NCBI GenBank assembly: GCA_018401615.1
Contig: JAGYKN010000005.1
Coordinates: 1-64,000, forward strand
Direction of reading: 5' to 3'
Source: Burkholderiaceae bacterium
Lineage (GTDB): Bacteria; Pseudomonadota; Gammaproteobacteria; Burkholderiales; Burkholderiaceae_A
Length of the DNA: 64,000 nt
Shown here: positions 1-64,000 of the stretch, piece by piece
Position numbering within the stretch: position 1 is the first letter of the stretch
Layout: each line of letters opens with the position of its first letter
The notes under the pieces: generated by a model
What the model saw: the letters and a program-made list of their open reading frames with translations, nothing else
Databases searched by the model: none
Told to the model about the DNA's origin: nothing
Position numbers and translations under genes: made by a program

Positions 1-69
1 CGGGCACCCCTCCACGACGAACCCGAAAGTATCCGTCTTTCGGTCGAGGCTGTCAAATCGATGGCCGGG

Positions 70-1050
70 TCAGAAGACGCTTCGGATGGCCAAAAAATCA
101 AGGGCCCGACCGCTGGGCTCGGTGTAGAGGATGCGCACTGGAAAGTGCCGATCGGTTGGGTCGAGCCAGAGGTCGATTTGTCCCATCCTTCGGGTCTGAA
201 AAGGGTCGCTCGTCACGCGCAATGCGCTCACCAGAATGCCCCCTGGCAAGACGAGGTCCTCCGGGTCGCCGACCTGAAACCGCACCGTTTGCACGTCCTT
301 GTGGGTGGCCAGGGGAATATCGAAGCGCTGTCCTGGCTGAAGGCCTTCGGGCTGCGACTCTCCCATCCAGGCCAGCTGGAAGGCCACACTGAGTCGGTCT
401 TGCAGGCCATTTGGCGCCGTGATCAGGGGGCCATCTGCAGCGAACTGAGCGGTCTTGGCCAGTGGATCAAATGTGCTCTGCGAGGCTGGGCGCCTTGGCG
501 TGTTTTGCTTAAAGCTCCTTGGGATCAAGCCATCGGGGCCAATTTCACCCGCACTCTTGAGCTCGACTGGGCCGCCCACAAAAATAGAAACCCACCCCAC
601 GGCCCTTGCAGAGAGCGTAAGCGCATACTCTTTTTCATTTGGGTAGTCGAGTCGGATCTCGCCACGGCCAAGGGGCTCGCCATCAAGGGCGTAGGTGCCC
701 CAATACGCCTCAATGGCCAGCGCGCCCGACTTGGGCATCTCTGCCGCCTTTTTCGGCGAGGGTGGCAGCGCGGCCACCTCTGCTGCTGCTGCAGGAGCGG
801 GGTCCTGAACAGTGGCGACATCGGGTGCAGGCGCTGCCACTGGGGCCGGTGGCGGTGGTGCTCGAGGCGCGGCGGTGGGCGGCAGCTCAGGTGGGGCAGG
901 ATTGACCCAGGTGACCTCAAGCGGCCTTTCGGACGCCTCCTCGGGCAGCCTGAGCCAGGCCGTTGGCCCCTCCCAAATGAAGACCAGCAGCAGCACATGC
1001 AGGAGCACCACGAGGGTGAGGCTGCTCGAAAAAAGACGGGTGGGTGTCAC
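70..1050 (-). CDS. DUF3108 domain-containing protein
   Basis: Predicted envelope protein of unknown function, about 326 aa. A hydrophobic N-terminal segment (about residues 8-28) is followed by a proline/alanine-rich linker (about 30-100), giving a TonB-like layout, and then a C-terminal DUF3108 beta-rich domain (from about residue 125 to the end). I chose the GTG at 1050 because an AAGG sequence lies 8 nt upstream and the protein then begins just before the membrane anchor; an in-frame TTG at 1134 would overlap phaM. In Burkholderiales this family often sits near purN or rsmB, and the final genes of this window are rsmB-linked. The family assignment is fairly secure; the biochemical role is unknown. 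Confidence 0.8.
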   Translation of the reverse strand: MTPTRLFSSSLTLVVLLHVLLLVFIWEGPTAWLRLPEEASERPLEVTWVNPAPPELPPTAAPRAPPPPAPVAAPAPDVATVQDPAPAAAAEVAALPPSPKKAAEMPKSGALAIEAYWGTYALDGEPLGRGEIRLDYPNEKEYALTLSARAVGWVSIFVGGPVELKSAGEIGPDGLIPRSFKQNTPRRPASQSTFDPLAKTAQFAADGPLITAPNGLQDRLSVAFQLAWMGESQPEGLQPGQRFDIPLATHKDVQTVRFQVGDPEDLVLPGGILVSALRVTSDPFQTRRMGQIDLWLDPTDRHFPVRILYTEPSGRALDFLAIRSVF

Positions 1051-1073
1051 GGATTTGACCTTACACTTCTTTG

Positions 1074-1532
1074 ATGGAAAACCCGAGTGACCCCTTTTCT
1101 TTTCTGAGGTCTGGCTGGCCAGGAATCGGTGCAAGCGGGTTTGCCCAGATGCCCGCTGCTGCTATGCCGACCATGGATCTCGAAGACCTGGACAAGCGCA
1201 TCTCAGACCTAAAAGCCGTTGATCAGTGGCTCAGCCTGAACCTGCAACTGCTCAAATCAACCATTCAAGGCATGGAGATTCAGCGGGGCACCCTGGCCCA
1301 ACTCCAGGCCATGCAGTCGTCCATGCAGGCCCCCAGCGGGGAGACAGGGCATCCGGCAGGAATGCTTTGGGCCAACCTGCAAAACCAATTCAGTCAGATG
1401 GTGGCGGCCGCACAGGCTGGAACAGCCCCTTCCGAGGCGGCGCCCCAGGCGACACCTCAGGCGCCCCAGGCCAAACCCTCACGCGGCCCTGCCAAGCCTC
1501 GACGGACTCGAGCAAGGCCCGCAAGTCTGTGA
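1074..1532 (+). CDS. phaM: PhaM-family polyhydroxyalkanoate granule regulatory protein
   Basis: Small protein (152 aa) of the PhaM family, which in Ralstonia activates PHB synthase and ties granules to the nucleoid. Visible features are an N-terminal DPFSFL stretch, a central helical core with the family pattern LDKRI-DLKAV-QWL-LN-L and IQGMEIQR (about residues 35-75), and an Ala/Pro-rich C-terminus ending in a basic tail with several Lys/Arg residues, as expected for DNA contact. The ATG at 1074 is preferred over the TTG immediately before it. It is transcribed divergently from the DUF3108 gene with only 23 nt between start codons. No other PHA gene is in the window. Confidence 0.85.
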   Translation: MENPSDPFSFLRSGWPGIGASGFAQMPAAAMPTMDLEDLDKRISDLKAVDQWLSLNLQLLKSTIQGMEIQRGTLAQLQAMQSSMQAPSGETGHPAGMLWANLQNQFSQMVAAAQAGTAPSEAAPQATPQAPQAKPSRGPAKPRRTRARPASL

Positions 1533-1648
1533 CCACTCTCACGCCGGCTGGCCCACGTCTCTGATCCAAGGCGTGACATCTCGGGCCCACCGGGGTGTCG
1601 ACGGCCAGGGGCGGTCTCGAAAAAACCTTACTCATCGCAGACTGGTGT

Positions 1649-1678
1649 TTGACTTTGTTCTTTTCCAGAACTTAGTAT
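1649..1678 (+). promoter_or_regulatory. Candidate sigma-70 promoter for the peroxidase-folE2 genes
   Basis: A -35-like TTGACT (1649-1654) and a -10-like TAGTAT (1673-1678) are separated by 18 nt in the 178-nt gap between phaM and the peroxidase gene. Transcription would begin near 1685, before the proposed TTG start at 1711, and would exclude earlier in-frame starts. Prediction from sequence only. Confidence 0.45.
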
Positions 1679-1710
1679 GGGATTCGATCCCCCCTCTGGT
1701 CAGGTCAACC

Positions 1711-2331
1711 TTGCCGACGCATCCATTTCTGTCTTCTCTGCAACGCCACGCCCTGCTGCTGTGCGTCCTTGTCCTGACTGCATTTGCCCTCTCCCCAGCG
1801 GTCGCAGCCGATTGCCCGCGGCTGCTTGACAAGTCGTTTGCCCGCCTCCAAGACGATGCCCCGCAGTCGTTGTGTCAATACAAGGGGAAGGTCTTGCTTG
1901 TGGTCAACACCGCCAGCTTCTGCGGTTTTACCCAGCAATACGAAGGGCTCGAAGCGCTCCATCAGCAATATGCTGGTCGCGGGTTCACCGTTCTCGGCTT
2001 TCCTTCAAACGATTTTGGAAATCAGGAGCCAGGCAGCAACGAACAGATTGCGGCCTTTTGCACCAACACGTTTTCCATAAAATTCCCCATGTTTGCAAAG
2101 ACCAGCGTCAAGGGCAAGGCTGCCAATCCGCTCTTTAAGGAGCTCTCGCGGCAGTCTGATGCGCCCGGCTGGAACTTTCACAAGTACTTAATAGACAAAG
2201 AAGGACGGCTCGTTCGCAGCTACGCCAGCCACGTGGCCCCAGGCAGCCAGCGTCTTAAAGCCGACATCGAAGGCCTGCTCGCCAAAGGCCCCCACAACAC
2301 GCATGACGCCAATCAAAAGGCCATTCAATGA
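1711..2331 (+). CDS. Exported glutathione peroxidase-like thiol peroxidase
   Basis: Thiol peroxidase of the glutathione peroxidase family (206 aa), reducing hydroperoxides. A hydrophobic signal peptide ends near AVAAD (about residue 33), so the enzyme should act in the periplasm. The peroxidatic cysteine lies in NTASFCGFT, followed by the family block FPSNDFGNQEPGSN and the tryptophan motif WNFHKYL. The glutamine usual in the FPCNQF block is Asp here. The TTG at 1711 is chosen because it follows the candidate promoter at 1649-1678 and gives a normal signal peptide; longer in-frame extensions have no ATG. The stop overlaps the folE2 start (ATGA), so the two are probably co-translated. Confidence 0.85.
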   Translation: MPTHPFLSSLQRHALLLCVLVLTAFALSPAVAADCPRLLDKSFARLQDDAPQSLCQYKGKVLLVVNTASFCGFTQQYEGLEALHQQYAGRGFTVLGFPSNDFGNQEPGSNEQIAAFCTNTFSIKFPMFAKTSVKGKAANPLFKELSRQSDAPGWNFHKYLIDKEGRLVRSYASHVAPGSQRLKADIEGLLAKGPHNTHDANQKAIQ

Positions 2332-3140
2332 ACGCCCCCGAGAAAATTCAACCCGGTGCGCTGCCCGACGTCCAGTCTTCACGTGACACCCGCAGGCTTG
2401 CCATCCAGCAGGTCGGCATCAGAGACTTCAAGCACCCCGTCATGGTCCAGACCGCCAGCGGCCCCCAGCCCTCGGTGGCAACGATTGAAATGACAGTGGC
2501 CCTGCCTGCGGAGGAAAAGGGCACCCACATGTCGCGGTTCATCGAGGTCTTTCAGAACCACGACGAGGCAATCGATTTCGAGAGCTTTAACCGCCTCATG
2601 GACAAGATGCTTGCGCGACTCGATGCACGGGGCGGTGCCATGCAGGTGGCCTTGCCGTTTTTTGTGCGCAAGACCGCGCCCATCTCAGAGGTGAGTTCGC
2701 TGATGGACTACCAGATCACCTGGTCAACCTCGGTCGAGGCAGGCCATCGTGTCACCTGCCTCACGGTGGTGGTGCCCGTTACGAGCCTGTGCCCCTGCTC
2801 CAAAAATATCTCAGACTACGGCGCGCACAACCAGCGATCCCACGTCACGATTCAGGCTGAGCTCGCCTGCGGCATGTCGGTCGAGTCTCTCATTGGAGTT
2901 GCTGAAAAGGCAGCAAGCTGTGAGCTCTGGGGCCTGCTCAAGCGGCCAGACGAAAAATATGTGACCGAGCGTGCCTACGACAACCCCAAGTTCGTCGAGG
3001 ACCTCGTTCGCGACGTCGCCATGTCGCTGCAAGCCGACACTCGCATATCAGCCTTTACGGTCGAGTCTGAGAACTTCGAGTCCATTCATAACCACTCTGC
3101 ATACGCACGCATCGAGCACAGACCGGCCGCGAAGGCCTGA
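2328..3140 (+). CDS. folE2: GTP cyclohydrolase I, FolE2 type
   Basis: Converts GTP to 7,8-dihydroneopterin triphosphate, the first step of tetrahydrofolate (and queuosine) synthesis, in the metal-flexible FolE2 form. At 270 aa it has the usual length. The diagnostic block is SLCPCSKNISDYGAHNQRS, with metal-ligand cysteines near residues 155 and 157; an N-terminal DVQ..D.R segment and GTHMSRF also fit the family. It overlaps the upstream peroxidase by 4 nt (ATGA) and lies 5 nt before the FAD protein gene, so it may be transcribed with the lipid-modification genes downstream. FolE2 enzymes often serve under zinc limitation; no Zur site was recognised here. Confidence 0.95.
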   Translation: MNAPEKIQPGALPDVQSSRDTRRLAIQQVGIRDFKHPVMVQTASGPQPSVATIEMTVALPAEEKGTHMSRFIEVFQNHDEAIDFESFNRLMDKMLARLDARGGAMQVALPFFVRKTAPISEVSSLMDYQITWSTSVEAGHRVTCLTVVVPVTSLCPCSKNISDYGAHNQRSHVTIQAELACGMSVESLIGVAEKAASCELWGLLKRPDEKYVTERAYDNPKFVEDLVRDVAMSLQADTRISAFTVESENFESIHNHSAYARIEHRPAAKA

Positions 3141-3145
3141 CATTC

Positions 3146-4522
3146 ATGGGCCAAGAGCATCCCCACTGGGTGGTGGTCGGTGGCGGTATTTCTGGGCTGT
3201 CTGCGGCCTGGCACCTCCGAGGCCGAGGCAAGGTCACCCTACTTGAGGCAGACCACCGCCTGGGCGGCCATACGCACACCCGGAGCATCACAATCGATGG
3301 CATCACCGCGCCCGTGGACACTGGCTTTATTGTTTTTAATCACAAGACCTACCCTGAGTTGCTTGCCTGGTTCAACACCCTCTCGGTGCCAACCCATCCG
3401 GCCGAGATGTCCTTTTCGGTCTCGGCACAGGCGGGTCGCTTTGAGTGGGCCGGCCATAGCCTCAAGGGGCTCTTTGCCCAGCCGAGCAACATGCTTCGAC
3501 CAACATTTTGGCGCATGCTCGCAGACATCCTGCGGTTTAACCGACGGGCACCGAGAGACTTGCGTCAGATCGAGGCGGGTGCGAAGCCGCCCTGCAGTCT
3601 CGGGGCCTACCTTCAGGCGGGGGGCTACAGCAGGTCCTTTGAAGAGGGCTATCTCTTGCCCATGGCCGGGGCCATCTGGTCTTGTCCCGCCGACCAGATG
3701 CGGGCCTTTCCATTTGAGAGTTTCACTCGGTTTTGCGTCAACCACGGGTTGCTGCAAATCACCGATCGGCCTCAATGGTTCAGTGTGCTCGGTGGAAGCC
3801 ACCAATACATCGATAAGCTCATTGCGCGCTGTCTTGAGGACAAGCAGCCCATAGACTGCCGCACAGACCATGTGGTTGCGGGGGTCGCAAGCCGCCCAGA
3901 TGGTCTGAAGACGGTCACGGGTCTTGATCGCCACACGGGCGAACCATTCGAGATCGTGGCCGATGGGGTGATCCTGGCCAGCCACACCAATCAGTCGGGT
4001 GCGCTGCTCGAGGCGGCAGGCCATCCCGCAGCGGCCTGCCTCAAAGACTTTAGGTACGAAGACAACACCGCCTACCTTCACACCGACACGCGCCTCATGC
4101 CCCGACGTCGCGCCGCATGGGCTGCTTGGAATTATCAGGCCACCGAGCTGCCACTCGACCCCCTCGGGGCGCCTCTTGGCGGCGCACCGCAGCGGGTCTC
4201 CGTAACGTACTGGATGAATGTGCTGCAGTCGTTGCCATTCCAGACACCCATTCTGGTGAGCCTCAACCCCGAGCGAGCGCCCGCGCTGTCACATCAACTC
4301 GAAACCATTCGGTACGCACACCCCGTTTTTGATCAGGCGGCGCTCGCTGCGCGCCAAACCATTCAGGGTCTCCAGGGGCACGACCGCGTCTGGTTTGCCG
4401 GTGCGTGGATCGGATACGGCTTTCATGAAGACGGGTTCCGCTCTGGGCGCGAGGCAGCCCAATCCATGCTGGCCTGGCATGAGGCCTGCGCCTCAGAAGA
4501 AGGCAGTCGATTGGCCGCATGA
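3146..4522 (+). CDS. FAD-dependent amine-oxidase-like oxidoreductase
   Basis: Flavoprotein of the NAD(P)-binding/amine oxidase superfamily (458 aa). The N-terminal dinucleotide-binding motif VGGGISGLSAAW (about residues 10-21) is followed by the acidic strand end LLEAD and the GGH block; the C-terminal FAD motif FAGAWIGYGFHEDGFRSG lies near residues 420-440. Proteins of this type are typically linked to DUF1365 and cyclopropane-fatty-acid-synthase-like genes, as here, and are believed to act on unsaturated or methylated acyl chains of membrane phospholipids. It begins an overlapping gene run (stop/start ATGA with the DUF1365 gene). Substrate is inferred from context only. Confidence 0.85.
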   Translation: MGQEHPHWVVVGGGISGLSAAWHLRGRGKVTLLEADHRLGGHTHTRSITIDGITAPVDTGFIVFNHKTYPELLAWFNTLSVPTHPAEMSFSVSAQAGRFEWAGHSLKGLFAQPSNMLRPTFWRMLADILRFNRRAPRDLRQIEAGAKPPCSLGAYLQAGGYSRSFEEGYLLPMAGAIWSCPADQMRAFPFESFTRFCVNHGLLQITDRPQWFSVLGGSHQYIDKLIARCLEDKQPIDCRTDHVVAGVASRPDGLKTVTGLDRHTGEPFEIVADGVILASHTNQSGALLEAAGHPAAACLKDFRYEDNTAYLHTDTRLMPRRRAAWAAWNYQATELPLDPLGAPLGGAPQRVSVTYWMNVLQSLPFQTPILVSLNPERAPALSHQLETIRYAHPVFDQAALAARQTIQGLQGHDRVWFAGAWIGYGFHEDGFRSGREAAQSMLAWHEACASEEGSRLAA

Positions 4523-5292
4523 CCACCTCAACAGGTGCTCGGCACGAGCCTCGACTGATGCGCGGCGAGGTCATTCACACCCGCCGCGAACCCACCCATC
4601 ACCGCTTTCGGGCCAATGTCGTCGTCTTTCAGCTGCCCCTTGTCTCAATGGCCGCCCAACAAGCCACCGGCGGATGGGCCTGGGGACTGGATCGCACCGC
4701 CCTGCTTCAGGTCAAGACCAAAGACCACGGAGACGGGCGCCCCCTGCTCGACTGGGCACGATCCCAGCTTCAGGCCGCTGGCATCAGGGGCGTCGATGGG
4801 GAGATCTGGCTGAGTTGTCTGCCCCGTTGCCTTGGCTATGCCTTTAAGCCAGTGAGCTTTTGGTTCTGTGAGAACCGCGGGGGTGATACCGTTGCGGTCA
4901 TTGCGGAAGTGAACAATACCTTCGGGGAACGGCATGCTTATGTGCTCGATTGCAGTTCGGGCTACAGGCCTGGCCAGACCCTTGGTCATGACAAAGACTT
5001 CTATGTGTCACCTTTTTTTCCGGCAAAGGGCCGCTACCAGTTTCGCTTTCGACACCAGCCAGATGCCCACGGTGCAGCGCTTGCACGAATTGAAGTCATG
5101 GGACCGCGGGGTCCAAGCTTGGTGACCAGCATCAGCGGTCGCACCCAGGCCCTCACCCAGCGCAGCGCCTGTGCGGCCTGGGCCATGCACCCCTTTCAGA
5201 GCCTCTGGGTCATTGCCCTGATTCATTGGCACGGCCTTCGACTCTGGGTCAAACGCGTTCCCCTGGTGCCTCGAAAGGGAACGGCCACATGA
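4519..5292 (+). CDS. DUF1365 family protein
   Basis: Protein of 257 aa matching the DUF1365 family: the start MRGEVIHTRREPTHHRF, the block CLGYAFKPVSFW, EVNNTFGERHAY and DKDFYVSPFF are the characteristic conserved stretches. No catalytic motif is evident. The family is almost always encoded between an amine-oxidase-like flavoprotein and a Cfa-like methyltransferase, as here, with overlapping codons on both sides (ATGA at 4519-4522 and 5289-5292). The context points to membrane lipid alkyl-chain modification; the molecular role is unknown. Confidence 0.85.
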   Translation: MTTSTGARHEPRLMRGEVIHTRREPTHHRFRANVVVFQLPLVSMAAQQATGGWAWGLDRTALLQVKTKDHGDGRPLLDWARSQLQAAGIRGVDGEIWLSCLPRCLGYAFKPVSFWFCENRGGDTVAVIAEVNNTFGERHAYVLDCSSGYRPGQTLGHDKDFYVSPFFPAKGRYQFRFRHQPDAHGAALARIEVMGPRGPSLVTSISGRTQALTQRSACAAWAMHPFQSLWVIALIHWHGLRLWVKRVPLVPRKGTAT

Positions 5293-6488
5293 GCAGCCCG
5301 GGGATCACCGCGCGGATGGTGCTCAGCATGTTGCGCAACATTGAGCTTGGCGAGATTCGTCTCATCACGCCCGCAGGCGAGCATCAGCTGCAGGGCATCC
5401 AACAGGCAGACTTGGCACCACAGACCTTTGAGATTCGCCGCTGGCGGGCCTTCGAGCGGGCCCTGCGCCGAGGAGACATTGGATTTGGTGAGTCGTTTAT
5501 GGACGGGGACTGGACAACACCCGACCTGCCCGGTCTGCTGCGAACGCTCGCTGCAAATCGGCAGGCCTTAGACAAAGCCTTCGTCGGTCGCCGCTGGCTG
5601 TTGCTGCTCGATCGCATTGGGCATCTCCTGCGAAGCAACTCCGCCAGGCGGGCCAAAAAGAACATTGAGGCCCACTACGACCTGGGCAACGACTTCTACC
5701 GGCTCTGGCTCGACCCCACCATGACCTACTCGAGCGCCATCTACACCGACCGTGAGATGCGCGGCGAGCTGCCCACCGACTTGTCTGGTGCGCAGAACCG
5801 CAAGATGGACCGCGCCCTCTCGATGCTTGGTCCCCTGGGGCCTGAGAGCCAGACCCTCGAGATTGGGTGTGGCTGGGGGGGGTTGGCCATGCGCCGGCTG
5901 CAACAGCCTGGCGGGCACCTGGGGATCACGCTCTCGAGTGAGCAAAAAGCATGGGCGGACGAGCACCTTGCGGCTGAGGGGTTGCAGGGCCGCTGCGACA
6001 TTCGGCTTCAAGACTATCGTCACACCGATGGCAGCTTCGATGGGATTGTGTCCATTGAGATGATTGAGGCCGTTGGCGAAGCTTACTGGCCGGCCTACTT
6101 CAACACGCTGCACCGATGCCTCAAGCCCGGCGGCCGAGCGGTGGTGCAGGCCATCGTGATCCGAGATGACCTCTTTCCGCGGTATCGAAAGGGCCTGGAT
6201 TTCATCCAAAAATACATCTTCCCCGGTGGCATGCTGCTGTCGCGCCAGGCCCTCGAGGCCGTGTCGTCAAAGGCCGGCCTGCGCCTTGTCGATGAGTTCG
6301 CATTTGGCCAGCACTACGCGCGCACCCTGCGAGACTGGTACGACCGATTCAATGCCAAGGAAGATGACATTCGGGCGCTTGGCTTTGATGACCGATTCAT
6401 GGCCATGTGGCGCTTTTATTTGTCGTATTGCGAGGCCGGCTTCTACACCGGTGATTGCGATGTCTTGCAGGTCTGCTTTGAGCGTTAG
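5289..6488 (+). CDS. cfa: Cyclopropane-fatty-acyl-phospholipid synthase family methyltransferase
   Basis: SAM-dependent methyltransferase (399 aa) acting on unsaturated acyl chains of phospholipids. An N-terminal lipid-binding region (DGDW near residue 85) precedes the catalytic domain, which starts with HYDLGNDFY; the SAM-binding motif is LEIGCGWGGLA, followed by SIEMIEAVG and the C-terminal RTLRDWYDRF block. The ATG at 5289 overlaps the DUF1365 stop. Next to an amine-oxidase-like protein and DUF1365, such enzymes may make cyclopropane, methylated or furan-type chains; which of these is made cannot be read from the sequence. Confidence 0.88.
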   Translation: MSSPGITARMVLSMLRNIELGEIRLITPAGEHQLQGIQQADLAPQTFEIRRWRAFERALRRGDIGFGESFMDGDWTTPDLPGLLRTLAANRQALDKAFVGRRWLLLLDRIGHLLRSNSARRAKKNIEAHYDLGNDFYRLWLDPTMTYSSAIYTDREMRGELPTDLSGAQNRKMDRALSMLGPLGPESQTLEIGCGWGGLAMRRLQQPGGHLGITLSSEQKAWADEHLAAEGLQGRCDIRLQDYRHTDGSFDGIVSIEMIEAVGEAYWPAYFNTLHRCLKPGGRAVVQAIVIRDDLFPRYRKGLDFIQKYIFPGGMLLSRQALEAVSSKAGLRLVDEFAFGQHYARTLRDWYDRFNAKEDDIRALGFDDRFMAMWRFYLSYCEAGFYTGDCDVLQVCFER

Positions 6489-6501
6489 GAATCCCTAAGC
6501 C

Positions 6502-7032
6502 GTGATTGCCCGACGCACCCTATTGGTCGGACTCCTTGCAGGCTTGGCCATTTTGCTGTGTCGACCAGCTTGGGCCATGCGCCCAGTGGGGCGGGGCACA
6601 CTGCGAGTCTGGGGCTTTAAGGTCTACGACGCCGAATTGCTTGTGAGCGAGCCCCTCGGCCCAGAGGGCGAGAGCCTTGAGAGCCTGTTTTCGAGGCCGT
6701 TGGCACTTCGCATTCAATATGCTCGCGACATTCAGTCACGGGCCCTCATCGACCGCACCATCGATGAGATGCGCAGCCTTGGTGCTGGCACGGCAGCGCA
6801 ACACACGGCCTGGTCCAAGGCCCTCGATGGCATCTTCCCGACCGTGCAAGAGGGCGATGAACTCCTGGGTGAACATGAACCGGGCCGCGGTGCGCGCTTT
6901 CAATTCAATGGAAAGCCTGTGGGAGAAGTTGCAGACGAGGCATTTTCTCGGGCATTTTTTCGAATCTGGCTCGACCCAAAGACCAGCGCCCCTAGACTGC
7001 GCAAGGCACTGCTTGGCCTTGCAAACAACTGA
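6502..7032 (+). CDS. Chalcone isomerase family protein, exported
   Basis: Protein of 176 aa in the bacterial chalcone-isomerase-like family (fatty-acid-binding fold). A signal peptide ends near PAWAM (about residue 25), so it is probably periplasmic. Family features are GxGxLRVWGFKVYDAELL, the IQYARDI stretch and GKPVGEVADEAFSRAFFRIWLD near the C-terminus. Bacterial members lack flavonoid chemistry and probably bind fatty acids, which fits the surrounding lipid genes. The start is a GTG, 13 nt after the cfa stop. The true ligand is unknown. Confidence 0.8.
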   Translation: MIARRTLLVGLLAGLAILLCRPAWAMRPVGRGTLRVWGFKVYDAELLVSEPLGPEGESLESLFSRPLALRIQYARDIQSRALIDRTIDEMRSLGAGTAAQHTAWSKALDGIFPTVQEGDELLGEHEPGRGARFQFNGKPVGEVADEAFSRAFFRIWLDPKTSAPRLRKALLGLANN

Positions 7033-8263
7033 CAACCTTACCCGGGCTCAGATGCTGCGCTATGGGCTGCCGGGGGTGGTCCTGGCCTCAGCAGCGTTGC
7101 CGCTCTACCTGGTCACGCCACATTTGTACGCCGGCGCGGTGGGGCTTCCCCTTGCCTGGGTAGGCCTGTGCCTCATGGCCACACGGCTCATTGATGCGAT
7201 CACGGATCCCATCATTGGCCGATGGATGGACAAGACCCCCGGAAGACGCTTTGAGAAGTGGATGCTCCCGAGTCTGGCCATCTTGTGCCTGGGCATGGTG
7301 CTGCTGCTCTCTCCGCCCACAGGCTGGTCGAGCGTTGCCCTCATGGCCTACATGACTGGCTGTGCACTGTTGGTGTCGCTCTCAAACAGTGCAGCGGGTC
7401 TGGCCCATCAGGCCTGGCTGGTGAGTTGGACCGACCAGCCCGACACACAGGCTCGGCTGGTCACCAGTCGGGAGGGTTTCACCCTGTTGGGGGTCATGGT
7501 GGCTGCGGTGCTTGCCAGCCAAGACAGTCTCACGGGCCTGCTGGGCTGGGTGCTCCTGGTGGCCCTGCTGGGCGCGGCGGCCTTGCGAGGCCTGCCCGGT
7601 CAGGCCAGCCTCGGTGACACCAGACCCACATCGGTCTCGGCCTGGCAAGGCCTCAAGCTGCTCGATCCGCCCGGCCGCGGGCTGCTCGGGGTGATGGGGC
7701 TCAATGCCCTGGCCAATGCCATCCCGGGCACCTTGTTTCTCTTTTTTGTGGCCGATCAACTGGCCTTGTCCAAGGAGGCCGCTGGCCTATTGCTGATGGG
7801 CTATTTTCTTGCTGCGGCCATCTCGATGGTCTTTTGGCAGCGACTCTTGCGTCGGCACCCGGCGGGCAGGGTCTGGCAGGTCTCCGTGGTGGTCTCCGTG
7901 GTGGCCTTCGTATGGGCCACACAACTCGGAGCCGGTGACCTCTGGCCATTTGCAGTGATTTGTCTTGTCACCGGATTTGCACTCGGTGCAGAGCTCACCT
8001 GCCCCGCACTGCTCTTGGCAGCGGCCATTTCCAGGTCTGGCCAACGTGGCCAGCACGAGGCGCTGATCATGGGCCTGTGGACCCTCTTGCAAAAACTTGC
8101 CCTTGCCCTGGCTGCCGGCCTTGTGCTCCCGCTTCTGGGGAGCCTGGGCTACTCGCCGGGTGAACCCCATGGCATGGCCTTGCCCCTGGCCTATGCTGGC
8201 CTGCCCTGTGGGCTCAAGCTCGCAGCCCTGTTTTTCTTTAGACGACTGGAGACCACCAAGTGA
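7019..8263 (+). CDS. MFS transporter, GPH (glycoside-pentoside-hexuronide cation symporter) type
   Basis: Polytopic membrane protein with about 12 hydrophobic segments. The N-terminal signature RLIDAITDPIIGRWMDKTPGRRF, which includes the DAxTDPxxG motif, marks the GPH family. The TTG at 7019, overlapping the preceding stop by 14 nt, gives the usual short leader before YGLPG; an in-frame ATG at 7052 is the alternative. Members next to cfa/DUF1365 genes are not known sugar carriers, and a lipid-related or ion-coupled role is possible. Two exact 12-bp tandem copies (7881-7904) encode a repeated VSVV inside a membrane segment. Confidence 0.8.
   Translation: MQTTDNLTRAQMLRYGLPGVVLASAALPLYLVTPHLYAGAVGLPLAWVGLCLMATRLIDAITDPIIGRWMDKTPGRRFEKWMLPSLAILCLGMVLLLSPPTGWSSVALMAYMTGCALLVSLSNSAAGLAHQAWLVSWTDQPDTQARLVTSREGFTLLGVMVAAVLASQDSLTGLLGWVLLVALLGAAALRGLPGQASLGDTRPTSVSAWQGLKLLDPPGRGLLGVMGLNALANAIPGTLFLFFVADQLALSKEAAGLLLMGYFLAAAISMVFWQRLLRRHPAGRVWQVSVVVSVVAFVWATQLGAGDLWPFAVICLVTGFALGAELTCPALLLAAAISRSGQRGQHEALIMGLWTLLQKLALALAAGLVLPLLGSLGYSPGEPHGMALPLAYAGLPCGLKLAALFFFRRLETTK
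7881..7904 (+). repeat. 12-bp tandem duplication inside the GPH transporter gene
   Basis: The unit TCTCCGTGGTGG occurs twice without a mismatch (7881-7892, 7893-7904). It keeps the reading frame and repeats the residues VSVV in a transmembrane helix. The absence of mismatches suggests a fairly recent duplication. Confidence 0.9.
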
Positions 8264-8796
8264 TGATGAGACGATTTTTCTTGCTGGCGTTGACCGCCGC
8301 CGCGATTGGCCTACAAGGCTGCGCTGGGCCCAACGTGGAGCAATATGCACAGGAGAAACCTGCACTCGATCTGGCAAACTATTTCCAGGGCCGCACCACC
8401 GGCTGGGGCATGGTCACCGACCGCTCCGGTGAGGTGACTCGGCGTTTTGTGGTGCAGATCGACGGCACTTTCGAGGGCAACACTGGCGTGCTCGATGAGA
8501 CCTTTGAATGGTCCGATGGCGAGAAACAAAAGCGCATCTGGCGCCTGGAGAAACTTGGGCCCAACCGCTGGAAGGGCACGGCCGATGATGTGGTGGGAGA
8601 GGCCACGGGCGAGATCGCGGGCAACGCCCTGCACTGGCGCTACACCCTGGCCGTGCCGGTCAAGGGCACGGTGATCAACATGGCCTTTGATGACTGGATG
8701 GTGCTGATCGATGACAAGGTCATGCTCAACCGCGCCACCTTTAGCAAGTTTGGCATTCGGCTCGGTGAAGTCACCCTCTCGTTTCAGCGGCCATAG
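8263..8796 (+). CDS. DUF3833 family lipoprotein
   Basis: Predicted lipoprotein of about 177 aa with a lipobox LQGC near residue 20. The DUF3833 features are YFQGRTTGWGMVTDRSGEVTRRF, DGTFEGNTGVLDETFEWSDGE and the late WMVLIDDKVMLNRATFSKFG stretch. It overlaps the transporter stop and is followed six nt later by the SDR gene. The family recurs with SDR, Cfa and chalcone-isomerase-like genes in Proteobacteria, so an envelope lipid-handling role is likely but untested. Several in-frame starts exist within 6 nt (GTG 8260, ATG 8263, ATG 8266). Confidence 0.85.
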   Translation: MMRRFFLLALTAAAIGLQGCAGPNVEQYAQEKPALDLANYFQGRTTGWGMVTDRSGEVTRRFVVQIDGTFEGNTGVLDETFEWSDGEKQKRIWRLEKLGPNRWKGTADDVVGEATGEIAGNALHWRYTLAVPVKGTVINMAFDDWMVLIDDKVMLNRATFSKFGIRLGEVTLSFQRP

Positions 8797-8802
8797 CATT
8801 TC

Positions 8803-9624
8803 ATGCCTTTGAATCAGCCCATTGCAAGCCTTCGGGGCCGCACCGTCTGGGTGGTGGGCGGCTCAGCTGGCATTGGAATGGCCCTGGCGCAACAGGCCTT
8901 GGCTCAGGGGGCGCGGCTCATTGTGTCGGGTCGCCGAGCGCAGGCACTGGCCGAGGCCTTTCCATCTGAGGCCGTGAGATTCGAGGCCGTGAGACGAGAG
9001 GTCTTGGACATCACCGAGCGCGGTGGGGCCCAGCGCGTTCTTGATGGATTGGCAGCCGATGGCTGGCTGCCCGACCTGGTCTTCTGGGTGGCGGGCGACT
9101 ACAAGCCCCAGCCCATTGAAGACTTTCAGGTGGAGGATGCGCGTCAGGTGATAGAGACCAACCTTCTGGCCTGCTACGACGGGCTTCGTGCCCTGCTCAA
9201 CCATTGGCTGCCACTGGCGCCCGCGCGAGCGGCCCAAGGGGTGCCAAGGTTTCATGTCTGCTGGTTCTCAAGCGTGGCGGGCTACCGCGGCCTGCCACTG
9301 GCGTTGTCGTACAGCGCGAGCAAGGCGGGCTTAAACGCCATGGCCGAGACAAGTTTTGTGGAACTCAAGCCCAAGGGCATCGATGTCTCACTGGTCTGCC
9401 CGGGCTTTGTGAAGACCCGGCTCACCGATGGAAACGACTTCAAGATGCCCGCACTCATCTCGATTGACGAGGCTGCAGAGCAAACGCTTCGGGGGCTCGC
9501 CAGGGGTGAGTTTGAAATTCATTACCCCAAGCGGTTCACCTGGTTCATGAAGGTGCTCAGGGTGTTGCCCCATGGGCTCTTCTTTTGGTTGATGGGGAAG
9601 ACAAGACGCCCCCATCAGGATTAA
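8803..9624 (+). CDS. Short-chain dehydrogenase/reductase (SDR)
   Basis: NAD(P)-dependent oxidoreductase of 273 aa. The cofactor motif GGSAGIGMALA (about residues 19-29), an Asn-containing ETNLLACYDG stretch, and the catalytic Ser and YSASK (Tyr/Lys, about residues 167-171) are present, followed by CPGFVKTRLTD. The C-terminus carries a hydrophobic segment (about 250-265). It belongs to the lipid-modification gene run and may reduce or oxidise a modified acyl chain; the substrate is unknown. A 15-bp duplication (8968-8997) gives a repeated EAVR in a loop after the second strand. Confidence 0.87.
   Translation: MPLNQPIASLRGRTVWVVGGSAGIGMALAQQALAQGARLIVSGRRAQALAEAFPSEAVRFEAVRREVLDITERGGAQRVLDGLAADGWLPDLVFWVAGDYKPQPIEDFQVEDARQVIETNLLACYDGLRALLNHWLPLAPARAAQGVPRFHVCWFSSVAGYRGLPLALSYSASKAGLNAMAETSFVELKPKGIDVSLVCPGFVKTRLTDGNDFKMPALISIDEAAEQTLRGLARGEFEIHYPKRFTWFMKVLRVLPHGLFFWLMGKTRRPHQD
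8968..8997 (+). repeat. 15-bp tandem duplication inside the SDR gene
   Basis: Two adjacent 15-bp copies beginning GAGGCCGTGAGA (8968-8982 and 8983-8997) differ only in the last three bases. In frame, they encode EAVRF followed by EAVRR. Confidence 0.85.
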
Positions 9625-9668
9625 ACAAAAGGCATGGCCCTGGGGGCTGGCCCTCATAATCGTTGAAC

Positions 9669-10181
9669 ATGATCACAACGCCAAGCCCGAACGATTTTCT
9701 GCAGGCCGCTGCCAACCTCGGGCCCCAGACCCTGGACACGCTGGTGGCCCGCTACCACCCGCAGGCCCGGTTCCAAGACCCCTTCCAAACCGTCACGGGG
9801 CGCGACGCCATCGCAGCCGTCTACCGCGGCATGTTTGCCAACCTCATCGAGCCCCGGTTCACCGACCTGGCCGTGGCGGTGGTCCCTGCCAATGCCAGTG
9901 CCACTGCCACTGCCACTGCTAACGAGAATGCCCTTGGCAGCCCAGGCCCTTGCTGGGCGGTGCGATGGGTCTTTCGGTTCCGTGTGAAGCCCGGCTCGCC
10001 CGAGCAGGCCATTGCCGGCACCAGTTGGTTGTGGCTGTGCCCCGAGACCGGACTGATTCAAGACCATCAAGACCATTGGGACGCAAGCGAACTCTTTGCG
10101 GCCTTTCCAGCCCTGGGCTGGGCCGTGAGGGGCCTCAAAAAACGCATCTCAGCTTCAGGTCATGTCACGGAAAAGACTTGA
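9669..10181 (+). CDS. NTF2-like (SnoaL-type) protein
   Basis: Protein of 170 aa with the NTF2-like cone fold pattern: an N-terminal helix with LVARYHPQARFQDPF, then GRDAIAAVYRGMFANL, and a late TSWLWLCPETGLIQDHQDHWDASE strand. ATG at 9669 is preferred to the TTG at 9663. A low-complexity insert of alternating Ala and Thr/Ser (nt 9888-9923) interrupts a loop. SnoaL-like proteins accompany SDR and Cfa genes in comparable clusters; whether this one is an enzyme or binds a ligand cannot be told. Confidence 0.8.
   Translation: MITTPSPNDFLQAAANLGPQTLDTLVARYHPQARFQDPFQTVTGRDAIAAVYRGMFANLIEPRFTDLAVAVVPANASATATATANENALGSPGPCWAVRWVFRFRVKPGSPEQAIAGTSWLWLCPETGLIQDHQDHWDASELFAAFPALGWAVRGLKKRISASGHVTEKT
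9888..9923 (+). repeat. Hexanucleotide microsatellite in the NTF2-like gene
   Basis: Six consecutive 6-bp units of the form GCCAAT, GCCAGT, GCCACT (three times), GCTAAC encode an alternating Ala-Asn/Ser/Thr stretch. Three central units are identical, as expected of slippage-driven expansion in a loop. Confidence 0.85.
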
Positions 10182-10201
10182 AACCTTTATAGAATAGGGC
10201 A

Positions 10202-11080
10202 GTGAAAACAATCAACGCCAACCACATGCTCTACCCCGAACTCTTTCGCGCATTCGAACGGGTTCGCTGGGATCTCGACAAAGACATCGACTGGGCCTCC
10301 TTTGATGCCAGTCAACTCACAGACGAGCAGGCCTTTACCATCAAGATGAATGCCATCACCGAGTGGGCGGCCCTGCCAGCCACCGAGATGTTCCTGCGCG
10401 ACAACCGCCACGACAGCGACTTCTCAGCCTTCATGTCGGTCTGGTTCTACGAAGAACAAAAGCACAGCCTCGTGCTCATGGAATACCTTCGCCGCTTCAA
10501 GCCCGAGATGGTGCCCAGCGAGGCGGAGCTTCATGCGGTGCGCTTTGAATTCGACCCGGCCCCCGCCCTCGAGACCCTGATGCTGCACTTCTGTGGCGAG
10601 ATTCGGCTCAACCACTGGTACCGCTGTGCGGCCCAATGGCACACCGAGCCCGTCATCAAGCAGATCTACGAGACCATTGCCAAAGACGAAGCCCGCCATG
10701 GGGGCGCCTACCTGCGCTACATGAAAAAGGCCCTCCAACAGGTGGGCGACAACGCTCGCTCGGCCTTTGCCAAGATTGGCGTGCTCATGGCCTCGGCCAG
10801 TCGCACGGCCAAGGCCCTTCACCCCACCAACCTGCATGTGAACGAGTCGCTCTACCCCAACGACACCGTGCAGAGCCGCCTGCCCGAACCTGGCTGGCTC
10901 GAGCGTTGGCTCGACGAGCAGATTCGCTTTAACACCGACTGGGAAAAGAAGGTGGCCGAGCGCATCTTGCACAACCTGAGCCTGCTCTTTGATCGACCCT
11001 TCGAGAGCGTGCAGGAGCTCAACCGGTTCCGAAAGGAAATCAACCGCGGCCTGGCCAGCCCGAGCTCGCAGCCCGTTTGA
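10202..11080 (+). CDS. Ferritin-like di-iron protein, acyl-ACP-desaturase-like
   Basis: All-helical protein of 292 aa. Its acidic and His pattern fits a carboxylate-bridged di-iron site: Glu near residues 54-62 (ITEW, PATEMF), EEQKH at 84-88, Glu in FCGEIRLNHW (about 131) and DEARH (about 159-163). The two ExxH pairs resemble those of plant-type soluble acyl-ACP desaturases and related oxidases. Start is GTG at 10202, 20 nt after the NTF2-like gene; its stop overlaps the hldC start. Placement after the Cfa/SDR/DUF1365 genes suggests a fatty-acid desaturation or hydroxylation role, but this is inference; it could be another di-iron oxygenase. Confidence 0.75.
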   Translation: MKTINANHMLYPELFRAFERVRWDLDKDIDWASFDASQLTDEQAFTIKMNAITEWAALPATEMFLRDNRHDSDFSAFMSVWFYEEQKHSLVLMEYLRRFKPEMVPSEAELHAVRFEFDPAPALETLMLHFCGEIRLNHWYRCAAQWHTEPVIKQIYETIAKDEARHGGAYLRYMKKALQQVGDNARSAFAKIGVLMASASRTAKALHPTNLHVNESLYPNDTVQSRLPEPGWLERWLDEQIRFNTDWEKKVAERILHNLSLLFDRPFESVQELNRFRKEINRGLASPSSQPV

Positions 11081-11589
11081 CCCCCCCACTGCTTTTCCTC
11101 AACAAGATTCACCCCGCCTCGGGGGTCGACGACGCCCCGAGCGCAGGCCTGCTGGCGGCGGTGGCTGCCCTGCCCAAGCCGGTGGTCTTTACCAATGGCG
11201 TCTTCGACCTGCTCCACCGCGGCCATGTGACGTTGCTGGCGCAGGCCCGTGCCCAAGGCGCAAGCCTGGTGCTGGCGCTCAACGACGACGCCTCGGTCCG
11301 GCGCCTCAACAAGGGGGCAGACCGCCCCATCAACGCCTTGGAAGACCGCATGGCCGTGGCAGCCGCCCTGGGCTGCGTGGATGTGGTCACGGGTTTTTCA
11401 GACGACACGCCGCTTGCGCTCATTCTGGCCATGCGGCCCGATGTGCTGGTCAAGGGTGGCGACTGGGAGCTCGAGGACATCGTGGGGGGGGCCGAGGTGC
11501 GCAGCTGGGGCGGACGCGTCTTGTCCATCGCCTTTGAGCACGAACGGTCCACCACCGAGACCCTGGCGAGAATTCGAAACGCGCGCTAA
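11077..11589 (+). CDS. hldC: D-glycero-beta-D-manno-heptose 1-phosphate adenylyltransferase
   Basis: Nucleotidyltransferase of 170 aa corresponding to the RfaE domain II (HldC), which makes ADP-heptose for the lipopolysaccharide inner core. Motifs: TNGVFDLLHRGH with the HxGH nucleotide-binding site, ALNDDASVRRL, LVKGGDW and the C-terminal ERSTT. The kinase half (HldA) is not fused and not in the window. It starts with TTG overlapping the stop of the di-iron gene (TTGA) and converges on coaX, the two stop codons overlapping at 11586-11589. Confidence 0.9.
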   Translation: MTPPLLFLNKIHPASGVDDAPSAGLLAAVAALPKPVVFTNGVFDLLHRGHVTLLAQARAQGASLVLALNDDASVRRLNKGADRPINALEDRMAVAAALGCVDVVTGFSDDTPLALILAMRPDVLVKGGDWELEDIVGGAEVRSWGGRVLSIAFEHERSTTETLARIRNAR

Positions 11590-12455
11590 GCCATCTGCCG
11601 CATCACGCGAAAGATGCCATCGAACACAAGATCTGGACAGTGCTGGGCCGTTGCAAGGGGGCCTTGAGGGCCATGGCCACCAACCCGCTCAATGCACTCG
11701 GCGTGGTGCTCAATCCAGGCCTGGGCATGGCCCCCATGGACAACCATTGCATCTGCAGGTGGCAAAGCCAAGATGGGCGCTGTCTGGGCCAGGCCGATGC
11801 CGTGAGCCAAGGCCCCAGACGAATCTTGCGGCCATCCTGCAGCAGAGAGCCCCTGGGCTGGGGCATCAAACAGGGGCGCCAAGGCCGAGGTTCCTGCACA
11901 GAGCATCGATCTCATCAGGCCAATCCCGGGCAGGATGACACCACCGTCGAACTGCCAGTTCGGGCCAACGTTGTCACCCGGCATCTGCGAGGAGCGCGTC
12001 AGGCCATCGATGACGGTGGCCGTGCCCGCCGAGACCACGAGCACACTCATGGCGCTTGGAAGCCTTGCCTCTGCCCACTGGACGGCGCCCAAGGCCGCCG
12101 CCCAGCGGTCTGCACCGAGTTGCTTGGGGTCTCGGTAGCCATTGGTGAGGCGCGCCAGTTTGGGCTCCGACCTGACACGACAGACCGGTGCCTCGGTGAC
12201 CCGCTCACCCCATTGCAGCAGGGCATTGGTCTGGTCAGTCGAGGCAACAGAAACCAGCCCCATCGCACACTCGACCCCTTGATCGTTGAGCCGTGTGAGG
12301 GCGGCCCCACAGGCCTCTTCAAGATCAGCTGCGAGCGCTGCGCCCGGTCTTGCGACTGATGACATGGCGCCCTGCTCGAGCAGCCCACCACCTGGCCCAA
12401 GAAGCTGCCACTTGAGGCGACTGTTGCCCAGGTCGCAGAGCAAAACAGCCCTCAA
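11586..12455 (-). CDS. coaX: Type III pantothenate kinase
   Basis: Phosphorylates pantothenate in coenzyme A synthesis; type III enzymes need a monovalent cation and are not feedback-inhibited by CoA. Motifs are LCDLGNSRLKW near the N-terminus, GADRWAAALGA (substrate/dimer Asp), VVSAGTATVIDG (phosphate binding) and GGVILPG. The TTG start overlaps the birA stop as TTGA (12452-12455), giving 289 aa; the longer frame upstream lies inside birA. birA-coaX adjacency is standard in Burkholderiales. Confidence 0.92.
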   Translation of the reverse strand: MRAVLLCDLGNSRLKWQLLGPGGGLLEQGAMSSVARPGAALAADLEEACGAALTRLNDQGVECAMGLVSVASTDQTNALLQWGERVTEAPVCRVRSEPKLARLTNGYRDPKQLGADRWAAALGAVQWAEARLPSAMSVLVVSAGTATVIDGLTRSSQMPGDNVGPNWQFDGGVILPGIGLMRSMLCAGTSALAPLFDAPAQGLSAAGWPQDSSGALAHGIGLAQTAPILALPPADAMVVHGGHAQAWIEHHAECIERVGGHGPQGPLATAQHCPDLVFDGIFRVMRQMA

Positions 12456-13231
12456 GCGGCCACCCCTCGAAGGGACACCGCACCCAAGGCCCTCGTCACC
12501 ACCCTGCCGTCGGCCAATCGCAGGCGAAGCCGGCCATCTGGGGCGACACCCTCGGAGTGGCCCTCGAGCCGCTCTGAGGATGCCAACAGCACAACGGGCT
12601 CGCCAATGTGCGCGTCCCACTGTGCGTGGGCACTTGACTGGGCGAGGGCGTCAATCTGAGGGGCTTGCGCCAGGTCTGCCACCGCCTGGACCAAGGGAAC
12701 CACCCACTCCATCACGGAGGTTGACGGGGCAGCCAACTCCAGAAGGCCCACCGCGTCGTGCAGGCCATCCGGTTTGGGAACCCGCCAACGCCCGTTCAAA
12801 CCAATCCCAGCGACCAGCCAGCCTTGACCTGACACGGTGAGCCTCTGAACCAAGACCCCACCCGCCTTGTGGCCATGGCACAGGATGTCGTTGGGCCACT
12901 TTAAGGCGAGACCAGCAGCGGCCTGTGCGGGAATTCGGGTGCACAGCACCTCCACGACAGCAACACCAAGCCAAGTCGGCCAGGGTGGGGGGGTGTCCTG
13001 CGACAAGCCCTGCACCACCTGGCCAGGCAGTTGCGGCCAAGCCAAACTCAGGGCAAGACCATCACCGCATGAGACCCAGGCGCGGCCATGCTGGCCAATG
13101 CCAGCGGTTTGCTCTCGCGAGACCAACGCGAATGGGGTGCGGGCCCGACCCTCACGAACCCGCTCCATTGCGAGCAGGTGAGTCGACCCCACAGCAAGGC
13201 AACGCTCAATCGGCCACATGCTTGGCATCAT
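12452..13231 (-). CDS. birA: Biotin--[acetyl-CoA-carboxylase] ligase, monofunctional
   Basis: Attaches biotin to the biotin carboxyl carrier protein through biotinoyl-AMP. It lacks the N-terminal helix-turn-helix of repressor-type BirA. Motifs: VGSTHLLA near the start, EQTAG.G..GRAW (the adenylate loop), LALKWPNDIL, the HKAGGVLV lysine and GIGLNGRW. The adenylate loop reads GIGQHGR instead of the usual GRGRxGR, so both loop arginines before the final GR are replaced. The start is uncertain: ATGs lie at 13231, 13228 and 13219, and the gene is divergent from the VanZ-like gene with only a few nt between them. Confidence 0.88.
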   Translation of the reverse strand: MMPSMWPIERCLAVGSTHLLAMERVREGRARTPFALVSREQTAGIGQHGRAWVSCGDGLALSLAWPQLPGQVVQGLSQDTPPPWPTWLGVAVVEVLCTRIPAQAAAGLALKWPNDILCHGHKAGGVLVQRLTVSGQGWLVAGIGLNGRWRVPKPDGLHDAVGLLELAAPSTSVMEWVVPLVQAVADLAQAPQIDALAQSSAHAQWDAHIGEPVVLLASSERLEGHSEGVAPDGRLRLRLADGRVVTRALGAVSLRGVAA

Positions 13232-13237
13232 ACGGAG

Positions 13238-14404
13238 ATGAACCATTGGATGCGCGAACGCGTGGGGTGGGAACGCTGGCTTGTTGGGTTGGGCCTGCTG
13301 CTGGCCATCGGCCTCATCAGCCTCTACCCCTATGCGGGTTGGGCATGGCCCGCTCAGGGTCATCCCTTCTCATTTCTATTTGCCCCAATGCCCAGATACC
13401 GAACGAGTTTCGACCTCTGGACCAATCTGCTGGCCTACCTGCCACTGGGGGCTGTCTGGGCCAATATTTTTCGCCAACGTGGTCTGCTGCGTGCCGTGCT
13501 CATGGCCACCCTTGTTGGGGTGGCTTGGTCATTCACCATGGAGTCAGCCCAATCCTTCCTGCCCACTCGACGGCCTCAGTGGCTAGACCTCCTGGCCAAT
13601 GGCACTGGCGCTGCCCTGGGCGCCCTTGCCTGGGCCCTGCTGGCGCAGCGCGTTCGCAGCAGGGCTCGGATCCAACGCGTCCACATCTGGGGCAGTGGTC
13701 CCATCAGCCTGACCGGGGCCCTTGGACTGACCCTGCTCTGGCTTTTTGCACAAGCCGCGCCCACCCCCATCTGGTTGGCATTCGGAGACGTCTTGCCCAT
13801 TGAATTCGGGATACGGCCCTTCGGGGCCCTCGATGCCCTGACAGGATCAAGCCTGCCACTTGCCGAGGGTGAACGCATCTTCACAGAGGCAAGCCTGGTG
13901 GTCTGCGCCCTGCTGGGCCTGGCCATCCATCTGAAACTTGGCCTGTCTGGCCAGCCAAGCTGGTGGCTTCGTCAGGTTGCTGATAACTGGGCCTGGGTCA
14001 TCACAGCCGCGTTGGTGATTGGTGTGGGCTCGAGGACGGCCTGGATATTGCTGCTTCAACCGCCTCCCCTTGGGGTGGAGGCGATCTGGGCGAGCCTTGC
14101 GGCTTGGTTTAGCCCTGGGGTGCAGGTGGGCCTGCTGCTGGTGGCCCTCTTGGGCGCGGCTGTGGCGTTTTTAGCGCCCCTGGGTCTGTGCGGACTCGGC
14201 ATGGTGTTGTCGCTCCTGATGGTCATGCTGGCCTCGGGACTGCCCAGTTCAGTGGCCGAACCCAGCACACCAATCGTCTTGGCCCAGGGTCAGTGGGTCA
14301 ACTTGCGCGGGCTCGCGGCCTGGGCGGCAACCCTCTGGCCAATCATTTCCATGGCGTGGTTGGGGCTCTGGATGCTCAAAAGCCGCCGTACACTACGCCG
14401 ATGA
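13238..14404 (+). CDS. VanZ-like family membrane protein
   Basis: Membrane protein of 388 aa with about 9-10 hydrophobic segments. The N-terminal third holds the VanZ-like pattern: FDLWTNLLAYLPLGAVWANIF, then MESAQSFLPTRRPQWLDLLANGTGAALGAL (about residues 110-140). The C-terminal half is additional membrane helices typical of the beta-proteobacterial form. Function is unknown; despite the name, there is no glycopeptide-resistance context. Its stop overlaps the ferredoxin start (ATGA). Confidence 0.82.
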   Translation: MNHWMRERVGWERWLVGLGLLLAIGLISLYPYAGWAWPAQGHPFSFLFAPMPRYRTSFDLWTNLLAYLPLGAVWANIFRQRGLLRAVLMATLVGVAWSFTMESAQSFLPTRRPQWLDLLANGTGAALGALAWALLAQRVRSRARIQRVHIWGSGPISLTGALGLTLLWLFAQAAPTPIWLAFGDVLPIEFGIRPFGALDALTGSSLPLAEGERIFTEASLVVCALLGLAIHLKLGLSGQPSWWLRQVADNWAWVITAALVIGVGSRTAWILLLQPPPLGVEAIWASLAAWFSPGVQVGLLLVALLGAAVAFLAPLGLCGLGMVLSLLMVMLASGLPSSVAEPSTPIVLAQGQWVNLRGLAAWAATLWPIISMAWLGLWMLKSRRTLRR

Positions 14405-14712
14405 GCCCATATAAACACCATGTCTTCTTTTGCACCAACCAACGCAACGCCGGATCAGACTGCTGCAACAACTGCGGGGCCTCTGCACTCCAGGCCCATG
14501 CCAAGGACCGCATCAAGGCCCTGCGACTCAACGGCGAGGGCAAGGTTCGAATCAATAAAGCTGGGTGCCTCGACCGATGCGACTTTGGCCCTGTCATGGT
14601 GGTCTACCCAGAGGGCATCTGGTATCAGTACGTCGATCAGACGGACATCGACGAGATCATTGATCAGCACCTTGTCAAGGGCGAGCCCGTGGAGCGACTT
14701 CGGATCGCGTGA
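14401..14712 (+). CDS. Thioredoxin-like [2Fe-2S] ferredoxin
   Basis: Small protein (103 aa) of the thioredoxin-like 2Fe-2S ferredoxin family (NuoE-like fold). Cluster-ligand candidates lie in FFCTNQR, DCCNNCG and AGCLDRCDFGP. The ATG at 14401 shares bases with the VanZ stop and matches the family N-terminus (YKHHVFFCTN); a longer frame to the left lies inside vanZ. It is probably co-translated with the following hydrolase (GTGA overlap at 14709-14712). The electron partner is unknown. Confidence 0.88.
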   Translation: MSPYKHHVFFCTNQRNAGSDCCNNCGASALQAHAKDRIKALRLNGEGKVRINKAGCLDRCDFGPVMVVYPEGIWYQYVDQTDIDEIIDQHLVKGEPVERLRIA

Positions 14713-15374
14713 ACGCCCAGACCGACGTCCACCTTATTGCGGGACCAGCTGGCGCACTGGACATTGCACTAGACCGGCCAGCCGCTGGCGTCTCCCCGAT
14801 TGGCCTGGCCGTGATTGCCCACCCCCATCCTTTGTTTGGGGGCACCCGCGACAACAAAGTGGTTCAGACCATCGCCAGGGCCCTGATGAGTCGCGGACTG
14901 ATCTGCCTGCGGCCCAATTTTCGAGGGGTCGGCCAGAGCGAGGGCGCTCACAGCCTGGGCATTGGTGAACAAGACGACCTCTGGGCCACCTGGCAATGGG
15001 CCGAAGCGACCCTTGGCGCCAATGCAGGGCCCAGCCGTTGGATGGCAGGCTTCTCGTTCGGTGCAGTGATGTCGTCTCACCTGGCCGCAAACTGGGAGGC
15101 TGGTCGAGCAGCCCGAGGGCTGCCGCCACAGCGACTCGGGGTCTGCCTGCTGGTGGGGCTGGCCACAGAGCGCATGTCGCCATCGCCCCCCGTGGCGATG
15201 ACTCGAATGATCCATGGTGAGGCCGACGATGTGGCATCGCTTGCGGGCGCCCTTGACCATGCCCGTCCCTTCAAACAGCCGGTCATGGTCTTGCCTGGGG
15301 CCGGCCATTTCTTTCACGGCATGCTGCCTGAGCTGCGCGAGATGGTGGTCCAGGCGGTCGCAGACATCTCGTGA
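14709..15374 (+). CDS. Alpha/beta hydrolase
   Basis: Cytoplasmic alpha/beta hydrolase of 221 aa resembling the dienelactone-hydrolase/YbgA-type family often annotated simply as alpha/beta hydrolase. It has HPHPLFGGTRDNKVVQ, RPNFRGVGQSEG and the nucleophile elbow GFSFG (Ser about residue 119); late Asp in GEADDVA and His in GAGHFFHG complete a likely triad. Starts with GTG overlapping the ferredoxin stop, and its own stop overlaps the next gene's GTG. The substrate cannot be assigned. Confidence 0.85.
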   Translation: MNAQTDVHLIAGPAGALDIALDRPAAGVSPIGLAVIAHPHPLFGGTRDNKVVQTIARALMSRGLICLRPNFRGVGQSEGAHSLGIGEQDDLWATWQWAEATLGANAGPSRWMAGFSFGAVMSSHLAANWEAGRAARGLPPQRLGVCLLVGLATERMSPSPPVAMTRMIHGEADDVASLAGALDHARPFKQPVMVLPGAGHFFHGMLPELREMVVQAVADIS

Positions 15375-16612
15375 GCGCCAGCGCAACCCTCAAACCACCC
15401 CCAGTCACGCATGGGCTGACCACTGGTTTTGTTGGGGCCCTGATTTGCATTTTCTCTTTAATGGCCGCATCCACCCATGACGCTCAGGCCCAGACCCCCC
15501 AATGGCCAAGTCCCAACGGGGTGTCGGCCAAGGCCTGGATGCTGATTGATCTGAGCACCGGTCAGTCACTAGCAGGCGTTCGGGAGTCCACACCCACTGA
15601 ACCCGGCGGCCTGTCCGTCCTGATGACCGCCTACTTGAGTTTCACGGCGCTTCGGGAGCGTCAAATCCGAATGCAACAAGTGCTCCCAGGCCCGCTTGAA
15701 AATGAAGTGCCGGCCGGGCCAAGGATGTTTCTGGGGGCAGATGGTGCCAAGGTAAGAGACCTCCTCACGGGGGTCATGCTCATGGGTGCGCATGATGCTG
15801 CGGTGAGTCTGGCCAAGGGCATCTCCGGCTCGGAGGACGCCTTTGTGGCGCTCATGAATCAGACCGCCAAGCGGCTTGGCTTACACAACACACGGTTTAC
15901 CAATGCGAGTGGTGCACGAACCGATGTCAATCCAGCGCAGACCACCGCACAAGAGATGGCTGCGCTTGCCATCCAGTTGTACCTCGAATTTCCAGAAGCC
16001 TTTCAGATTGCCAATCAGCGCGAGATCACCTTCAACGGGATACGGCAAACCAACCGCAATCGACTGCTCTGGCTTGACCGCAGTGTGGATGGGCTCATCG
16101 CCATTGACCACCCCACACAGGCCTCCGGCCTGGTCACCGCTCGGCGGCCCCAGCCAATTGGTCCTCGCGAGCAGATCCAACGGCGCCTGATGGTGGTCGT
16201 GTTGCAATCCGACTCTGCTGAGGTGCGCGCCCAAGAGACCCTTGAGCTCTTGAATTTCGGCTTCCAACAGTTCGATGTGGTCCGTCTTTTTAAGCACAAT
16301 GCGGTGGGCTCTGAACTCGAGGTCTTCAAGGGCATCCGCGCCAAATTAAAGGCCGAGTTTCGACAAGATGTCTTGGTGGCTGCGCCGAGATCGCGCTTTG
16401 GTGAACTTCGAACGGAGTTGCAGACCGGCGCCGGCCTGGTGGCCCCTGTCACGGCAGGTCAGCGGGTTGGGAGCATGCGAATTTACCTTGGCCCACTGCA
16501 GATTCATGAGGTGGACCTGGTGGCGGCGGAATCCGTGAAAACCGCCGGCCTGCTCGGGCGCGCCATCGACAGCGTGCGCCTCTTGGTTCGCCCACCCTTT
16601 AAGCCCTTATGA
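15371..16612 (+). CDS. dacC: D-alanyl-D-alanine carboxypeptidase homologue lacking all catalytic motifs
   Basis: Homologue of PBP5/6-type D,D-carboxypeptidases (413 aa) in the conserved place before dat-ybeD-lipB-lipA. An N-terminal hydrophobic segment (about 18-40), the peptidase fold and the C-terminal PBP5-type domain with amphipathic end (about 380-413) are kept: LMTAYLSF, KRLGLHNTRFTNASG and RNRLLWLDRSVDGL align well. However, the SxxK site reads GLSV (residues 80-83), the SxN site reads GAH (139-141) and the KTG site reads IAI (243-245). It should therefore be unable to bind penicillin covalently or cleave D-Ala. The frame is intact, suggesting a retained structural or regulatory role. 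Confidence 0.85.
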   Translation: MSASATLKPPPVTHGLTTGFVGALICIFSLMAASTHDAQAQTPQWPSPNGVSAKAWMLIDLSTGQSLAGVRESTPTEPGGLSVLMTAYLSFTALRERQIRMQQVLPGPLENEVPAGPRMFLGADGAKVRDLLTGVMLMGAHDAAVSLAKGISGSEDAFVALMNQTAKRLGLHNTRFTNASGARTDVNPAQTTAQEMAALAIQLYLEFPEAFQIANQREITFNGIRQTNRNRLLWLDRSVDGLIAIDHPTQASGLVTARRPQPIGPREQIQRRLMVVVLQSDSAEVRAQETLELLNFGFQQFDVVRLFKHNAVGSELEVFKGIRAKLKAEFRQDVLVAAPRSRFGELRTELQTGAGLVAPVTAGQRVGSMRIYLGPLQIHEVDLVAAESVKTAGLLGRAIDSVRLLVRPPFKPL

Positions 16613-16655
16613 TTTGATCCCCTGCGATTTGACCCCCTGTGAATTGATTCTCGAT
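16611..16655 (+). repeat. Three imperfect 15-bp tandem units between dacC and dat
   Basis: Units GATTTGATCCCCTGC (16611-16625), GATTTGACCCCCTGT (16626-16640) and a more diverged GAATTGATTCTCGAT (16641-16655) fill the gap from the dacC stop to the dat start codon, which lies in the third unit. No hairpin or clear ribosome-binding site is formed. Confidence 0.75.
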
Positions 16656-17541
16656 GACTGACTTTTTATTTCCAGCCGATCTCGACCCAGAGGCACCGGC
16701 CTACCTCAATGGTTCATGGCTCGCCCTCTCCCAGGCACGCGTGTCTGTCTTGGATCGCGGATTCCTCTTCGGAGACGGCATCTATGAGGTGGTGCCGGTC
16801 TATGGTCGCAAGCCCTTTGCCTGGGATGGGCACCTGGCCAGGCTGCATCGAAGCCTCGCAGCGCTCTCGCTGGAGTCCGCAACAGCGGCCATTGACTGGG
16901 CGGAGATCGTCCAAGGTCTGATTGCTCAGGCCAAGGCGCAGGACCAATTCATCTACCTTCAGGTGACACGCGGGGTGGCCAGACGGGACCACAGTTTCCC
17001 CCGGCCTGCCGTGCAGCCAACGGTCTTTGCCATGGTCAGTCCGCTCAAGCGGCCAAGTGCCCAAGACCGGGCCGAGGGCCTTCGTGCCATTAGCCTGCCC
17101 GACGAACGTTGGCTGCGTTGCGACATCAAGTCGGTTGCGCTCCTGGGCAATGTGCTGGCCAGGGAGACAGCCGTGGCACAGGGGGCCCATGAGGCGATTC
17201 TCTCTCGCCAGGGGTTTCTCACAGAAGGTGCCGCCTCCAACATCTGGGTGGTCAGCCAGGGCCGTCTGCGCTGTCCGCCCCGTTCCAATCAGCTGCTCGC
17301 TGGTATTCGAATGTCGATCCTTCCCGCCCTGGCGCGCGCCCTAGAAATTCCCTTTGAAGAGGGCCCCATTGCCCAGACCGAGGTCTTGCAAGCCGATGAG
17401 CTCTTGTTGACCTCGGCGACCAAGGAGGTGATGCCCATCACGCTGCTCGATGGCAGGCCAGTCGGCACCGGTGTCCCCGGACCGGTCTTTCACGCCCTGC
17501 GGGCCGCCTACGACCAGGCCATTGAGGCCCATTGCGCGTGA
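16654..17541 (+). CDS. dat: D-amino acid aminotransferase
   Basis: Pyridoxal-phosphate enzyme of fold type IV (295 aa) interconverting D-Ala/2-oxoglutarate and pyruvate/D-Glu. Family marks: YLNGSWLALSQARVSVLDRGFLFGDGIYE at the start, the PLP lysine in CDIKSVALLGNVLA (about residue 158), HEAIL, EGAASNIWV and TSATKEVMPIT. It lies between the dacC homologue and ybeD, with a GTGA overlap to ybeD. A branched-chain or aminodeoxychorismate lyase role is less likely given the gene neighbourhood. Confidence 0.9.
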   Translation: MTDFLFPADLDPEAPAYLNGSWLALSQARVSVLDRGFLFGDGIYEVVPVYGRKPFAWDGHLARLHRSLAALSLESATAAIDWAEIVQGLIAQAKAQDQFIYLQVTRGVARRDHSFPRPAVQPTVFAMVSPLKRPSAQDRAEGLRAISLPDERWLRCDIKSVALLGNVLARETAVAQGAHEAILSRQGFLTEGAASNIWVVSQGRLRCPPRSNQLLAGIRMSILPALARALEIPFEEGPIAQTEVLQADELLLTSATKEVMPITLLDGRPVGTGVPGPVFHALRAAYDQAIEAHCA

Positions 17542-17807
17542 GTGTCTCCGACGAGACCCTGCTCACTTTTCCCTGCTCATTTCCGATCAAGGTCATGGGG
17601 GAGCGCAGGGACGATTTTGCGCAGACGATCCTGGCTGCCGTTGAACACCTCAGCGGCCCACTCCAGGCCGACCAGGTGGAAATTCGATCCAGCCGCACCT
17701 CAAAGTACCTGAGCGTGACGCTGATCGTTCAGGCCCAATCGAAGGCACAACTCGATGACATCTATCGAACCCTCACCAGCCATCCCATGGTCAAGCTCGT
17801 GCTCTAA
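17538..17807 (+). CDS. ybeD: DUF493 (YbeD) family protein
   Basis: Small protein of 89 aa of the YbeD/DUF493 family, an ACT-like fold. The block TFPCSFPIKVMGE and the strand SSRTSKYLSVTLIVQAQSK, ending HPMVKLVL, are characteristic. GTG start shares bases with the dat stop. ybeD commonly lies before lipB; the role in lipoate supply or regulation is unproven. Confidence 0.9.
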   Translation: MSVSDETLLTFPCSFPIKVMGERRDDFAQTILAAVEHLSGPLQADQVEIRSSRTSKYLSVTLIVQAQSKAQLDDIYRTLTSHPMVKLVL

Positions 17808-17829
17808 GGCGCAGCGCACCGCCCGCAAC

Positions 17830-18450
17830 ATGATCCGCCGACACCTCCTACAGACGTCATATGCGCATGTCTCTCAAGAGATGCTCGCGTTCTCCCTGGC
17901 CCGAGACGCCGACACGCCAGACGAGCTCTGGCTGATTGAGTGCGATCCCGTCATCACCCTTGGACTGGCTGCTGACCCCAGACACATCCTGCGTGCTGGC
18001 GACATTCCAGTCCTTCAGACCGATCGCGGGGGGGAGGTGACCTACCATGGTCCCGGTCAACTCCTGGTCTTTCCACTGCTGGACCTGCGGCGTCAAGGCC
18101 GCATGGTTCGGGAGACGGTGAGACTCTACGAGCAGATCGTCATCGACTGGGTGGCAAGCCTTGGCATGTCCACGGCCTGCCGGTGGCAAGGCGAGCCTGG
18201 CCTCTACCATCGTGGTGTCGACGGGGTGCTTGAGAAGTTTGCAGCCCTGGGCCTGCGGATTCGAAAAGGCTGCACGACCCACGGGTTGGCGATTAACCTT
18301 GACACCGACCTCTTGGCCTTCGAGCGCATCAATCCGTGTGGTCATGCTGGGCTTGGGGTCACGGACCTCGCTACACTGGGCATGAACGTGAATTGGCAGA
18401 CGGCTGCCGATGCGCTTGGCGATCGCTTTGACGAGGCCTTTCAGAGATGA
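17830..18450 (+). CDS. lipB: Octanoyl-[acyl-carrier-protein]:protein N-octanoyltransferase
   Basis: Transfers octanoate from acyl-ACP to lipoyl domains. The conserved [20 protein letters not shown] (about residues 60-80), the catalytic Lys in [19 protein letters not shown] and the catalytic Cys in INPCGHAG are present. ATG at 17830 gives 206 aa; a longer frame would run into ybeD. The end of the gene overlaps a 14-bp tandem duplication that separates its stop from the lipA start. Confidence 0.93.
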
Positions 18451-18464
18451 CCCTTCAGAGATGA
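18437..18464 (+). repeat. 14-bp tandem duplication at the lipB-lipA junction
   Basis: CCTTTCAGAGATGA (18437-18450) and CCCTTCAGAGATGA (18451-18464) differ at one base. The first copy supplies the lipB stop (TGA), the second the lipA start (ATG). Before the duplication the two genes would have overlapped as ATGA, the usual pattern in this genome. Confidence 0.85.
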
Positions 18465-19447
18465 CCGAGACCGCCCACCAACGACAGCTCGACCTGGGGC
18501 CACAGCGACCCAATCCAAAGCTCAAGGGGGCGGCCAAGGTGGCCAAGATTCCCATCAAGGTGATTGCGCCTGAGCAGCCACTGCGCAAGCCCGACTGGAT
18601 TCGAGTCAAGGCTCCCTCCCCCAATGGCCGGTTCTCAGAGATCAAGTCGATTCTGCGGGAACACCGCCTTCACACCGTCTGCGAGGAGGCATCCTGTCCG
18701 AACATTGGTGAGTGCTTTGGGCGTGGCACGGCAACCTTCATGATCATGGGCGATAAGTGCACGCGCCGTTGCCCCTTCTGCGATGTGGGCCATGGTCGCC
18801 CTGATCCGCTTGATCTTGACGAGCCCGGCAACCTTGCCAAGACCATTGCGGCATTGCAACTGCAATACGTGGTCATCACGAGCGTTGACCGGGATGACCT
18901 CAAAGACGGCGGCGCCCAGCACTTTGTGGATTGCATTGAGGCCGTGCGCACAGCCTCGCCCCAGACGCGGATCGAGGTCTTGGTGCCAGATTTTCGCGGC
19001 CGCATGGACCGCGCCATCAGCATCCTGGAGGCCGCACCGCCTGATGTCATGAACCATAATCTCGAGACCGTGCCACGCCTCTACAAAGCGGCCCGGCCAG
19101 GCTCCGATTACCAACACTCATTGAGGTTGCTGCACACCTTTAAGGAAAAGGTGCCCCATGTGCCCACCAAGAGCGGCATCATGCTCGGCCTTGGAGAGAC
19201 CCTGGAAGAGGTCTTAGAGGTCATGCAAGACCTGCGCAGGCATCGTGTCGACATGCTCACCGTGGGGCAGTACCTGGCCCCATCTCAGGCCCACTTCCCC
19301 GTTGTGCGCTACGCCCTGCCCTCAGAATTTAAGGCCATTGAATCTCAGGCAAAGGACATGGGCTTTGTTCACGCGGCAGTGGGTCCCTTGGTGCGCTCGT
19401 CGTATCACGCGGACCAGCAAAGCCAAGGCGTGCTCCAGGCCCCTTAA
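18461..19447 (+). CDS. lipA: Lipoyl synthase
   Basis: Radical-SAM enzyme inserting two sulfurs into protein-bound octanoate (328 aa). The auxiliary cluster motif [12 protein letters not shown], the radical-SAM motif [13 protein letters not shown] and the C-terminal RSSYHAD serine motif are all intact. The ATG at 18461 lies in the second copy of a short duplication; an in-frame upstream extension lies within lipB. It ends 33 nt from the convergent TlpA-like gene. Confidence 0.95.
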
Positions 19448-19479
19448 AAAGACCCTCTTTCCGGGGCCCCTGGGCGCCC

Positions 19480-19974
19480 CTAGCCGAGCGTCTTGGTGAG
19501 CCAGCGGCGAAGGCCGTCAAAATCTGGCTCGCCCACAAAGCGCTTATGAATGTGGCCGTCGGCATCGACAACAAAAGTGGTGGGTGTGACCGAGACATCC
19601 CCCCAGGCCTTGGCCCATTGATTGTCTTGATCATGTAGGACCCAGAACGGCAGACCCCGGTCTTGGACGAATCGCTCAAGAAACGCTGGACGGTCGTGAT
19701 GCATTGCCACCGCAAGGGTGCGAAATCCCTTTTCCTCAAAGGCCTGATGGAGGGCGATGAGCTCGGGCATCTCTCGCACACAGGTGATGCAACTCGTGGC
19801 CCAGAAGTTCACAAGATAAGGCTTGCCCTTGAGCGCTTGGGTCGAGACGAGCTCTCCCGAGAGTGTCTGGCCTGAGACGCTTGGCGCCACAGCCGCACGT
19901 GTGGCCCAGGTGCCAACGGCTGCCAGGCCACCCACAGCCGCAACTGAGAGGATCATGCGGCGGCGAGGCGTCAT
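19480..19974 (-). CDS. TlpA-like thioredoxin family protein
   Basis: Membrane-anchored or exported thiol-disulfide protein of 164 aa. After an N-terminal hydrophobic segment (about 8-27) comes a thioredoxin domain with the active site WATSCITC (CxxC) and the cis-proline region SVTPTTFVVD. Such proteins reduce disulfides in the periplasm, for example in cytochrome c maturation. The start overlaps the stop of the BON lipoprotein gene (ATGA), indicating one transcript. Confidence 0.88.
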   Translation of the reverse strand: MTPRRRMILSVAAVGGLAAVGTWATRAAVAPSVSGQTLSGELVSTQALKGKPYLVNFWATSCITCVREMPELIALHQAFEEKGFRTLAVAMHHDRPAFLERFVQDRGLPFWVLHDQDNQWAKAWGDVSVTPTTFVVDADGHIHKRFVGEPDFDGLRRWLTKTLG

Positions 19975-20684
19975 CGGACCGGTGTCACCTGAGGTGCGCC
20001 AACGGGGGGAACAGCGGGCTGGGTTGTGGTTTTGCCCTGGGCCTCAGGTGCTTGCTTGCCGCCCTGCAAGGCGGTGTCGATGGCCCTTGCCTGTTCCTCC
20101 GTGATGACCTCAAAGGCCTGCACAACCCGCCGAACCCCTGGCACCCGAGAGATGATCTCGGCGGCCCGGGCTGCCTCTCGGGGTGAGACAACCCCCATGA
20201 GGTAGACGGTGCTCGACTCCGTCACCACCTTGATGAGGTTGCCGTTGACATCGCGAGCGTCAAGAAGGGTGGCTTTCGCACGTGTGGTGAGCAAGACATC
20301 CCTGCCATAGGTGGTCACGCTGGCTGGGAATCCCACAAACAGCTCATTGATGATGGGGGCTTTGGTGTTCTCAATTCGGCCAATGATCTGGCCCACCTCG
20401 GCCTTGGTGGCCTCGTCCGGCACAAATCCGGTGAGGAGCACCTGCCGATTAAAGGACGTCACGCTTGCTGTTATGGCGGCATCCCCCTTAAAGCGTTCGC
20501 GCAAGCGATTAAAGCCCTTGAGCTCAATGGTCTGGTCTTCGGTCTGAGCGCCCGTGGTGCGACGGTCGGAGATGGACAAGGCGCCCACCACCATGCCAGT
20601 GGCTGCCAGGGGAAAGCAGCCCGTGAGACCAGAGCCAAGGGCCAACGAACCCAATCCAACCAAACAGACGCGACGCGTAACCAT
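19971..20684 (-). CDS. BON-domain outer membrane lipoprotein (DolP/YraP-like)
   Basis: Lipoprotein of 237 aa with a lipobox LTGC near residue 23 and two BON domains (about 45-115 and 120-190; ITASVTSFNRQVLLTGFVPDE and LIKVVTESSTVYLMGVVSPREA mark the two). DolP-type proteins bind anionic lipids and maintain outer-membrane integrity. A Pro/Gln-rich tail follows. Its place beside yraN-rsmI is the normal one, though diaA/gmhA, often found between yraN and this gene, is absent. A ribosome-binding site AGGGGAG precedes the ATG. Confidence 0.88.
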   Translation of the reverse strand: MVTRRVCLVGLGSLALGSGLTGCFPLAATGMVVGALSISDRRTTGAQTEDQTIELKGFNRLRERFKGDAAITASVTSFNRQVLLTGFVPDEATKAEVGQIIGRIENTKAPIINELFVGFPASVTTYGRDVLLTTRAKATLLDARDVNGNLIKVVTESSTVYLMGVVSPREAARAAEIISRVPGVRRVVQAFEVITEEQARAIDTALQGGKQAPEAQGKTTTQPAVPPVGAPQVTPVR

Positions 20685-20744
20685 GCGAACTCCCCTTGTG
20701 TGATGACTGATTATAGAAGCCTCGTGTGACGCATGAAGTGCAAA

Positions 20745-21104
20745 TCAGCGACCCGTCTCATCGAAGGCATGCGCAACCCAGCACCATTGGCCGCACTCAT
20801 GGGCCATGAGGTCGAACCGACATGCTGGCTCAGGCCCCCCGCGGGCCTGCAACCAGGCGCGGGCAGCCAGAATGATCCGACGACGCTTAGACCGTGTCAC
20901 TGACGCCAGTGCCCCCCCGTAAGCTGGGCTGGCCCGCATGCGCACTTCCACAAAAACAAACACGCCTGCATCGACCATAATCAGGTCGATCTCACCAAAC
21001 GGATATCGAACCTGATGGGCCAGATGCCTCATGCCTTGAGCCTCAAGCCAGTTAGAGGCTTCCCACTCCTTTGCAGTTCCCTGGTTTTGTCGCGGACTTG
21101 TCAT
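20745..21104 (-). CDS. yraN: YraN family (UPF0102) nuclease-like protein
   Basis: Small protein (119 aa) of the YraN family with a restriction-endonuclease-like fold. Features are AKEWEASNWLEAQGM, the acidic FGEIDLIM and VFVEVR catalytic-type residues and the RSKRRRI stretch. In vivo role is unknown. ATG at 21104 is read leftward and shares bases with the rightward ATG of rsmI (palindrome CATG, 21102-21105), so each gene's upstream signals lie inside the other's coding region. Confidence 0.88.
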   Translation of the reverse strand: MTSPRQNQGTAKEWEASNWLEAQGMRHLAHQVRYPFGEIDLIMVDAGVFVFVEVRMRASPAYGGALASVTRSKRRRIILAARAWLQARGGPEPACRFDLMAHECGQWCWVAHAFDETGR

Positions 21105-22011
21105 GCTCAACGCTCCTGAAAATTTCGAGCCTGGGCTCTACCTGGTCGCCACGCCTATCGGCCATTTGGGGGACCTGAGCCCACGGGCCAAATCCCTTCT
21201 CGCCCAGGCCGAGTGCCTCTGCGCTGAGGACACCCGACGACTGCGTTCCCTGCTGCACGCATTGGGCCTGCCCACCGAGGGCCGGCGCCTGGTGGCGATC
21301 CACGCGCACAACGAGACAAGTCAAGCGAGCACTGTCATTGCCCACGGCTTGGCCGGCCAACGGGTGGTCTTGGTCTCGGATGCGGGCACGCCGGGCGTTG
21401 CCGATCCCGGCGCTCGCTTGGTTCAGCAGGCCTGGGCCAGCGGCCTTCGGGTGATTCCAATCCCGGGTCCAAGCGCCCTCACAGCGGCCTTGAGCGTGAG
21501 CGGATTTTTGGTCTCCGAGACGCACCCGCTGAGTTTTTGGGGCTTCCTGCCGGCCCGGGCGGCCGCCCGCCGAGCCACACTGATGCGGCTCATGCAGGTC
21601 GGTGGGGTGGCCGTCGTGTTTGAAACACCCCACCGCCTCGAGGCAGCCCTGCTCGATGCAACCGCAGTGCTTGGAGAGGCTGTGCCAGTGTTGCTGGCCA
21701 GGGAGATGACCAAGGCCTTTGAGACCCTTCATCGGGGAACCCTGCGCGAGGTGATGGAGGCCCGAGCGGCAGGTCTGGGGGCAGACCCGCGAAGCGCCCA
21801 GGGCGAGGTGGTGCTGGTCTTTGACCTACCTGATCCTGATCGTCACGAGATCGGACAGTCCGCCACCGCCCGCCAATGGGCTCGGCTGCTGGGTGCTCAA
21901 TTGCCTGCTGCCACAGCAGCAAAGATCCTGGTCAAAGGACTTGGGCTGACCAGACAAGCAGCCTACGATCTGGTGATCAGCGACGAATCAACGGACGAGA
22001 CTTCTCGATGA
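21103..22011 (+). CDS. rsmI: 16S rRNA (cytidine1402-2'-O)-methyltransferase
   Basis: SAM-dependent ribose methyltransferase (302 aa) modifying C1402 of 16S rRNA with RsmH. Family motifs: GLYLVATPIGHLGDLS, LCAEDTRR, VVLVSDAGTPGVADPGARLVQ, IPGPSA and GFLPARAAARR. It starts in the CATG shared with yraN and ends 35 nt inside the convergent dsbA gene. No good ribosome-binding site precedes the ATG. Confidence 0.93.
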   Translation: MLNAPENFEPGLYLVATPIGHLGDLSPRAKSLLAQAECLCAEDTRRLRSLLHALGLPTEGRRLVAIHAHNETSQASTVIAHGLAGQRVVLVSDAGTPGVADPGARLVQQAWASGLRVIPIPGPSALTAALSVSGFLVSETHPLSFWGFLPARAAARRATLMRLMQVGGVAVVFETPHRLEAALLDATAVLGEAVPVLLAREMTKAFETLHRGTLREVMEARAAGLGADPRSAQGEVVLVFDLPDPDRHEIGQSATARQWARLLGAQLPAATAAKILVKGLGLTRQAAYDLVISDESTDETSR

Positions 22012-22660
22012 GGTGATCCACCACCGCCAACGCGCGTTGATGGCTGCCCCCCACCATCGATGGTGCCGTGACGAAGCGGCCCTGGACGGTAAAGCGCGGC
22101 ACGCCCTCAACCTCATGGGAGGTCATGAGGGCGGTGGCTCGTCGCATGCTGCTGGCCACCGCAGGTGAGTTCCACGCCTTCTCAAAGCGCACAGGGTCAA
22201 GGCCCGCCGGGCGGGCCCAGGCGACGATTTCGGCCTCTGTCAGAAGGGGCTGTCGCCCCAGGTGAATGGCAGCAAAGACCTTCTCGTGCACGGCATCGGG
22301 GGCCATCAATGCCTCAAGGGTATAGAAGAGCTGCTGTTGCACGCTGCCTCGAAACGCCACATGAACCCGTCGAAAAGCAACATCATTGGGGAGCTTGGCC
22401 AGCCATGGCTTCATGATCGGTTCGATGGCATAGCAGTGGGGGCAGGCGTACCAAAAAAACTCCAACACCTCAACCTTGCCCGATGGGGCCGTGGGGACCG
22501 CCTTGGCCAGGACGCGAAAATCGATGCCCTCATCGATTGGGGCAGCCTGAGCAGCCAGCCCGAGGCCCAGACCCGAGAGGGCCAAGGGTGCCAAGCGACT
22601 GGCAGCCAGGACCGTGCCGCCCAAAACACCACGTCGGCGAGACTTGTTGAGACCTTGCAT
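21977..22660 (-). CDS. dsbA: Thiol:disulfide interchange protein DsbA
   Basis: Periplasmic disulfide oxidase of 227 aa. A twin-Arg-like charged N-terminus and hydrophobic signal sequence end near LAAQAAP (about residue 40). The active site is CPHC in FFWYACPHCY, and VPRF holds the cis-proline. It introduces disulfides into exported proteins, re-oxidised by DsbB (not in the window). The 3' end overlaps rsmI by 35 nt. It is followed upstream by a SPOR gene and argS on the same strand. Confidence 0.92.
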   Translation of the reverse strand: MQGLNKSRRRGVLGGTVLAASRLAPLALSGLGLGLAAQAAPIDEGIDFRVLAKAVPTAPSGKVEVLEFFWYACPHCYAIEPIMKPWLAKLPNDVAFRRVHVAFRGSVQQQLFYTLEALMAPDAVHEKVFAAIHLGRQPLLTEAEIVAWARPAGLDPVRFEKAWNSPAVASSMRRATALMTSHEVEGVPRFTVQGRFVTAPSMVGGSHQRALAVVDHLIEKSRPLIRR

Positions 22661-22674
22661 GTTTTGACTCTCCT

Positions 22675-23235
22675 TTATTGGGCGGGCAAGACCCGCACCA
22701 ACGTTGACTCGAGGCCATTTTCAGCCAACGAGACCTTGGTGCGGTTTAAGACCTCAAAATCGGAAAACGGCCCCAGCCGAACCCGATGAAAGACCGTGTT
22801 GTCGCGTTTGATCTGCGAGACAGCTGCTTCAAACCCAAGAATTGCAAGGCGTGCGCGCATCTGATCGGCTTCATCCACCGATCGGTAGGCGGCAACCTGC
22901 AAGAAATAAGTGGTGCCTGGTGGTTCAGCAAGCGGTGGGCCTTGGGGGTCTGCCAACTGCGGCGGCGGCGGTGCGGCAGCGGCAGGCACGGGGGGTGCGG
23001 CAGCGGGCTGCTGGGCAGAGGTGGCCTCCTCGGGTGCTGCCTTCTTTGCAACAGCCGGCTCGGGTTTGCGCAGCCCTCGATCTTGAAAGGGCGGCGGCGT
23101 GATGGTGAGGTAGGCCGCCACTGCGGCGGCCACCACCAGCCCAACGGCCACGCCGGCAGAAAAGCTCACGATGCTGCCACCCCCGTTTGAACGGTTCGGT
23201 GCGCGGGGCGTGTCGGTGGAGCGGGCGCTGGGCAT
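22675..23235 (-). CDS. SPOR-domain membrane protein
   Basis: Protein of 186 aa: short cytoplasmic N-terminus, one transmembrane helix (about 25-45), a long Ala/Pro-rich periplasmic linker (about 55-105) and a C-terminal SPOR domain (about 108-186; TYFLQVAAYRSVDEADQMRARL). SPOR domains bind denuded septal peptidoglycan. The layout matches the small FtsN-like protein found between argS and dsbA in Burkholderiales. Confidence 0.87.
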   Translation of the reverse strand: MPSARSTDTPRAPNRSNGGGSIVSFSAGVAVGLVVAAAVAAYLTITPPPFQDRGLRKPEPAVAKKAAPEEATSAQQPAAAPPVPAAAAPPPPQLADPQGPPLAEPPGTTYFLQVAAYRSVDEADQMRARLAILGFEAAVSQIKRDNTVFHRVRLGPFSDFEVLNRTKVSLAENGLESTLVRVLPAQ

Positions 23236-23244
23236 TGGGCGATG

Positions 23245-25023
23245 CTACATCTTGTTGGGCGCTCGGACACCGAGAATGCTCAGGCCCGACCTCAACACGC
23301 AGGCCGTGGCCACCAAAAGCAAGAGCCGCGCCTGCCGCAGGCCAGGGTCATCGACCAGCACGCGGTCGGCGTTGTAAAAGCCATGAAAGGCTGCGGCAAG
23401 ATCTCTCAGGTAAAAGGCAATCAGGTGCGGGGCAAACTCCTCGGCGGCCTGGGCCAGGATGCTTGGGTAGGTCGATAGGCTCGAGCAGAGGGCCAGCGCC
23501 TTTGGTGAATCAAGGCGCTCCAAGCAGGCCGCCCGCTCGGTGGGCGTGAGCAGCGTTGTCCAGGAGAGGTCTGCGCCGTTGTGCCCTGCCTGCATCAAGA
23601 CACTCTGAATGCGCGCATGGGCGTACTGAACGTAGTAGACGGGGTTTTCATCTGACTTAGAGAGCGCCAGGTCCACATCAAAGACAAACTCAGAATCGGC
23701 CTTTCGCGACACCAAAAAAAAGCGCACCGCATCTCGGCCCCGGTCGATGTCGGCAGCCTCTGAATCCGCCTCTGAGCCCGACCACAGGATGAGATCACGC
23801 AGGGTCACATAGGCGCCTGCCCGTTTGGAGATCTTGACCTCTTGGCCGTTGCGCATCACGGTGACCATTTTGTGCAAGATGTAGCTGGGGAAGCCCTCCG
23901 ACACGCCCTCCTCGAGGGCCTGCAAGCCAGCGCGGACCCTGGCGATCGTGCCGTGGTGATCGGAGCCCTGAATGTTCACAGCACGGCCAAACCCGCGCTT
24001 CCATTTCTGAAGGTGGTAGGCAACATCGGGCACGAAGTAGGTGTATCCCCCGCCTGACTTTCGCATGACCCGGTCTTTGTCGTCGCCGTAGTCGGTCGAG
24101 CGCAGCCAGAGCGCACCATCGTTTTCATAGGCCTTGCCGTTTTGGACAAGGCGGTTGACCACCGACTCGACGTGTCCATCGGTGTAGAGCGCCGACTCCA
24201 GGCTGAATTGATCAAAGCACACGCCAAAGGCCGCCAGGTCAAGGTCTTGTTCATGCCGCAAATAAGCCACCGCAAATGCGCCAATGGCAGGCAGGTTGTT
24301 GGGCTCCCCCTTGGCCACCACAGTGGTTCCCTCAGAGGTGGTGACCGACTCTCTGCGCCGATAGGCCAGGGCGATGTCCTCGATGTAGTCACCGCGGTAC
24401 CCATCGACCGGAAAGGCAGGGTCATCGGGCATGAGTCCATTGACACGGGCCGCAACAGATCGGGTTAGGTTGTCAATCTGTGCCCCTGCGTCGTTGTAAT
24501 AAAACTCGCGATGCACCAGGGCACCTTGGGACTCGAGCAGCTTTGCAAGGCTGTCGCCAAGGGCCGCCTGTCGGCCGTGCCCCACGTGCAGTGGGCCGGT
24601 TGGGTTTGCAGACACAAACTCGAGCAACACACGGTCGTCTGGGCGCAATGGCTGATGACCAAAGTGTTGAGGTTGCTCGAGGATCTCTGCGACGACTGCC
24701 GTTTTGGCTGCGGGCTGCAGCCGAAAATTCACAAAACCAGGGCCAGCCACCTCGGCTGCGACAAGCCACTCTTGCAGCGCTGCTGACTGCATGAGCGAGT
24801 TGGCCCAAGCCTGGGCAAGGACGGGGGGCTTGGCGCCCCATGATTTGGCCAGCTTGAGCATGATGCTCGTGGCAAGATCGCCATGCTCGGCCTGCTTGGG
24901 TTGATGAAGGCTGTCGATCACATCATCGGCCGATGGCGACAGCGGTGCGGACTGTTGGGCCGCCAGCCTCACCAAGACATCGTAGAGGGCCAAGCCAAAG
25001 GCCCGCCGTTGGGAAGGCAGCAT
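23245..25023 (-). CDS. argS: Arginyl-tRNA synthetase
   Basis: Class I aminoacyl-tRNA synthetase of 592 aa charging tRNA-Arg. The HIGH motif appears as HVGHGR within [15 protein letters not shown]; the KMSKS-like site is KISKRAGAY, and the DALR anticodon-binding domain with YVQYAHARI forms the C-terminus. An additional N-terminal Add1 domain with HGDLAT is present. Ends 9 nt before the SPOR gene. A tRNA-Arg gene lies about 1.2 kb away. Confidence 0.95.
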
Positions 25024-25025
25024 GC

Positions 25026-25664
25026 TCAGAGGTGATAAGCCGTCTGGACCATGAGCTTGGCGCTGGTCCTCATGGCGCCTTGCACGGGGGCTGGTAGGTC
25101 CGCGCCTCCCATTGCCCTCGCTTCGGCGCCATGCGTTGCTTCATCGGCCATCATTTGTGACACCAGCGCTCGGGATCGGTGGTCGTTGACTGGCAGATTG
25201 GAGAGGTGTCCCTTGAGGTGGGCCTCCACTTGGCGCTCTGTCTCTGAGACAAACCCCATTGCTTGCGCCAGTGGAAGTCGACCCGCCACCAGCCCGAGGC
25301 AGAAGGCGCCCGCATACCAGAGGGGCGAAAAGACGCTCGGGCGGCCATCGAGCTCGCGCAGGCGGGTGAGGGTCCAGCGCAGGTGATCAGCCTCCTCTCT
25401 GGCGGCCCCAAGCAGTGCCTGGGCATGTTGCGCAGACGGGGTGGCGAGGGCCTGCCCCTGATAGAGCCCTTGAGCAGCCACTTCACCCGCATGATTGACC
25501 CGCATGAGCCCGGCCGCGTGGCGAATCTGCTTGGCCTGAAGGTCGGCCTGAGGCAGCTCACGCCCAGGCATGGGCCGCCCCGTGCCAGAGGGCTCGGTGG
25601 TGAGGGTCTTCAGTGCGTTGTCGAGGGCGCTGAAAACGCGGTCAAGGCCAGAGAAGCGAATCAA
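25026..25664 (-). CDS. coq7: Demethoxyubiquinone hydroxylase Coq7
   Basis: Di-iron monooxygenase of 212 aa for the penultimate hydroxylation in ubiquinone synthesis. Ligand motifs are [15 protein letters not shown] (first Glu), EEADHL (ExxH), [10 protein letters not shown] and DEATHG. Usual length and membrane-associated helical fold. It lies 2 nt upstream of argS on the same strand. It indicates a Coq7 route rather than a UbiF-type flavin hydroxylase for this step. Confidence 0.94.
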
Positions 25665-25669
25665 TCGTT

Positions 25670-26173
25670 TTATTGGGTGAAATTGCCGCCGGCACTGTTG
25701 GCCAGATGCGCAACCGCCTTGCCAATTTCCGCGTCGGAGTATGCACCACCGCCTTGCGCACCCATGGCACCCTTGCCCTTGAGCGAGGAGGTGAGCAGGG
25801 CCTCATAACCTTTTGCCAGGCGAGGCGCCCAGGCGGCTTTGTCACCGATCTTGGGCGACCCCAGCACACCAGAGGTGTGGCACCCCGCACATGCTGCAGC
25901 ATAGACCTGGCTGCCAGTTCGGATGACCACCGCGCCTGCAGGCGCTGCTGCGACGACTTCACCCGCCTCGGGCGCTGTGACCACGCGACCAACGGGCTTG
26001 ATGCGTTGTGCAGTGGCTTCGGGTGAGAGGGCGTCACTGCCTGCCCCGATCATGGGAGCCGCGCCGATGTACATCGTGAGCAGCACGATGGCAACAATGG
26101 GCACGATGAAACTCAGCACGACGACGATGATGAGTTGCTTTGGGGTCTTGATGGGGCTCTCGTGTTCGCTCAT
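25670..26173 (-). CDS. Membrane-anchored class I cytochrome c (c5 type)
   Basis: Monohaem cytochrome of 167 aa. An N-terminal transmembrane segment (about 15-37) anchors it; the haem site is CAGCH (about 94-98) and the probable axial Met lies in KGAMGAQGG. The order resembles cytochrome c5 domains of betaproteobacteria that deliver electrons to terminal oxidases. Upstream of the ATG lie the tRNA-Arg promoter region and tRNA on the other strand. Confidence 0.9.
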   Translation of the reverse strand: MSEHESPIKTPKQLIIVVVLSFIVPIVAIVLLTMYIGAAPMIGAGSDALSPEATAQRIKPVGRVVTAPEAGEVVAAAPAGAVVIRTGSQVYAAACAGCHTSGVLGSPKIGDKAAWAPRLAKGYEALLTSSLKGKGAMGAQGGGAYSDAEIGKAVAHLANSAGGNFTQ

Positions 26174-26212
26174 GGCAAGATTCTCTGTGGGGTCTGGATG
26201 GGTGAAGACGCG

Positions 26213-26218
26213 TATTAT
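26213..26218 (+). promoter_or_regulatory. Candidate -10 element of the tRNA-Arg promoter
   Basis: TATTAT ends 10 nt before the mature tRNA 5' end, a suitable distance. No convincing -35 hexamer is found 16-18 nt upstream, so the assignment is weak. Confidence 0.35.
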
Positions 26219-26228
26219 AAGAGGCTTG

Positions 26229-26304
26229 GCGTCTGTAGCTCAGTGGATAGAGTATTGGCCTCCGAAGCCAAGGGTCGCAGGTTCGATTCCTGCCAGACGC
26301 GCCA
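26229..26304 (+). tRNA. tRNA-Arg (anticodon CCG)
   Basis: A 76-nt cloverleaf: acceptor stem GCGTCTG/CAGACGC, D-arm GCTCAGTGGATAGAG, anticodon stem TTGGC/GCCAA around loop CTCCGAA (anticodon CCG), T-arm with GGTTCGATTCC, discriminator G and an encoded CCA (26302-26304). It reads CGG codons. The tRNA ends 16 nt before the priA stop on the other strand. Confidence 0.97.
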
Positions 26305-26320
26305 AGTTACGAAGACCCCG

Positions 26321-28474
26321 CTACGCCAGCCCCATCGGGTCGACTTCGACCTGCGCCTCGGCTGCCCGGTTGGCTTGCACCCAAGGGCCAAGGGCGCTCA
26401 GCAGGGTGTGAAGCCCAGAGCGGGCGCCACACTCCAGAATGATTTGCCACCTGATCTTACCCGCCTGCCGTTCAGGATATCTCGGCGTGGGCGGATAAAC
26501 CGTCACACCGAGGTTTGCACGGCTGGAGTGAGCCTCACACCACTTCTGGCACGCCACTGCTGCATCACGAACGTTGTCTTGTTTTGCGTGCGAAAAACGA
26601 ACCGCCGCCAGATGGGCATAGGGCGGCAGCCCTGCCGAGCGACGCTCCTCCAGGAGTTGGTCCCAATAGCGCTGATGTGCGCCAGGCGAGGGGTCGGCCA
26701 AGGCCGTGAGCAGAGGGTGGCTTGGGTAGCGCGTTTGAATGATGACCTCGGCTTCTTTGAGGTGTCGACCCGCGCGGCCCGCCACCTGCAGCAGGTTGGC
26801 AAATAGCCATTCTGGCGCCCGAAACTCCGGATTGGTGAGCTGCGCGTCCGCGTCCACCACGATCACCCGTTTGAGCGCGGGAAAATCATGGCCCTTGGCC
26901 ATCATCTGTGTGCCCACCAGCAGGTTGACTGCGCCCGAGCGAATCTTCATGAGTGCAGCCTCAAAGGCAGCATGGGTGGGAATGGCATCACGATCGATGC
27001 GCAGCAGGGCGGCGGCCGGAAACCGCTGCTGCAGCGCCTCTTCGAGCTGCTGGCTGCCCCGCCCGTAGGACTCTAGGCCGGGGTTACCGCAGTCCGGACA
27101 AGCCGCTGGTGGACTTGACTGGTGACCACAGCGGTGACAGATCAGTCGCCAACCTGCCCGACGTTTGTGCAGCACGGCCGGGGTCGAGCAGTCCGCGCAG
27201 GGTGCCGTCCAACCACAGGCCTCACAATTGAGAACGGGTGCCCAGCCTCGTCGGTTTAGATACACCAAGGCCTGCTGACCCTCTTGCAGGGTCTCCTCCA
27301 GGGCCCGCCAGGCGCTCGGTGCAAGGCCGTCTTGCGCGCGCTCGACCCGAAGGTCAATGAAACGAATCGGCGCGGGCGCTGCCCCTGTGGCGCGCTCTTG
27401 GAGTTGCAAGAGGGTGATGCGCTGTTGCTTGACCTGAGCCTGCATCTCGAGGCTTGGGCTTGCCGACCCCATCAGCAGCGGAATGCCGAGGTCCTTCGCC
27501 CGCCATAGGGCCAGGTCTCGGGCCGAGTAACGAACGCCCTCGAGCTGCTTATAGGAGGCATCGTGCTCCTCGTCGACAACAATGATGGCAAGACCCGGCA
27601 GGGGCGCGAGAATGGCCATTCGGGTGCCCACCAGAATCTGGATGTGTCCCATTGCTGCGGCCAGCCAGACCTCGGCACGCTGCTTGTCAGTCAACCCGCT
27701 GTGCAAGACCCCAATGCGGTGGGCCTCAAAAGCTGCCCGAAGCCTCTGGTCGAGCTGCGGCGTCAGGCCAATCTCTGGGACCAGCAACAACGCCTGCCGG
27801 CCGGGTGCGGATCGCAAAATGTGATCCATCATCTCCAGGTAGACCCGAGTCTTTCCAGACCCCGTGACCCCTTGGAGCAAAAAAGTCTTGCCCATTGGGT
27901 CGACTGACTCACCCTGCATGGCGGCCACAACGCCTGACTGCGCGGGGGTGAGCGTGGGCCAGGCGGCTGGTTTTGATTGGTTGGTATTGGGTGTTGCCTG
28001 CGCTGGGGCGCGCGATAAGGCAGCCATCTCTGAGACAAGCGCGGACATGAGCGTTGCCATGCCCGAGGGCTTTGTGCCCGTCTTTAGGACCCGCTCACGG
28101 TGGGTTGAGGCCGCTCGAAACCAGTTCGGCAGCATGGTGCCCATGACCTGCCCCACAGATCGATGATAGTAGCGGGCTGTGAACGCCAACAGCCGCCTGC
28201 TGGCCTCGGGCAGGCGCGGCAGCAGCAGGCGCTGGACGACTGGTTTTAGCCCATATTGAAGGCCTGCGATGGTTTGTTCGGTTGCCATCTCCACGCCCAA
28301 GACCAATCCGACCTTGGTGCGGGTGCCCACCGGCACGAGCACCCAATCGCCCTCTTGGAGGTCTTGGCCTGGCCGCGCCTGCTGAGGCTCCGACTGAAGA
28401 CCCCTGTAAGACAACGCGCCAAGCCCGGGGGTGTCGACGGCGACCTGCAAGAGTCGCTCGGGCGAATCGCCCAT
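26321..28474 (-). CDS. priA: Primosomal protein N' (replication restart helicase PriA)
   Basis: 3'-5' superfamily 2 helicase (717 aa) that reloads the replisome at stalled forks. N-terminal DNA-binding domain (about 1-140), Walker A GVTGSGKTRVYLE, Walker B VVDEEHDASYKQ, then the zinc-binding insert with paired cysteines (CEACGW, CADCS, CHRCGH, CPDCG), then GRGSQQLEEAL and the motif VAGRAGR. Order priA-hemE-atpC is typical of Burkholderiales. The ATG at 28474 gives the standard length. Confidence 0.95.
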   Translation of the reverse strand: MGDSPERLLQVAVDTPGLGALSYRGLQSEPQQARPGQDLQEGDWVLVPVGTRTKVGLVLGVEMATEQTIAGLQYGLKPVVQRLLLPRLPEASRRLLAFTARYYHRSVGQVMGTMLPNWFRAASTHRERVLKTGTKPSGMATLMSALVSEMAALSRAPAQATPNTNQSKPAAWPTLTPAQSGVVAAMQGESVDPMGKTFLLQGVTGSGKTRVYLEMMDHILRSAPGRQALLLVPEIGLTPQLDQRLRAAFEAHRIGVLHSGLTDKQRAEVWLAAAMGHIQILVGTRMAILAPLPGLAIIVVDEEHDASYKQLEGVRYSARDLALWRAKDLGIPLLMGSASPSLEMQAQVKQQRITLLQLQERATGAAPAPIRFIDLRVERAQDGLAPSAWRALEETLQEGQQALVYLNRRGWAPVLNCEACGWTAPCADCSTPAVLHKRRAGWRLICHRCGHQSSPPAACPDCGNPGLESYGRGSQQLEEALQQRFPAAALLRIDRDAIPTHAAFEAALMKIRSGAVNLLVGTQMMAKGHDFPALKRVIVVDADAQLTNPEFRAPEWLFANLLQVAGRAGRHLKEAEVIIQTRYPSHPLLTALADPSPGAHQRYWDQLLEERRSAGLPPYAHLAAVRFSHAKQDNVRDAAVACQKWCEAHSSRANLGVTVYPPTPRYPERQAGKIRWQIILECGARSGLHTLLSALGPWVQANRAAEAQVEVDPMGLA

Positions 28475-28486
28475 GGGCAGACCGGT

Positions 28487-29551
28487 CTAGGCCTGCCGGC
28501 GGCTGGCTTTGGCGACGGTCTCCACGAGACACGTCACATGATCGATTGGCGTGAATTGTGAGATGCCATGGCCGAGGTTAAAAATGTGGCCCGTGCCAGC
28601 TGAGAGCGCTCCAAAGCTCTCGACCACCTTGGTGGCCTGCGCCTCAATGTGCTCAGGGGTCCCCAGGAGAACAGCTGGGTCCAGGTTGCCTTGAAGGGCG
28701 CATCGGTCACCGATCAATCGGCGTGCCTGGCCAAGGTTGACGGTCCAATCGAGGCCAACGCCCTGGCAGCCCGTGGCGGCAATGCGCTCCATCCACTGGC
28801 CGCCGCCCTTGACGAAGACAATGACCGGGGTCTTCGGATGGCGGGCCCGCAGGTCGCCCACGATGGTCTGCAGGGCTTGCAGCGAGAAGGCATCGAAGGA
28901 TTGGTCTGCAAGAAGCCCGCCCCAGCTGTCAAAGAGCATGATGGCCTGTGCACCGGCGCGCACCTGCATGTCGCAGTAGTCGGTGACCGCATGGGTGAGG
29001 CGCTTGAGAAGCGCCTGGACCAGGTCTGGACGGCTATAGACCCATTTGCGCACCGACAGAAAGTCATCGGAACTGCTGCCGCCAGCGAGCATGTAGCAGG
29101 CCAGGGTCCATGGGCTGCCAGAAAAGCCAATCAGGGGGACGCGGCCGTTGAGGGTCTTTCGAATCAGAGACACCGCATCGCCAACATAAGAGAGGGCCTC
29201 GGCCATGTCGACATTGGGCATGGCCGCTAGGTCGGCCTCAGACTCAATCTTTCGGTGAAAGCGAGGGCCTTCGCCCTCTACAAAATGAAGGCCCAGGCCA
29301 AAGGCATCTGGAATGGTGAGGATGTCCGAAAACAGAATGGCGGCATCCAGGCCGTAACGATCGATGGGCTGCATCGTGACTTCACAGGCCAATTCTGGGT
29401 TTTTACAAAGGGCCAGAAAGTTACCGGCTTTCTTGCGCGTGGCGTTGTATTCAGGCAGGTATCGGCCAGCCTGGCGCATGAGCCAGACGGGCGTGCGCTC
29501 CACAGGTTCGCGGGCAAGCGCCCGCAAAAAAAGGTCGTTGGGCTGTGTCAA
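28487..29551 (-). CDS. hemE: Uroporphyrinogen decarboxylase
   Basis: Converts uroporphyrinogen III to coproporphyrinogen III in haem synthesis. Conserved N-terminal TPVWLMRQAGRYLPEY (catalytic Arg region), GLDAAILFSDI and GFSGSPWTLACYM, and the late GHGI motif, are present; 354 aa is normal. The start is a TTG (29551), with no ATG before the conserved segment. It lies between atpC and priA. Confidence 0.95.
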   Translation of the reverse strand: MTQPNDLFLRALAREPVERTPVWLMRQAGRYLPEYNATRKKAGNFLALCKNPELACEVTMQPIDRYGLDAAILFSDILTIPDAFGLGLHFVEGEGPRFHRKIESEADLAAMPNVDMAEALSYVGDAVSLIRKTLNGRVPLIGFSGSPWTLACYMLAGGSSSDDFLSVRKWVYSRPDLVQALLKRLTHAVTDYCDMQVRAGAQAIMLFDSWGGLLADQSFDAFSLQALQTIVGDLRARHPKTPVIVFVKGGGQWMERIAATGCQGVGLDWTVNLGQARRLIGDRCALQGNLDPAVLLGTPEHIEAQATKVVESFGALSAGTGHIFNLGHGISQFTPIDHVTCLVETVAKASRRQA

Positions 29552-29572
29552 ACCGACGGCCGAGGTCGCGAT

Positions 29573-29992
29573 CTACTTGCGGCTTCGAAACTGCTTGAGC
29601 GCTGCAAGCTGCGCCGAGGCAATGGCGAGTTCGGCCTGCGCTGCGGCGTGATTGAAGTCTGTCTTGCGATCGGCCATCGACTGCTCTGCATCCTTTCGAG
29701 CCTGCTCTGCCTTTGCCTCATCAAGGTCTTTGCCCCGAATGGCTGTATCGGCCAAGACTGTCACCACCCGAGGCTGGACCTCTAGGATCCCACCCGCCAC
29801 AAAGATGAGTTCCTCCTCCTGCCCATTGATCTTGATGCGAACCGTGCCGGGGCGGATTCTTGTGATAAAGGGAATGTGGCCAGGCAAGATGCCGAGCTCG
29901 CCTTGCTCACCAGGGAGTGCCACAAACTCAGCCTCGCCGGAAAAAATCTTCTCGTGAGCGCTGACAACATCGACTTGAATGGTGGTGGCCAT
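29573..29992 (-). CDS. atpC: ATP synthase epsilon subunit
   Basis: Central-stalk subunit of F1 (139 aa): an N-terminal beta-sandwich ([33 protein letters not shown]) and a C-terminal helical hairpin (about 90-139, rich in Ala/Lys/Glu) that regulates ATP hydrolysis. It is the last gene of the ATP synthase operon, 24 nt after atpD. Confidence 0.95.
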
Positions 29993-30016
29993 GGGCAGTG
30001 GACTCCGGTTGGGTGA

Positions 30017-31474
<1,458 letters not shown>

Positions 31475-32344
31475 TTAAACCGCCGCCGCACCACCCACGA
31501 TTTCTGACAATTCTTTTGTGATCGCCGCCTGCCGGGCCTTGTTGTAGGACAGCTGCAGGCGTTCAATGAGCTCCTTGGCGTTGTCGGAGGCCGCCTTCAT
31601 GGCCACCATGCGCGCGCTCTGCTCACAGGCCATGTTTTCAGATATGGATTGAAAGACCACAGATTCAACGTAACGCATGAGCAGGTCAGATAGCACCCCC
31701 TCAGCGCTTGGCTCGTAAATGTAGTCCCACCCATGATTGGGATCCGTGCGCTCGAGACGATCGTCCGAGAGCGGGAGCAGTCCACGCACAGTCGGGTCTT
31801 GCTTCATGGTGTTTACAAACTGGTTTGAGGCCAAGAAAACGGCATCCAATTCCCCAGCTGCAAAGGCATCGAGTTGGACTTTGATTGGCCCAATGAGGGT
31901 CTCCAACTGCGGGGCATCGCCAAGCCCGGTGGCATGACTCACCACGGCAGCACCCATGCGGGAAAAGAATCCATACCCCTTGTTGCCAAAGGCTGTGATT
32001 TGGACCGTGGCACCGGCGGCCTGCCACTCCTTCATGGCACTGGCAACCTGACGCAATAGATTTGTGTTGAGGCCGCCACAGAGGCCCTTGTCAGAGGTGA
32101 CCACGATGAGCCCAATCCGCTTCATGAGAGGCGGCTTGACCATGTAAGGGTGAACGAACTCTGGTGTGGCGTGACTCAGGTTTGCACAGATTGCTCGGAC
32201 CTTCTCGGCATAGGGGCGCCCCGCGCGCATGCGCTCTTGGGCGCGACGCATTTTTGATGCGGCGACCATCTCCATTGCCTTGGTGATCTTTCGCGTGTTT
32301 TGAACGCTCTTGATCTTGTTGCGTATTTCTTTTGAGCCTGGCAT
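31475..32344 (-). CDS. atpG: ATP synthase gamma subunit
   Basis: Rotating central shaft of F1 (289 aa). N-terminal helix [27 protein letters not shown] and the C-terminal helix with [31 protein letters not shown] are the two coiled-coil strands. The Rossmann-like middle domain contains [11 protein letters not shown]. Standard operon position between atpA and atpD. Confidence 0.96.
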
Positions 32345-32353
32345 CGGAGATCC

Positions 32354-33901
32354 TTAGTAGGCGCCGGTCTTCTTGAAGGCCTCGATGGCCTTGCGCAGCT
32401 GGGCCTCGTGGTCTGCAGAGAGGTCCTTGGCTGCCTCAATGGCATCGGTGAGCGCAGCGTGCTTTGATCGAATGTCATCCCGCAAGGCCCGCTCGAACGC
32501 CCCTGCCTTGGGGACTTCCACGTCATCCATGTAGTTGTTGTTGACAGCAAAGAGTGTGAGCGCCATCTCCCAGATCTTTAGGGGCTGATACTGGGGCTGC
32601 TTCATGAGCTCGGTGACCAGGCGGCCACGCTCGAGCTGTTTTCGGGTGGCCTCGTCAAGGTCCGAGGCGAACTGAGCGAAGGCGGCGAGTTCTCGATACT
32701 GGGCCAGCGCCAGGCGAACCCCAGCGCCTGTGTCCTTGCGTTTCATGAGCTTGGTCTGGGCAGCGCCGCCGACCCGAGACACCGAGATACCGGCATTGAG
32801 GGCGGGGCGAATGCCCGCATTAAAGAGGTCTGTCTCAAGAAAGATTTGGCCATCTGTGATCGAAATCACATTGGTGGGCACAAAGGCCGACACGTCGCCT
32901 GCCTGTGTTTCGATGATGGGCAGGGCTGTCAAGGATCCGGTCTTGCCTTTGACTGCGCCTTTTGTAAACTTCTCGACGTACTCCTCGTTGACTCGCGCAG
33001 CGCGCTCAAGAAGCCGTGAGTGTAGATAAAAGACGTCGCCAGGGAAGGCCTCCCGACCCGGGGGTCGACGCAACAGCAGTGAGACCTGCCGATAGGCAAC
33101 TGCCTGCTTGGAGAGGTCATCGTAAATGATGAGGGCGTCTTCGCCACGGTCCCGGAAGTACTCGCCCATGGTGCAGCCAGAGTAGGCCGACAGGTACTGC
33201 ATTGCAGCGGACTCGGAGGCCGATGAGGCCACAACAATGGTGTAGGCCATTGCACCGGTTTCTTCTAGCTTGCGAACAACATTGGAGATGGTCGACGCCT
33301 TCTGACCAATGGCCACGTAGACGCAGGTCATCTGCTGACCCTTTTGATTGATGATGGTGTCGACGGCAACAGCAGTCTTTCCGGTCTGACGGTCACCGAT
33401 GATGAGCTCACGCTGACCACGACCGACTGGCACCATGGAGTCGACGGCCTTCAGACCGGTCTGGACTGGTTGGGAGACTGATTTTCGGTAGATCACCCCT
33501 GGTGCCACCTTCTCGATGACATCCGTCATCTTGGCGTTCACAGGCCCCTTGCCGTCGATGGGTTGTCCAAGCGCATTGACCACACGGCCGATGAGTTCTG
33601 GACCAACCGGCACATCAAGAATGCGGCCAGTTGCTTTGACCACATCGCCCTCGGAGATCTCGGTGTACTCCCCGAGCACCACTGCGCCAACGGAATCTCG
33701 CTCAAGGTTGAGTGCCAGACCGATGGTGTTGTTGGGGAATTCGAGCATCTCGCCTTGCATGACATTTGAGAGGCCATGGATGCGGCAGATGCCGTCGGTC
33801 ACCGAGACCACCGTGCCCTGATTGCGGGTATCTGCAACCAGGTTGAGGCCTTGGATCTTTCCCTTTAAGAGTTCACTGATTTCAGAGGGGTTCAGTTGCA
33901 T
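32354..33901 (-). CDS. atpA: ATP synthase alpha subunit
   Basis: Regulatory nucleotide-binding subunit of F1 (515 aa). P-loop [10 protein letters not shown] (about residue 170), [33 protein letters not shown] and [11 protein letters not shown] (arginine finger) are intact. The N-terminal stretch [15 protein letters not shown] contacts the delta subunit. It lies 11 nt after atpH. Confidence 0.97.
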
Positions 33902-33912
33902 TCAAATTGCTC

Positions 33913-34458
33913 CTAGTTCAACAGGGCAGATGTCATCTTTGAGAGTTTGCCACTCACAGATGCATCGATCACTTCGTCGCCAATCGAGATGCGCACGCCG
34001 CCAATGAGGCCTGGTGCCTCTTTGACCGTGATCATGACCGACTGACCGTATTTTTTTTCCAACAAGGCAACCACCTCTGCCTGCTCCGCAGCCGAGAGGG
34101 GGAACGCTGTCTCCACGCACGCAGCAAGCGTGTCGTTGTCGGCGTTTTTGAGTGCCTCAAAGAGATCGGCCACCTCTGGCAAGGCAAAAAGGCGATGGTT
34201 CTGTGCCAAGAGGCGAACGAAATTTGCCACAGATGGGCTGAGGTTGCCGGCTGACTCGATAAAGAGGGTTGCCAGCTTGTCCGGGCCGACGGCTGGGTTG
34301 CCGTAGAGGCATTGAACCGTTGGGGCCTGGGCGATTTCGGCGAGGTCCGCAAGAGACTTCGACCAGGTTGCCATGGCCTTGGGATCGCTTTTTTCGGTCT
34401 TTGCCACTGAAAAAGCAGCCTCTGCGTATGGACGGGCAATGGTGACGGCTTGGGCCAT
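33913..34458 (-). CDS. atpH: ATP synthase delta subunit
   Basis: Peripheral-stalk subunit (181 aa) joining F1 to the b dimer. N-terminal helical bundle with IARPYAEAAFSVA, and a C-terminal domain with LIGGVRISIGDEVIDASVSGKLSKM. Placed between atpF (1 nt away) and atpA. Confidence 0.95.
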   Translation of the reverse strand: MAQAVTIARPYAEAAFSVAKTEKSDPKAMATWSKSLADLAEIAQAPTVQCLYGNPAVGPDKLATLFIESAGNLSPSVANFVRLLAQNHRLFALPEVADLFEALKNADNDTLAACVETAFPLSAAEQAEVVALLEKKYGQSVMITVKEAPGLIGGVRISIGDEVIDASVSGKLSKMTSALLN

Positions 34459-34459
34459 C

Positions 34460-34930
34460 CTAGAGCTCGTTCTTTAGGTTCTTCAAGATCTCCGCATGCG
34501 TCTTGGCATCGACCTCCCGACGAAGAATCTGTGTTGCGCCTTTGATTGCAAGGGCGGCAACATCGTCTCGAAGCGCATCTCGAGCCGATTGCATCACAGA
34601 TTGAGCCTCTTTCTCAGCTGCAGTCCGAGCAGCCGTGACGATTCGCGTGGCCTCGGACCGCGCCTGCTCAATTAGGAGGTTGGCCTGCTTTTCTGCGCCG
34701 GACCGAACCTCGCTGGCGACATCCTTGGCCTTGCCCATCTCCTCAGCAGCTCGACGTTCAGCCATGATCATGTCTGATTTGGCTTTGTCTGCCGCGGCAA
34801 GGCCGTCGGCTATTTTTAGAGCTCGCTCATCGAGGGCCTTCATGATCGGAGGCCAAACAAATTTCATGGTGAACCATGCCAGTACAAAAAATACGACAAG
34901 CTGGGCGACCAGGGTTGCGTTCAAATTCAC
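34460..34930 (-). CDS. atpF: ATP synthase b subunit
   Basis: Fo peripheral-stalk subunit (156 aa). One N-terminal membrane helix (about 5-25) is followed by a long charged, Ala/Glu/Arg-rich helix forming the stator coiled coil. The start is GTG (34930); a 69-nt gap separates it from atpE. Confidence 0.95.
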   Translation of the reverse strand: MNLNATLVAQLVVFFVLAWFTMKFVWPPIMKALDERALKIADGLAAADKAKSDMIMAERRAAEEMGKAKDVASEVRSGAEKQANLLIEQARSEATRIVTAARTAAEKEAQSVMQSARDALRDDVAALAIKGATQILRREVDAKTHAEILKNLKNEL

Positions 34931-34999
34931 AGCAGAGTCCTCACAGAGTCTCGTTCACAAGTAAGCCGCAGGGTGCGGTCGCACCCCAGGCAGGCTGTT

Positions 35000-35251
<252 letters not shown>

Positions 35252-35298
35252 TTAGAGGGGAAAAAAGAAACAACTGCGACAAAAAAACCCATGCTAAT

Positions 35299-36162
<864 letters not shown>

Positions 36163-36170
<8 letters not shown>

Positions 36171-36567
36171 TATCCTTCGACTCGGACATCTGCCGAAGCC
36201 GACCATCAATTCGATGGGCATCCTGCCGCCGACGCGCATGACCCAACGCCAGGGGCGCCCAAAACAACGACAAGACCGCCACAACAACACCTGCTAAAAG
36301 CGCAGGCCAGATCGGTGTCTCAAGCCATCGTGCTGCAAGAACCAGCAGCGCGACGGTGAGCATTAATTTGACCAACTCTCCAGCCATCCAGACCACCGCT
36401 GCCTGCTCTGCCGTGGCCATCTTCATGCGCCAGGCAAACAACAGATTTGGCAAGACCACGGAGAACCCCCCGAGCAGCAGACTCGCACCCGAACTGGTTG
36501 AGTGGAGTAACGCGAGGGCCCCAAAGACCATCACCATGACGCCTTGCACCAGCGCAACTTGAATCAT
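36163..36567 (-). CDS. atpI: ATP synthase subunit I
   Basis: Membrane protein of 134 aa with four hydrophobic segments, homologous to AtpI, which assists c-ring assembly and possibly Mg2+ uptake. The layout (short loops, FGGFSVVLPN-like second helix start and a basic C-terminus) matches beta-proteobacterial AtpI. First gene of the operon; a candidate promoter lies 45-73 nt upstream. Confidence 0.88.
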
Positions 36568-36611
36568 GATGTTGCGGTTAGCGTCATCGGATTATTCTGG
36601 AAACCCCGACG

Positions 36612-36640
36612 ATGCTATCGCCGTTGGGCCAACAAGTCAA
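36612..36640 (-). promoter_or_regulatory. Candidate sigma-70 promoter of the ATP synthase operon
   Basis: On the minus strand a -35-like TTGACT (36640-36635) and a -10-like TAGCAT (36617-36612) are spaced by exactly 17 nt. The -35 overlaps the parB stop codon. Start of transcription would be near 36605, leaving a leader of about 38 nt before atpI. Confidence 0.5.
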
Positions 36641-37536
36641 AACCCTTCTGGCCTTGCAGGCATGAGCCGCTGCAGCAGGCCTTCGAATTCCTCCGGACTG
36701 TTAAATTGAACTCGAAGTTCCCCCCCGAGGCTTTTTGGTTTTAAAACAACAACCAACCCCAACTGGTCTGAGAGCGCATCTTCCATGCGTCGCCAGTCGG
36801 CAGCCCCCTCAACGCTCGATGGTTGCCCGCCAGCACGAGTCTGCGGGCGACCCGTTGCGTTTAATCTGCGGGCCCGTTCTTCGACCTCTCTGACAGAGAG
36901 TCCCTGAGCAACGACGAGCTCGGCCAGCGCGCGTTGCTGAGGCGGGGACAGGGTCAACAGGACTCGGGCATGTCCGGCCTCTATCTGCCCGCCCCGCAGG
37001 TAGGCCTGAACCGGTTCGGAGAGCTGCAGCAGCCGCAACAAATTGGTGGTCGCACTGCGCGACCTGCCAACCGCTTGAGCCGCCTGTTCGTGGGTGAGGC
37101 CAAACTCATTGATCAAACGCGATATGCCCTGGGCCTCCTCTAAGGCAGAGAGGTCCCGACGTTGGAGGTTCTCAATGAGCGCGATGGCCAGGGCAGTCTG
37201 ATCATCAACAACCTTCACGACAGCTGGGATCTCTGTCAGGCCAGCAAGTTTAGAGGCTCTAAACCGGCGCTCGCCGGCGATGATTTCGTAGGCGACCGTG
37301 TCCAATCCTGAACTGATTGGACGCACCACGATGGGCTGCAAGACACCTTGGCGCCGAATGGAATCCGCCAGCTCCTGTAAGGCAGTCTCATCCATTGCCT
37401 CTCGCGGTTGATATTTGCCTGCCTGGAGTGAGCCAAGTGGCAATGACACCAGCCCTGCCTGGGCGTCTTGCATTGGCGTTGTGGCGCCAAGCAACACGTC
37501 TAGCCCGCGTCCAAGGCCCTTCTTTTTGAGGCTCAA
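36637..37536 (-). CDS. parB: Chromosome-partitioning protein ParB
   Basis: CTP-dependent clamp (299 aa) that loads at parS and spreads along DNA for origin segregation. N-terminal KKKGLGRGLDVLLG contacts ParA; the CTP-binding region includes GERRFRASKLAG; a helix-turn-helix (LTHEQAAQAVGRSRSATTNLLRLLQL) follows; the C-terminal dimerisation domain carries QFNSPEEFEGLL. Start overlaps the parA stop (ATGA). Its parS targets lie at 41070-41100. Confidence 0.95.
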   Translation of the reverse strand: MSLKKKGLGRGLDVLLGATTPMQDAQAGLVSLPLGSLQAGKYQPREAMDETALQELADSIRRQGVLQPIVVRPISSGLDTVAYEIIAGERRFRASKLAGLTEIPAVVKVVDDQTALAIALIENLQRRDLSALEEAQGISRLINEFGLTHEQAAQAVGRSRSATTNLLRLLQLSEPVQAYLRGGQIEAGHARVLLTLSPPQQRALAELVVAQGLSVREVEERARRLNATGRPQTRAGGQPSSVEGAADWRRMEDALSDQLGLVVVLKPKSLGGELRVQFNSPEEFEGLLQRLMPARPEGF

Positions 37537-38354
37537 GAGATCACCTCCTGCGGGGCGGCTGAGCCCTTTCGCATGGCCATCCGGGCCACCAACTCTTCGG
37601 CAAACGAGAGGTAGGCTTGAGAGCCACGGGATGTGGCGTCGTAATCGATTCCCGATTGACCGTGACTGGGCGCCTCAGCGAGTCGAATGTTTCTGGGAAT
37701 CACCGCCTTGAAGACTTTTTCACCAAAGTGCCGCTCCAATTGGTCGCTGACCTGCTGGGAGAGGGTCATGCGCGGGTCAAACATGACCCGCAAGAGTCCG
37801 ATGATCCGAAGGTCGCGATTGAGCCCTGCGTGGACTCGCTTGATGGAGTTCACAAGGTCTGACAGCCCCTCGAGGGCAAAATACTCGCACTGCATGGGGA
37901 TCACCACGCCATGGGCTGCACAGAGCCCATTGAGGGTTAACAACGACAGTGACGGGGGGCAGTCAATGACGACGATGTCGTATTCTGGCCCGATCTCGAC
38001 CAGGCCCTTGGCCAGGCGATGCTCGCGGTCATCTAGATCCACAAGCTCAACTTCTGCACCAGCCAAGTCACGGTTTGCAGGCAATAAATCGTAACCACCG
38101 GGGGTGGACACACGAACCGCCCTGGCAGACTCAAGGCCCACAAGCATTGGATAGACGGTGCGGGTGAGGCTGCTCTTGTCGACCCCGCTGCCCATGGTCG
38201 CATTGGCCTGGGGGTCTAAGTCGACGAGCAGCGCCCGAAAGCCAAGCCGGGCCATGGCAGCCGATAAATTAACGGCCGTGGTGGTCTTGCCCACCCCGCC
38301 CTTCTGATTTGCGACTGCAAGAATCAAGGGTTTTCGAGACACGACAGTGGTCAT
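37533..38354 (-). CDS. parA: Chromosome-partitioning ATPase ParA
   Basis: Walker-type ATPase (273 aa) of the Soj/ParA group. Deviant Walker A KGGVGKTTTAVN near residue 17, DLDPQANAT and DCPPSLSLLTLN are intact. ATG at 38354 overlaps the rsmG stop as ATGA and follows GGAGG, so it is favoured over the upstream in-frame ATG. Works with ParB in origin segregation. Confidence 0.95.
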   Translation of the reverse strand: MTTVVSRKPLILAVANQKGGVGKTTTAVNLSAAMARLGFRALLVDLDPQANATMGSGVDKSSLTRTVYPMLVGLESARAVRVSTPGGYDLLPANRDLAGAEVELVDLDDREHRLAKGLVEIGPEYDIVVIDCPPSLSLLTLNGLCAAHGVVIPMQCEYFALEGLSDLVNSIKRVHAGLNRDLRIIGLLRVMFDPRMTLSQQVSDQLERHFGEKVFKAVIPRNIRLAEAPSHGQSGIDYDATSRGSQAYLSFAEELVARMAMRKGSAAPQEVIS

Positions 38355-39048
38355 CCTTGCGCCCTCCGAATCCAAACCAAGTGACGCCCACCGGGATGGC
38401 CATCATCCGATGCGGATTCAACAGCATCAAGCTCATACCGCATCGGTGTGGTCGGGTGTGTGTACATACTCGTTTTTAAACCTCTGATCTCGTCAAGCCT
38501 GCCTGCCATGTAGAGCCATTGGGTGGCGGCACCTGAATGACACCAACTCAAACTCAAAAAATCTTCAATGGCAGCAAACGCACGGCTGCCAATGATCGCA
38601 TAGCCGCCTGGCGGCATGGCCTTGAGGAGGTCTCCGTTGGCTTGAACGGACTCCTGATAAACGCCCACCCGTCCCCGCAGGCCAAGCCTGGCAACCGCAT
38701 GTCGAAGAAACGCAGCCTTGCGGGCAACGCGCTCGACCAACACCACGCGCGCGGCCGGAAGGACAACGGCCCAGACCAGGCCGGGCACGCCATTGCCAGA
38801 GCCCACGTCGAGCAGGCAGGGGGAAGGTAGCGTGACAAGGTCGAGGCCGAGGGCGTCAGTGCATCGACGAGGTGTCGGGAAACGGCCTCTTGCGGCCGAA
38901 TGGCGGTGAGGCCGTGGACGTCGTTCCAACGGGCCATCGCACTCAACAATGAAGACAAGTCCGCCGCTTGATGCAACAGCAGTGGACACCCAACTGCCTG
39001 TGGGTGCCGCGACCAGGCCTCTTGAATGGTTGATGGGTCGATGTCCAC
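38351..39048 (-). pseudogene. rsmG: 16S rRNA (guanine527-N7)-methyltransferase RsmG, split by a frameshift
   Basis: RsmG normally methylates G527 of 16S rRNA. The amino-terminal part is read in one frame from GTG 39048 (SSLLSAMARWNDVHGLTAIRP, then RHLVDAL), and the SAM-binding and C-terminal part in another (LLDVGSGNGVPGL through the end at 38351). The switch lies at about 38850-38862 and equals loss of one base or gain of eight. At that spot two imperfect 8-bp copies, GATGCACT and GACGCCCT, are adjacent; removing one joins the halves as RHLVDALGLDLVTLP with normal spacing. No slippery heptamer is in phase. Either a sequence error or true inactivation. Confidence 0.8.
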
Positions 39049-39057
39049 CGATGGCCA

Positions 39058-40968
39058 CTACGCCGCACTCGAGACAGCCTGTTCCCGAGCGCGTTGCCGT
39101 TTGAGATGGATGAGCAAGAGCGAAATGGCAGCTGGCGTGACGCCCGAGAGTCGACTGGCCTGACCAATCGTCTGAGGGCGAGCTGCCAAGAGCCTCTGAC
39201 AGACTTCACTTGAGAGCCCTCGCACACTGGCGTAGTCGAAATCCTCTGGCAATGCCGTGGTTTCCTGGGTTGCTCGTCGTGCCACCTCTTCTGCTTGTCT
39301 CAGAATGTAGCCTTCGTATTTAATGTGGGTCTCAACCTGCTGCAACACGTCAAGGGGCATGGCATTGGCCCCAAATGACGGCATCAGGGTGGCCAGTTGC
39401 GCGAGGCGAACGTTCGGGCGCTTTAAAAGGGTGGCGGCCAAGGCCTCTTGATTTGGGACCTCTTCGGAAAACACTGCCTCGAGGGCCTGCCTGCCAAACC
39501 GGCTTGGGTGCACATAGGTTGATCGCAAGCGCTCCAGGGCAATCGCAATGGCCTCTTGCTTGGCTTCAAAGGCAGCCCAACGCCCATCGTCGACCAGCCC
39601 AAGGGTCCTGCCATGGGCTGTTAACCGCGAATCAGCGTTGTCCTCTCTTAGGCTCAAGCGATACTCAGCCCGACTTGTGAACATCCGATAAGGCTCGGTC
39701 ACACCCCGGGTGACCAGGTCATCGACCATCACCCCAAGATACGCCTCATGGCGGCCTGGCCACCAGGCCTCCAGGTTTCTGGCCTGTCGTGACGCGTTCA
39801 GACCCGCAAGCAGCCCTTGGGCGGCGGCCTCCTCATAGCCCGTGGTGCCGTTGATTTGCCCTGCGAAAAACAGTCCCCCAATGTCCTTCGTCTCAAGACT
39901 CAACTGAAGGCGCTGGGGGTCAAAATAATCGTATTCAATTGCATACCCGGGGCGAACGATGTCTGCCTTCTCAAGGCCGCGCATGGATCGAACGATCCCA
40001 AGTTGGACATCAAATGGCAGGCTCGTGGAAATCCCGTTTGGATAAACCTCATGCGTTGTCAACCCCTCTGGCTCCAGATAGATTTGATGACTCTCCTTGT
40101 CGGCGAATCGATGGACCTTGTCTTCAATCGAGGGGCAATACCTGGGGCCAACGCCTTCAATCACGCCAGTAAACATTGGGGATCGGTCCATGCCTGACCG
40201 AATCAGGGCATGGGTGGCCTCATTGGTGTGTGTCACCCAGCAAGGCAACTGGGCCGGGTGCATCTGGGCATTTCCCAGAAACGAAAACACAGGCACGGGG
40301 TCCATGTCACCGGGCTGCTTGGTCAACACCGACCAGTCGATGGTTCGTCCATCGAGCCGGGGGGGTGTTCCCGTTTTTAATCGCCCCTGCGCAAGGCCCA
40401 ACTCCCGCAGGCGATGAGACAGCGCAATGGCGGGGGGGTCCCCTGCCCGCCCGGCACCATGATGTTCCAAGCCAACATGGATCAGGCCATTTAAGAACGT
40501 GCCGGCTGTGAGCACCACTGTTGGTGCGCGAAACACCACCCCAATCTGGGTGCGAATGCCGGAGACTCGGTCTGCAGACAGCAAAATGTCGTCCACAGCT
40601 TGTGCGAAGAGCATTAAATTGGGCTGGCCCTCGAGCCGACCTCGGATGGCCTGGCGGTAAAGGACCCTGTCAGCCTGGGCGCGGGTTGCCTGAACGGCAG
40701 GCCCTTTTGAGCCGTTTAGGATGCGAAACTGGATGCCCGCCTCATCGGTGGCAATGGCCATGGCCCCTCCCATGGCATCAATCTCTTTGACAAGATGCCC
40801 CTTCCCGATCCCCCCGATGGAAGGATTACAAGACAGCTGCCCAAGGGTCTCCATTGCATGGGTCACCAGCAAGGTCTGGGCACCGGTTCGGGCAGCGGCA
40901 AGCGCCGCCTCCGTGCCCGCGTGGCCACCGCCAACCACAATCACATCAAACTGTTTTGGATACTCCAC
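39058..40968 (-). CDS. mnmG: tRNA uridine-5-carboxymethylaminomethyl modification enzyme MnmG
   Basis: FAD enzyme (about 636 aa) that with MnmE makes cmnm5U34 in tRNA. N-terminal FAD motif [17 protein letters not shown] block with [15 protein letters not shown], and the conserved [14 protein letters not shown] are present, with the helical C-terminal MnmE-binding domain. GTG at 40968 gives the usual start (EYPKQFDV); a TTG at 41001 would add 11 residues. Partner mnmE lies at 46.4 kb. Confidence 0.95.
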
Positions 40969-41069
40969 GGGCTGGGTCTTTGTCTCGTCGCGCGCAAGCA
41001 AGGGTTTGCATTATAGGGGCTTCGCAAGCCAGGAAAACAACTTGGTCGAGCCATCGCCTTTGGCCAATG

Positions 41070-41083
41070 GTTTCACGTGAAAC
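41070..41083. promoter_or_regulatory. parS centromere site 1
   Basis: Perfect palindrome GTTTCACGTGAAAC, the core of the bacterial chromosomal parS consensus bound by ParB. It lies between mnmG and gabD. Confidence 0.95.
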
Positions 41084-41086
41084 ATT

Positions 41087-41100
41087 GTTTCACGTGAAAC
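41087..41100. promoter_or_regulatory. parS centromere site 2
   Basis: A second perfect GTTTCACGTGAAAC, separated from the first by 3 nt (centre-to-centre 17 bp). Two ParB dimers would sit on nearly the same DNA face. Confidence 0.95.
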
Positions 41101-41107
41101 CACCCAC

Positions 41108-42598
41108 CTACCGCAGCCCCGCCATGGTCACGTACTTGATCTCCAAGTATTCATCCATGCCATGACGTGCGCCCTCTCGCCCAAGGCCCGACTGCTTAAC
41201 ACCGCCAAATGGTGCCACCTCATTGGAAAACGCCCCGGCATTGACAGCGACCATGCCCGCCTCCAGCGCTCGAGCCACCCTAAACACCCGTCCCACGTCC
41301 CTTGAAAAGAAATACGCCGCCAGGCCGAACTCCGTGGCATTGGCCAATTCGACCACCTCCTCCTCGGATTCAAAGGAAAAGATTGGCGCAACCGGCCCAA
41401 ATGTCTCCTCGCGCGCGATCTGCATGCTCGGTGTGGCACCAACGAGCACCGTCGGCTCAAAACAAACCGCCGCAGGGGTGTCGCCGCCTTCGCCAACCAG
41501 CACCCGGGCCCCCTGCGAGAGCGCCTCAGCAAGGTGGGCCTCGACTTTCTCAACCGCAGCAGCCTCAATGAGGGGGCCCACCTGAGTCTCGGCAAGGAGC
41601 CCAGACCCAACCCTCAAGCCAGCCACCTTATCAGCCAGCATTTGAGCGAAACGATCCACCACCGCCGATTGAACAAAAATTCGATTCGGGCAGATGCACG
41701 TCTGACCAGCATTGCGAAACTTTGCTGCCATTAGACCCTCAATGGCAGCTGCTAAATCAGCATCGGCAAACACAATAAAAGGCGCATTCCCTCCCAATTC
41801 CAGGGACAGTTTTTTGATGGACGGCGCACATTGACGGTACAGAAGGCGCCCCACCTCAGTTGAGCCAGTAAACGATAGTTTTCGCACGCGCGTGTCTGAA
41901 CAGAGCACCTCGCCAATGCGCGCCGCGGCAGCCGCGTCGCCCAACACAACGTTAAACACCCCCGCAGGGAGCCCTGCTCGGCGCCCCAACTCAGCAAGCG
42001 CAAGTGCGGTGAGCGGCGTGGCCTCAGCCGGCTTGACCACCACGGTGCAGCCAACGGCAAGGGCTGGGGCACACTTTCTCGTGATCATGGCCGCTGGAAA
42101 ATTCCATGGGGTGATGGCGGCAACGACACCAATGGGCTCCTTGAACACCAGGAGTTCTCGATCCGAGGCTGGCGAGGGGATGATCTCGCCATAGGCTCGC
42201 TTGGCCTCCTCCGCAAACCATTCCACAAAGCTAGCGGCATACAAGACCTCTGCCTTTGCCTCCGTCAAAGGCTTGCCCTGCTCACGCGTCATCAGCATGG
42301 CGAGATCATCGACATGCGCATGAATCAGGCTGTGCCAGGTTTTTAAAATCGCGCAGCGCTCCTTGGCGCTGCGTGCGCGCCAACCTGGCAAGGCCGCAGC
42401 AGCCGCGTCGATGGCCGCAGACACATCCTGGGGCACCATGTTGGCCACCGATGCAATGGACTCACCGGTGGCCGGGTCGGTCACCTCAAAGCGACCCCCG
42501 CCAACACCAGGCCACCAAGCCCCATTGACCCAGCCATTGTCTTGAAACAACGACGGGTCTTTCAGCGCCAGTGTTCCCACGCGTGAGCCCCCCGTCAT
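41108..42598 (-). CDS. gabD: NAD(P)-dependent succinate-semialdehyde dehydrogenase
   Basis: Aldehyde dehydrogenase of 496 aa. NAD-binding [12 protein letters not shown], catalytic Glu in LELGGNAPF and catalytic Cys in [11 protein letters not shown] are intact. The sequence is closest in pattern to GabD (succinate-semialdehyde), as in [11 protein letters not shown]-type and FTGSTEVGR stretches; related semialdehydes remain possible. ATG overlaps the mmsA stop (ATGA), so both dehydrogenases are probably one operon. Confidence 0.88.
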
Positions 42599-44097
42599 TT
42601 CATCGTTGGCATGACAAACTCCGCGCCACCGCGAATGCCCTTGGGCCAGCGCTGAGTGATGGCCTTGTAGCGCGTGTAGAACCGCACCCCCTCCGGGCCA
42701 TGGATGTGGTGATCCCCAAACAGAGAGTCTTTCCAGCCCCCAAAAGAGTGAAACGCCATCGGGACGGGAATCGGAATATTGATCCCAATCATGCCCACCT
42801 GGATGCGATTGGAAAACTCACGGGCCGTGTCCCCATCGCGGGTGAAAAGAGACACGCCATTTCCATACGCATGCCCATGGATGAGCGCCACCGCTGCCTC
42901 AAAGTCCGGCACTCGCACCACGCTCAAGACGGGGCCAAAGATCTCGTCTTGGTAAATCGACATGCTCGGGTTGACGTGATCAAAGAGTGACGGACCAATG
43001 AAAAACCCCTTCTCGTGACCCACCGGACGCTGGCCCCGACCATCTAAGACCAGGGTGGCCCCCTCCTTGACGCCCGCATTCACATAGCCCGTGACGCGTT
43101 CAAGATGTGCTTGCGTCACAAGTGGTCCCATCTCGGCACCCGCTTGCTCACCAGGCAAGACTCGAATGCTGCGCGCCTTTTGGGCAAGCCTTGCCACCAA
43201 TGCGTCAGCCACCGGACCCACCGCCACCGCCACCGAGATCGCCATGCAGCGCTCACCGGCAGAGCCATACGCAGCCCCAATGAGCGCATCGACTGCTTGA
43301 TCAAGATCGGCATCGGGCATGACCACCAAATGATTCTTTGCACCACCGAGCGCTTGACAACGTTTGCCGTGGCCCGTGGCCCTGGCATGAACAGCCTTTG
43401 CAATCGGCGTGGACCCAACAAAACTCACCGCAGCAACGCCAGGGTGATCCAGCAGCGCCTCCACCGCAACCACCCCACCTTGAACCACCTGAAAAACACC
43501 GTCAGGCAGCCCTGCTGCCTTGAGCCCCTGCGCCATCAACAACGAGGCGGAGGGATCCCGCTCAGACGGCTTCATCACAAAGGTGTTGCCACATGCGATG
43601 GCCACAGGGAACATCCACATGGGCACCATCACTGGAAAGTTAAAGGGACTGATCCCAACACACACACCCAATGGCTGCCGCATGCTCCACCCGTCGATGC
43701 CACTGCCCACCTGCTCTGTGAATTCACCCTTGAGCAGGTGCGGAATGCCGCAAGCAAATTCCACCACCTCCAGCCCTCGTTGAACCTCACCCCTGGCATC
43801 GTCTAGCGTCTTTCCGTGTTCGGAGGTGATGGCCATGGCGAGCTCATCGCGATGTGCCTCAACCCAATTTTTAAACTGAAACAGGACCCTGGCGCGCTTT
43901 ATCGGCGGAGTGTTCGCCCACTCTTTAAAAGCGCGAAGGGCGCCCGCGACTGCCAAATCCACCGTCTCGGCGCTCCCCAACGCAACCTCTGAGGCCACAA
44001 CCCCACGCGCAGGATCGAACACCGCCTGTTTGGCTGAATCGGACCCTGCATACATTGCCCCGTTGATCCAATGACCAATCTGTTTATGGCTCGCCAT
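42595..44097 (-). CDS. mmsA: CoA-acylating methylmalonate-semialdehyde dehydrogenase
   Basis: Aldehyde dehydrogenase of 500 aa of the CoA-acylating type used in valine, beta-alanine and inositol breakdown. Characteristic are [14 protein letters not shown], the absence of the usual Glu in the ELGG block (here QALGGAKNH), and Cys in [17 protein letters not shown] at 44097 follows GGGAG and overlaps the preceding gene's stop as TGATG. Confidence 0.92.
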
Positions 44098-44876
44098 CAA
44101 AACATCTCCCATGTGGTCCATCCCATCCGCACAATCATCCCCACAAGCAGGATGAGAAAAAACTGCCGAACAAAGCCACTGCCCTTGAGAAACGCAAGGC
44201 GAGTGCCCAAGGTCGCCCCCACTATATTGCCAACGGCCATCACAACGGCCGTGGCCCAGAGAATGGCGCCTGTGGGCAAAAAGAACAACAAGGCCGCCAC
44301 ATTCGTTGTGGCATTGACAAGCTTGCTGTTGGCAGAGGCATGCAAGAAGTCATAGCCGAAAAACCGGACAAAAACAAAGATTAAAAAAGCACCCGTGCCC
44401 GGGCCGAAAAACCCATCATAAAAGCCAATCACCCCACCCGTGAGGCCCCCAACCACCCATGACATCCTTGCCGACAAACGGGGGGCGTGAACCAGCCCCA
44501 TCTCTTTGCGTTGAAACGTAAAGATCGCCACCAACACCAGCAGGACCAACACCAATGGCTGAGCCCAGGCCCGAGGCAACAGGCTGACCGCATTGGCCCC
44601 CAGCCATGCGAAGGGGGCCGCCATCAACACCGCCGGCCCAGCAACCCGCCAATCTAGCCGCACCACCCGAAGGTATCGCCAGGCAGACCAACCTGTTCCC
44701 GCAATCGATGAGAACTTATTGGTGCCATGTAGGCTTGCGGTGCTTGCGCCTGCGTGGCTTCCGAAAAGCGCGGGCAACTGAATCAGCCCTCCCCCTCCCA
44801 CCACCGAGTCAACAAATCCAGCGCAAAAGGCCGCCAAACCCAAAAACACCAGCAAGCCAACGCTTTCTTCCACCAA
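44097..44876 (-). CDS. TauE/SafE family membrane permease
   Basis: Membrane protein of 259 aa with about eight hydrophobic segments in two repeats. The family pattern [15 protein letters not shown] in the first repeat and [15 protein letters not shown] in the second is clear. Such permeases are proposed to export or import small sulfonates or organic anions. It lies upstream of mmsA-gabD and may export or import a related acid, but the substrate is unknown. Confidence 0.88.
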
Positions 44877-44915
44877 CTATTCCCATTTCGAAAAGAGATC
44901 GGTCATCATAGGAAC

Positions 44916-45899
44916 ATGGACCGGTTGACCCGAGCACAACATTCTATCGGGCTCACGATGGGCGACCCTTCTGGCATCGGACCAGAAATCTGCCTCAAAA
45001 CGCTGGCTGCACCTTCCTCGACCAAGCTGCCCCGTTGCGTGTTGTACGGCGATGTTGTTCACCTTCACAGGCTGGCTCAACAGCTCAACCTCCCCCACAA
45101 CCCAGACGACTGGGTCGACACCGGCTCACTCGGCCCATATGACATGGCCACAGCCAATGCTGCAGCAGGCCAAGCGGCCTACCAAGCCATCGTCAGGGCC
45201 ACCGAGGACGCAAAACATGGGCATCTGGCCGCACTCGTGACCGCACCCATTTCAAAAAAAGCCCTCCATCTAGCAGGCCACCTGTGGCCAGGTCACACCG
45301 AACTCTTGGCACACCTGGTCAACCCACTCGAACCACCGCCTGTGCGCATGATGTTGGTCAACCCTCAACTCGCGGTCGTGCTTGATTCCGTTCACCTGCC
45401 GCTTCGCGAGGCCATCGATCGGCTCAGCACCGCGCAACTCGTGCAGACCATTCAAATTGCGCACAAGGCTGCAAAAGAGCGTCTGAAGCTGGACAACCCG
45501 AGAATCGCCGTCGCGGCACTCAATCCACATGCCTCCGAGGACGGCGCTTTTGGGCACGAAGAGAGCGCTGTGTTGACCCCGGCCATCAAACTGGCAAAGG
45601 CCCTGGTGCCCGACATATCCGTGTCTGGTCCCTGGCCCGCCGACACGGTCTTCATGAGGGCGCAACGGCTCGCCTCGCCTGCCCAAGACTTTGATGTGGT
45701 CATCTGCCTCTACCATGATCAGGGCTTGATCCCCATCAAACTCAATGGCCTCGACCAGGGGGTCAACATCACCATCGGATTGCCTTTTATTCGGACCAGC
45801 GTGGACCATGGCACGGCCTTTGACATCGTGGGCCGAGGACTTGCCAGTCCCAAGAGCCTTCAATCAGCCCTAAACCTGGCCACCACATGGCTCTCCTGA
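44916..45899 (+). CDS. pdxA: 4-hydroxythreonine-4-phosphate dehydrogenase
   Basis: Metal- and NAD-dependent enzyme of pyridoxal 5'-phosphate synthesis (327 aa). MGDPSGIGPEI near the N-terminus, TAPISKKAL and metal-ligand histidines in WPGHTELLAH, HDQGLIPIK and TSVDHGTAFDIVG are present. ATG at 44916 follows AGGA; an in-frame extension upstream overlaps the divergent permease. The end overlaps the next gene by 13 nt. Confidence 0.94.
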   Translation: MDRLTRAQHSIGLTMGDPSGIGPEICLKTLAAPSSTKLPRCVLYGDVVHLHRLAQQLNLPHNPDDWVDTGSLGPYDMATANAAAGQAAYQAIVRATEDAKHGHLAALVTAPISKKALHLAGHLWPGHTELLAHLVNPLEPPPVRMMLVNPQLAVVLDSVHLPLREAIDRLSTAQLVQTIQIAHKAAKERLKLDNPRIAVAALNPHASEDGAFGHEESAVLTPAIKLAKALVPDISVSGPWPADTVFMRAQRLASPAQDFDVVICLYHDQGLIPIKLNGLDQGVNITIGLPFIRTSVDHGTAFDIVGRGLASPKSLQSALNLATTWLS

Positions 45900-46414
45900 T
45901 ACTGTCGACTGGTGGGACATTCGAAAAGGTCTACTGCCCCTCCCAAGGCCGTCTCTGGTTTAACGGCAGCCGGCTTGAACATTGGGCATCACAGTGCTGT
46001 CTGCCCGAGGCCACCCGTCTTGAGACCATCATGCTGGTTGACAGCCTCGAGATGACAACGCAGCAAAGGCAAGACATCGCAGAACATGTCTTTAAAGCAC
46101 CAGAGGACCGGGTGGTTGTCATTCACGGCACCGACACCATGACCGACACAGCACGAGTGGTCTGCACCCGACAGCGGTCGAGCCAGACGGTGGTCTTCAC
46201 CGGGGCAATGATTCCAGCGAGCCAACCAGACACAGATGCATTGTTTAACCTCGGCATGGCGGTCGCAGCCAGCCAGATCCTCGAGCCGGGTCAGTACGTC
46301 TGTATGTCGGGGGCGGTCTTTGATGCCCACCATGTGCGCAAAGACATCGCCCTTGGCAGGTTCGCTGGCGCCCTACTTGCCAATGCAAAAAGACCCAAAG
46401 ATCACTCCGAGTAA
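45887..46414 (+). CDS. Single-domain asparaginase-like protein
   Basis: Protein of 175 aa that corresponds to the N-terminal domain of type I/II L-asparaginases only. It keeps STGGTFEK (first catalytic Thr) and VIHGTDTMTDTA (second Thr-Asp pair), FTGAMIP and ends near ALLANAK. The second domain (about 130 aa) is missing, so activity, if any, would need another arrangement. It overlaps pdxA by 13 nt and converges on mnmE with 42 nt of overlap. Similar short forms occur in Burkholderiales, but the function is unknown. Confidence 0.8.
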   Translation: MALLILSTGGTFEKVYCPSQGRLWFNGSRLEHWASQCCLPEATRLETIMLVDSLEMTTQQRQDIAEHVFKAPEDRVVVIHGTDTMTDTARVVCTRQRSSQTVVFTGAMIPASQPDTDALFNLGMAVAASQILEPGQYVCMSGAVFDAHHVRKDIALGRFAGALLANAKRPKDHSE

Positions 46415-47848
46415 ATCATCTGAGTGAAAGTCGCCAGTCAGTCCACTCAGATGACCTTGCGCCAACCGCAGCCGTTCGGCCAACAGTTCCAACTCCGACT
46501 CCCTTAAGTGATCCTGGCCCAAGCAGATGTCCGACTGCGTCTTCTCCAAGGCATCCAGGTGACGGCGACGTGCGCCCCAGACGGTCTCGGACTGCCCCAT
46601 CAAGCCGCCTCGAGACCGCAGGTGTGATCGAAGACCTGAGAGGCCAAGACCCGTGGTGGCGGAGACCCAGAGCTGCACCCCCACTGTTTGCTCCAACACC
46701 TGCCCCGACGTCTGCTCCGACACCTGCTCCGACACCTGCTCCAACATGCCCTTCTCATGTCTCGCCTCAATGGGGGTCGAGCCCGCCGCAGCTGGCAGCA
46801 AATCGGCCTTGTTATGGATGAGCCAGACATCTTGGGGTCCGCCGCCGCCAGCCAGCCAGGCCGAGCGAACGGCCTCTTCGAGCGCTGTCGTCCCAACGCC
46901 ACCCCCCTGAGCGGGGGTGTCACTGGCATCGCGCAACATCAGCAAGACATCGGCCTGCGCAACCGCTTGCCAGGTCCGATCGATCCCGAGCAACTCAACC
47001 GTGTCATGGCTATCGCGAATTCCTGCCGTGTCAGTGAGTTGGACCGTGATGCCTTCGATCACAATTTCGTGTTGAATTCGATCCCGGGTGGTGCCAGCAA
47101 CCGATGTCACGATGGCCACCTCTTGTTCGGCCAAGGCATTTAAAAGAGAAGACTTGCCCACATTCGGTGGCCCCACCAACACCACCCGCAGACCATCACG
47201 GAGTGCCACACCCCTGCCAGACACGAGCAACACCCGGTCAACCGCCTGGGAGAGCGCCATTAGGCGCTGCGCCACAGCCTCACGCACCAGAAACTCTTGC
47301 TCCTCGTCGGGAAAATCCAGACAGGCCTCAACCCTCATGCGCAGATCGACCAACTGGGACTGTAATGCCTGAACTTCGCGGCTAAACCCGCCCTGAAGCG
47401 AGAGCAACGCCGCCTTGGCCGCGGCATGAGACCTGGCAGCAACCAGATCAGACACTGCCTCTGCCTGAATCAGGTCCAGCCGGTCGTTTAGGAACGCGCG
47501 TTTGCTAAATTCACCAGGCTCGGCCAATCGAATGGGCCAATCCGCGCATTGGGCAGACAGGCATGCGCACACGACCCGGTCTAGGACGGCCGTGCCACCA
47601 TGGCCTTGGAGTTCGAGCACGTCTTCACCCGTAAAGGAGTTCGGGCCTGGAAAGAAGATCGCCAGCCCTTGGTCGACGACCTCTCCTGAAACATCGTGAA
47701 ACGATCGCAGGCTGGCATGCCTTGGGGTTAAATCTGAAGACAGGACCACCGCCATGACATGCCGAACACCAAGACCCGAAACCCGAACCACCCCAACCGC
47801 TCCCGGCGTTGTCGCCGTCGCAATGGCAACAATCGTGTCAGACGACAT
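46373..47848 (-). CDS. mnmE: tRNA modification GTPase MnmE
   Basis: Potassium-dependent GTPase (491 aa) that with MnmG modifies U34 of tRNAs. N-terminal folate-binding domain (TIVAIATATTPGAVGVVRVSG), helical domain, then G-domain motifs GPPNVGKSS, LTDTAG and NKAD, and the C-terminal FCIGK. Between NKAD and the SATT motif is an insert of five four-residue repeats, encoded by 12-bp units (46689-46748). The 3' end overlaps the asparaginase-like gene. Confidence 0.95.
   Translation of the reverse strand: MSSDTIVAIATATTPGAVGVVRVSGLGVRHVMAVVLSSDLTPRHASLRSFHDVSGEVVDQGLAIFFPGPNSFTGEDVLELQGHGGTAVLDRVVCACLSAQCADWPIRLAEPGEFSKRAFLNDRLDLIQAEAVSDLVAARSHAAAKAALLSLQGGFSREVQALQSQLVDLRMRVEACLDFPDEEQEFLVREAVAQRLMALSQAVDRVLLVSGRGVALRDGLRVVLVGPPNVGKSSLLNALAEQEVAIVTSVAGTTRDRIQHEIVIEGITVQLTDTAGIRDSHDTVELLGIDRTWQAVAQADVLLMLRDASDTPAQGGGVGTTALEEAVRSAWLAGGGGPQDVWLIHNKADLLPAAAGSTPIEARHEKGMLEQVSEQVSEQTSGQVLEQTVGVQLWVSATTGLGLSGLRSHLRSRGGLMGQSETVWGARRRHLDALEKTQSDICLGQDHLRESELELLAERLRLAQGHLSGLTGDFHSDDLLGVIFGSFCIGK
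46689..46748 (-). repeat. Five 12-bp tandem units inside mnmE
   Basis: Units at 46689, 46701, 46713, 46725 and 46737 follow the plus-strand pattern TGCTCCRACACC, the third and fourth identical. On the coding strand they give tetrapeptides of the form V/T-x-x-Q (LEQ, VSEQ, VSEQ, TSGQ, VLEQ) in the G domain. Confidence 0.88.
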
Positions 47849-49523
47849 TCATCCTCTTCATGATCATCCACTGCTGCGCGATGGAGACCACATTGTTGAC
47901 CAACCAATACAGCACCAGACCCGAGGGGAAGAAAAAGAAAAAGACCGAAAACACGATGGGCATGAACATCATGACCTTGGCCTGAAGTGGGTCTGGCGGC
48001 GCCGGGTTTAACTTGGTTTGTATGAACATGGTGATGGCCATCACCACTGGAAGGATGTAATACGGATCTGGCGTGGAGAGATCACTGATCCAAAGAGCCC
48101 ATGGCGCGTTTCGCATCTCCACGCTGGCAAGAAGCACCCAATAGAGCGCCAGAAACACTGGAATCTGAATGATGACGGGAAGACAGCCGCCAAGCGGGTT
48201 GATCTTTTCTGTCTTGTAGAGCTCCATCATGGCCTGATTGAGTTTGGCTTTATCTGAGCCGTAGCGCTCCCGAAGCGCCAAGAGCCGAGGAGACACCGCC
48301 TTCATCTTGGCCATGGACTTGTAGCTTGCCGCCGACAATGGATAAAACGCCAGCTTGATGAGGACGGTGAGCAGCACGATGGCCCAGCCCCAATTGGCCA
48401 CCAACTTATGGAGCTGCTCGAGCAGCCAATAAATTGGTTGAGACAAAAATGTCAGGAAACCGTAGTCGACCACCAACTCGAGCCCAGGGGCCAACGCCTC
48501 AAGCACCCGCTGCGCCTGCGGTCCTGCGTAGAGCGTCACCTCATGGGTCTGCTGGGCGCCTGGCGACACCGGCGCAAAGGCTTGGATGACACCAGCCGTG
48601 TAGAGGTTGTCGCCCACTCGACGCGTATAGAACTCTCGCGGCGCTTGATTCTGAAGGACCCAGGCTGAAACGAAATAATGCTGAACGAAGGCAAGCCATC
48701 CGTCATTTGCCTGCTTCACATGGTCCTGTTTTCCTTTTTCAATGTCTGAGAAGGAGATTTTTTGAAATTTGCCTTGTTCTGTGAAGATCGCCGGCCCAGT
48801 AAAGGTGTGATAAAAATCACTCTCACCCGGCGCGGAATCGCCCGTTCGCAGAAATTGCAAGTATAGATTTGGTGCCAAGGTGTCGGCACCCGTGTTCAAG
48901 ACGGTGTGTGAGATGCGAACCGCGTGACCCGCTGGCTCGATGGAGAGTGTTTTGATGAGCTTGAGGCCCCCAGACTCGGCTGCCAACACCAAGGTGCGCA
49001 ATGGGTCCTGGTTGCTTTTCAACGGTTGGGGCACAAAGACCAGCGTGTGGTTTGGGTATGACTCGGTCCGTCCTGCCGATGCAACCAACCCTGATTGTGC
49101 TTCGTAACGGCGAGTCGGTCGGCCATCAAATAACCGCACCACGCCATCTTCGTAATTGTCAGAACGTTGGTCTAGGAGCTTGGCCGTCACCACGTTTCCA
49201 CCCACCGTGCTGACCTCCAACAACAGATCTTGATTGCGAAGGGTCAAGAGATTGCCACTGATCGGCGCTGCGTCCACGGCTGGGGTTGAAATTGGAGCCG
49301 GCGCTGACGACGACAGGGTGGGGGTGGGCAGGGCCGAGGGGCCCTGGTTTGAGGCGGTTGCACCAGGTGAGACCGGGCCATCCGCCTCACCAAATGGCGC
49401 TGCAGTGGGCGCACCCGCTGGCGTCACTGCCTGGGTCGTGATCGACTGACGGTGCCATGCGTCCCATAACAAAAACAACGAGCCAATGAGCACCATTAGC
49501 AAAATTGTGCGTCGCGTATCCAT
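47838..49523 (-). CDS. yidC: Membrane protein insertase YidC
   Basis: Inner-membrane insertase/foldase (561 aa). N-terminal membrane helix (RTILLMVLIGSLFLLWDAW), a Pro/Ala-rich link, a large periplasmic domain (about 90-350) and five C-terminal helices with NWGWAIVLLT and GGCLPVIIQIPVFLALY. ATG at 49523 follows AAGGGC; the frame extends upstream through the neighbouring region without a better start. Confidence 0.95.
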   Translation of the reverse strand: MDTRRTILLMVLIGSLFLLWDAWHRQSITTQAVTPAGAPTAAPFGEADGPVSPGATASNQGPSALPTPTLSSSAPAPISTPAVDAAPISGNLLTLRNQDLLLEVSTVGGNVVTAKLLDQRSDNYEDGVVRLFDGRPTRRYEAQSGLVASAGRTESYPNHTLVFVPQPLKSNQDPLRTLVLAAESGGLKLIKTLSIEPAGHAVRISHTVLNTGADTLAPNLYLQFLRTGDSAPGESDFYHTFTGPAIFTEQGKFQKISFSDIEKGKQDHVKQANDGWLAFVQHYFVSAWVLQNQAPREFYTRRVGDNLYTAGVIQAFAPVSPGAQQTHEVTLYAGPQAQRVLEALAPGLELVVDYGFLTFLSQPIYWLLEQLHKLVANWGWAIVLLTVLIKLAFYPLSAASYKSMAKMKAVSPRLLALRERYGSDKAKLNQAMMELYKTEKINPLGGCLPVIIQIPVFLALYWVLLASVEMRNAPWALWISDLSTPDPYYILPVVMAITMFIQTKLNPAPPDPLQAKVMMFMPIVFSVFFFFFPSGLVLYWLVNNVVSIAQQWMIMKRMNVV

Positions 49524-49530
49524 GATGCCC

Positions 49531-49773
49531 TTATCGATGAGTCGTGGGGAGTGTAGTGCAAGAAGATGACGGCACTGGGTCCCACCCGGAACCACCCCAT
49601 GGGTGGCAACGACAAAGCCGCTGGGCCGTGAGGCGACCACCCCGAAAAAGACCATGTTGATCAAGCGCCTCTAGCGCGTAGTTCGAGCATGTTGGCTCGT
49701 ATCGGCAGCGGGGTCCGAGCAACGGCCGCAGGCAGACCTGGTAGAGCCTGATCAAGCTCCTCAAGAACAACAT
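49531..49773 (-). CDS. yidD: Membrane protein insertion efficiency factor YidD
   Basis: Short protein (80 aa) with the family pattern [29 protein letters not shown] and [15 protein letters not shown]. It assists YidC-dependent insertion. Placed between rnpA (1 nt gap) and yidC. Confidence 0.94.
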
Positions 49774-49774
49774 A

Positions 49775-50113
49775 TCAAGACGTCCTGGCAGGCATGAGCG
49801 CCATGAAAAGGGCCTTCAATAATTGCCAGTGTTGACGCCTCTCGAGCGCCGATGCCATGGAGACCTTCGAATGCACCCGAACCAACACATCACAGTGGTC
49901 GTTGACATGCGCGCGCATCAACACCCGTGACCAGCGCTTGATCGTGTTGCGTCGCACCGCTGATTTCACCAACTTCTTTGGGACAATCAAGCCCAAACGC
50001 GGCTGCAGCCCCTCAGAAGGCAACGCATGCAAGGCAAAGGCGCCCTCGCGACGACGGTGCCGTGAACCGAGTAGCGCACTGAAATCCTTGGCGCTGCGAA
50101 TGCAAGATATCAA
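49775..50113 (-). CDS. rnpA: Ribonuclease P protein component
   Basis: Basic protein of 112 aa that binds the RNase P RNA and tRNA precursors. The family motif [25 protein letters not shown] is clear, as is the FALHALP strand. TTG at 50113 overlaps the rpmH stop (TTGA, 50110-50113) and gives the normal length; the frame to 50308 is out-of-frame rpmH sequence. Confidence 0.93.
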
Positions 50114-50244
50114 ACTGCTAGACGCTGACGTCCCTTGGCGCGGCGAGCACGAATGACAGCGCGCCCGCCCCGGGTTCTCATGCGTACGAGAAAACCGTGC
50201 GTGCGTTTGCGGCGAACCACCGAAGGTTGGTAGGTGCGTTTCAT
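50110..50244 (-). CDS. rpmH: 50S ribosomal protein L34
   Basis: 44-aa very basic protein with the L34 signature [18 protein letters not shown] at the start and RRAKGRQRL at the end. A ribosome-binding site AGAGGAG precedes the ATG at 50244. It heads the rpmH-rnpA-yidD-yidC-mnmE series. Confidence 0.97.
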
Positions 50245-50273
50245 GTGAAAAGACTCCTCTGGCTGAACCCTCA

Positions 50274-50303
50274 AGTGTAGCCTGACACCGCCGCGATTCG
50301 CAA
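50274..50303 (-). promoter_or_regulatory. Candidate promoter of the rpmH operon
   Basis: On the minus strand TTGCGA (50303-50298) and TACACT (50279-50274) are spaced 18 nt, both with four of six consensus bases. A transcript would start about 20-25 nt before the rpmH ribosome-binding site. Confidence 0.5.
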
Positions 50304-50323
50304 AGCACGGCCGGCAGTCGGCC

Positions 50324-50332
50324 TGTGGATAA
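50324..50332 (-). promoter_or_regulatory. DnaA box upstream of dnaA
   Basis: TGTGGATAA, the reverse complement of the consensus TTATCCACA, lies 27 nt before the dnaA ATG. It suggests DnaA autoregulation of dnaA and possibly a second origin subregion. Confidence 0.85.
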
Positions 50333-50358
50333 CTGCCCAGGTCGAGTAGAATCATCGG

Positions 50359-51732
50359 ATGCTTCAACACGACTGGCAGGCCTGCCTCACCCACTTTTCC
50401 CGCTTACTGCCGGATCAACAATTCAAGACCTGGGTCATCCCCCTTGTGCCGTTGAGCCTTGACACTGTCAGCACGCCAGCAACGCTCGCACTGGCGGCAC
50501 CAAATCGGTTCAAGCAAGACTGGGCAAAAGAACACCTGCTCGAACCCATGCGTTCATGGTGGCAGATGCACCTTGGCCAAAGCGTTGTCATTGACATCAT
50601 CCTCACCCAACAAGACGCCGAACCCGCGCTCGCACAGTCCGGCAATCCCCATCCAAGCCCCACGGACGCCAACACCTCGACAGTTGCGTTGGCAATCGAC
50701 CCATCAAGGCAGACCTCTCGGCTAAACGATGACCTGACTTTTGATAACTTTGTGTCAGGAAAAGCCAATCAGCTTGCTCGCGCCGCAGCGCTGCAAATTT
50801 CTGACAATCCAGGCAGTGGGTACAACCCATTGTTCCTGTATGGCGGGGTTGGACTCGGAAAAACGCATCTGATTCACGCCGTGGGCAATCAGATGTCTCA
50901 GCGCAACCCCCAAATCAAGGTGCGCTACATTCATGCCGAAGCATATGTCAGCGATGTTGTCAGGGCCTATCAGCGAAAATCTTTTGATGACATCAAGCTG
51001 CACTACCACACGCTGGACCTTCTGCTCGTTGACGACATCCAGTTTTTCTCAGGCAAAACACGAACCCAAGAAGAGTTTTTCTACACCTTTGAAGCGCTGA
51101 TCGCTGCAAAAAAGCAAATCATCATCACAAGCGACACCTATCCATCGGAGTTAAACGGCATTGACACTCGCCTGATCAGCCGATTTGGATCTGGTTTGAC
51201 AGTGACAATTGAACCGCCTGAGCTCGAAATGCGCGTGGCCATTCTCTTGAGGAAAGCGGAAAAGGAAGGCCTGCCCCTGGCCGAAGACGAAGCCTTTTTC
51301 GTGGCACGGCAGTTAAAATCAAACGTTAGAGAACTAGAAGGCGCGTTGCGCAAAATAAGCGCCTATTGCCACTTTAACCAGGTTGATCCAAGCCTTGACG
51401 TCGTCAAGGAGGCGTTGCGAGACCTCTTGGCCATACAGAAAACCTCAATTTCTATTGAAAACATACAAAAGATTGTGGCGGACTATTACAAAATAAAAGT
51501 TGCAGACATGTATTCAAAAAGACGACCAGCCAGCATTGCACACCCAAGACAAGTTGCCATGTACCTGGCCAAGGAGCTCACCCAAAAAAGCCTGCCAGAC
51601 ATTGGTGATTCGTTTGGTGGCCGCGATCACACAACCGTTTTACATGCCGTTCGTAAAATCAATGCACAACGACAACACAACACTGAGTTAAACCGAGCCA
51701 TACATGTTCTTGAACAACATATTCGAGGTTAA
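50359..51732 (+). CDS. dnaA: Chromosomal replication initiator protein DnaA
   Basis: AAA+ initiator of 457 aa that opens oriC. N-terminal domain I (about 1-70), a variable linker (about 80-125), Walker [12 protein letters not shown], Walker [13 protein letters not shown], sensor region [13 protein letters not shown], and C-terminal helix-turn-helix with [13 protein letters not shown]. The 3' half is visibly more AT-rich than most of the window. Confidence 0.97.
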
Positions 51733-51936
51733 CGCTCAACACCTGTGGATAAACAAGGGACCAATTGTGAAAAACTTTTATCACCACGTAGACACCGCCA
51801 ACTTGTCCACACCCTCAAGCCAATTTCCACACCAGCATAAGAATTGAAATTAACAACTTACAATATCGTATCAAATACTTAGACTCTTTATTCACACAAA
51901 TTCTTCGGTCTATCTACTACTACTAATTTAAAAATC
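51733..51936. other. Replication origin oriC (dnaA-dnaN intergenic)
   Basis: 204-bp region with DnaA-box-like nonamers: TGTGGATAA at 51744-51752 (minus orientation of TTATCCACA), TGTGAAAAA at 51766-51774 (TTTTTCACA on minus), TTGTCCACA at 51803-51811, a weaker ATTTCCACA at 51823-51831, and TTATTCACA at 51888-51896. From about 51838 the DNA is very AT-rich, as expected of an unwinding element, and runs directly to the dnaN start. Confidence 0.85.
51914..51926 (+). promoter_or_regulatory. DnaA-trio-like repeat
   Basis: CTACTACTACTAA: four CTA triplets on the plus strand, i.e. 3'-GAT-5' trios on the other strand, the motif described for the DnaA-trio unwinding element. It lies 17 nt after the DnaA box TTATTCACA and 10 nt before the dnaN ATG. 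Confidence 0.5.
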
Positions 51937-53040
51937 ATGATTCTAATAAAAGCACAGCGCGACGCTATTTTACGACCATTGCAACTCATCACGGGTATTG
52001 TTGAGCGCAGACACACATTGCCCATTCTGGCCAACATTCTGCTGCGTAAAAAAGGAAGCATTGTTTCTTTTATTGCAACAGACATTGAGATGCAAATAAC
52101 AGCTTTTAGTGAATTGGGGCACGGCGATAACGATTTTGACATCACTGTCGGAGCAAAAAAATTCCTCGATATCCTTCGCGCATTACGAGCAGACATTGAA
52201 GTGGTCATTTCCATTACAAATTCCAAACTATCAGTAACACAGGGAAAGTCGAAATTCAACTTACAAACATTGTCTGCAGAGGAGTTTCCCGTTGTTGTTC
52301 AGGCATCTCAATACACAGCCACCGCGACGTTATCGCAGCAAGACTTTCGTCGCTGCTTACACCTGGTGCAATTCGCAATGGCGCAGCAAGACATACGCTA
52401 CTACCTAAACGGCATGTTGTTGGCACTGGCCAATGACGCCTTGAGAACCATTGCCACCGACGGCCATCGCCTGTCATACAAATCAGTGGCCATGGTTCAA
52501 GAAACCAGTATTGAAGTGATTGTGCCAAGGAAGGTCGTATTAGAGCTGCAAAAGACATTGAATGATTCAACCGACACCATTGACATATGTCTGACGAATA
52601 ACCAGGTGCTTTTTAAGTTTGGGCAGATTGAGATTTTGTCAAAACTAATTGAAGGCAGGTTCCCAGATTACGACCGAGTGATTCCAAAGACACACAGCAA
52701 ACACATTACCTTGGAACGTGAGGCCTTTTTGAAATCTTTAAGCCGAGTTGCAATTCTCACAACGGAAAAATACAAAGGTGTTAGACTTTCCCTACAGGAC
52801 AACGCCTTGAAATTGTCTGCCACAAATGCAGAACAAGAAGAAGCCCTGGAAGAATTGGATATTGAATATGATGATGAATTGTTAGAAATTGGATTTAACG
52901 TTCAATATCTGATTGATGCGTTGGCAGTATTGAAAGACGATAACATCACGTTGTCTCTACAGGACAACAACGCAAGTGCCCTTATTACCATTCCCTCAGA
53001 CGCATCATTCCGATACGTCGTGATGCCAATGCGCATCTAA
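51937..53040 (+). CDS. dnaN: DNA polymerase III beta subunit (sliding clamp)
   Basis: Processivity clamp (367 aa) of three similar domains. N-terminal RDAILRPLQLITGIVERRHTLPILANILL and the C-terminal YVVMPMRI end are typical. Strikingly AT-rich compared with the rest of the window. No recognisable Shine-Dalgarno is found; the upstream bases belong to the DnaA-trio-like element. Confidence 0.96.
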   Translation: MILIKAQRDAILRPLQLITGIVERRHTLPILANILLRKKGSIVSFIATDIEMQITAFSELGHGDNDFDITVGAKKFLDILRALRADIEVVISITNSKLSVTQGKSKFNLQTLSAEEFPVVVQASQYTATATLSQQDFRRCLHLVQFAMAQQDIRYYLNGMLLALANDALRTIATDGHRLSYKSVAMVQETSIEVIVPRKVVLELQKTLNDSTDTIDICLTNNQVLFKFGQIEILSKLIEGRFPDYDRVIPKTHSKHITLEREAFLKSLSRVAILTTEKYKGVRLSLQDNALKLSATNAEQEEALEELDIEYDDELLEIGFNVQYLIDALAVLKDDNITLSLQDNNASALITIPSDASFRYVVMPMRI

Positions 53041-53049
53041 AAAATCTAA

Positions 53050-55485
<2,436 letters not shown>

Positions 55486-55498
55486 AAACGCTGGCACA

Positions 55499-56398
55499 TT
55501 GGAACAGTCCAATCAGCTCGTGGTGGCAATATCATCTAGGGCATTATTTGATTTTGAAGAAGAAAACAAAGTCTTTGAGCAAGGTGATGATCGAGCCTAT
55601 ATGAAATTGCAATGGGAGCGCATTGATCACCCAGCTTCCCCAGGTGTGGCATTTGGATTGGTACAAAAGCTACTCGCTTTTAACACGGCTGAGCAAAATA
55701 GGGTTGAAGTCGTCGTGTTGTCGAGAAACGATCCCGTTTCAGGCTTACGGGTCTACCATTCTGCAAAAGCCCACGGGCTTCAACTTCAACGTGGTGTGTT
55801 CACACGCGGGCACCCACCCTACCGGTATTTGCGCCCGCTTGCCGCACATTTGTTTTTGTCGGCAAATGCTCAAGACGTTGAACAGGCGTTGCTATCTGGT
55901 TTTCCTGCGGCGCATGTGTTTCCAAACTCCGCTCGCGCTGGCAAGGCCTACCCCACAGAATTGCGCATTGCCTTTGACGGAGACGCAGTTCTATTTTCGG
56001 ACGAAGCAGAGCGGGTCTACCAAACGGGCGGTCTTCACGCCTTTGTGGAACATGAAACCAGGCATGCGCAGGCGCCCCTGCCCCCTGGGCCATTTAAGCC
56101 CCTACTGGATGCTTTGGTGCAACTGCGACAGGCGGCATCATCAGGCCCGATGAAATTGCGCACCGCCTTGGTCACAGCCCGATCCGCGCCGGCCCATGAG
56201 AGAGCAATTAGAACGCTCATGAACTGGCAGGTTGACATTGACGAGGCATTTTTCCTCGGGGGACTCGATAAAGGTCGGTTTCTGCTTGAATTCGAACCGG
56301 ATTTCTTTTTTGATGACCAGACCCGTCATTGCGAATCGGCTGCCCTTGTTGGCCCGACCGGGCACGTGCGCGCTGGCGTGACCAACCAGACGGGATAA
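55499..56398 (+). CDS. 5'-nucleotidase (NT5C1-like)
   Basis: Cytosolic 5'-nucleotidase family protein (299 aa) with LVVAISSRALFDFEEENKVF at the start (the acid-phosphatase-like Asp replaced by the family pattern SSRALFDF), VVVLSRNDPVSGLRV, and FEPDFFFDDQ near the end. Start TTG at 55499, 13 nt after gyrB. The family probably dephosphorylates nucleoside monophosphates; the exact substrate is unknown. Confidence 0.87.
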   Translation: MEQSNQLVVAISSRALFDFEEENKVFEQGDDRAYMKLQWERIDHPASPGVAFGLVQKLLAFNTAEQNRVEVVVLSRNDPVSGLRVYHSAKAHGLQLQRGVFTRGHPPYRYLRPLAAHLFLSANAQDVEQALLSGFPAAHVFPNSARAGKAYPTELRIAFDGDAVLFSDEAERVYQTGGLHAFVEHETRHAQAPLPPGPFKPLLDALVQLRQAASSGPMKLRTALVTARSAPAHERAIRTLMNWQVDIDEAFFLGGLDKGRFLLEFEPDFFFDDQTRHCESAALVGPTGHVRAGVTNQTG

Positions 56399-56421
56399 AG
56401 CACACGCTGTTCACACACGCC

Positions 56422-59001
56422 CTAAGTCGCTGGAGTTGCCTTCTTGACAGCCACCTTGGCAACTGCTTTTTTGCGCGGACTGGCGGGCTCTTTTTTTACC
56501 GTTTTCTTCGCGCCCTTGGTGGCAACTTCTGTTGCGCTTTTCGCTGTACCTTTTTTTGGCGCGCGGGCCTCAAACTCGAATCCCACCTTCCCTTCTGGTG
56601 TTTTGACCAAAAACGCCTTGAATCTGCGCTTGGTGCGTGACGATACGAATCCATCCAAGAGATCTGTGCGGCCGTCACGCAGCAATTTGACCATCTGCTC
56701 AGCGAGGATGGTTTGTTGAAGGATCATCACGCCAGACTTGAAATCGCACGACTTCTCCGGACCGGTGGCTTTGCTGCAGACATAGGAATTGCCATAAGCA
56801 AACACAGCCTGGGCGCACTTTGGACACGGCCCAAGGCTCTCCTGATCACTAAAGTCGATGATTTGCGCCAAATCATCGTCAAGCGATGGACCAAAATCAA
56901 ACTCCAGTTTGTGCTCGGTTGTGAGCTTGAGGCTCGCGGCAAAGGGTCTCCCCAATTTGCTTCGAAACCCATCGACCGGACCGAGTTGCTTGTCTTGAAT
57001 CAGTTGCTCTGCCTCATGAACTTCAAAGGTGCGGCCGCCAGGAATCTTGGTAAATGAGAACTCGCATGTCACGCAGGCGAATCGCCGATAATTTTCCTTC
57101 ACCACCCCACCACACTGTGGACAGGCTGTCTTGAGGGTTGCGTAATCCCCGGGTATGGTGGTGCTAGAGAAGTTTCTAGCCTGCTCAACCATGTGACCGG
57201 TTAATGTTGCAATGCCCTGCATGAACGATTCCCGCGACAGTCGACCCTCTTCAATCTGACGCAATTTAAATTCCCACTCTCCAGTGAGCTCAGGCCGAGA
57301 CAAGACTTGAATGTCAAGGCCCCGCAGAAGTGTCATGAGTTGAAACGCCTTGGCTGTTGGGATTAACTCTCGAGCCTCACGAAGCAGGTATTTCTCAAAC
57401 AACAATCCCTCAATGGTTGCTGCGCGTGTTGCAGGTGTCCCGAGTCCTTTGCCTGCAAGGGCTTCGCGCAGGTCATCATCGTCGACGAATTTGCCCGCCC
57501 CCTCCATGGATGACAAAAGGGTGGCCTCAGAGAAACGCGCCGGTGGTTTGGTCTGAAGGTTCTTCACGGTAACGGTCTGTGCCAATGGTTTGTCTTTTGG
57601 GTCGATGGCCACAAGGCGGTCATCACCTTCCTCAGCCTCCTTGCCGTAGACCGTGAGCCATCCTGGGGAAACCAAGACTTTCCCGTCGGTTCGAAAGCAC
57701 TCCCCAGACACGGTGGTCAGCCGTGTGGTGTTGAGGTATTCAGCTGAAGGAAAAAAAATCGCTAAAAATCGGCGCGACACCAATTCAAATAATTTTTGCT
57801 CTGGCTCAGACAACGATCGTGGCAGTTGACCCGTGGGAACAATGGCGAAATGGTCGGACACCTTGCTGTTGTCAAAGATCCGTTTATTGGGTTTGAGCCA
57901 CTTTTTGGCCAGGATGGTTTTGGCTGCTGTTGCGGTGGGGCCGTAACCTGAGAGTGCAATCAGGGTCTGCTCGACGACCCCGAGATAATCCTCGGGCAGT
58001 GCTTTGGAGTCGGTCCTTGGGTAGGTCAAGACCTTGTGCTTTTCGTAGAGAGCCTGCGCAAGACCGAGGGTGTTCTTGGCAGAGAATCCAAAACGAGAAT
58101 TGGCCTCTCGCTGAAGGCTTGTGAGATCAAATAGTGCGGGAGCTGCCTGGGTTGTTGGCCGACTCTCCTCGGTTACTGAGCCAACCTTGTCCTGACAGGC
58201 GCTTGCAATGGCAGCAGCGGCAGCGGCGTCCCAGAGACGATCAGCCCTTGCATCGGGGTCTGTCTCGCTTTTCTTGAACTGGGGATCGACCCATTTGCCG
58301 CTGTACTGGCCGGCTGCGACCTTGAATTCTGCCTCCACCTCCCAGTAGGATTTCGCGCGGAATTGGCGAATCAACTCCTCACGCTCGACCACCACCGCCA
58401 GGGTGGGTGTCTGAACCCTGCCAACGGTTGTGAGAAAGAAGCCACCCTCTTTGGAGTTAAAGGCGGTCATGGCCCGGGTGCCATTGATGCCAACCAGCCA
58501 GTCGGCCTCCGACCTGCAACGGGCGGCATCGGCCAGGGGCATCAGGTCTTGATCCTGTCGGAGTGAATCAAAGGCGGTGCGGATGGCCGTTGGGGTCATG
58601 GACTGCAACCACAGCCGTGAGATCGGTTGCTTGGCCTTGGCATGTTGAACGATGTAGCGAAAGATCAATTCCCCCTCGCGTCCGGCATCGCAGGCGTTGA
58701 TGAGCTGGTCTACATCTTTGCGTTTGATCAACCTGGTGAGTGTTCGAAGCCGCTGTTCAGACTTGGGAAGAGGCTGCAGGTCAAAGCTTGGCGGAATGAC
58801 GGGCAGGTGCGCAAAGCTCCACTTCCCTCTTTTCACATCGTATTGCTCTGGCGCCACAATCTCCAAGAGGTGCCCCACTGCAGAGGAGATCAACATGTCT
58901 TCTCGCTCAAAGACGTCATCGTTTTTCTCAAAGCCGCCAAGTGCGCGGGCAAGGTCTGCTGCAACGGACGGTTTCTCTGCAATAACAAGGGTTTTCGACA
59001 A
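56422..59001 (-). CDS. topB: DNA topoisomerase III
   Basis: Type IA topoisomerase (859 aa). Toprim motifs LVIAEKPSVA and DAGREGE, active-site tyrosine in LTYPRTDSKALPEDY, and TTVGRVQTPTL are intact. Two zinc-type motifs (CPQCGGVV...CVTC, and CPKCA...) precede a C-terminal tail of about 45 residues with many Lys/Ala, probably extra DNA binding. Downstream of dprA on the same strand; the smg gene usually between them in Burkholderiales is absent. Confidence 0.94.
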   Translation of the reverse strand: MSKTLVIAEKPSVAADLARALGGFEKNDDVFEREDMLISSAVGHLLEIVAPEQYDVKRGKWSFAHLPVIPPSFDLQPLPKSEQRLRTLTRLIKRKDVDQLINACDAGREGELIFRYIVQHAKAKQPISRLWLQSMTPTAIRTAFDSLRQDQDLMPLADAARCRSEADWLVGINGTRAMTAFNSKEGGFFLTTVGRVQTPTLAVVVEREELIRQFRAKSYWEVEAEFKVAAGQYSGKWVDPQFKKSETDPDARADRLWDAAAAAAIASACQDKVGSVTEESRPTTQAAPALFDLTSLQREANSRFGFSAKNTLGLAQALYEKHKVLTYPRTDSKALPEDYLGVVEQTLIALSGYGPTATAAKTILAKKWLKPNKRIFDNSKVSDHFAIVPTGQLPRSLSEPEQKLFELVSRRFLAIFFPSAEYLNTTRLTTVSGECFRTDGKVLVSPGWLTVYGKEAEEGDDRLVAIDPKDKPLAQTVTVKNLQTKPPARFSEATLLSSMEGAGKFVDDDDLREALAGKGLGTPATRAATIEGLLFEKYLLREARELIPTAKAFQLMTLLRGLDIQVLSRPELTGEWEFKLRQIEEGRLSRESFMQGIATLTGHMVEQARNFSSTTIPGDYATLKTACPQCGGVVKENYRRFACVTCEFSFTKIPGGRTFEVHEAEQLIQDKQLGPVDGFRSKLGRPFAASLKLTTEHKLEFDFGPSLDDDLAQIIDFSDQESLGPCPKCAQAVFAYGNSYVCSKATGPEKSCDFKSGVMILQQTILAEQMVKLLRDGRTDLLDGFVSSRTKRRFKAFLVKTPEGKVGFEFEARAPKKGTAKSATEVATKGAKKTVKKEPASPRKKAVAKVAVKKATPAT

Positions 59002-59033
59002 GGCATGGACTCACAAAGGACAGGAACAGATTT

Positions 59034-59930
59034 TTAGAATACGCCAGGTCGCACCAAACGCTGCCAACCCCCATGCGGCGTTCGATGGGCACGCCCTTGG
59101 AGTTCCAGCACCAAAAGACCCGCCTGGACATCTGCCTGACTCAGCCCACTGCTCTCACAGAGCGCCTCTAGCCCTTGTGCCTGCGCAGACAAGACCCTGA
59201 TGACGCCATCGGCGCGTGGGTCATCGTCGGCATCCCAGAGTTGGCTGGGCTGCGGCACAGGCCTGGCTGGTGGCGCAAGACCAAGATCCTCCAACCACTC
59301 ATTGGCGCTTCGAACCAGGCCGGCGCCTTGCCGAATGAGACCAAGCCCTCCTTCAAATAGAGGATCGTGTATGGATCCTGGCACCACCGAGACATCGACC
59401 CCCATTTCCAGTCCATAGAGCGCTGTGATGATCGATCCGCTGCCCCTGGCTGCTTCAATGAGACAGATGCCCCGCGACAACCCAGCGATGAGACGGTTGC
59501 GAAGGGGAAACTGATAGGGGCGTGGTGGCGTGCCGTCGGGATACTCACTCACCAGCAGCCCCCCCGACTCTAGAATTTGATGCAACAGCCATTGATGTCG
59601 CTTGGGATAGGTCTGGTCTAGCCCATGGGCCAGCACGGCAATCGTATGGCCTGCGACGGACAAGGCCCCCATGTGGGCGGCTGCATCCACCCCAACGGCC
59701 AGGCCGCTGATCACACTCATTCCTCGGGTGGCGGCATGGACAGCAAAATCCTTGGCATCCACCAGGCCTTGCGCACTGGCACGACGGCTCCCCACAATGG
59801 CAAGCCCCTGTTGGGCCAAGAGAGACGCGTTCCCCTGCCAATAGATGTGTTCAAGCGATGGTGAGATGGTGTTGAGCCGAGCCCATGACAGCGGATGAAG
59901 AAGGGACTGTGCAGAACCAACGTTGGTCAT
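59034..59930 (-). CDS. dprA: DNA-processing protein DprA, short form
   Basis: RecA loader on incoming single-stranded DNA during transformation. The Rossmann-like domain has LAIVGSRRASAQG, ISGLAVGVDAAAH, ENP-like SEYPDGTPPRPYQFPLRNRLIAGLS and GSGSIITA; the C-terminal winged-helix-like domain (about 240-298) is present. At 298 aa it lacks the N-terminal SAM-like domain (about 80 residues) of longer DprA proteins. ATG at 59930 leaves 69 nt to the divergent def. Confidence 0.9.
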   Translation of the reverse strand: MTNVGSAQSLLHPLSWARLNTISPSLEHIYWQGNASLLAQQGLAIVGSRRASAQGLVDAKDFAVHAATRGMSVISGLAVGVDAAAHMGALSVAGHTIAVLAHGLDQTYPKRHQWLLHQILESGGLLVSEYPDGTPPRPYQFPLRNRLIAGLSRGICLIEAARGSGSIITALYGLEMGVDVSVVPGSIHDPLFEGGLGLIRQGAGLVRSANEWLEDLGLAPPARPVPQPSQLWDADDDPRADGVIRVLSAQAQGLEALCESSGLSQADVQAGLLVLELQGRAHRTPHGGWQRLVRPGVF

Positions 59931-59999
59931 GGTGCATCGACTCCGAGGGCGAGAGGATCTAGACTATGGTCCGGCCCTTTATAAACCTCGACCATTCGG

Positions 60000-60533
60000 A
60001 TGGCACTTCTCAATATTTTGCAGTACCCGGATCCACGCCTGCGCACGGTGGCCAGGCCCATTGTGGAAATCGATGCTCGAATCAAAACGCTTGCCCGCGA
60101 CATGGCTGAGACGATGTACGCTGCCCCGGGAATTGGCTTGGCCGCCACGCAGGTTAATGTCCATGAGCGACTCATCGTGGTCGACATCACTGAGGACCAC
60201 TCGGACCTGCGGATTCTGATCAACCCAGAGCGCCTGGAACACAGCCCGCAGACCAAGTTGGTTCAAGAGGGTTGTCTATCGGTGCCGGGCATGTATGACG
60301 AGATCGAACGGCCTGATTGGGTCCGTATTCGGGCGATCAACCTCGACGGACAGAGCATTGAATTTGAGGCGCAGGGCCTGCTGTCAGTTTGTGTTCAACA
60401 TGAAATGGACCATCTAGATGGGCGCGTTTTTGTAGATTATCTCTCTCGGCTCAAGCAGTCCAGAATCCAACAAAAACTCATCAAGGCGCAACGTCAACCA
60501 ACAGACAGCCTTGAGCAGCCCACCCGTCTCTGA
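60000..60533 (+). CDS. def: Peptide deformylase
   Basis: Fe2+ hydrolase removing the N-formyl group from nascent proteins (177 aa). All three motifs are intact: [16 protein letters not shown] and QHEMDHLDG. It is followed by fmt, which overlaps its end by 23 nt, so the two enzymes of the formyl-methionine cycle are co-expressed. A TTTATAAA stretch 18 nt upstream may be part of its promoter. Confidence 0.96.
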
Positions 60534-61521
60534 TCGCCTGAGGGTGGGCTTTGCCGGGACGCCCGCCTTTGCAGCCCAGCAGTTGCAGGCCCTCTTAGAC
60601 CACCAAGAGGCGCTCGGATTAGAGGTCTCATGTGTCTTGACTCAGCCGGACCGGGCTGCTGGCCGGGGCTTGTCCATGACACCGTCGTTGGTCAAGCAAA
60701 TCGCTCAGAATCGGGGCGCTCCAATCTATACCCCGGCGGGCCTAAAAGCTGGTCACCCAGACGCGGCCAGCACCCACCGCGCCCTGCAAGGCCACAGACT
60801 CGACGTCTTGATCGTGGTGGCCTACGGGTTGATCTTGCCGGCATCGATCCTGACACTGCCGCGATGGGGATGCATCAACCTGCATGCCTCGTTGCTGCCG
60901 CGATGGCGAGGGGCTGCACCGATTCAGCGTGCCCTGGCGTCTGGAGACACCCAGACAGGTGTCTGTGTGATGCAGATGGCTGACGGGCTCGACACCGGAC
61001 CCATTTGGAGCACCCATGAACTTGTCATTGACCCACTCGACACCTTCCAAGTTCTTCATGATCGTCTGGCCGCCCTTGCCTCGGAAGCGCTCTTGGCCTG
61101 GTTGGAATGGCGTCCTTTTCTAACAAGGCAGCCCACTGCCCAGCCAGAGGTGGGGGTCTGTTATGCCGCGAAGATCACCGCCGAGGACCGCCCCATTCGG
61201 TTTGAAAGACCTGCAGACGATGTTTGCAATCAGGTCCGCGCACTCGACCCAAGCCCTGGCGCCACGGCGAGCTGGCAGGGCGTGGCGCTCAAGTGCGGCG
61301 GTGCAGGCGTGGTCGAGGAGCTTGGGCACTGGGCGCCGTCGGGCACCATCGTGCGGCTGCCTTCGACGTCTCAGCCTTTTATCGCCGTGGCCTGTGGCAG
61401 AGGTGTCGTTGGTTTGGCCTGGTTTCAACGGCCCGGTGGCAAACGCCAATCAGCAGAGGTTTTCGCTCGAGGTGCTGGCTGGGCAGTGGGATCTAGCTTT
61501 GACAGCGGCTCAGATGCCTAA
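60511..61521 (+). CDS. fmt: Methionyl-tRNA formyltransferase
   Basis: Formylates initiator Met-tRNA using 10-formyl-tetrahydrofolate (336 aa). [10 protein letters not shown] at the start, catalytic [20 protein letters not shown] and DTGPI, and the C-terminal tRNA-binding domain ([11 protein letters not shown]) are present. TTG at 60511 is the only reasonable start; the gene overlaps def. The stop overlaps the rsmB start by 8 nt. Confidence 0.94.
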
Positions 61522-62827
61522 GCATGTGAGTGGCGCAATCAAACAGTCGCCACCCCTATGGCAGCAGATGCTCCAGGCGGTCGACGCAATTGTTGAAAAT
61601 CAGTCAGACCAGGCCAAGCTCGGCGTGATGGCGCCACGGCTGCCGCCAGCAGTCGAGGACCTGCGGTATGCCGGGCTTCGGGCGTGGGGGCTCACACAGG
61701 TTCGTCTCAAGCGGCTCGTCAAACGACTGCCAGATCAACGGCTGGTCGCCCTGCTGTCGGTGGCGTTTTCTTGCCTTCATCGATCCTATCGCGCCGATCC
61801 CATTGTGGTGGATCAGGCGGTACAAGCAGCCCGCGCGCTTGGTCGGGAGCCGGCAGTCCGCTTTACAAACGGGTTGTTGCGGCGGGTCTTGTCAGACTCG
61901 GTGGCCTCAGCTGCTGACCTGGCGCACCCCATGGCAAGGTTCAATGCGCCAGACTGGTGGCGAGAGAAACTTGCCCAGGAATGGGGGACTGATCAGGCCA
62001 CCAAGGTCCTTGCTGAGGGCCAGGGCCGTGCGCCTTTTTGCCTGCGGCTTTTGGGAGGTGCAACGGAGCGAGCACAGACCCTCCTGGGGCTGCAATCGAT
62101 GGGCCTGGAGGTCTGTTTGGATGAACATGACGAGGCCAGGGCGTGGGTGAGTCCGGCTCGAGCAGTCCACGAATTGCCTGGCTTTGACCAAGGGCGGTTT
62201 CGAGTGCAAGACGCCGCAGCTCAGGCGCTTGCTGGGTGGATTCGAATCAGGCCAGGAGAGGCCGTGTTGGATGCCTGCGCGGCGCCTGGGGGCAAGAGCT
62301 TTCTGTTGGCAGAGCAGCCCGGGGCGACAATCTGGGCGGTGGATCAGTCGGCCCCTCGGATGCAGCGCATGCGGGTGGAGCAACAACGTGTGCGGGCCTG
62401 GCTAAAGAGCCCGATCAACACAATGATCTGGGACTGGTCCCGAGAGGCGCATCCGAAGGGGCTTCCAATGGCCTTTGACCATGTGATACTGGATGCGCCG
62501 TGCTCAGCCTCGGGCGTGGTTCGCCACCACCCAGAGATTGCCTGGCGCCAATCCCCAGAGGGTCTGCGCAGCCTCGTGTCTCAGCAGGCCAAGATTCTCG
62601 ATAAGCTTTGGCCACTGCTCAAACCTGGAGGACAGTGTTGGTTCATCACGTGTTCCGTTTTTCGAGCCGAAGGAGAGGATCAGATCCGTGCATTCCTGCA
62701 ACGATGCCATGGCGCAAGGCGATTGGATGCCCCGGGTCATTTGATGCCGCAATCCGATGTCTCGCCCAGCGGCCTGATCAGAGGGCATGATGGCTTTTTC
62801 TATGCTTGCTTGCAAAAGACTCCTTAG
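61514..62827 (+). CDS. rsmB: 16S rRNA (cytosine967-C5)-methyltransferase
   Basis: SAM-dependent methyltransferase (437 aa) with an N-terminal NusB-like RNA-binding domain (AVEDLRYAGLRAWG about residues 37-50) and catalytic domain motifs CAAPGGKSFLLAE, DAPCSASGVVRHHPEI (first Cys) and ITCSVFRAEGE (second Cys). ATG at 61514 is chosen; longer extension lies within fmt. Its 3' end overlaps the DUF4390 gene by about 40 nt. Confidence 0.94.
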   Translation: MPKHVSGAIKQSPPLWQQMLQAVDAIVENQSDQAKLGVMAPRLPPAVEDLRYAGLRAWGLTQVRLKRLVKRLPDQRLVALLSVAFSCLHRSYRADPIVVDQAVQAARALGREPAVRFTNGLLRRVLSDSVASAADLAHPMARFNAPDWWREKLAQEWGTDQATKVLAEGQGRAPFCLRLLGGATERAQTLLGLQSMGLEVCLDEHDEARAWVSPARAVHELPGFDQGRFRVQDAAAQALAGWIRIRPGEAVLDACAAPGGKSFLLAEQPGATIWAVDQSAPRMQRMRVEQQRVRAWLKSPINTMIWDWSREAHPKGLPMAFDHVILDAPCSASGVVRHHPEIAWRQSPEGLRSLVSQQAKILDKLWPLLKPGGQCWFITCSVFRAEGEDQIRAFLQRCHGARRLDAPGHLMPQSDVSPSGLIRGHDGFFYACLQKTP

Positions 62828-63428
62828 AGCGGCCCAAGGGTTATGTGGGGTGACCCGAGGGCTGATGGTTCTTGTGAGCCTGTCCTCTCCCATGGCGTGG
62901 GCAAATCCGACTGACACCACCCCGAATGGCCCTGCCTCGGTGCCTGCCGCCAGTCTGACGGTGGCGCAGGCCAGCGCCGATCTGGACGACACCGGATGGA
63001 TTGTGTTGAGCGGCCAAGTCAGTGTGTCGTTGAGCCCGGTCTTGGTTCAGGCCATTGAGCGGGGTGTCACCCTGTCTTTCTTGTCAGAGTTCAGCCTGGT
63101 GAGGCCGAGATGGTGGTGGTGGGATGAGGAGCGAGTGCAGGTCAAGAGGCTTGCAAATTTAACCTTCCACCCCGTGTCAAGACAGTTTCGAGTCAGTGTG
63201 GATGGGGCAAAACCCCAGGCATTTGCCGACCTGACCGAGGCATTAAAGGCCTGCCTGGCCGTTCGTGGCTGGCGTGTCGTGCCAGCCTCAGAGTGGTCCG
63301 ATGGGCTCGAGGGTCGATTGCGCCTTCAACTTGATCCGAGCGCCCTGCCAAAGGCCCTTCAGGTGACGGCCATCGCAAGTGAAGACTGGATCCTGTCCTC
63401 AGGACGTGTCAGGGTGCTGCAGCCATGA
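62787..63428 (+). CDS. DUF4390 domain-containing protein, exported
   Basis: Protein of 213 aa with a hydrophobic export signal (about 20-40). The DUF4390 domain covers about residues 60-205: ALRGVTLSFLSEF-like and RPRWWWWDEERVQVKRLANLTFHPVSRQFRV stretches. It sits between rsmB and the sensor kinase, the standard order in betaproteobacteria; the role is unknown. ATG 62787 follows GAGGG; its stop overlaps the kinase start (ATGA). Confidence 0.87.
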   Translation: MMAFSMLACKRLLRAAQGLCGVTRGLMVLVSLSSPMAWANPTDTTPNGPASVPAASLTVAQASADLDDTGWIVLSGQVSVSLSPVLVQAIERGVTLSFLSEFSLVRPRWWWWDEERVQVKRLANLTFHPVSRQFRVSVDGAKPQAFADLTEALKACLAVRGWRVVPASEWSDGLEGRLRLQLDPSALPKALQVTAIASEDWILSSGRVRVLQP

Positions 63429-64000
63429 GCTTGGCACTTCGGCTGGCGCTGCTGGTCGTGGTTGCGTTGGCAGCGGCCTTTCTTGCTCTGTTGGCCACGG
63501 CCTCCGGTCAGGAAAGCCGCCTAGACGAGTGGTATGGCTGGTTGGTGGGCATGAATCTCGTGTTGTCCGTGGCCATGGCCAGTCTGGTGTTGTTGGTTTT
63601 TGCCAGGACCTGGCGCCGCTATCGACAAAGGGTCTTTGGGTCTCGGTTGATGATTCGACTGGCGCTGGCATTTGCCCTGATGGGTGTGGTCCCGGTTGGT
63701 TTGGTGGCCATGGTCTCGTCTCAGTTTCTGGCAAAGACCATTGACAGCTGGTTTTCTCAGAGTGTGGACGGGGGACTTGAATCCGGGGCCGCACTCGGAC
63801 GGGCAACCCTTGAGTCCATTCAAATCGAAGCCACCACTCAGGCTCGACGCCTTGCCTTGGCCCTTGAAGCGCAGCCTGATGAGACCCTGAGCGAGGCGGT
63901 TGAAATCTTAACGGATGGGCGAGATGGGCGAGATGGGCTAGAGGTTTTGGTTCTCAATGCCAAGGGTCGAGTCCTGGCAATTCGAAGTGCCTCATTGTTT
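63425..64000 (+). CDS. ntrY: NtrY-like sensor histidine kinase, N-terminal part (runs off window)
   Basis: The first 192 residues are present. Hydrophobic segments lie at about 5-25, 40-62 and 77-98; SRLMIRLALAFALMGVVPVGLVAMVSSQFL and SWFSQSVDGGLESG are typical of NtrY-type kinases located after rsmB-DUF4390 in betaproteobacteria. The HAMP, PAS and kinase domains lie beyond the window. ATG overlaps the previous stop. A 9-bp tandem repeat (63914-63940) encodes DGR repeats in the periplasmic sensor part. Confidence 0.85.
   Translation, partial: MSLALRLALLVVVALAAAFLALLATASGQESRLDEWYGWLVGMNLVLSVAMASLVLLVFARTWRRYRQRVFGSRLMIRLALAFALMGVVPVGLVAMVSSQFLAKTIDSWFSQSVDGGLESGAALGRATLESIQIEATTQARRLALALEAQPDETLSEAVEILTDGRDGRDGLEVLVLNAKGRVLAIRSASLF
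63914..63940 (+). repeat. Three 9-bp tandem units in the kinase gene
   Basis: GATGGGCGA occurs twice exactly, then GATGGGCTA; the frame is kept and the residues DGR-DGR-DGL are produced. Confidence 0.85.

Follow-up and report, generated by a model that had tools for sequence, protein, structure and literature searches.

The DD-carboxypeptidases DacC and DacA (PBP5 and PBP6) of Proteobacteria belong to MEROPS family S11, whose active members carry an SxxK motif with the nucleophilic serine and the basic lysine, an SxN motif and a KTG motif. In E. coli, PBP5 requires its membrane anchor for localisation and for its shape function, and the inactive variant PBP5(S44G) has neither complemented shape defects nor kept its septal localisation (PMC2909392). 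Two old questions about these proteins are why several redundant small penicillin-binding proteins are kept, and what PBP5 does for shape beyond trimming. Among wall enzymes of other types, the degenerate LytM factors EnvC and NlpD have been retained because they control other hydrolases (PMC5533458), the catalytically degenerate Csd2 of Helicobacter pylori pairs with its active homologue Csd1 (PMC5053510), and a catalytically inactive mutant of Bacillus subtilis PBP 2B has revealed a structural role in division that is independent of catalysis (PMC5656894). In the literature searched, whose scope left most subscription papers outside, we have found no description of a naturally dead PBP5. A dead PBP5 that is under selection where its active ancestor lay, accompanied by stepwise intermediates in a sister genus and by independent parallels in other families, separates the enzyme activity from the other work of the protein, and a cultured carrier, the isolate LSUCC0115, makes the question testable.

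Gene Locus and Protein Architecture

The window (the whole stretch of 64,000 nucleotides that was analysed) carries on its forward strand, at 15371..16612, a pseudo-dacC gene of 413 codons, which starts with a GTG that overlaps the stop codon of the upstream gene. Its translation has given 413 aa free of stop codons, confirming the uninterrupted frame described in an earlier, sequence-only reading of this DNA. All features given below lie on the same strand. An alpha/beta hydrolase-like gene (14709..15374) is found directly upstream, and the other neighbours are dat, a class IV aminotransferase (16654..17541), ybeD (DUF493, 17532..17807), lipB (about 17830-18450) and, following it, lipA, the lipoyl synthase (18410..19447). 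The order dacC-dat-ybeD-lipB-lipA, together with upstream alpha/beta hydrolase, ferredoxin-like and VanZ-like genes, is common to the dead lineage and its active relatives (e.g., L109, L131, L160). The synteny with Betaproteobacterial DacC thus agrees with the place before dat that had first been read as the usual one of dacC and, judged by position, the gene is the orthologue of DacC. Active relatives have these same neighbours, and the comparison has offered no hint of a partner at the locus. In LSUCC0115 (L095), as in the dead forms of f18 genus g20 and of f19 described below, dat is missing between dacC and ybeD. A phage origin has been rejected, as the gene has no viral relatives and sits in a syntenic locus.

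The encoded protein begins with a predicted Sec signal peptide (15371..15490), in which a hydrophobic helix at residues 20-34, also seen in the structure model, is followed by AQA at 38-40. The S11 peptidase-fold domain (residues 47-300, 15509..16270; PF00768, 131.7 bits) and the PBP5_C domain (residues 301-390, 16271..16540; PF07943, 47.5 bits) both exceed the Pfam cut-off. They are followed by a C-terminal amphipathic membrane anchor, AGLLGRAIDSVRLL (residues 391-407, 16541..16591), which is the part with the highest conservation. PBP5, PBP6 and DacD are the best solved relatives by PDB sequence alignment, and as the Pfam and PDB matches are all of the S11 fold, a LytM (M23) fold is absent from the protein. 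The AlphaFold2 model, built from 52 sequences, has reached a pLDDT of 91.1 and a pTM of 0.84, with the C-terminal helix at 394-406, and Foldseek has ranked PBP5 of P. aeruginosa first (4k91, TM 0.92), followed by PBP6 of E. coli, with TM to target of about 0.9; the retained PBP5 fold that had been read from the sequence is therefore borne out by the model.

In the phylogenetic tree, from which the PBP7 rows have been left out, the dead lineage forms one clade (100/100) beside active DacC on a long stem (1.11 changes per column), and the window's genus is one clade (100/99) within it. Scores to PBP7 are far below those to DacC.

Loss of the Catalytic Motifs

In the window protein, aligned with solved chains and with the other copies of the genus, the former SxxK motif reads GLSV (residues 80-83, 15608..15619), the former SxN motif GAH (139-141, 15785..15793) and the former KTG motif IAI (243-245, 16097..16105), the last being followed by Asp246, which is genus-invariant except in L030. 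These residues align opposite SLTK, SGN and KTG of the solved PBP5, PBP6 and DacD chains, exactly at the residues and coordinates given by the sequence-only reading, and none of the three motifs of an active S11 enzyme is present. No displaced motif is conserved in their stead either: the sole SxxK in the window protein, SLAK at 146-149, is not conserved in the genus. Based on these residues, the protein is almost certainly non-catalytic, and we infer that it would neither cleave D-Ala-D-Ala nor bind penicillin covalently.

The loss is not confined to one sequence. The analysis covered 26 genomes from the family of the window genome (f1), in three genera (the window's genus 11, g2 7, g3 8), and the carriers of dead DacC form a freshwater and coastal lineage. 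Ten of the 11 genomes of the window's genus hold the gene, the exception being a genome of 75% completeness, and all 10 copies are without all three motifs. In nine of them the SxxK site has become GLxx, with the lysine replaced by V, S, A, L or G, the SxN site reads GAH, GAL, GAQ or AAH, and the KTG site [MLFYI]A[TAI]; the tenth copy, L030, shows SALA, QAR and LGS. An artefact of sequencing or assembly has been ruled out as the cause of motif loss, since nine further genomes of the genus, each assembled independently, show the same losses. The sister genus g2 carries the gene in 7/7 genomes, always in an intermediate form in which S[LM][TSA]K is retained, SGN has changed to GAH or NAH, and KTG to MTG. 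Every motif is intact in ~65 named orthologues from other Betaproteobacteria. Genus g3 has the gene in none of its eight genomes (G012, G014, G016, G018, G020, G022, G024 and G025), in which a recognisable LipB has not been found either. Among the named carriers, LSUCC0115 belongs to the MWH-UniPo clade, and its cryostocks are obtainable on request (PMC6952679). Two MAG records, L094 and L135, are titled Bordetella parapertussis, although their DacC groups with environmental Betaproteobacteria; these species labels look wrong, and L094 is a member of the window's genus.

A weak penicillin-binding protein or carboxypeptidase working by an unusual mechanism could be conceived from the sister genus, whose retained SxxK serine and lysine make acylation thinkable there. 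The window's genus is without both residues and has no conserved displaced SxxK, and we hold this explanation to be hardly credible.

The changes are centred on the active site. Among 86 columns that are invariant in active enzymes, 25 have been altered in the genus, and these make up 15/20 of the columns within the motif segments vs 10/66 outside (Fisher p 1.1e-6, odds ratio 16.8). The active site has been erased, and the scaffold is retained. New features have also appeared. With L030 left out, the genus copies agree at positions 80, 117, 244, 246 and 252, where neither the sister genus nor active enzymes have the same residues, and Asp246 and Ser252 are gains of the window's genus only. Gained in both genera are His379 and RPQPxG at 259-264, which lies in a lengthened loop, RPQPIGPREQIQRR (residues 259-272, 16145..16186), where P260, Q261, P262 and G264 are invariant across the dead lineage; a shorter version of this extension is already present in active relatives. 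The invariant positions could be taken to mean that the cleft has been rebuilt as a different catalytic site with new residues (G80, A244, D246, S252), but no evident nucleophile-base pair or metal site is formed, H141 varies among the genus copies, and Asp246 is missing in the fast copy L030. A new enzyme is therefore quite improbable.

Selection Versus Decay

The closest pairs of the genus have given Nei-Gojobori dN/dS values of 0.035, 0.057, 0.074 and 0.094, pairs within g2 0.03-0.06, and active DacC pairs from other families 0.12-0.26, all of which are approximate because many pairs come close to saturation of dS. Consequently, we have also relied on a comparison of identity with the neighbour genes, which is free of dS. 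In the closest pairs of the genus the identity of dacC exceeds that of dat and lipB, as seen for L090/L091 with 91% in dacC, 77% in dat, 76% in lipB and 93% in lipA.

Slow decay, in which a useless DacC is on its way to being lost, would fit the missing gene of g3 and the very fast evolution of L030 (end branch 3.6). It is nevertheless very improbable, as the gene has been retained from the ancestor that two genera share, its frame is open and free of stop codons in every copy of the family, dN/dS amounts to 0.03-0.1 with conservation above that of dat and lipB, and the changes are concentrated within the motif segments. Lost motifs combined with an open frame and purifying selection are what characterises a pseudoenzyme under selection, and the earlier proposal of a pseudoenzyme rather than a decaying gene has held. 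It is strongly supported by frames that are open throughout the genus, by a dN/dS far below 1, by a conservation that exceeds that of the neighbours, by the intact fold and by the focus of the changes on the active site, and neither of the two findings named beforehand as speaking against it, displaced motifs or stop codons in close relatives, has turned up.

Constraint has shifted within the protein as well. Mean identity within the genus is 77% in the anchor, 62% in the N-terminal (catalytic) domain and 61% in the C-terminal domain, and in active enzymes it is 67% in the catalytic domain, 56% in the anchor and 50% in the C-terminal domain. Even L030 shares 13/17 anchor residues (76%) with the window protein, the two domains being only 36% and 29% identical.

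Other Wall Enzymes

No second intact dacC has been found in the window genome's assembly, which is 86% complete; its only other S11 enzyme is of PBP7 type and, like its DacB (family S13), keeps its motifs, so that the loss is specific to DacC. Loss of peptidoglycan synthesis has been excluded, as PBP transpeptidases occur in 26/26 genomes of the family, and the VanY type has been found in none of the 26. Five members of the genus (G001, G005, G006, G007, G010) show no DacB match above the cut-off, and G001 and G010 no PBP7 match either; these five may run on very few DD-carboxypeptidases, but because G001 has one AmpH-like match, we do not claim the absence of every such enzyme. In G008, the source of L030, DacB matches only as two fragments.

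Recurrence in Other Burkholderiales Families

Further DacC genes with lost catalytic residues have been found in other families (L240-L248, L176, L225, L179, L222, L263, L236, L278, L184), mostly at the same locus; many of these genomes were chosen for low scores, so the following counts are not frequencies. Loss has been seen in 5/5 examined copies of f18 genus g20 (PLTK/GAN/ILG and similar), with f18 genera g59 and g91 intact, in 5/5 of f19 genera g21 and g151 (DLVQ/AAE/MSS and similar), in 2/3 of f2 genus g4 (NAN with MAG or MTG; the third, G075, is intact), and in 3/3 of f24 genus g26 (HLTK in one; ATG or QTA). Two copies of f44 genus g46 read ALTQ and three others keep the serine and both lysines, and one of three in f22 genus g24 is changed (MSG). 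Forms with one changed residue may still be active. Two of the transitions (f2 g4, f44 g46) fall within a genus that also has intact relatives. Outside f44 the gene is followed by ybeD, lipB or dat, as in f1; the f44 flanks examined contain none of the three. Four f24 genomes (G094, G175, G326, G403) hold a further short S11 protein with an open frame of about 266-274 aa, which may have assumed the carboxypeptidase function.

Parsimony, run without the motif columns, has required at least four changes where two or more residues are lost and six for loss of the serine. A single origin of all dead forms has been rejected (AU test p 5e-8), as has f1+f2 as one clade (p 5e-6); against f1+f18+f19 as one clade the test speaks only weakly (p 0.03), and it does not reject a group made up of f18 g20 and the intact members of f18 (p 0.41). 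The dN/dS of the recurrent-loss lineages is 0.05-0.30. Related families have lost catalysis repeatedly, which suggests that a non-catalytic job predates the loss. We tentatively extend this to an ancient non-catalytic role of DacC/PBP5 that might act through the C-terminal domain and membrane anchor, independently of carboxypeptidase activity, the activity having been lost repeatedly and independently in Burkholderiales (f1, f18, f19, f2, f24, f44) with the second role preserving the protein; this is a possibility to which we give somewhat less than even weight.

Possible Roles

With moderate confidence, we regard the gene product as a secreted pseudoenzyme derived from the DD-carboxypeptidase DacC (PBP5 type), which is anchored in the inner membrane and would act by binding, probably as an adaptor or regulator of other wall enzymes. 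What the sequences themselves show is that the whole genus has lost all three catalytic motifs and that fold, signal peptide, C-terminal beta domain and anchor persist at the old locus under strong purifying selection. The proposed adaptor would sit on the outer side of the inner membrane and position or tune other wall enzymes (PBP1/2/3, DacB or PBP7), much of the constraint now falling on its anchor and C-terminal domain; loss of catalysis would follow once trimming by DacC was no longer needed. The scaffold or peptidoglycan-binding role suggested in the sequence-only reading is a plausible hypothesis. Several observations count against the adaptor reading: the neighbouring genes are the ordinary ones and point to no partner, PBP5 of E. 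coli, given the PBP5(S44G) result, is not known to have a non-catalytic role, and g3 has lost the gene together with lipB, so that it is dispensable in some relatives.

Ranked second behind the adaptor or regulator, and unlikely in our estimate, is a ligand-binding sensor or cap, whose old cleft would hold pentapeptide stems or another wall fragment uncut and thereby protect or report them. The fold persists, as do most of the columns that never vary among active enzymes, and EnvC uses a degenerate cleft similarly, but on a protein partner (PMC5533458). Lost, however, are the substrate-holding residues of KTG and SxN, the cleft differs between members of the genus (GAH, GAL, GAQ, AAH), and the septal localisation lost by E. 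coli S44G has been attributed by its authors to lost substrate interaction (PMC2909392).

Comparison with Known Systems

Dead wall hydrolases that act as regulators are already known, and the evidence suggests that a natural lineage of dead PBP5 with intermediates and parallels is new, as far as the searched literature shows. EnvC and NlpD are alike in being wall-hydrolase homologues without catalytic residues, but their fold and chemistry are unrelated, so that the analogy is functional only, and their partner is known. Csd2 is likewise a catalytically degenerate member of its family, and differs as an M23 metallopeptidase with an identified active partner. PBP 2B, by comparison, is a high-molecular-weight class B PBP that is naturally active. 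Closest of all are DacC and DacA themselves, with which the window protein shares the domain order, the fold (TM 0.92 to 4k91), the signal peptide, PBP5_C, the amphipathic anchor and the Betaproteobacterial gene neighbourhood, and from which it differs by the missing SxxK, SxN and KTG motifs, the longer loop at 259-272 and an anchor that has become its most conserved part.
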